In this document: one piece after another, positions 1 through 23,343 of the stretch
Position numbering within the stretch: position 1 is the first letter of the stretch
How the letters are laid out: each line of letters starts with the position of its first letter
From: a virus
Reading direction: 5' to 3' (one strand)
IMG/VR virus record: IMGVR_UViG_3300022933_000292
Location: 1-23,343 of that record
DNA: 23,343 nt
The notes under the pieces: model-generated
What the model saw: the letters and a program-made list of their open reading frames with translations, nothing else
Databases searched by the model: none
What the model was told of the DNA's origin: nothing
Translations under genes and position numbers: made by a program

Positions 1-980
1 TAGACATCCTTGTCGCCACTGATCGTAAGCATGAAGACTTAGTAAAACAGATCGAGTCGGGTCAAATGAACGCAATGTCTATGGGATGTAGCGTAGACTT
101 TACCATTTGTACTAAATGTGGTCATGTGGCCGCTGATGAAACAGAGATGTGTTCTCATGTTAAATATGAGAAGGGCAATGTTTTCTATGATGAGCAAGGA
201 AATCAGCATAGAGTTGCAGAGCTTTGTGGGCATGAAGACATCGGTGGTACAGCAGGTGTTACCTTCATTGAGGCTTCTTGGGTCGCAACTCCTGCATTTA
301 CAGGTGCTGTTGCTCGTAACACATTAGAGATACCCTCTGCTGACATGGCGAAATCTGCTTCGGACGAACAACTAAATGAAGTCCCCGAAAAATGGATCGC
401 AAAAGCGGCTTCTCTTAAAGACTCGCCTTGGTATGACCCTAATGGTCTACTAAATAAAAAAGCAGGGACTTTTGACATGGATGAGGATGAAGAAGGTGGA
501 GGCGATGACGATCCAACCCCTTCGGAGTCTTTGCTCAAACAGCTAGAAACTGTATATGAAACAGCTATCGTTGATCGTTTTCGTAAAAAGTTAGAAAACG
601 AGATCAAAGCAGAAAAAGCTCAAGAAGTTATGAACCCACCTATTGATAAATCTGTCGTTGAACAAAACGACACGATTGTTAAAGAGGGATTTTCTGCTTC
701 TAAATATATGAGCCTATTAGATGCTTCCGTCAAAACAGCTAAGTCCGTTCAAGAGGCTGTCTTGAACATTACTTTGGTCAATAACTACTGTGATGTACAG
801 ATCCCAACCCACATTTATAAGTTGGCAAGTGTTCTCGGCACAACAACACAATATAATGGTGTAGGGGATTATCTTGAACAAGCTAATTACTTAAATGGTC
901 AAAGTTTATCTGCACAAGACACTCTTCGTCTTGTAAGGTTAGCTAAACTCTTATCTCTTAACACTTACGGGCAGAAATAA
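1..980 (+). CDS. Prohead (head maturation) protease, 5' end outside window
   Basis: The reading frame is already open at base 3 and gives about 325 residues, so the start lies upstream. The stretch around 48-100 (IESGQMNAMSMGCSV) matches the catalytic-serine segment of HK97/U35-S78 type prohead proteases (Gly, then Ser-Met/Ile-Gly); the candidate Ser is encoded at 78-80. About 60 residues later FIEASWVATPAF (270-305) matches the 'E-x-S-x-V-x-x-P-A' segment of that family. Between them lies a Cys/His-rich insert (CTKC, CSH, CGH; 108-233) that could bind a metal. After a very acidic linker (470-525) comes a mostly helical C-terminal extension of about 150 residues, unlike the compact proteases. 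The next genes are scaffold-like and capsid genes, the expected order for head assembly. In the family, the protease cleaves scaffold and capsid precursors inside the prohead. Catalytic His is presumably upstream and cannot be seen. Confidence 0.75.
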   Translation, partial: DILVATDRKHEDLVKQIESGQMNAMSMGCSVDFTICTKCGHVAADETEMCSHVKYEKGNVFYDEQGNQHRVAELCGHEDIGGTAGVTFIEASWVATPAFTGAVARNTLEIPSADMAKSASDEQLNEVPEKWIAKAASLKDSPWYDPNGLLNKKAGTFDMDEDEEGGGDDDPTPSESLLKQLETVYETAIVDRFRKKLENEIKAEKAQEVMNPPIDKSVVEQNDTIVKEGFSASKYMSLLDASVKTAKSVQEAVLNITLVNNYCDVQIPTHIYKLASVLGTTTQYNGVGDYLEQANYLNGQSLSAQDTLRLVRLAKLLSLNTYGQK

Positions 981-1018
981 GTCTCGCCCTGTTTCACACC
1001 CCAGAAAGGAATTGCCTC

Positions 1019-2533
1019 ATGTCTAGGTATTCTCGTTCTAAAAAAATGTCTCGCAGGGCTGAACTTGCTCGTAGAAGAAGTCGCCGTGCTAACTCTGGAA
1101 TCCCAGGTTCTGATAACCTTGGTTGGGATCACTTCGGTCATCCTGCTTCTTCTGAACAACCAGATCTTGACGCTTATGGCATCGATTCAGAGTTCGGTGA
1201 AGGTGTCCGTAAAGGCCCTTATCGTTCAGGGCCAGCACCTGCTTCTGTAGGTTGGACTCCAGAACACCCAGCTACTTCTGATGAAGTCGTTGAGGGTTAT
1301 GCTCTTACTGATGATCTTCGCCAAGAAAACCTTAAGAAAGCTATGGAGCGTAAAGCGGCTAAGTGCATTCAAATCGCTGAATCACGATTAGGCCGTACTG
1401 CTTCTCAAAGAGAAATCGAAGATCTTGCACTACGCATGATGGATCTCCCTAATCGTACTGTTAATGCCCGTGTTGCTCGTCTTGCAGACAATGCGGTACA
1501 AGTATCGACCAACAATATTGTTAATGACTTTGGTTCTGATGGTTCGGGTGAACTCGAAGCAGACAATCACATGAGTCATGGTATGTTCGATGAATATGAC
1601 ATTGATGGCAATGACATGATCGACATGAGCGAATGGGGTGGTTCTGACGATATGTTTGATGAACTTGATTCAAACGAAGACGGATTCCTTTCTCGTGATG
1701 AAATCGCTATGGGTCTTGGTGAGTCATTCGCTGATGGTGATGATGAACTCGCAAACATCATGGCAGAGATTCAAGCTGATGAAATGGGTCTTGATCGTAT
1801 GGCTTCTGAGGAACTGTCTTCGGCTGACGCTCTCGCAGAAGAGATCGCTACTCTTAAAGCCGCTAATGCTCGTCTTGCTCGTAAAGTCCGTAAACTTGCT
1901 GATAATGCAGTACAAGTTGGTACTGGTAATGACAGTGCAGATGTTGTCGCAGAAGATGATGTTGTCGCAGAAGAGGATGACACAGTAGCGACTGAGACTA
2001 AGGAGGCTTCAGAAGTTCAACCTACTCAGCGTTTAGCTAAGATTGAGCGTCTTGCTGAGGCTCTTTCAAACTATATGGCTGATATGGAGACTTCTGCTGA
2101 TGAAGACGCTAAATCACTCCTAGCAGATCTTGAAGGCACTGACATGAATGACTCAGAGTATGGTTATACTGCTGAGGAAAATGTTGAAGCTGATGACCTC
2201 GAAGCCCCTCACATGGGTGGTGAAGATGTCATGGGTCTTGATATGAACCCTGACGATCTGATGGCTATGGATCCACGACTCGCTTCAATCTTCACGGCTT
2301 CTGAGGAAGAGGCTCCTGAGGAAGAGGCTTCTGAAGAAGAGGCTTCTGAAGAGGCTTCTGAAGAGGCTTCTGAGGAAACGACTAAGAAAAAAGCATCTTA
2401 TCGCCCTCGCACCTCTGCCCGTAAAGCGGCTGTTAAGACTCTTGGCAACATTAGTCGTGAAGCCTCTAGCTCTTCTGATGAACTTTCTAAACTATGGGAT
2501 TCTGCTCCCGATGTTAGTAAATTCTTCGGATAA
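1019..2533 (+). CDS. Acidic scaffold-like head assembly protein with two EF-hand loops
   Basis: 504 residues starting at ATG 1019 behind AGAAAGGA. The first 25 residues are very basic (Arg/Ser/Lys); the rest is strongly acidic and helix-prone. Two canonical EF-hand calcium loops are visible: DIDGNDMIDMSE at about residues 194-205 and DSNEDGFLSRDE at about 217-228, with acidic residues or Asn at positions 1, 3, 5 and Glu at 12. A short motif, LADNAVQV, occurs twice (near 1484-1507 and 1895-1918), each time after an Arg/Ala-rich helix, suggesting an internal duplication. A Glu-Ala-Ser repeat (2296-2378) precedes a basic tail. Its place between protease and capsid gene, its charge and predicted helicity argue for a scaffold or prohead-core role, but I see no specific scaffold family signature. 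EF-hands in such a protein are unusual. Confidence 0.6.
   Translation: MSRYSRSKKMSRRAELARRRSRRANSGIPGSDNLGWDHFGHPASSEQPDLDAYGIDSEFGEGVRKGPYRSGPAPASVGWTPEHPATSDEVVEGYALTDDLRQENLKKAMERKAAKCIQIAESRLGRTASQREIEDLALRMMDLPNRTVNARVARLADNAVQVSTNNIVNDFGSDGSGELEADNHMSHGMFDEYDIDGNDMIDMSEWGGSDDMFDELDSNEDGFLSRDEIAMGLGESFADGDDELANIMAEIQADEMGLDRMASEELSSADALAEEIATLKAANARLARKVRKLADNAVQVGTGNDSADVVAEDDVVAEEDDTVATETKEASEVQPTQRLAKIERLAEALSNYMADMETSADEDAKSLLADLEGTDMNDSEYGYTAEENVEADDLEAPHMGGEDVMGLDMNPDDLMAMDPRLASIFTASEEEAPEEEASEEEASEEASEEASEETTKKKASYRPRTSARKAAVKTLGNISREASSSSDELSKLWDSAPDVSKFFG
2296..2378 (+). repeat. In-gene tandem repeat coding Glu-Glu-Ala-Ser
   Basis: Imperfect 12- and 15-base units built from GCTTCTGAGGAAGAG encode repeated EEAS/EEEAS/EEAP near the C-terminus of the scaffold-like protein. 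The unit length changes by one codon, which suggests slippage-driven growth. Confidence 0.8.
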
Positions 2534-2536
2534 GAT

Positions 2537-2563
2537 ATAAATAAACTGTAATAGTTTATTTAT
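2537..2563. repeat. 11-bp perfect inverted repeat containing the promoter-like element
   Basis: ATAAATAAACT (2537-2547) and AGTTTATTTAT (2553-2563) are exact reverse complements with a 5-base spacer, starting 4 bases after the scaffold-like stop codon. The right arm is part of the recurrent element TAGTTTNTTTAT. The repeat therefore presents nearly the same promoter-like element in both directions. An A/U-only hairpin without a T run would be a poor terminator. Confidence 0.7.
2552..2563 (+). promoter_or_regulatory. Promoter-like element TAGTTTATTTAT upstream of decoration-like gene
   Basis: One of eight + strand copies of TAGTTTNTTTAT found in intergenic gaps. Here it lies 118 bases before the start at 2682, leaving an unusually long leader (2564-2681) that contains a small CTCTC/GAGAG hairpin (2640-2658) and the ribosome site AATAGGAGAA. 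Promoter function is inferred from recurrence and placement. Confidence 0.55.
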
Positions 2564-2681
2564 TGATGACGCTATTATATTGGAAAACTTTTTTCGGGGT
2601 TGGTTGTAAGTAAGACCACCCTATTCTTAACTACACTACTCTCTTGAAAACAGAGAGTACGAGCTTAATAGGAGAAATCTC

Positions 2682-3305
2682 ATGGCTCTACTTGGACAAG
2701 CTAGTGGTGGTTTTACAGAGTCAAGCTCTGCGTTGCGTATCCTTCATGTTGGTATTCGCAACACTGTCGGTCAATTGACCGCAGATGCTTTCACTCAGTC
2801 AAACCCCGTTTCTGGGCAGGCAAATCAAACTGCCGCCCCAGGTCTTCTGACTAATGTACTCGGTGTACTTAGTGGTTCTATCGCATTTGCTCGTGGTAAT
2901 TCTAACGAGCATGGTGGACCCGTTAATGGTACTGCTGTACTTGGTGTATTCATCAACAACGCTTCGGGCAACGCTTTCGAGAATCAGCCTGGTGTTGCTT
3001 CTAATCGTGGCCCTTATGTTTCTGCACAAGGTACTTATGCTAACTTGCTCTATGAGACAGTTAACATCAATACAGGTGCTGACATCATAGGTACTTATGT
3101 TCCTGGTGCTTCATTGTTCGCTTCTGCAAATGGTTTCTTGACCACTGCAAATGCTACTGCGGCACATATGCATGGCACATTTGCTGATCTCATTGCAGGT
3201 AATCTTGTTTTGGCTGACGCTACAAATGGTATTGGTGCAATGGCTATCCTTAAAATCGCTCCCGACTCAACTTCTGATGAGTTGGTATACGACCAACGCA
3301 TTTGA
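2682..3305 (+). CDS. Probable capsid decoration or minor head protein
   Basis: 207 residues; ATG 2682 follows a good ribosome site (AATAGGAG). The protein is rich in Ala, Gly, Asn, Thr and Ser, has no signal peptide or membrane segment, and has the look of a beta-rich structural protein. I recognise no family. It lies between the scaffold-like gene and the major capsid gene, 22 bases before the latter, and probably shares its transcript and high expression. Genes in this slot in tailed phages usually encode head decoration (cement) proteins. The assignment rests on position and composition only. Confidence 0.5.
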   Translation: MALLGQASGGFTESSSALRILHVGIRNTVGQLTADAFTQSNPVSGQANQTAAPGLLTNVLGVLSGSIAFARGNSNEHGGPVNGTAVLGVFINNASGNAFENQPGVASNRGPYVSAQGTYANLLYETVNINTGADIIGTYVPGASLFASANGFLTTANATAAHMHGTFADLIAGNLVLADATNGIGAMAILKIAPDSTSDELVYDQRI

Positions 3306-3327
3306 TAGAAAGGAAGAGTGATTTATT

Positions 3328-4206
3328 ATGAGTAATACAGTTGATAATGCCGTAAAACAGAAGATCATTTCTGACTACATTAAGACTCCACAGGGTCGTG
3401 CGAAGCTCGCCGCTTCAATGACTCAACCACTTCGCCTTCGTAGAGATTATACCTCTGTTGGTCGCAAGACTTTCTTAGTCGAGCAACTTCCAGACGGTGC
3501 TTTACCTATCTACGACAAAGACCCAGATGTAACTGCATTTGTGGTTGGTGAAGAAGGTGAAAACATTCTTGCAATCACCAAGCCTCGTAGGGTTATCTTC
3601 CCTCTTTTCGAGATTGCTTCAAATCCTGAGATCCCTTTGACTCAAATCAAAGAGCGTAGATTTGACCTTATCGAGAGGGCACAAGATTTAGCTCGTGCTC
3701 AAATCCAAGCGGCTGAAGACGAGCGTGTATTCGCTATTCTTGACGCAGTTGCGGCAAACGGATTTGATTCAGTTGCAGGTCAAACTAACGCTGACATTCC
3801 TGTTATCGCTCCTCTTAATGGTGCTGTTCTTGCTGACGCATTTAGCCTCATTGAGCGTCACGACCTTCGTGTTGCCCGTATCTTCATGAATGCTCGTGAT
3901 TATGCTGACATCCGTAAGTTCGGTAGAGATATCCTCGACATCGAGAGCCAAGCGGCACTTCTCAAGACTGGTCTTCAGGCTACTCTTTGGGGTGCTCAGA
4001 TCATCACTAGCCGTCTTGTTCCTGTTGGAACTGTTTATGTCTGCTGTGAGCCAGAAATGTTCGGTCGTATCCCTGTTCGTACAGAATTGACCGTTCTCTC
4101 TGCTGACGATCCAAAAGCTCGTACAATTGGTTTTTCTGTATTTGAAAACTTGGGTATTGGTGCCTACAACCCTCGTGGTCTTGCTCGTCTTACTGTACAG
4201 CGTTAA
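3328..4206 (+). CDS. Major capsid protein, HK97-fold type
   Basis: 292 residues from ATG 3328, preceded by AGAAAGGAAGAG. The sequence has the features of phage major capsid proteins: a helical N-terminal arm, a central segment rich in Arg/Glu/Ala (ERRFDLIERAQDLARAQIQAAEDERVF, split around residues 112-138) resembling the long spine helix, and a C-terminal half with IFMNARDYADIRKFG, then a beta-rich stretch with WGAQIITSRLVPVGTVYV and a final FSVFENLGIGAYNPRGL. Such endings (GAYNPRGLARL) are typical of capsid proteins that I recall from large phages. It is followed directly by a strong terminator, as expected for a highly expressed last gene of a head operon. No cleavable delta domain is obvious in this short protein. 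Confidence 0.82.
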   Translation: MSNTVDNAVKQKIISDYIKTPQGRAKLAASMTQPLRLRRDYTSVGRKTFLVEQLPDGALPIYDKDPDVTAFVVGEEGENILAITKPRRVIFPLFEIASNPEIPLTQIKERRFDLIERAQDLARAQIQAAEDERVFAILDAVAANGFDSVAGQTNADIPVIAPLNGAVLADAFSLIERHDLRVARIFMNARDYADIRKFGRDILDIESQAALLKTGLQATLWGAQIITSRLVPVGTVYVCCEPEMFGRIPVRTELTVLSADDPKARTIGFSVFENLGIGAYNPRGLARLTVQR

Positions 4207-4230
4207 TATCTAGTATATTCGCTTTACTTT

Positions 4231-4248
4231 CGCCTACTTAGGTAGGTG
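4231..4248 (+). other. Small hairpin with TTAG loop
   Basis: CGCCTAC and GTAGGTG pair (one G-U) around a TTAG loop, 18 bases before the terminator at 4266. It could stabilise the capsid mRNA 3' end; no T run follows it. Confidence 0.35.
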
Positions 4249-4265
4249 TAAGAGGTCATAGAATG

Positions 4266-4297
4266 AACCTCATCTTCTTCGGAAGGTGGGGTTTTTT
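4266..4297 (+). terminator. Rho-independent terminator after major capsid gene
   Basis: AACCTCATCTTC and GAAGGTGGGGTT form a 12-pair stem (three G-U pairs) closed by a TTCG tetraloop and followed by a T run to 4297. It ends the head operon. A near copy sits at 7373-7404. Confidence 0.92.
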
Positions 4298-4389
4298 CGT
4301 ATCTAGGGTTCTTTTCTTTGGCTTAACTCACTCTCCTATGGTACAAGTGTTACACTTTCAAACACTAAAACCCACATAAGGAGTGTAAG

Positions 4390-4704
4390 ATGAACACTTT
4401 TGAACGCATACACAATAGGATTGCTTATATCCTAATTCACAAGGTAGGTAAGTTCCTCCTTATTCTTTTGTACCTATATTTGAGTGTCTGTTCGGCTTGT
4501 GTATTAGGCTTCGTTGTAGGTGGGCTACTTGGCTACTTTAGTCAATTATATTTTAATTACTTTTTTACATATATTGTAGTCGTTCCTCTTGGTCCAGGAT
4601 TTATCGTGGGTGTTGTGTGGGGACTCATTATTTTCTCCCTCAGTTCTATTGGCTTGTTTTACGAACTGCTAACTGGGAGAGATAATATAGGGCATGATTT
4701 ATGA
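4390..4704 (+). CDS. Small membrane protein of unknown function
   Basis: 104 residues from ATG 4390, preceded by ATAAGGAG. At least two hydrophobic stretches long enough to span a membrane are visible, about residues 21-45 (LLILLYLYLSVCSACVLGFV) and 56-90, the second perhaps a hairpin; the N-terminus is basic, suggesting it stays in the cytoplasm. The stop codon overlaps the ATG of the next gene (ATGA at 4701-4704), so the two are probably translationally coupled. I recognise no family; it has no holin hallmark beyond small size and hydrophobicity, and no lysis gene is nearby. The 183-base gap before it holds the capsid terminator and no copy of TAGTTTNTTTAT. Confidence 0.65.
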   Translation: MNTFERIHNRIAYILIHKVGKFLLILLYLYLSVCSACVLGFVVGGLLGYFSQLYFNYFFTYIVVVPLGPGFIVGVVWGLIIFSLSSIGLFYELLTGRDNIGHDL

Positions 4705-5612
4705 GAGCGATACCATGCCCTATATCTAAAGAGCGTTTTGAAGACCTCTATACTAAACAATACTTAACAGAGAAGCAGATTAACGAGTTGTTGATTTCTG
4801 AGGGTATTGACTCAAGCATGAAGCGTATTGGTAGTTGGAGACTACGCTATGGGATTGAAACGGTATCTAAGTTTGATCGTCTTGAGCTACCAAAGATTGA
4901 GGGGGAGTTAAGATCAATCCTTATTGGTTCTATGCTAGGTGACGGTCGTATTGTTTTTCGTACTAACGCTTCACACTATGAGGAACGACACGCACCCAAT
5001 CAGAAAGAGTATCTTGAGTGGAAGCAAGAGAAGTGGGGCGTGTGGTCATCTGGAGATTTAGCAGTAGCGATGAGTAGGGAGTTCCCTAGTTATATCTTTC
5101 GCACCCACGCTCACCCTATGCTGAATGAGTATCGAGACTTGTTCTATGAGGAGAGGGATAAGGGGTGGAAAGTTGTTAAGTCTGATGTTATAGACCAAGT
5201 AGATGAGTTAGCTTTGGCTATGTGGTATCTCGATGATGGTCATGCAGGACATTGGCCTATTATTTGTTTTGGTGCAAAACAGGGGAGTCGAGCTAACGCT
5301 TACTTAATCTTTGAGAAGTTTGGTTTAGCCCCTAACTGGAAAGAAGTTAAAGGCACTAATGGGCAGTTCCATTTTAAGGGTGAGAACGCTTATCGTTTCA
5401 TTGAGATCATTAAGCCTCATGTACCCGATTGTATGTCTTACAAGTTGGACTTTGGTTTTCAAGGTCGTAACAATGCTATCAAGAAAAAGATGGACAAAGG
5501 CATCTTAGAGGACTTAAGGAGTAAGGGGTGGGGTAAGCGTAGGATAGCTAGGTATCTTGATGTAGGGGCGAGTACAGTGAGTCGTTGGATGGTTAAATTT
5601 GGGGTGGATTGA
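4701..5612 (+). CDS. LAGLIDADG homing endonuclease, free-standing
   Basis: 303 residues. Two LAGLIDADG-type motifs are visible: LIGSMLGDG at residues 74-82 and ALAMWYLDDG near 171-180, each ending in the acidic residue that binds the catalytic metal. Two motifs in one chain imply a monomeric enzyme cutting an asymmetric site. The N-terminal ~60 residues look like a helix-turn-helix, and the last ~35 (LRSKGWGKRRIARYLDVGAS and onward) form another DNA-binding helix-turn-helix of the resolvase/Myb-like kind. Homing enzymes spread their own gene into homologous loci. The neighbouring capsid gene is uninterrupted, so this is not an intron or intein at that locus. Its last 45 bases and the following promoter are duplicated at 6198-6252. 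Confidence 0.85.
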   Translation: MRAIPCPISKERFEDLYTKQYLTEKQINELLISEGIDSSMKRIGSWRLRYGIETVSKFDRLELPKIEGELRSILIGSMLGDGRIVFRTNASHYEERHAPNQKEYLEWKQEKWGVWSSGDLAVAMSREFPSYIFRTHAHPMLNEYRDLFYEERDKGWKVVKSDVIDQVDELALAMWYLDDGHAGHWPIICFGAKQGSRANAYLIFEKFGLAPNWKEVKGTNGQFHFKGENAYRFIEIIKPHVPDCMSYKLDFGFQGRNNAIKKKMDKGILEDLRSKGWGKRRIARYLDVGASTVSRWMVKFGVD

Positions 5613-5622
5613 TTTGTAGTTT
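5568..5622 (+). repeat. 55-bp direct repeat, copy 1 (endonuclease 3' end and promoter)
   Basis: Bases 5568-5622 match 6198-6252 with a single mismatch (A at 5580, G at 6210). This copy is the true 3' end of the endonuclease gene plus the start of the promoter-like element. Confidence 0.93.
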
Positions 5623-5628
5623 ATTTAT
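5617..5628 (+). promoter_or_regulatory. Promoter-like element TAGTTTATTTAT upstream of OMP-like gene
   Basis: Copy of the recurrent element, 31 bases before the start at 5660, immediately after the endonuclease stop codon. The leader is short and ends in the ribosome site ATAAAGGAGAG. Confidence 0.6.
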
Positions 5629-5659
5629 TAGTGTCTATTATCCATAAAGGAGAGACACC

Positions 5660-6190
5660 ATGAGACTTACTATCGCTTTACTCTTATCTGTCTTGCTCAC
5701 CTCTACGATTTCTCACGCTGAAGAGAATAACTGGGAAGTGAGTCTAGGCACAACGCAAATGTTCATCGGTGGGTACGAAGAGGGTTCAATACCTGTACCT
5801 ACGAACTCTGCCACATTCATCTTATCTCGTAAGATGTATGAGAGCTTTGCATTATGGGTTGTGTTCAATCTACCTACCTCCTCTAACAAAAGGTTTACAG
5901 AGGAAGGTTTACTTGTAGAGTCTCAGACACCACCTAGTCTTATGCTAGGTGCGAGTTATGAGTTATTGGGCTATGAGATCTCCGACAAGAAATCTTTAGG
6001 TCTTGATGTTGGTGCTTCAGTCGGACACACGATTACGCTTAATGGTCAGTTCTTCCCTGTGGGTGCGTTTCGTTTGAAGTTCGTTAAAGACGAGGACAGC
6101 ACTATGTATGCAGGGGTGACAACCTCACCATATAATCCAGATGGTGATTTGGTTTGGGGTTTGATCTATGGCATGGGGTATAGATTTTAA
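5660..6190 (+). CDS. Secreted beta-barrel-like outer membrane protein
   Basis: 176 residues from ATG 5660 behind AAAGGAGAG. Residues 1-20 form a classical signal peptide: MRL, a hydrophobic core (TIALLLSVLLTS) and a likely cleavage site SHA|EEN. The mature part alternates hydrophobic and polar residues, with Gly and aromatic residues at strand ends, and the chain ends in YGMGYRF; a terminal Phe is the recognition signal for insertion of outer-membrane barrels by the BAM machinery. The size suits an 8-strand barrel (OmpX/OmpW-like fold), but I cannot assign a family. It has its own promoter-like element and lies between two direct repeats, so it looks like an acquired 'moron' gene expressed in the infected host. 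Blocking adsorption of competing phages is a plausible role, not shown by sequence. Confidence 0.65.
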   Translation: MRLTIALLLSVLLTSTISHAEENNWEVSLGTTQMFIGGYEEGSIPVPTNSATFILSRKMYESFALWVVFNLPTSSNKRFTEEGLLVESQTPPSLMLGASYELLGYEISDKKSLGLDVGASVGHTITLNGQFFPVGAFRLKFVKDEDSTMYAGVTTSPYNPDGDLVWGLIYGMGYRF

Positions 6191-6197
6191 TGTGAGT

Positions 6198-6252
6198 GCG
6201 AGTACAGTGGGTCGTTGGATGGTTAAATTTGGGGTGGATTGATTTGTAGTTT
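6198..6252 (+). repeat. 55-bp direct repeat, copy 2 (fragment of endonuclease 3' end)
   Basis: Duplicate of 5568-5622 with one mismatch. It carries the last 15 codons of the endonuclease (STVGRWMVKFGVD and stop) without the rest of the gene, then the TAGTTT of the next promoter-like element. It is a scar of recombination rather than a gene. Confidence 0.93.
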
Positions 6253-6258
6253 CTTTAT
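6247..6258 (+). promoter_or_regulatory. Promoter-like element TAGTTTCTTTAT upstream of tag gene 1
   Basis: The element is followed by ATAATAGATCTTAAGTGATC and a leader nearly identical to that of the gene at 7473. Element start to ATG is 61 bases in both cases. Confidence 0.6.
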
Positions 6259-6307
6259 AATAGATCTTAAGTGATCTCTTTAACCTTAATCAAATGGAGA
6301 AACCATT

Positions 6308-6704
6308 ATGAGAAGATCTGCATCAGAAATTATAAGAAACCTTGATTCAAGGGTTGCTCATCTTGAAAAAAAAGTTAAGTAGTGGCACTGTTTCCTTGAA
6401 CGAAGGTATGGACTTTATCCTCTTAAAAGAAACAAAAGGCAGATCGCAGACTATGGGAGGTCGTGATTATGGAGTCTTCCATCTTCTTCCAGGCACTATA
6501 TTAAGAGTAGATAAAATCCGTTATGATCGTGGTGGTTATGGTGGTATGGAATTGGTTCTTGGTATTGTCTCACTTAACGCAGGTAGTATAAACGAAGTTG
6601 AAGACAAGATCTTCACAAGTGTGATGTGGGTAAATGGAAGGGGTGGAGGAGAATATATTCTTGATGGTACAGAGGGTAACCGAAAAAACATTAAAGTCCT
6701 TTAA
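6308..6704 (+). CDS. Shared-tag protein 1, frameshifted at an A8 run
   Basis: ATG 6308 behind TGGAGAA opens MRRSASEIIRNLDSRVAHLE, clearly homologous to the starts at 7473 and 9755, but reaches a stop at 6380-6382 after 24 codons. The downstream reading frame, one base ahead and open to 6704, encodes about 110 residues. The run of eight A at 6366-6373 is where they should join: with seven A the protein reads on as LEKKLSSGTVSLNEG and gives one chain of about 131 residues. Options are polymerase slippage or ribosomal frameshifting at the A run, a real inactivating mutation, or a homopolymer assembly error. The carboxy part (one or two beta-rich segments with GGRDYGVFHLLPGTILRV) matches no family I know and is unrelated to the other two tagged proteins. 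Confidence 0.6.
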
Positions 6705-6768
6705 GACTCTGACCATCTGGGTTGGACCAGAGTCTAACTCTGTTAAGGCAGACTTCCTCAAGGAGTCT
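6704..6768 (+). other. Overlapping alternative hairpins downstream of tag gene 1
   Basis: AGACTCTG (6704-6711) pairs with CAGAGTCT (6728-6735). The second arm can instead pair forward, CAGAGT (6728-6733) with ACTCTG (6737-6742), so the two hairpins exclude each other. A third hairpin, AGACT-CC-TCAA-GG-AGTCT (6750-6768, one bulge), follows. No T run is present. It could be an mRNA-stabilising 3' end or a switch-like structure; pairings are seen, function is not. Confidence 0.4.
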
Positions 6769-6842
6769 AAGAGGGTTCTTCGCAGGCTTAAAATATAGGT
6801 TCTCTAAATAAAGAGCGTGTCTTTTCGATCCGCCCCAGTAGA

Positions 6843-6884
6843 GACAAAAGGTTTACACTTAGCCACAAGTGGGGAGTTTTTGTC
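6843..6884 (+). other. Two-part stem-loop in the 6705-6966 gene-free stretch
   Basis: The 262 bases between tag gene 1 and the lipoprotein gene hold no credible gene. Besides the hairpins at 6704-6768 there is an outer stem GACAAAA/TTTTGTC (6843-6849 with 6878-6884) enclosing an inner stem CACTT/AAGTG (6856-6860 with 6867-6871). Some bases after it comes the promoter at 6916. It may be a terminator-like or small structured RNA; a T run is lacking on the 3' side. Confidence 0.35.
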
Positions 6885-6915
6885 CCTAGTGGAAGATAGA
6901 TTTGAATAAGTTTAA

Positions 6916-6927
6916 TAGTTTGTTTAT
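6916..6927 (+). promoter_or_regulatory. Promoter-like element TAGTTTGTTTAT upstream of lipoprotein gene
   Basis: Recurrent element 39 bases before the ATG at 6967, followed by a short leader ending in the ribosome site AGAAGGAT. Confidence 0.6.
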
Positions 6928-6966
6928 ATCTTTTCTTGAACACACTTAACAAAGAAGGATATTATC

Positions 6967-7332
6967 ATGAGAAACTTACTCACAATCGCACTTATTGCTC
7001 TTACCTTTATTGCTTGCGACAAGGATAAAGAAGAAACCACACCTAACGATGGTGGTATGGAAGCTGGGGCTACCGCAGGATCAGAGGCAGGATCTGAAGC
7101 AGGAACTGAAGCAGGGTCTGATGCAGGAACAGAAGCAGGGACAGAAATGGACATGATGGTTATGGGTGGTTCTGAAGAGACTACAGACATGGAAATTACT
7201 GAAGGTGGTACTGAGTCTGATATGGGTATGGACGAAGCGGGTATGGAATCTACGGACATGGAAGTAGTTGAGGGTGGTTCAGATGAATCTACGGATATGG
7301 GATCTGATACCGAAGCTGGAACTGAGGGCTAG
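6967..7332 (+). CDS. Secreted lipoprotein with Ala-Gly-Ser/Thr-Glu repeats
   Basis: 121 residues. MRNLLTIALIALTFIAC is a lipoprotein signal peptide whose lipobox (FIAC) places lipidation on Cys17; Asp follows at +2, which in enterobacteria retains lipoproteins in the inner membrane, though the rule may differ in this host. The mature part is low-complexity and very acidic: six AG(S/T)(E/D) units (7075-7146), then Met/Asp/Gly/Glu-rich segments with recurring STDME/TDMG. There is no enzymatic domain. Such Glu/Gly/Met-rich lipoproteins remind me of those abundant in Bradymonadota and Myxococcota genomes, suggesting capture from a host of that kind. It has its own promoter-like element and terminator, forming an independent cassette. 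Confidence 0.7.
   Translation: MRNLLTIALIALTFIACDKDKEETTPNDGGMEAGATAGSEAGSEAGTEAGSDAGTEAGTEMDMMVMGGSEETTDMEITEGGTESDMGMDEAGMESTDMEVVEGGSDESTDMGSDTEAGTEG
7075..7146 (+). repeat. Six tandem 12-base units in lipoprotein gene
   Basis: Units beginning GCAGGA or GCAGGG (GCAGGATCTGAA and variants) start at 7075, 7087, 7099, 7111, 7123 and 7135 and encode AGSE, AGSE, AGTE, AGSD, AGTE, AGTE. Confidence 0.9.
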
Positions 7333-7372
7333 TGGTCTTGCTCGTCTAAATGGTCTTTAAGATCTTAGAATG

Positions 7373-7404
7373 AACCTCATTTCCTTCGGGAGATGGGGTT
7401 TTTT
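7373..7404 (+). terminator. Rho-independent terminator after lipoprotein gene
   Basis: AACCTCATTTCC and GGAGATGGGGTT form a 12-pair stem closed by TTCG and followed by a T run. It shares TAGAATGAACCTCAT with the capsid-gene terminator (7366-7380 against 4259-4273), so one is a copy of the other. Confidence 0.92.
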
Positions 7405-7411
7405 CCGTTTA

Positions 7412-7423
7412 TAGTTTGTTTAT
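7412..7423 (+). promoter_or_regulatory. Promoter-like element TAGTTTGTTTAT upstream of tag gene 2
   Basis: Starts 8 bases after the terminator T run and 61 bases before the ATG at 7473. The downstream leader (GATCTTAAGTGATCTC and on) is almost identical to that at 6262-6307. Confidence 0.62.
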
Positions 7424-7472
7424 AAATGATCTTAAGTGATCTCTTTAACCTTAAACAAAATGGAGAACCCTT

Positions 7473-8021
7473 ATGCGTAGATCAGCAAGTGAAGTCCTCA
7501 GTAACCTTGAGAATAGGGTTGCTCGTCTTGAGAAATCTAGTGGGTACAATTTTTCAAGAGGCACACAAATAGGCATCTTAAAGACTTTCATCAAACTATA
7601 TAAAAGCAGAAGCGTAAAGATAGAGGGCGATGCTAGTTGGGAAGAAGATGACGCAAACGGAGATCCAATCCACAAGCACCTTACTATCCATGCTACTTTC
7701 AACATCAAGGAATTGTATAATCACATCTCACCTATCATCCAGAAGAATGAAAAGGCAAAGATAAGTGAGAAGCAGATGGTAAAGGTCTTGTATAACTCTA
7801 CATCCCGAAATGGAGTTATGGCGACTTTGATCGGGTTACTATCTAAAAATGGATTACTAAATCCTTTAAATATCCACGATTTTAATTGGGAGGGTGGGAA
7901 GCCTTCTAAATTCAACCCTCATTCTTTGAAGGTTGACGATATGGAGTGGTTTCTACAACTGAAACCATCACAGAATAACCCCACAGAGTTAGAGATCATA
8001 ATACCTTTGACTGTAAGTTAA
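7473..8021 (+). CDS. Shared-tag protein 2, unknown function
   Basis: 182 residues from ATG 7473 behind TGGAGAA. The first 22 residues (MRRSASE, then NLENRVARLEKS) are shared with the products starting at 6308 and 9755; the rest is not. The tag is basic and amphipathic, with hydrophobic residues spaced as in a short coiled coil. The remainder (residues ~28-182) looks like a soluble globular domain of mixed helix and strand with WEEDDANGDPIHKHLTIHATF and a strand-rich end; I recognise no family. Promoter and leader are shared with tag gene 1. Its stop codon overlaps that of the minus-strand gene in a TTAA at 8018-8021. A role as an internal head protein delivered with the DNA is an inference from the tag pattern. 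Confidence 0.7.
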   Translation: MRRSASEVLSNLENRVARLEKSSGYNFSRGTQIGILKTFIKLYKSRSVKIEGDASWEEDDANGDPIHKHLTIHATFNIKELYNHISPIIQKNEKAKISEKQMVKVLYNSTSRNGVMATLIGLLSKNGLLNPLNIHDFNWEGGKPSKFNPHSLKVDDMEWFLQLKPSQNNPTELEIIIPLTVS

Positions 8022-9139
8022 TGGTCGATCCCTTGTTCACATAAAGGACAAGTATCACCAATCTCGCATTTGATAGCCTCAAGTTCCTCTGTGAGCCTTC
8101 CCACCTCTTGTTCAGTGCGAGAGATCCGACTGTACAGATCAAAGCGTTCAGAAGCGATTCTGAGGTCTTTTTCAATTTGTGTATTTACTTCTGGTAAATC
8201 AATTTCCATCCTTGAGATAGACTGGATTGTTTGGCTGAGGTCTATTCTCTTTTTTAGGACACTCTCAAGAGGTTTGTGATCATTGACTTCAACAGAGGGT
8301 ATTGTAGGGAACGATGTTAATCCGACCCCTACGATACCTTCCATAATCTTTAATCGGTTCTTTTCTCTCCTTATACGCTCAAGGTCTTTAATCCCCCTAA
8401 AGCCTTGAACATTTACTTGAGGGAAACTCACATCTTGTATGGCAGTTATAAAGTTTGTTTGATACATAAAGGATTCCCTTTTCTCTTTGATTGCCTCTAG
8501 TTTTTTCATTCTTTCTCCAAGGGTCTTAACTAGCCCCTCAAGATCATTTATATGACTGATCGCATTCTCTGCATCCGAGATCTCATTGAACTGTGGTAAA
8601 CGCTTTCGTTCAAACTCTAAGTCCTCATGCTTTACTTTTATGCGTTGATTAAGGCTCTTAGTTTCGCTCCTAGAGAGACTTGATGCTTTCTCTAGGGTTT
8701 CTATTGTCTTTACATCAGACAACGCACTAGAGAGGACACTAGGTGGCATATCAAGCAAGAAGATTTGTTCAAACTGTCGAGCGATTTGTGGCCAGACAGT
8801 TTTCCCATCAACATCAACTGAAATAATGTTCAAGTCATCAAGCTCATCGGGAGTCTTTGATCCAACTTTATCTAACTTTTGTCCGTTGATCTCATATTTA
8901 TTAACCCCTTTGCCCTTTTCCCAAATTACCGAGTTGCCATCATCAAAGTTGATAGAGACTTTAGAAGATTTTTCGCCTTGCCTTACATGAGAATATCCCC
9001 TTGCATTAGAGAAAGCACCTGCTATGGCTCTTGCACAAGCAGACTTACCTGTATTATTAGCCCCTGTAATAACAGTAAGACCTTTAACTTCAAAGTCAGC
9101 GTGTTTGATAGATTGGTAGTTTTCTATTTTGACTTGCAT
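8018..9139 (-). CDS. Rad50/SbcC-like ATPase N-terminal half ending at zinc hook
   Basis: 373 residues on the minus strand from ATG 9139. The start (MQVKIENYQSIKHADFEVKG) is the typical first strand of SMC/Rad50 ATPases and is followed by a Walker A motif, GANNTGKSA, at residues 26-34. Q and D residues of the lobe-I ATPase follow, then a long coiled coil (about 160-365) rich in Glu, Lys, Leu and Arg. The chain ends in CEIGDTCPLCEQGIDH: CPLC is the zinc-hook motif that normally sits at the midpoint of Rad50/SbcC. The second coiled coil, the ABC signature and Walker B are absent, and no gene in the window supplies them. Either the partner half is encoded elsewhere or this is a distinct hook-ended ATPase. 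It is transcribed opposite to all neighbours except the 21-kb pair. Confidence 0.75.
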   Translation of the reverse strand: MQVKIENYQSIKHADFEVKGLTVITGANNTGKSACARAIAGAFSNARGYSHVRQGEKSSKVSINFDDGNSVIWEKGKGVNKYEINGQKLDKVGSKTPDELDDLNIISVDVDGKTVWPQIARQFEQIFLLDMPPSVLSSALSDVKTIETLEKASSLSRSETKSLNQRIKVKHEDLEFERKRLPQFNEISDAENAISHINDLEGLVKTLGERMKKLEAIKEKRESFMYQTNFITAIQDVSFPQVNVQGFRGIKDLERIRREKNRLKIMEGIVGVGLTSFPTIPSVEVNDHKPLESVLKKRIDLSQTIQSISRMEIDLPEVNTQIEKDLRIASERFDLYSRISRTEQEVGRLTEELEAIKCEIGDTCPLCEQGIDH

Positions 9140-9188
9140 GGTGTCTTGTCTCCCATTCCCTTTATATGAATGATACCGAGTTTAGGTT

Positions 9189-9208
9189 TTTGTGACCCCT
9201 TAAATATA
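9189..9208 (+). promoter_or_regulatory. Second promoter-like element, TTTGTGACCCCTTAAATATA
   Basis: Matches 18 of 20 positions with each arm of the inverted repeat at 21850-21944. It lies 32 bases before the ATG at 9241, on the + side of the divergent gap between the ATPase gene and the small gene. Confidence 0.55.
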
Positions 9209-9240
9209 CCCTTATGTAACTCTTGAAAGGAGACTAAGAC

Positions 9241-9465
9241 ATGACAGATCAAAAGGCACAACAACTAAGGGATGCATACAATAAGTTCGTTGACCACCCC
9301 GATGGTCATTGGAAAGGTTCTGCCATTGCAGTGGTCAACCAAGCTCAGAGATCAATCGTTCGGGAAGCGATGGACTTTATGGGTTCAATCGTTGACCAAG
9401 AGTTAGAACTGAGTGATGGTAATATTGCTCTTTACAGTAAAGGATATTGGGCACATGGATTTTGA
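9241..9465 (+). CDS. Small protein of unknown function
   Basis: 74 residues from ATG 9241, behind a strong ribosome site (GAAAGGAGA). It is soluble and mostly helical, with QLRDAYNKFVDHPDGHWKGSAI near the start. No family recognised. It has its own element at 9189 and overlaps the next gene by 11 bases, so the two are probably translated together. Confidence 0.65.
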   Translation: MTDQKAQQLRDAYNKFVDHPDGHWKGSAIAVVNQAQRSIVREAMDFMGSIVDQELELSDGNIALYSKGYWAHGF

Positions 9466-9685
9466 GGTATATAAACTAACCGATGCTGAACTTGGGGCAG
9501 TAGACTTTTGTAGAGGTCGCTACCTATGGGCTGACATCGTAGCTCAAAACTTAGAGGGTGATACGCTTACCCTAGATAACATGACTCAACATGAGATGAA
9601 TGAGGCTATTGAGGTAGAGGGCATTCCTCTCTTAGATGATCGCACTGATCTTTTTCGAGGACTTATCTCTCTTGAGCCTGTGTGA
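9455..9685 (+). CDS. Small acidic protein of unknown function
   Basis: 76 residues from ATG 9455 (MDFEVYKLTDAELGAVDF). An in-frame ATG at 9413 exists but would put 42 more bases inside the upstream gene and add an unlikely extension; AAAGGA at 9439-9444 supports 9455. The product is acidic and soluble, with an EMNEAIEVEGIPLLDD segment. No family recognised. Overlap with the gene at 9241 suggests coupling. Confidence 0.6.
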   Translation: MDFEVYKLTDAELGAVDFCRGRYLWADIVAQNLEGDTLTLDNMTQHEMNEAIEVEGIPLLDDRTDLFRGLISLEPV

Positions 9686-9692
9686 ACTTTAA

Positions 9693-9704
9693 TAGTTTAT
9701 TTAT
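9693..9704 (+). promoter_or_regulatory. Promoter-like element TAGTTTATTTAT upstream of tag gene 3
   Basis: Recurrent element 62 bases before the ATG at 9755; the leader shares TCTCTTTAACC and AATGGAGAAACCAT with those of tag genes 1 and 2 but is otherwise more diverged. Confidence 0.6.
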
Positions 9705-9754
9705 ACCCTCTCATAGGAGTCTCTTTAACCCTTAACTTGAATGGAGAAACCATC

Positions 9755-10129
9755 ATGAGAAGATCAGCTAGTGAAATCATCCGTAACCTTGAGGGTCGTA
9801 TTGCTCGTCTTGAAAAATCGGCTCGTCCGAATGACATAGGTATACATAAAGTAGTCAACAAATTGGCATATATACATCAATTTTCTTCGGGGTCCATGGT
9901 TCTATCTGTGCCTAGTAGAAATGCTGACGAAGTGGTAAGGGCAATCAAGGAGATTGGTGTGGGAGCAGAGAATCCATTTGAGGAAAACGATATCACTTAT
10001 AAGAAAGATAATAAAGGACACATGGTTACATTCACTGTTTCATCACCCGAATGGTTAAGAACACATGATGTGGTTCTAAGCCTAAAACTAGATGGTTTTT
10101 TCCTAGTGTCTCACGATGACTTTAGATGA
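9755..10129 (+). CDS. Shared-tag protein 3, unknown function
   Basis: 124 residues from ATG 9755. A TTG six codons upstream is in frame, but alignment to the other two tagged proteins and the ribosome site TGGAGA (9742-9747) fix the start here. The first 22 residues (MRRSASE, then NLEGRIARLEKS) are the shared tag. The rest (SARPNDIGIHKVVNKLAYIH and on) contains a small alpha/beta domain with MVLSVPSRNADEVVRAIKEIG, but no family that I can name, and is unrelated to the carboxy parts of tag proteins 1 and 2. Confidence 0.7.
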   Translation: MRRSASEIIRNLEGRIARLEKSARPNDIGIHKVVNKLAYIHQFSSGSMVLSVPSRNADEVVRAIKEIGVGAENPFEENDITYKKDNKGHMVTFTVSSPEWLRTHDVVLSLKLDGFFLVSHDDFR

Positions 10130-10211
10130 GGGGATGTCTGAAACTCCAATTCAGAACCAGGAATCTCTTGTTGGTAGAGGTTATCTGATCTAAGAGTCTT
10201 AAACCTCCTCT

Positions 10212-10240
10212 AAATAGTATAAGGGTATTATGTACCCTAT
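10212..10240 (+). promoter_or_regulatory. Imperfect inverted repeat before clamp loader gene
   Basis: AGGGTA and TACCCT (10221-10226 with 10232-10237) pair around TTATG, flanked by TATA on both sides, 18 bases before the ATG at 10256. The 126-base gap 10130-10255 has no gene and no TAGTTTNTTTAT copy, so this may be an operator or part of another promoter type. Confidence 0.35.
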
Positions 10241-10255
10241 ACGAGAGGAGAGAAA

Positions 10256-11449
10256 ATGTCTTTAGACACTAAATACAGACCGAGAACATACAGCGATGTG
10301 CTTGGTCAAAAGGCTACGATCCAAACGCTCAAAGGCTTTATTAAGTCAGATGCAGGTTGGAGGCAGTCTTATCTGTTCGCTGGCCCTTATGGTTCGGGCA
10401 AAACTACACTGGGTCGTATCATGGCCCGTGCTTTACTTTGTAGTTCTCCAAATGAGGGTGTGCCTTGTGATGAATGTGATTCATGTAAAGCTATGCTTGT
10501 TGGTAGCCATGACTCATTTATCGAAGTGGATGCGGCTACCAACAGTGGGAAAGCAGATGTAAAGAAGCTATTGGAAGAGTTGGGTTATTCTTCCTTTTCG
10601 GGTAATAAGAAACTTTATCTTTTCGATGAAAGTCATCAGCTTTCACGAGATGCACTAGATGCCCTCTTAAAACCGATGGAGGAAAATGATCGAGGTAGCT
10701 TTGATAAGAAGCTCGTCTGTATCTTTGCCACAACTGAACCAGAGAAGATGAGGCAGACGGTATTGAGTCGATGTGCTCCTGCTTTTATCATTCGTCATGT
10801 GGATTCAGAAGAAATCGCTGATCGTTTACAAAAGGTTTGTGAATGGGAAGGGTTTGATTATGAGCGAGAAGCGTTGGTCTTGATAGCCGACTTTACAGAG
10901 GGGCATATTCGAGATGCTTTAAAAGCGATTGAGGGCGTTGCTTCCTCAAATGAAGGCAAGGTGGGTCTACTAGGTGTGAGGGCTTATCTTCATGTGGATC
11001 GCAATGATGTAATCTGTCAGCTCTTATTGAGTGATAACTCTAAGTCCTTAAGCCTAGTAGATGAGTTATTACAGTCTACCCCTGTGGGTATTGCTTATGA
11101 CAGGTTGCAATCAGCGTGTATGTTTGCGATTTCTCTAGGGATGAAAGCAGGCGTACCCCCACCATATTGGAATCGGTCTCTCTTACAGGAGATTTGGGGT
11201 AAATATGATATGTCTTTGCTTGTTCTAGCAGACAGTTTAGCGAGTCGTCCACTTAGACCGACAGGGGGGATGTTTAAGTGTGATTTGTTGAAATGGAAGA
11301 TTGGGGGTATACAAACCATACAAGTGACTCAAACTTTAGTGGAGGAAAAACCCCTTGTTTCTGACCCCCAATCGAATAAAGATCAGGTAAAAAGCCAACT
11401 TTCGTTATCTGAGTTTAGTAACATGGTAAAAAGAATGGTATCTATATAA
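10256..11449 (+). CDS. dnaX-like: DNA polymerase III gamma/tau-like clamp loader ATPase
   Basis: 397 residues from ATG 10256 behind GAGGAGAG. MSLDTKYRPRTYSDVLGQ is the DnaX/RFC start; Walker A GPYGSGKTT sits at residues 43-51; four Cys at 62, 71, 74 and 77 (CDECDSC) match the DnaX zinc site; Walker B is LYLFDESHQLS near 120-129, with DESH instead of DEVH; sensor 1 (FATTEPEK) and the SRC arginine finger (LSRCAPAF) follow. At 397 residues it is close to the E. coli gamma form and lacks a tau tail. It would load the sliding clamp on DNA for the phage replisome. The clamp and small loader subunit are not in the window. A 14-bp hairpin embraces its stop codon, separating it from the NusG-like gene. 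Confidence 0.9.
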   Translation: MSLDTKYRPRTYSDVLGQKATIQTLKGFIKSDAGWRQSYLFAGPYGSGKTTLGRIMARALLCSSPNEGVPCDECDSCKAMLVGSHDSFIEVDAATNSGKADVKKLLEELGYSSFSGNKKLYLFDESHQLSRDALDALLKPMEENDRGSFDKKLVCIFATTEPEKMRQTVLSRCAPAFIIRHVDSEEIADRLQKVCEWEGFDYEREALVLIADFTEGHIRDALKAIEGVASSNEGKVGLLGVRAYLHVDRNDVICQLLLSDNSKSLSLVDELLQSTPVGIAYDRLQSACMFAISLGMKAGVPPPYWNRSLLQEIWGKYDMSLLVLADSLASRPLRPTGGMFKCDLLKWKIGGIQTIQVTQTLVEEKPLVSDPQSNKDQVKSQLSLSEFSNMVKRMVSI

Positions 11450-11463
11450 ACCATTCTTTTTAC
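11426..11463 (+). terminator. 14-bp perfect hairpin over the clamp loader stop codon
   Basis: GTAAAAAGAATGGT (11426-11439) and ACCATTCTTTTTAC (11450-11463) pair perfectly around a 10-base loop that contains the TAA stop. Five T lie inside the 3' arm, with none beyond, so it is an atypical terminator; it could also act as an attenuator for the transcription genes downstream. Confidence 0.55.
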
Positions 11464-11475
11464 TGTGAGTTGTCT

Positions 11476-11994
11476 ATGAGAGAAACTTCGTGGGTTGTCC
11501 TTGAGCTTTCAACAAAAGGCGAAGAAGAAGCCCTTAGAGGGTCTCTCAAAGATATTATTGTCTCAAAAACCTCTTTCAAAGCCGATGATATATACATCCC
11601 TCTTATGGTTCAGAGATACCATGAGCCTATTTGGTTAATGGAGGGTTATATCTTCATTAAGAGCGGGTATGGTGCTGTTGAGTACTATAACTTAAAACAA
11701 CATCGCCTTGTTAAAAGCATCATTTCCCAATTAGATACTCGCACGGGTCTTATGAGTATGGGAGTGATACCTGACTCTGACCTTAAAAAAATGGTAAAAC
11801 AAGTGGACAACTTAGGGGGTTCTTTTAAGCAGGGTGATTTGGTGCGATTAAAGTCAGGCCCTTTCAAAGGATTTGATGGAGAAGTCGTCATGACTTGGAG
11901 AGAAGAAGATGTGCGAATGTACGCTATCCATTTACCTTTTAGGAGTGTAGAAATCATACACATAATAGATTGCCTCTCAATAGAAGGAGTTTAA
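11476..11994 (+). CDS. NusG-like transcription elongation/antitermination factor
   Basis: 172 residues from ATG 11476 (a TTG two codons upstream is in frame; ribosome site is weak either way). The first ~110 residues fit an NGN domain: TSWVVLELSTKGEEEALR at the start, then IPLMVQRYHEPIWLMEGYIFIKS, matching the 'P ... GYvFv' pattern. Around residues 115-140, FKQGDLVRLKSGPFKGFDGEVV is a clear KOW motif. NusG/Spt5/RfaH proteins bind RNA polymerase through the NGN domain and control pausing and termination. A phage copy would adapt host polymerase for late or long operons. It lies between the clamp loader and the sigma-like gene, three bases before the latter. RfaH-like specialisation is possible; I see no region settling this. 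Confidence 0.8.
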   Translation: MRETSWVVLELSTKGEEEALRGSLKDIIVSKTSFKADDIYIPLMVQRYHEPIWLMEGYIFIKSGYGAVEYYNLKQHRLVKSIISQLDTRTGLMSMGVIPDSDLKKMVKQVDNLGGSFKQGDLVRLKSGPFKGFDGEVVMTWREEDVRMYAIHLPFRSVEIIHIIDCLSIEGV

Positions 11995-11997
11995 TAG

Positions 11998-12564
11998 ATG
12001 GATCAACAGTTAATGGAACAAATCTTTTCAGACGCACATGGATTGCATACCTGTCCTACTCCAAGTTATATCTCAGAGGACAAGGTGGAGAAAATCCACA
12101 TCGTCCTGGAACATATGAGCAAAGTTTCTCCTGTGGAAGCTGATATGGTTGAACTACATCTTCTACATGGTCTTAGCCAAGCATATCTAGGTAAAATCTT
12201 CGGATACACCCAGCCAAATGTCCATTATAGAGTTAATAGGGGGTTAGATAGATTAAAGGTGTATGCACAGATAACTATATATGAGGAGAAAGAGTTACGA
12301 AGGTTGCTTTCTGGTTTCTTCATAGAGGAGAAAGACATAGAAGTTTTAGTTCTTTTATATACCTACTCTAGTCAAAGTTATGTAGCTCGCCTATTAGGTG
12401 ATACACAGGGCAAAATTAGATATAGATACTTGAAGTGTTTAAAAGCGATGGAACAGTCAGCAAATTTAAAAGAGGTTTATCACACCTTTAAGGTAATAAG
12501 TGAAAACATCACACTCCTTAGAGTTCTACCAGAAGATGTAGAACGGAAAAAAGTAATCTTATGA
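11998..12564 (+). CDS. Sigma-region-4-like transcription factor with two HTH segments
   Basis: 188 residues from ATG 11998. Residues ~42-80 (VEADMVELHLLHGLSQAYLG then KIFGYTQPNVHYRVNRGLDRL) match sigma region 4: an acidic helix, then a helix-turn-helix whose second helix ends in the usual R-x-x-x-x-L. A second, similar unit follows at ~105-150 (EEKDIEVLVLLYTYSSQSYV then ARLLGDTQGKIRYRYLKCLKAM). No region 2 is visible, so it cannot melt DNA like a full sigma factor. It may be a phage promoter-specificity factor or coactivator acting with host polymerase, perhaps at the TAGTTTNTTTAT elements. Position after NusG-like and clamp loader genes supports a transcription role; its size equals T4 gp55, but the sequence does not resemble that protein. 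Its stop overlaps the next ATG. Confidence 0.7.
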   Translation: MDQQLMEQIFSDAHGLHTCPTPSYISEDKVEKIHIVLEHMSKVSPVEADMVELHLLHGLSQAYLGKIFGYTQPNVHYRVNRGLDRLKVYAQITIYEEKELRRLLSGFFIEEKDIEVLVLLYTYSSQSYVARLLGDTQGKIRYRYLKCLKAMEQSANLKEVYHTFKVISENITLLRVLPEDVERKKVIL

Positions 12565-12812
12565 CTAATAAGATTTTACCTAAAGACATTGTAAAGAAAT
12601 GGGTCTCTGAAGTCATGACTCAAAAGTATGACATCACGATACACCCACAAGAGTATCCCTTTGGGGAAAAGTTCATACGAAACCTCCAAACAGAAGACTG
12701 GCAAGTCAGTATCATAAACGACCACAAAATCGTAATCAGTTCTAATGACCCAATCAAACTTGCATATTTAACCCTAAAGTTGAGGAGACAAGGATACCTC
12801 ATAGAAGATTGA
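12561..12812 (+). CDS. Small protein of unknown function, coupled to sigma-like gene
   Basis: 83 residues from ATG 12561, overlapping the preceding stop codon in an ATGA. It is basic, soluble, of mixed helix and strand (KILPKDIVKKWVSEVM, DWQVSIINDHKIVISSNDP). I recognise no family. The tight coupling suggests it works with the sigma-like protein, for example as a partner or modulator. Confidence 0.6.
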   Translation: MTNKILPKDIVKKWVSEVMTQKYDITIHPQEYPFGEKFIRNLQTEDWQVSIINDHKIVISSNDPIKLAYLTLKLRRQGYLIED

Positions 12813-12816
12813 TTTA

Positions 12817-12828
12817 TAGTTTATTTAT
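12817..12828 (+). promoter_or_regulatory. Promoter-like element TAGTTTATTTAT upstream of giant helicase gene
   Basis: Recurrent element 37 bases before the ATG at 12865. It sits inside an 8-bp inverted repeat, GATTTATA (12811-12818) and TATAAATC (12826-12833), so a factor binding both strands alike is possible here. Confidence 0.62.
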
Positions 12829-12864
12829 AAATCTTCTAAGACATCTAAACTAAAGGAGTGTGTG

Positions 12865-15800
12865 ATGGCTATAAGAAGAAATAGAATTGTTAGACCATAT
12901 CGGGGAAAACTCTATGATATGGTGGTCAAGAACTTCGCTTATGTGCCCGTCCTTAATGCAAGGGGGAAGCAAGTCAAACAAAAAGGTAAGATCAAAAAAA
13001 TCAGACGCAAAGAAGTAACTGACGCTTTTGAGATTTATTACAACCTTTGTCTTGTTGATGAATACTTCAAGGTCATTTATGAAAAGAGACTTAAAGGCGA
13101 TAATACCTTAATGTCTACTCTTAAAGAGGACTTTGGTACTAGCTGGAGATACTTGGTTCGTAAGTATGCTTTTAAAGCTCCAAGAGGCACAAGAGAACTA
13201 GCTGTCAAAGTAGAAGCTCGTCTTGGGGTTATTGACAAGAACATCAATGATGGTCTCGCCGCTGTACTCTTCGGTAAGGACATTAATGAAGTGATGGGGA
13301 TGCTCAAAGCCGCTTCAAGCGGGACTGAGTTCAAAAAGACAATACAGTTTTATGCAGATTTTATTCGGCAAGCATTTCAAATGCTCGGATTCAATGTTGA
13401 AACCGAAGTAAAGAGTAACCCTAAGTTCAATATACGCTATGTGCAGTTCTCTATTGGAGATGAAGTCTCCGAGTTGATTTCTAAATCAAGCTCGATGGTG
13501 TCGGCTGAGATCGAAAAAGCAAATAAACTAAAGAAGATTCGAGATGCAAAACTCAAGTCTTCTTTACTTAAAGAGGGCTATCTCGTTGATGTTAAACCTG
13601 TATTTCTCAATGATGGTAGAAACAAGGGAGTCGCTTATATTACTGTGGCTTATGACGCTCAAGCTACACAGATACCTAAACCTCGAAGTAAACCTAAAGC
13701 TCCACAGTTTAAGAGTAAAGAATACAACCTTATCGTAAACTTAGAGAGTTTGGTTAAGAATGATAATGTCTATTCCTCTGATGTAGACCCCAAGCAGTTT
13801 TTTATCGAACCAAAATGTTCAATTCTAAAAGATGACGAAAATGGCCCCTCGATAGTCTATGAGGTTGGTGAAAAAGAGAAAAACGAGATCATTATCGAGC
13901 AGATCAAATCTGCTCTGGCTCTTGCAGAACAATTTTCTGTTCCTCAGTTTAAAGAAGGATACGGTAAACTTCCTAATGGTGAGCCAGAAGCAGGGTACAA
14001 CAGAGCAGGGATACCTAACTATAGATATAAAGTACCGAAGTCAAAACTCAAAGGGTATCAACAAGCAGTTCGTGTTTTCAAGAAGCTCCTACAGCTTAGG
14101 GCAATGTGTGAAAATAAAGTAGCTCAGAGCAAAGAGGTATTTGAATATCACAAAGCCCTTAAGCCACTCATTAAGGGTGCATACAGCAGTGACTTTACTG
14201 ATGAACTAGGAAACACTTACAAGCGGTTTAATAACATTGAAGAACTAGCGAAGAAAGTCATTAAAAAGAAAAGAAGTAACAAAGCAAAGAAAGCCACCCA
14301 ACCAAAAGTCTCTGAGGAAACAATCACAGTTGAAAACTACCCAGATTGGGATGGGACTAAGATTGTTTATACAGAGCGTAAAGTCAAAATCGCTAAATTT
14401 AAATACCCATCAGGATCTACTTACAACCCGATTCACCACAAAGATCTTCTACAAGAAGCATTGAATCGTATAAACCTTGGTCGTAATCCCGAACTTGATC
14501 CGAACCTCAAGGATCAAGTCTTAACCCCCGTCTTCAGAGAAGTAAAAGGATCTGAAGGTCTGTCCAAGACTTTCCAACTGGTTAAACTAAAGAACGCAGA
14601 GGGTAAAGACACCGAGATTATTGTAGCAGGTCGTTATGCAGGTTATGACCTCGATACGATTTTGAACATGGAAGGTCGCTTTATTGAGGGTGGGTACATC
14701 TCAAAGTCTGGCGGTAAAAACACCAAAGTAGCGACTGATCGTATCGCTTTTGATAAACAAGGCAACGCCATTACAGTTGATAAAGTTAAAGATGGAGATT
14801 CTTGGGAGTACAAGCAAAGACTCATTGAACCTTATATCACAGTGAATCCAAAAACAGGTGTTCTTACACTTGGTATTCCAGGTGAGAACTCTAGTAAAGC
14901 AGACCGTAATATAATGAAGTCTCTTGCAGAGAAGGTTGCTTCCATCACTACTCAAAAAAACCCAAAACTCCCCGCAGGGCATAAAGGTCGTAATCCTTTC
15001 TTTACATTCACACCCTCTGACTTCGAGATTATTCGTGAATCTCTTGGTTCAGTAGCAATGAGTGCTTCTGCATCTAAGTTTATGGACGAGTATTATGCCA
15101 AACTTAGAGCTAAAGAGAAAGCTACCACTGTTGAAAATACAGAGCGTTTTACCCCAGAAACTCTTGGTGGGTTCGTTGCAGAAACATCTCGTGGACAACT
15201 CAAATTTAATAATAAACAAAAAGAAGCGGCCGCTTGGCTTGAAGCATCAGGTATGCAGGGTGTTGTAGCTCTTGATACTGGTGTTGGTAAAACCCTTACC
15301 TCTCTTGTTGCAATCAAAAAAGCAATCAATGAAGAATTGGAACAAGGAGGGAAGAAGAGAAGATTCCTCTTTGTTTCACCTAAGAGTCTTGTTGGAAACT
15401 TGAAAAAAGAAGTCCTTAACTTCATGGTTAAAGGTGGAGATGATTTTGTAAGATCAGACGGTGAGGTTGAAAAGACCCCTAACTGGCAAAAGCTCGTTCA
15501 ATCTCGTATTGATGAGATGTCTTATGAGGATTTTGTTGACGAGTTTAAGAAATCAGAGGGCATTGATGACATTATTTCAGAGATGGAGAATGGAGAGCAG
15601 ATAATAGCGGATAAAAAGCGTCTTGCTCGTGAAAATAAACATCATGGTAAAGAGGCAACCGTCACTTATGAAGTTGGATACAAGAACGGTCGGGAAATTT
15701 GGAGGAATGAAGTTGATTTCCAAATCGGCAACTTGATTGACCCAACTATCGTTCGCACAGCTTCAACAAAAGAAGATGAGGTTAGAACTATCCAAGAACT

Positions 15801-18800
15801 CGTTTCTTACCCTGCTCTCGATCCCTCTGCTAAAGAAGCAAAGAAGAAAGAACTTGCTAAGGTTCGTAGGGAACATACTAAACTTAAGAAATCTGCTAAG
15901 GCAAAATCTTCCCCTATTGTGAACAAGAAGTTCCAAGATAAGTATTACGCTTGCTTTTTTGATGAGATCAATGAAATCTTCGGTAAAGGTGGCACACAGA
16001 AAAACTACGCAGTGTCTTCTCTTGGACACCCTCGTAAGGTTTTCTTAACTGCTTCGGCACTTGATCGTGACCCTGTGGATCTATACAGGCTTTCTACTTT
16101 AGCTAAAGGTAAAGTACCTACTAAAAAGAGTGAGAAAGCCTTTGCAGAAAAGTATGGTGTTGTTCTTGCAGGTCGTATGGTTGCCCTTAACCCAGATCCC
16201 AAACTAAGAGAACAATTTCACAACTGGGTTAAAGAGAACGCTTACTTTGCACCGAAGATGGACATCTCTGTAAATGAAGAGTTTGGCGTAGATTATGAAG
16301 ATGTTAATTTGCCCCGACTCCAAGAGCTTAAGTCTCGTACTATTACTACCCGTATGCCGAAAGCCATACAGAAGAAGTACAAGTCTCAAGCTAAAGCGAT
16401 TTCGGGTGAACTTAAAGCAATGGTGTCTAAGTATCGTGACCTTAGAGGTAAGCTAGATAATCTCACTGATCAAAGTGGCGATTTCTTTGATCGTACCAAC
16501 AGTAAGGCTTACCAAGACCTCACTAAAGCTACAAGCACTGTTAAATCGGCTCTAAACCGTCTTATTAAGACATCCTCAGAGGGAATGTTTAAGGCTGATG
16601 TTGGGTCTAAAATCTTCAAAGATAACTTTAAAGAAAGGTGTCTATACTTCTGTTCAAGTAAAAAACTTGCCGCTTCAGTCATAAAGAAGAACAGCAAGGT
16701 TCGTAAAGATAAAGTTCACGCATTGCTTTGGGCAAAAGAAATCGTCTTTTATCAGAATGGTAAAGTGGTCGCTAAAATCGAAGAACAAGACAACATGAGC
16801 GTTGAGGCTTTTGATGAGAAGTATATCGACACAGGCATCTACACCAAGATCGCCACAGAAGAGGTAGAGGAGGACACAGAGTCGGAGTCTACTTGGGCTA
16901 TGGACATCTCAAAGAAGTATGTTAAAGAGAACGATAGCCTAGCAAGTGCTGTATGTTCTGATAACTACGCTCGTGGTTTTAACTTCCAAACCTTCACTAA
17001 AGTCATCCACCTTGATCGTGGTAAAGGGTTTGATTCTGAACTGTTAAAGCAAAGAACTGCCCGTGCATATCGAGGTGGTCAATCTGAACAAGTAGAAGAA
17101 ATCTACATTGATGCCACCTTTGCTCCAGACTCTGAGTCAGAGGGTACTGTCAGTGAGAGTGCGAGGGGTCTTAAAGTAGATCTTAAAAACGCTCTCTCTC
17201 TTCAAAGAAATGAACTTGAAGAAGGTAAGACTTATATTGTCTATGTTTGGTTCAAAGACCCTTCAGACGAGTTAGGTGACGAGTGGTTAAATACAGACGA
17301 GTTTGTATTCAATGCCACAGATGAAACTCTTGAAGTCAAGCTCAACCAACTCTTCAACAGCATGGGTTATGTTAAGCCTCTTACTGTTGGGGATGAGGGT
17401 TATGTTGAAGGAGGGGCTAACGAACCTGTTAAGCGTTTAGTTCTCCTTGAGGGTACAGACATTAAAGAGAGAGCTACTGTTAAAGATGACTTTGATATGC
17501 TATCCATTGATCAGATTAAATCTTTGGTCAATGAAGCAGACCAAGATTTCTTCCAAGACATTATTGTTAATGGGTTGAAGTCTGACTTAACTGGTCGTCT
17601 TGATGCTCGTATTTCTGATACAGGAATTGCGATCAAGACTCCTGCACTGATGAGATTTGTCCTCGACCCAACTGAGGAAAATCAATCGAGGGCTGAAAAA
17701 GAGCTAGAAGATTTTGATGCTAACCCTTGTAGTCACCTTAATTATGAACCTGGTCGATATGATGACGCTGATATGTGGCTAAGTGACAAGGTTAATAGTG
17801 GGGGTACTATCTCAAAGCGGGATAAACAAATCCTTGATATGGTGGGTGGGCCTGTTGCTCTTGATCTCCTATTAGGAGATGGTAAAATTACGGCACATAG
17901 TAGTGGTATCCGAATGGAAGAAAATCGGTTTGTGACTGGTGCTAGTGTCTCCATCTATTCTGATGTTATCTCAAATAACTTCGTTAAACTAAAGCCTTGT
18001 GCCCCAAGAGGCTTTTCAAGTAAGTTCTTGTTCTCGGAAATCATTACTGCAAAACGCATGGGTAAAAAATACATCGAGTGTTTGGCGGCAGGTTCAGCAG
18101 GAGATTCCACTTACAGTGGTTATGCTGTCTGGCCAAAGTTTGGTTTCGATCTTGGTGTAAACATCTCAAGACTTCTTGACCGTATTTCTGTGGACTCTCC
18201 TAACTATGTTTATGCTGAAGCAGTGAGACAAATACTCGGTGAAAGCCCTGGAGTAAAGAGACTACAGCAACTCTTAGTTATCACTGCCGATATCGTGACC
18301 TTAAAAGTCTCTAAAAAAGACGCTAAGGCTCATAAGAAGGCAATGAAAGAGTGGGGGGAAGTAAAACAGGATGTTCTTGGTGATCGACCTGTAATGCCCC
18401 CTAGACCTACTGCACCAACACCGAGTATTGATTGGAGAGTTGGTGATAAGGTTAAAGCTGATGGCGACTATGTAAGAAATAACTATCCACAGATGTATAA
18501 TCAACTAGGGACAATCACTGAAGTCGGTTCATCTGATATCAAAGTAACACTTGATGAATCTGGGTACAGCACTCGTTTAAATAAAAACACCACTTACATC
18601 AGTCTCGTCACCCCACGACCAGTTCCTACAGTATCTGATGATATTGATAGAGATGCGATCCGAGAAAGTATCGAAGATTACGACACAAGGTCTGCTGAGT
18701 ATGATGCAAGCAACCCTAAGCCTTCAGCACCCGAACCAAAACGATATGTTGAGGAGAGAGTTGCTGTGGGGGAGAAGATTTGGGGATTGTATGGTAGTTC

Positions 18801-19443
18801 TGGGAACATGAGATTAGACCTCAAGGATGGGTCTACTTCCATGAGGATTGCTAACTCCTATCTCAAGAAGAAAGCTCTTGAAAAGAACATTGACCTAAAT
18901 GATTATCTTAACTCGCCACCTGATCTGTTTAACACTGAAGACCCTTGGTGTTGGGAACAAGAAATCGACACAGTTAAACTTAAAGGCCAATTAGTCAAGT
19001 GGACTGAGGTTGTCAGTCAGTACCCTGAAGCGTTTAGGACTGCATGGTATGCACATAAGCGTCTTCGTAATAAGGTTGGTCGGCTTTGTGGTTCTGAGAA
19101 GGCTTTAAAAGACTTTATGAAGAAGTATCGGTTGGTTGACCCTCTAACTGATTCCAATACCCCAAGTCCCGAAGCAAGGTCACTTCAAAGTAGGACTAGA
19201 AGTAATGAATCGGATGCTGAATACTCAGCAGAAAATGTAGGACAGCGAATAAAGCTCGGAGCTGATGAAATCTCAGATGTTATTTCTGATCGTAGGCTTT
19301 GGGAAGAATCTCAAGACCCTTGTTTACAAGCAGTTTGGGAAGAGTTAAGACTTGAAAACTACGCAGGTCAAATTGTATCTGAGTTAATCGAAGGTGAAGA
19401 AGACCCAGACCTCATCGAAGTCCAAAGAGCAAGAAAGGCGTAA
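12865..19443 (+). CDS. Giant SNF2-like SF2 helicase, 2192 residues
   Basis: ATG 12865 lies six bases after AAAGGAG, better than GTG one codon upstream. Residue positions: motif I DTGVGKTL 804-811; motif II DEIN 1033-1036 (in a FFDEINEIF context); motif III LTASAL about 1061; motif V SDNYARGFNFQ with VIHLDRGKGF; motif VI QRTARAYRGGQ 1396-1406. Order and motif VI (cf. Q-R-x-G-R-x-x-R-x-G-Q) point to the SNF2/DEAD-like SF2 group. Over 220 residues separate motifs I and II. The N-terminal ~780 residues are Lys-rich and unassigned. The C-terminal ~750 include a segment with YAVWPKFGFD at 1753-1762, a Pro-rich linker, and an SH3/KOW-like segment from about 1857 (WRVGDKVKADGD). Giant helicases of this size are known from P1 DarB and jumbo phages, where some are packaged and injected; no methyltransferase domain is seen here. 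Confidence 0.85.
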   Translation: MAIRRNRIVRPYRGKLYDMVVKNFAYVPVLNARGKQVKQKGKIKKIRRKEVTDAFEIYYNLCLVDEYFKVIYEKRLKGDNTLMSTLKEDFGTSWRYLVRKYAFKAPRGTRELAVKVEARLGVIDKNINDGLAAVLFGKDINEVMGMLKAASSGTEFKKTIQFYADFIRQAFQMLGFNVETEVKSNPKFNIRYVQFSIGDEVSELISKSSSMVSAEIEKANKLKKIRDAKLKSSLLKEGYLVDVKPVFLNDGRNKGVAYITVAYDAQATQIPKPRSKPKAPQFKSKEYNLIVNLESLVKNDNVYSSDVDPKQFFIEPKCSILKDDENGPSIVYEVGEKEKNEIIIEQIKSALALAEQFSVPQFKEGYGKLPNGEPEAGYNRAGIPNYRYKVPKSKLKGYQQAVRVFKKLLQLRAMCENKVAQSKEVFEYHKALKPLIKGAYSSDFTDELGNTYKRFNNIEELAKKVIKKKRSNKAKKATQPKVSEETITVENYPDWDGTKIVYTERKVKIAKFKYPSGSTYNPIHHKDLLQEALNRINLGRNPELDPNLKDQVLTPVFREVKGSEGLSKTFQLVKLKNAEGKDTEIIVAGRYAGYDLDTILNMEGRFIEGGYISKSGGKNTKVATDRIAFDKQGNAITVDKVKDGDSWEYKQRLIEPYITVNPKTGVLTLGIPGENSSKADRNIMKSLAEKVASITTQKNPKLPAGHKGRNPFFTFTPSDFEIIRESLGSVAMSASASKFMDEYYAKLRAKEKATTVENTERFTPETLGGFVAETSRGQLKFNNKQKEAAAWLEASGMQGVVALDTGVGKTLTSLVAIKKAINEELEQGGKKRRFLFVSPKSLVGNLKKEVLNFMVKGGDDFVRSDGEVEKTPNWQKLVQSRIDEMSYEDFVDEFKKSEGIDDIISEMENGEQIIADKKRLARENKHHGKEATVTYEVGYKNGREIWRNEVDFQIGNLIDPTIVRTASTKEDEVRTIQELVSYPALDPSAKEAKKKELAKVRREHTKLKKSAKAKSSPIVNKKFQDKYYACFFDEINEIFGKGGTQKNYAVSSLGHPRKVFLTASALDRDPVDLYRLSTLAKGKVPTKKSEKAFAEKYGVVLAGRMVALNPDPKLREQFHNWVKENAYFAPKMDISVNEEFGVDYEDVNLPRLQELKSRTITTRMPKAIQKKYKSQAKAISGELKAMVSKYRDLRGKLDNLTDQSGDFFDRTNSKAYQDLTKATSTVKSALNRLIKTSSEGMFKADVGSKIFKDNFKERCLYFCSSKKLAASVIKKNSKVRKDKVHALLWAKEIVFYQNGKVVAKIEEQDNMSVEAFDEKYIDTGIYTKIATEEVEEDTESESTWAMDISKKYVKENDSLASAVCSDNYARGFNFQTFTKVIHLDRGKGFDSELLKQRTARAYRGGQSEQVEEIYIDATFAPDSESEGTVSESARGLKVDLKNALSLQRNELEEGKTYIVYVWFKDPSDELGDEWLNTDEFVFNATDETLEVKLNQLFNSMGYVKPLTVGDEGYVEGGANEPVKRLVLLEGTDIKERATVKDDFDMLSIDQIKSLVNEADQDFFQDIIVNGLKSDLTGRLDARISDTGIAIKTPALMRFVLDPTEENQSRAEKELEDFDANPCSHLNYEPGRYDDADMWLSDKVNSGGTISKRDKQILDMVGGPVALDLLLGDGKITAHSSGIRMEENRFVTGASVSIYSDVISNNFVKLKPCAPRGFSSKFLFSEIITAKRMGKKYIECLAAGSAGDSTYSGYAVWPKFGFDLGVNISRLLDRISVDSPNYVYAEAVRQILGESPGVKRLQQLLVITADIVTLKVSKKDAKAHKKAMKEWGEVKQDVLGDRPVMPPRPTAPTPSIDWRVGDKVKADGDYVRNNYPQMYNQLGTITEVGSSDIKVTLDESGYSTRLNKNTTYISLVTPRPVPTVSDDIDRDAIRESIEDYDTRSAEYDASNPKPSAPEPKRYVEERVAVGEKIWGLYGSSGNMRLDLKDGSTSMRIANSYLKKKALEKNIDLNDYLNSPPDLFNTEDPWCWEQEIDTVKLKGQLVKWTEVVSQYPEAFRTAWYAHKRLRNKVGRLCGSEKALKDFMKKYRLVDPLTDSNTPSPEARSLQSRTRSNESDAEYSAENVGQRIKLGADEISDVISDRRLWEESQDPCLQAVWEELRLENYAGQIVSELIEGEEDPDLIEVQRARKA

Positions 19444-19447
19444 TAAG

Positions 19448-19711
19448 ATGGAAGATTTAGCTACTCTCGAAGAATGGATTGATTTCATTAACCAGATCCC
19501 TATGGAAGAAATGATTAATCACGCTAAAGTGATTGGTTCTGTTTCTTTTCAAGAGGAGATGGAAGATGACGGTTATGATGACCAAGACATTATGATTCTA
19601 TATCAAGCACTCGCTAAAAGATTTTTAGAACTTGATATCCGTGTTCCAGATATGATGGATCATGCTTGCGTGAACTTTAGATCAATAGCCGCAGGTGTCT
19701 TTACACCATAA
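19448..19711 (+). CDS. Small acidic protein of unknown function
   Basis: 87 residues. The frame is open further upstream, but ATG 19448, five bases after the giant gene ends and behind AGAAAGG (19431-19437), is the best start. The product is acidic and helical (DLATLEEWIDFINQIPMEEM) with no membrane segment. No family recognised. Probably cotranscribed with the helicase. Confidence 0.65.
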   Translation: MEDLATLEEWIDFINQIPMEEMINHAKVIGSVSFQEEMEDDGYDDQDIMILYQALAKRFLELDIRVPDMMDHACVNFRSIAAGVFTP

Positions 19712-19748
19712 TCTCTTTGAGTGGGCATTAGATGCTGATGACATAGTG

Positions 19749-19760
19749 TAGTTTTTTTAT
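19749..19760 (+). promoter_or_regulatory. Promoter-like element TAGTTTTTTTAT upstream of gene at 19793
   Basis: Recurrent element, least typical copy because T fills the variable site, 33 bases before the ATG at 19793. Confidence 0.5.
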
Positions 19761-19768
19761 TGAAGATG

Positions 19769-19782
19769 CCCTATTAGTAGGG
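19769..19782 (+). promoter_or_regulatory. Hairpin covering the ribosome site
   Basis: CCCTA (19769-19773) and TAGGG (19778-19782) pair around TTAG. The right arm is part of TAGGGGG, the ribosome site for ATG 19793, so folding could limit translation. Confidence 0.4.
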
Positions 19783-19792
19783 GGTGTCGGCA

Positions 19793-20128
19793 ATGAGCAA
19801 TCCTTACACACAAAAGCAAGATGGTATTAGGGTCTGTGTTGAAACGGACTCCAAAGGGGTCTCTTACCCCAAATATATCTTCACTGTCCTCTCTGAGTGT
19901 GGTTTTTCATATGATAGAAACCATGATGGAATCGTGTTCATACATAATCAAGATACAGACTTAACCCTCTTGATTACCCTTAACCAAAAGCGAAACTGGC
20001 ATCACCTCATCGCTTATAAACACTCTAAATGGACGCTGACCTATAAAGGTGATGTTGAGTACCATATCTTTGGGAATGATGTCTTAAAGACTATACGCAG
20101 AGCTTATGGATACTGGTATGGCCTCTAG
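19793..20128 (+). CDS. Small protein of unknown function
   Basis: 111 residues from ATG 19793; a GTG three codons upstream is in frame but lies within the ribosome site, so ATG is preferred. Soluble, with GIVFIHNQDTDLTLLITLN and a Trp/Tyr-rich end (KTIRRAYGYWYGL). The latter half alternates strands and helices. No family recognised. It carries its own promoter-like element. Confidence 0.65.
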   Translation: MSNPYTQKQDGIRVCVETDSKGVSYPKYIFTVLSECGFSYDRNHDGIVFIHNQDTDLTLLITLNQKRNWHHLIAYKHSKWTLTYKGDVEYHIFGNDVLKTIRRAYGYWYGL

Positions 20129-20169
20129 CCCCTTTAAATCACTTATGAGAAGATAAATGACTTTCGCTA

Positions 20170-20177
20170 GGTATAAA
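20170..20177 (+). promoter_or_regulatory. TATAAATA box upstream of deoxynucleoside kinase
   Basis: TATAAATA lies 25 bases before ATG 20203. It is identical to the T4 late promoter core and is the reverse complement of the TATTTATA in the recurrent element. The following AAAGGAGG is a strong ribosome site. Confidence 0.35.
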
Positions 20178-20202
20178 TAAAACACTAAAGGAGGTAGCTC
20201 AC

Positions 20203-20772
20203 ATGAGAATAATCGTAGAAGGACTTATCGGTGTCGGTAAGTCCACATTCACAAAAGAAGCAAGTAAACACTTTAACCTGACTCCCATGTATGAATCGGT
20301 AGGTGATAATCCGTTCCTTGAAAAGTTCTATTCAGACGACCCAAGCCGATGGGCTTATACGCTTCAAATGCACTTTCTCTATGACAGGTTCTCAAAACAT
20401 CTACCAGAAAATACCTTGCTTGATCGTTCAATCTTCGGAGACTCCTGCTTTGCCAACATCTTAAGAGATGATGGAGTCCTTACCGAAGATGAACACAGCT
20501 CGTATATGAAGCATTTTGAGATGCTTAAGCCTTATATCCCCCCTGTTGATGTCTGTATCCACCTCCATGTTAGCGTAGAGCAAGCAATGGAAAGGATTTC
20601 TAAACGAGGGAGAGGATTTGAGTCGGGTATCGAGGAGTCTTATCTGCACAAGTTACAGGTTCAAGTCATGCAGATTCCAGATAGACTCCCTAAAGAGACT
20701 AAATACATCAAGCTCGATTGGTACGACATGGATGAGGGTCAGAGGCTAGATGTCATAAGAGGATTGCTTTAA
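20203..20772 (+). CDS. Deoxynucleoside kinase (dAK/dGK/dCK-like)
   Basis: 189 residues from ATG 20203. The P-loop GLIGVGKST is at residues 7-15; Glu31 in the YES motif is the expected base; NPFLEKFY and YTLQMHFLYDRF are typical of bacterial deoxyadenosine/deoxyguanosine kinases; DRS at 74-76 (LLDRSIFGDSCFA) is the family hallmark; the arginine-rich LID is RISKRGRGFE near 128-137. These enzymes phosphorylate deoxynucleosides with ATP and would recycle host DNA breakdown products for phage replication. The length fits the bacterial/phage group. Substrate preference cannot be read from sequence. The stop codon overlaps that of the opposing sirtuin gene in a TTAA. Confidence 0.9.
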   Translation: MRIIVEGLIGVGKSTFTKEASKHFNLTPMYESVGDNPFLEKFYSDDPSRWAYTLQMHFLYDRFSKHLPENTLLDRSIFGDSCFANILRDDGVLTEDEHSSYMKHFEMLKPYIPPVDVCIHLHVSVEQAMERISKRGRGFESGIEESYLHKLQVQVMQIPDRLPKETKYIKLDWYDMDEGQRLDVIRGLL

Positions 20773-21560
20773 TCCTCAACCGTCAGTTGTTGCACTAAGT
20801 TTGGTAGGTAGTCCTCTGCCCTCTCAGTGGTGTAGTTAAAGCTCTTGGACTCTTGGGACGGATTAGGGTCGATGATATACATCGGTTTCCTCATCTGCCT
20901 ACCTGCTTGAACCACCATATTAGTGATCCCTACAGAGAAGCTAGTGCCGATAAAGACCACCATATCTGCTTCCTCTATAGCTTCCATAGCGTCATCTAAG
21001 CGATAGTCCTCATGAGAACCATAAAACTCATCGAACCACAGTGCGTGTGCTCTTAGTGGAACATCACATTTAGGACACATAGGTAGATCGTTCGGGTCTT
21101 TGGACTGTTCAAACTTCTTATAGTCAGCCCATACCTCGCTCATCGGGATTGAACCCCTCGGATCTCCATGATCACACCCATGATTAGGGCAACGCACAGC
21201 GTTGGTTGTACCATGTATTTCGATGACATTCTTTGATCCTGCCTTATTGTGCAAGTGATCTACATTCTGCGTGATGATGTCAAAGGTCTTACCCTCTGAC
21301 TCACACCATGTTTCAAGTTCCACGAGAGCTTTATGTGCGTCATTAGGCTCAAGGGCAAAGACACCCTTAAACTTGTCGAGATACCACTCCCACGCTTTTG
21401 CAGGATTACGGTTGAAGTAGCGTTGTGTGCCTTTCTCAAGGACATCATTAGCCCACACAGCGTCATCACCTGTTCGCCATGCTTGGATGCCCGATGAGGT
21501 ACTGATACCTGCACCCGTCACGATTAAGATGTTATCTGATGTTTTGATTGAGTTTAGCAT
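20769..21560 (-). CDS. Sir2-family NAD-dependent deacylase (sirtuin)
   Basis: 263 residues on the minus strand. GAGISTSSGI at 16-25 binds NAD; TQNVDHLH at 97-104 and catalytic His116 in EIHG are intact; Cys at 124, 129, 162 and 165 form a zinc site with C-x4-C instead of the usual C-x2-C; GTSFSVGI supplies the second NAD-binding loop. The 'FRG' loop is altered to WRTGDDAVW but keeps Arg29. Near 57-63, WEWYLDKF lies where CobB has Tyr and Arg for succinyl/malonyl removal: the Tyr is present and the Arg appears to be Lys. All catalytic parts are there, so activity is expected, though the substrate is unknown. The ATG overlaps the end of the WGR gene by seven bases, so the two proteins are probably coproduced. 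Confidence 0.92.
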   Translation of the reverse strand: MLNSIKTSDNILIVTGAGISTSSGIQAWRTGDDAVWANDVLEKGTQRYFNRNPAKAWEWYLDKFKGVFALEPNDAHKALVELETWCESEGKTFDIITQNVDHLHNKAGSKNVIEIHGTTNAVRCPNHGCDHGDPRGSIPMSEVWADYKKFEQSKDPNDLPMCPKCDVPLRAHALWFDEFYGSHEDYRLDDAMEAIEEADMVVFIGTSFSVGITNMVVQAGRQMRKPMYIIDPNPSQESKSFNYTTERAEDYLPNLVQQLTVED

Positions 21561-21799
21561 GATAGTTCCATCCTCTCTACTTTGTAGCCCTTATTGAGCT
21601 TTTGTGGTGCTTTTTTCTCGAAGTACATTCGATCCTTAGTGATTGCTGTACCCCAATCCCCTATGCGTCCATAACGGACGATGACAGTTCCATCTGGACG
21701 GCCTGTAGCCTCCCAAAACTTATAGTGTCCATTCTTGTGCTCCAAACGGAGTCGGAAGGTTGGGGCGAGGTTGCATTGTGTGATAGCGTCAATAGCCAT
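21554..21799 (-). CDS. Standalone WGR-domain protein
   Basis: 81 residues on the minus strand from ATG 21799, behind AAAGGAGAACC. The body is a single WGR domain: FRLRLEHKNGHYKFWEATG, then VIVRYGRIGDWGT with the name-giving W/G/R pattern, then FEKKAPQKLNKGYK, which matches the domain's ending. In PARPs, WGR binds DNA-break ends and 5' phosphates; standalone bacterial versions are of unknown role. It is the first gene of a two-gene unit with the sirtuin, and the seven-base overlap implies coupled translation. The link of WGR with NAD-consuming enzymes (PARP, sirtuin) is suggestive of a shared job in NAD-dependent protein modification or sensing of DNA damage. Confidence 0.85.
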   Translation of the reverse strand: MAIDAITQCNLAPTFRLRLEHKNGHYKFWEATGRPDGTVIVRYGRIGDWGTAITKDRMYFEKKAPQKLNKGYKVERMELSC

Positions 21800-21849
21800 G
21801 TTGGTTCTCCTTTAGTGAGTGATTGGTTGTTGGGGATTGCCCTTACAGG

Positions 21850-21944
21850 ATGATATAAATAAGGGGTCACAAATTAATGTTTCCCTTAAGATATAGGTAC
21901 TTAAGATAGCTTTGATTTAATTTGTGACCCCTTATTTATATCAT
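21850..21944. promoter_or_regulatory. 28-bp perfect inverted repeat, probable bidirectional promoter
   Basis: Bases 21850-21877 are the exact reverse complement of 21917-21944, with a 39-base spacer. Each arm reads outward as TTTGTGACCCCTTATTTATA. The right arm ends 53 bases before the ATG at 21998 and the left arm 50 bases before the ATG at 21799, so the layout is nearly symmetric. The element at 9189 differs from it at two positions. The 198-base gap holds nothing else that I recognise. The two arms could also form a long hairpin if transcribed. Confidence 0.7.
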
Positions 21945-21997
21945 ATTGTCGAGGTTGACAATGACCTCACCCCCTAACTCCCCAAACGGAGAACCAC

Positions 21998-22927
21998 ATG
22001 GTCAGCACACTATCTGCTTTTTTCATCACAATCATCGCTTCAGCCATCCACAGTGCGTGGGAAATGGCTGTCGCTTCGCTCTCTAAGGCTGAGGTTAAGT
22101 CAGCCTGTAAAAACAAGGTCTTCGGATCTTGTGCGTTGAGCAAGGTGATGAATGATAAAGAGTCTTTTATTAGCACCAATACCATCTGTAATAACATCGC
22201 CAACATCATGGGATCTGGTGTTGTCGGTACTAACGCAGGTCTGTGGCTTGGGTCTGAGTATGTTGGGTTGGTGATGGGTATCCTCACCTTCACGATAATC
22301 ATCTGCTCAGAGATCATCCCTAAAGCGTATGGTACGAATAACCCTCTCTTTGTGGGTCGTGTCTTCGCTCCTATGATGGTTTTACTGTCATGGGTACTCA
22401 CACCTATCAACTGGGTCATAGGAAAGCTCACAGCTCGTTTTAAGAGCGATGAGCCTTCTGCTATCATAGAGAAGATCTACGAGGGTACTTATAACCTTTC
22501 ACTCACGACTGTTGAGCAGGTTGGTACTCCACGAGTCAACATGACCACTGTCCGAGCAGATGAGCGACTAGAGGACATCAAGCCCTCTCTCTTTGAGAGT
22601 CAGCACTCACGACTTGTCGTACTTGGTAAGAACCGAGATGATGTAAAGGGTATCATGCTTCTCAAAGACGCTTTCCAAGCTCTTGCTAAGGACGAGAACC
22701 CTACTGTCGAAGAGCTTACTCGTACCGTCCTCAAGGTTGAGTCCTCAACCACCTGTGAGGAAATGTTCAAACAATTCACTACAAGCAAGACTCACCTCGC
22801 TGTCATGGTAGGCGACTTTGGTGGGACAGATGGTGTCGTGAGTCTTGAGGACATCATGGAACTGATGACCCAAACCGAGATCACCGATGAAACAGACGAG
22901 CAAGTCTGTATGCGTGAGGTAGGGTAA
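21998..22927 (+). CDS. CNNM/CorB-type membrane protein (DUF21 plus CBS pair)
   Basis: 309 residues from ATG 21998, ribosome site ACGGAG. Three or four hydrophobic helices occupy residues ~1-150: the first is FFITIIASAIHSAWEMAVAS, where SAxEMA(x)xS resembles the DUF21 signature; NNIANIMGS and TIIICSEIIPKAYG (cf. 'F-G-E-i-x-P-K') are characteristic DUF21 segments. The C-terminal half has two CBS-like units, HSRLVVLGKNRDDVKGIMLL and HLAVMVGDFGGTDGVVSLED. The family (CorB/CorC, MpfA, CNNM) is linked to Mg/Co efflux and to divalent cation resistance. The protein lacks the CorC_HlyC transport-associated domain that often ends the family, so its length is short. A phage copy is unusual; it shares the bidirectional promoter with the WGR-sirtuin pair. 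Confidence 0.82.
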   Translation: MVSTLSAFFITIIASAIHSAWEMAVASLSKAEVKSACKNKVFGSCALSKVMNDKESFISTNTICNNIANIMGSGVVGTNAGLWLGSEYVGLVMGILTFTIIICSEIIPKAYGTNNPLFVGRVFAPMMVLLSWVLTPINWVIGKLTARFKSDEPSAIIEKIYEGTYNLSLTTVEQVGTPRVNMTTVRADERLEDIKPSLFESQHSRLVVLGKNRDDVKGIMLLKDAFQALAKDENPTVEELTRTVLKVESSTTCEEMFKQFTTSKTHLAVMVGDFGGTDGVVSLEDIMELMTQTEITDETDEQVCMREVG

Positions 22928-22934
22928 TCATATA

Positions 22935-23024
22935 ATGAGAAACATGAAAGCCATAATCACCACACTTATGTGGTTAGCCATAACCACACCTTTGACCCTT
23001 ATTATTTACCACCTATTCTTTTGA
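22935..23024 (+). CDS. 29-residue single-span membrane peptide
   Basis: ATG 22935, eight bases after the CNNM stop, encodes MRNMKAIITTLMWLAITTPL and ends in TLIIYHLFF. A basic N-terminus followed by one hydrophobic span suggests a small inner-membrane peptide. A clear ribosome site is lacking (AGGTAGGG is 12 bases away), so translation may depend on the CNNM gene. It could be a partner of that transporter or noncoding chance. Confidence 0.4.
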   Translation: MRNMKAIITTLMWLAITTPLTLIIYHLFF

Positions 23025-23035
23025 AAGGGGAAACG

Positions 23036-23343
23036 ATGAACAAGCAACAAATCGCAGAGAGTCTATGTCGTATCAAGGCTCTCAAGGATGCCCTTGATCA
23101 GCAAGTTAAAATCCTTAGACAACACATCCCAGTAGGGGAAAAGATCGAGACACCTCTTGGTGATGTTCACCATGTGGATTCATCTCGCACATCATATGAT
23201 GAAGCAGGTCTACTATCCGAGCTTAACCGACAGGGCATCGACCCCACAACTATCGGTGAGGTTGTGGTCAAGGTAGACCGTAAAAAGTTCGCCAAAGCTA
23301 TCACCAAAGGAGCAATCCCCTCAAACCTTATTGAGGACTACTC
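23036..23343 (+). CDS. Partial gene of unknown function, runs off the 3' end
   Basis: ATG 23036 behind GAAAGGGGAAA opens a frame with no stop up to base 23343 (102 codons seen). The start is a helix (MNKQQIAESLCRIKALKDAL) followed by QQVKILRQHIPVGEKIETPL and a Lys/Arg-rich part, VVVKVDRKKFAKAIT. Its first 30 residues have the heptad look of a coiled coil. The last part resembles small phage proteins with GEKIxTPxG, but I cannot name a family. Confidence 0.7.
   Translation, partial: MNKQQIAESLCRIKALKDALDQQVKILRQHIPVGEKIETPLGDVHHVDSSRTSYDEAGLLSELNRQGIDPTTIGEVVVKVDRKKFAKAITKGAIPSNLIEDY

Follow-up and report, generated by a model that had tools for sequence, protein, structure and literature searches.

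Each arm of a perfect 28-bp inverted repeat in the 23,343-nt phage DNA analyzed here (the window) is one outward-read copy of an undescribed promoter-like element, GTRACCCCTTATYTATA. We consider it quite probable that the arms are a clade-specific promoter pair, that their extra identity came from template switching or gene conversion, and that the GTG form of the element in this phage reflects co-adaptation to a changed reader. In the proposed mechanism, a GTRACCCC upstream box fused to a -10-like TTATYTATA would constitute a clade-specific phage promoter, two outward copies of which would drive, head to head, WGR-SIR2 leftward and CNNM rightward. A recent template-switch or conversion event would have copied one arm onto the other, beyond the promoter core.

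The left arm (21850-21877, ATGATATAAATAAGGGGTCACAAATTAA) and the right arm (21917-21944, its exact reverse complement) are 28 bp each and 100% identical, and they are separated by a gap of 39 nt (21878-21916). Extension to 33 nt lowered the match to 94%. The pair was by a wide margin the longest close inverted repeat of the window; none of 100 dinucleotide shuffles contained an arm, and no further copy of either arm was found in the window at ≤3 mismatches. The repeat is real and not a product of chance. The promoter-like core GTGACCCCTTATTTATA lies on the minus strand of the left arm (21870-21854), reading leftward to WGR-SIR2, and on the plus strand of the right arm (21924-21940), reading rightward to CNNM, with a core-to-core gap of 53 nt (21871-21923). 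An exact search with the window's own long arm gave no match in IMG/VR, and the 2.6-kb region gave no nucleotide match in annotated phages.

The leftward unit is headed by a gene for an 81-aa WGR-domain protein (21554-21799, minus strand; PF05406), followed by one for a 263-aa SIR2-family protein (20769-21560, minus strand; PF02146). These two ORFs overlap, so the genes plausibly form one unit. On the other side, a 309-aa protein with CNNM and CBS domains (PF01595 plus CBS) is encoded on the plus strand at 21998-22927. The left arm lies 50 nt from the ATG of the WGR gene (21799) and the right arm 53 nt from the ATG of CNNM (21998). The first-pass annotation had reported the perfect repeat, both distances and the three gene names, all of which were confirmed. 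Among the window and the five CNNM-bearing relatives (L003 to L007), WGR directly adjoins the left promoter-like copy only in the window: one to three other small genes intervene in L003, L004, L005 and L007, and in L006 the leftward unit opens with a different gene. L004 also carries a second, divergent WGR gene (87 aa) after SIR2 in the same direction, and a DNA match similar to it was found downstream of SIR2 in L007.

A direct-repeat search of the window revealed a third outward-reading motif copy spanning 9189-9217, with the element itself (GTGACCCCTTAAATATA) at 9192-9208 on the plus strand; this copy is single and lies upstream of an ORF at 9241-9465. The first-pass annotation had missed this third copy at 9192, the dozens of copies to which each arm belongs, and the lineage-specific base common to the three window sites. 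In relatives retrieved by CNNM and SIR2, the element proved to be abundant, with 50-60 copies in a related 376-kb jumbo-phage contig (G003). Allowing ≤2 mismatches, we obtained 69 matches in G003 versus 10 for the reversed pattern, and 46 in the 227-kb contig G005 versus 0. Strict sites numbered 54 and 38, respectively (reversed-pattern control, 0), and nearly all of them were located between genes (50/54 and 34/38). A sense start codon was present within 100 nt of 41/54 and 31/38 strict sites, at a median distance of ~50 nt, and antisense start codons were near only 9 and 8. The information content of the element resides mostly in a contiguous 16-17 bp; a T-R-T at positions 23-25 contributes less and is followed by purines. 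No sigma-70 promoter (TTGACA and TATAAT-like hexamers spaced by 16-18 nt) was predicted at the arms (21850-21950).

In the leaders downstream of the element, 5' hairpins with a stem starting near position 28 were in excess. Leader position 29 was paired in 0.63 of the sites versus 0.31 in shuffles, and the mean hairpin energy was -8.3 versus -5.6 kcal/mol. Because the stem begins there, transcription would start by about position 27, just outside the arms; in the proposed mechanism the start would lie outside but close to each arm, ~24 nt from the GTRACC G, and so the mRNA would not carry the repeat. Motif alignment and hairpin position place the putative start of the WGR-SIR2 leader near 21846 (21800-21846, minus strand; Shine-Dalgarno AAAGGAG) and that of the CNNM leader near 21948 (21948-21997, plus strand). 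Two hairpins lie in the CNNM leader, one at its 5' end (GAGG/CCTC, 21951-21968) and a small one (CTCC/GGAG, 21978-21991) that covers the Shine-Dalgarno sequence. This layout recurs 3' of GTRACCCC sites: the predicted start is immediately followed by a 5' hairpin that varies in sequence, and then come an A/C-rich stretch and a small hairpin (CTCC...GGAG) over the Shine-Dalgarno sequence.

Sites of the GTRACCCC class were concentrated at 340-360 kb of the 376-kb contig, where one 20-kb bin holds 19 of them; the clustered class might be early. A second promoter-like class, TAGTTTRTTTATA, has a TTATTTATA-like core in common with the GTRACCCC class and is spread differently along the same contig. 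Its sites, too, are intergenic and in sense orientation: 23/25 of those in G003 have a sense start no more than 100 nt away. In the window, this second class (pattern TAGTTTNTTTATA) was observed upstream of plus-strand genes at 2552, 5617, 6247, 6916, 7412, 9693, 12817 and 19749, and the motif at 2536-2563 is a near-palindrome, TATAAATAAACTGTAATAGTTTATTTAT.

Divergent pairs of the element were found at ~10 loci, with start-to-start spacings of 23, 56, 66-68, 79-82 and 91-94; contig G028, which is about the same phage as G003 (identical spacers), was left out as non-independent. The spacings in G003, G005, G007 and G008 step by ~11-12 bp, which could reflect a helical-phase preference, the independent loci being few. 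All five CNNM-bearing relatives contained a head-to-head pair upstream of CNNM, with cores GTAACCCCTTATYTATA or GTAACCCCTTGTYTA, and the pair was kept even though the gene on the far side differs. The earlier proposal of a symmetric divergent promoter thus gains support, judged from sequence, from a genome-wide sense intergenic element and from the CNNM pair in the five relatives; the pair would be symmetric because two divergent units each use the common promoter.

Promoter function explains the symmetry, but not the 28-bp identity. The typical exact run between two promoter copies was ~15 bp, and ~15-18 bp of the arm identity can be put down to the promoter common to both arms. Only 1 of 2,512 same-genome site pairs had an exact run of 28; exact runs were 9-22 bp in other divergent pairs, whose similarity hardly exceeded that of random site pairs (Mann-Whitney p = 0.047), and 10-19 bp in the orthologous CNNM pairs of the five relatives. 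Beyond the core, the window arms have in common 7 bases upstream and 4-5 downstream. The window left arm is identical to the left arm of the related contig G001 from the core through TATCAT, save for one A-to-G base, whereas the right arms of the two differ at more places. On the simplest reading of these sequences, the left arm may have been copied onto the right.

Spacers between arms were also rearranged. The CNNM spacer in L006 is reversed relative to those in L003, L004, L005 and L007, and comparison of the L005 and L006 spacers gave z values of 9.5 in the inverted and 0.7 in the direct orientation; the window's own CNNM spacer aligned to none of the five relatives' spacers. A second locus (G003 at 171 kb versus G024) shows an inversion, at 95% identity, of both arms together with their spacer, between collinear flanks and leaders. 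An apparent inversion between G026 and G018 was due only to contig orientation. Template switching between inverted repeats is reported to homogenize arms and invert spacers (PMC8604942), and the combination of both events points to this process. Further shuffling is suggested by the leader sequence TGTCGAGGTTGACAATGACCTCA, which four genomes carry on the CNNM side but L007 on the opposite one. The recent gene conversion proposed in the first-pass annotation is thus plausible and favored by a run longer than usual and by the spacer inversions, the window case being one pair.

The same annotation had offered a need for equal expression of the two sides as an alternative to copying, and a related explanation is that arm identity is upheld by selection for equal divergent expression or for a DNA hairpin or cruciform. 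Such selection would account for perfect 28-bp arms and for the strong stem predicted on both strands (z of -8.5 and -9.3). However, the orthologous pairs in the five relatives have exact runs of just 10-19 bp, unlike arms persist (for example, TTATTTA versus TTGTTTA in L003 and L004), and the far-side gene varies so that there is no fixed gene pair to balance; the equal-expression claim was accordingly not supported, and we regard selection for identity as unlikely. A good deal less probable is a phase-variable switch in which a site-specific recombinase would act on the arms to invert a promoter. The arm-bounded spacer inversions at two loci are in its favor, but known invertible promoters sit inside the flipping segment, whereas in the present pair the arms themselves are the promoter-like cores, facing outward, and inversion would leave both genes equally served. 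In addition, the same sequence occurs singly at many loci, and arm matches range from 9 to 28 bp.

Another reading places a T4-type late promoter, TATAAATA, in each arm, read inward so that convergent transcripts would pass through the repeat. This sequence occurs 6 times in the window versus 1.1 expected, including on the inward strand of each arm, but the element and the TAGTTTRTTTATA class face genes in the opposite reading (sense at 41/54 and 23/25 sites), and the third copy shows TATATTTAA rather than TATAAATA on that strand, making inward promoters slightly more improbable even than a switch. Least probable of all is a small MITE-like mobile element with the arms as its terminal inverted repeats, a form of the mobile-element end that had been raised earlier. 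Inverted repeats around a short spacer and many copies per genome would fit, but most copies are single, the spacers are unrelated from locus to locus, and the copies lie in sense orientation at a set distance upstream of start codons; even the metagenome-assembled genome (MAG) AUK107, which carries the 17-mer in a long dispersed repeat, has flanks unrelated to the phage's. An outward promoter pair homogenized by template switching or conversion thus remains our preferred reading.

The three element sites of the window all read GTGACCCC, whereas the relatives read GTAACCCC. At ≤1 mismatch, motif position 3 was G at 3/3 sites in the window, 13/13 in G008, 4/4 in G007 and 1/1 in G009; it was A at 54/54 sites in G003, 38/38 in G005 and in nearly all other contigs. 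With a looser pattern, G007 and G008 each had one GTA site, and a few GTA contigs carry single GTG sites. Placed along G003, the window and contigs G007, G008 and G009 occupy non-overlapping positions and may be one genome, in which case the GTG sites would represent one lineage and not several independent events.

The window is strongly mosaic relative to G001, with identities of 97-98% in some segments and 80% in others, a sign that related phages recently exchanged DNA. In detail, identity is 97-98% at 4701-6345 and ~80% in adjoining segments, and the 730 nt at 8976-9705 match at all but one base. That base is the A-to-G change at 9194, within the third element copy, so that a GTG promoter is present in DNA that the window recently had in common with a GTA phage; the odds of striking that one base by chance are ~1 in 730. 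Selection by a changed reader appears to be the best explanation of the GTG change at all strict-match sites; the two window arms add to its support, perhaps counting once if one arm was copied from the other. We lean toward the view that, under such selection, a single-base switch from GTAACCCC to GTGACCCC took place at every strict-match site in one lineage and changed the specificity of its whole promoter regulon. If this is true, a change of reader, be it a phage factor or the host polymerase, exerts strong selection on promoters, and one template-switch event could convert both promoters of a head-to-head pair.

The reader would be a phage-specified or phage-modified holoenzyme. Profiles for the beta and beta' RNA polymerase subunits (PF00562, PF04997) had no match in G003, G005 or LR745208, contigs that are possibly incomplete and in which diverged subunits could escape; sigma region 2 was not found in the large relatives, and a T7-type polymerase profile had no match, with an uninformative control. 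The window encodes a sigma-70 region-4 protein (11998-12564) whose orthologs in GTA relatives share 87-89% identity with it. Between this GTG phage and the GTA relatives, its helix-turn-helix (residues 57-88) contains only K/R- or D/E-type substitutions, and residues 68-82 are identical in all proteins compared. This protein was not supported as the co-changing reader because its recognition-helix segment is essentially unchanged. Among bacterial genomes, a longer form of the motif had no match, giving no sign of a host using the element, and 17-mer hits outside AUK107 were one per genome, as expected by chance. MAG AUK107 was rejected as a host with the same promoter since its 17-mer copies sit in a long dispersed repeat with unrelated flanks; ~25 copies of this repeat (L202-L236), which is well over 100 nt and happens to contain GTAACCCCTTATTTATA, were observed.

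In jumbo phages of the phiKZ/AR9 type, genome-wide families of phage-specific early promoters have been described (PMC7598289). As in those phages, one conserved motif precedes many operons here, with an AT-rich part near the expected -10 position; in contrast, the present promoter-like element has a contiguous 17-bp core with a C-rich box (GTRACCCC), and no multisubunit phage RNA polymerase was detected with the profiles used. T4 late (TATAAATA) and sigma-70 promoters also have an AT-rich -10-like part, but the present element, read toward the gene, combines TTATYTATA with an upstream box, and the T4-type orientation is opposite. Among T7/T3/SP6-type phages, a few promoter bases differ between relatives and are tied to polymerase specificity. 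Similarly, the base change here is concerted across the genome, as a changed reader would predict, although no T7-type polymerase profile matched. Homogenized arms and an inverted spacer resemble quasipalindrome template-switch mutagenesis in yeast (PMC8604942, PMC7202029), except that the spacers here are longer (~53 nt) and the arms are putative promoter copies in a phage. In the open-licence papers searched, GTAACCCC was nowhere described as a phage promoter. The element was also absent from LR745208, an uncultured 485-kb phage, and is therefore confined to part of this phage group; the capsid protein of the window phage is 89% identical to that of LR745208 and 39% to that of phage G.

The element provides a ready-made promoter map for an uncultured giant-phage clade, and comparison of GTA and GTG genomes makes the reader findable. 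A one-base change at all sites between close relatives is a natural experiment on the retuning of dozens of promoters. As template-switch substrates, head-to-head duplicated promoters could yield a perfect inverted repeat without selection for a hairpin.

Two other features of the window were observed. Three paralogous plus-strand genes at 6308, 7473 and 9752 have a conserved leader and N terminus (MRRSAS..N LE..VARLEK), and paralogs of this type recur in G007 and G008. An ORF for a LAGLIDADG-type endonuclease occupies 4701-5612, and its 3' end is repeated (91%) 630 nt downstream, past an unrelated ORF, the two repeats being located at 5554-5628 and 6184-6258.
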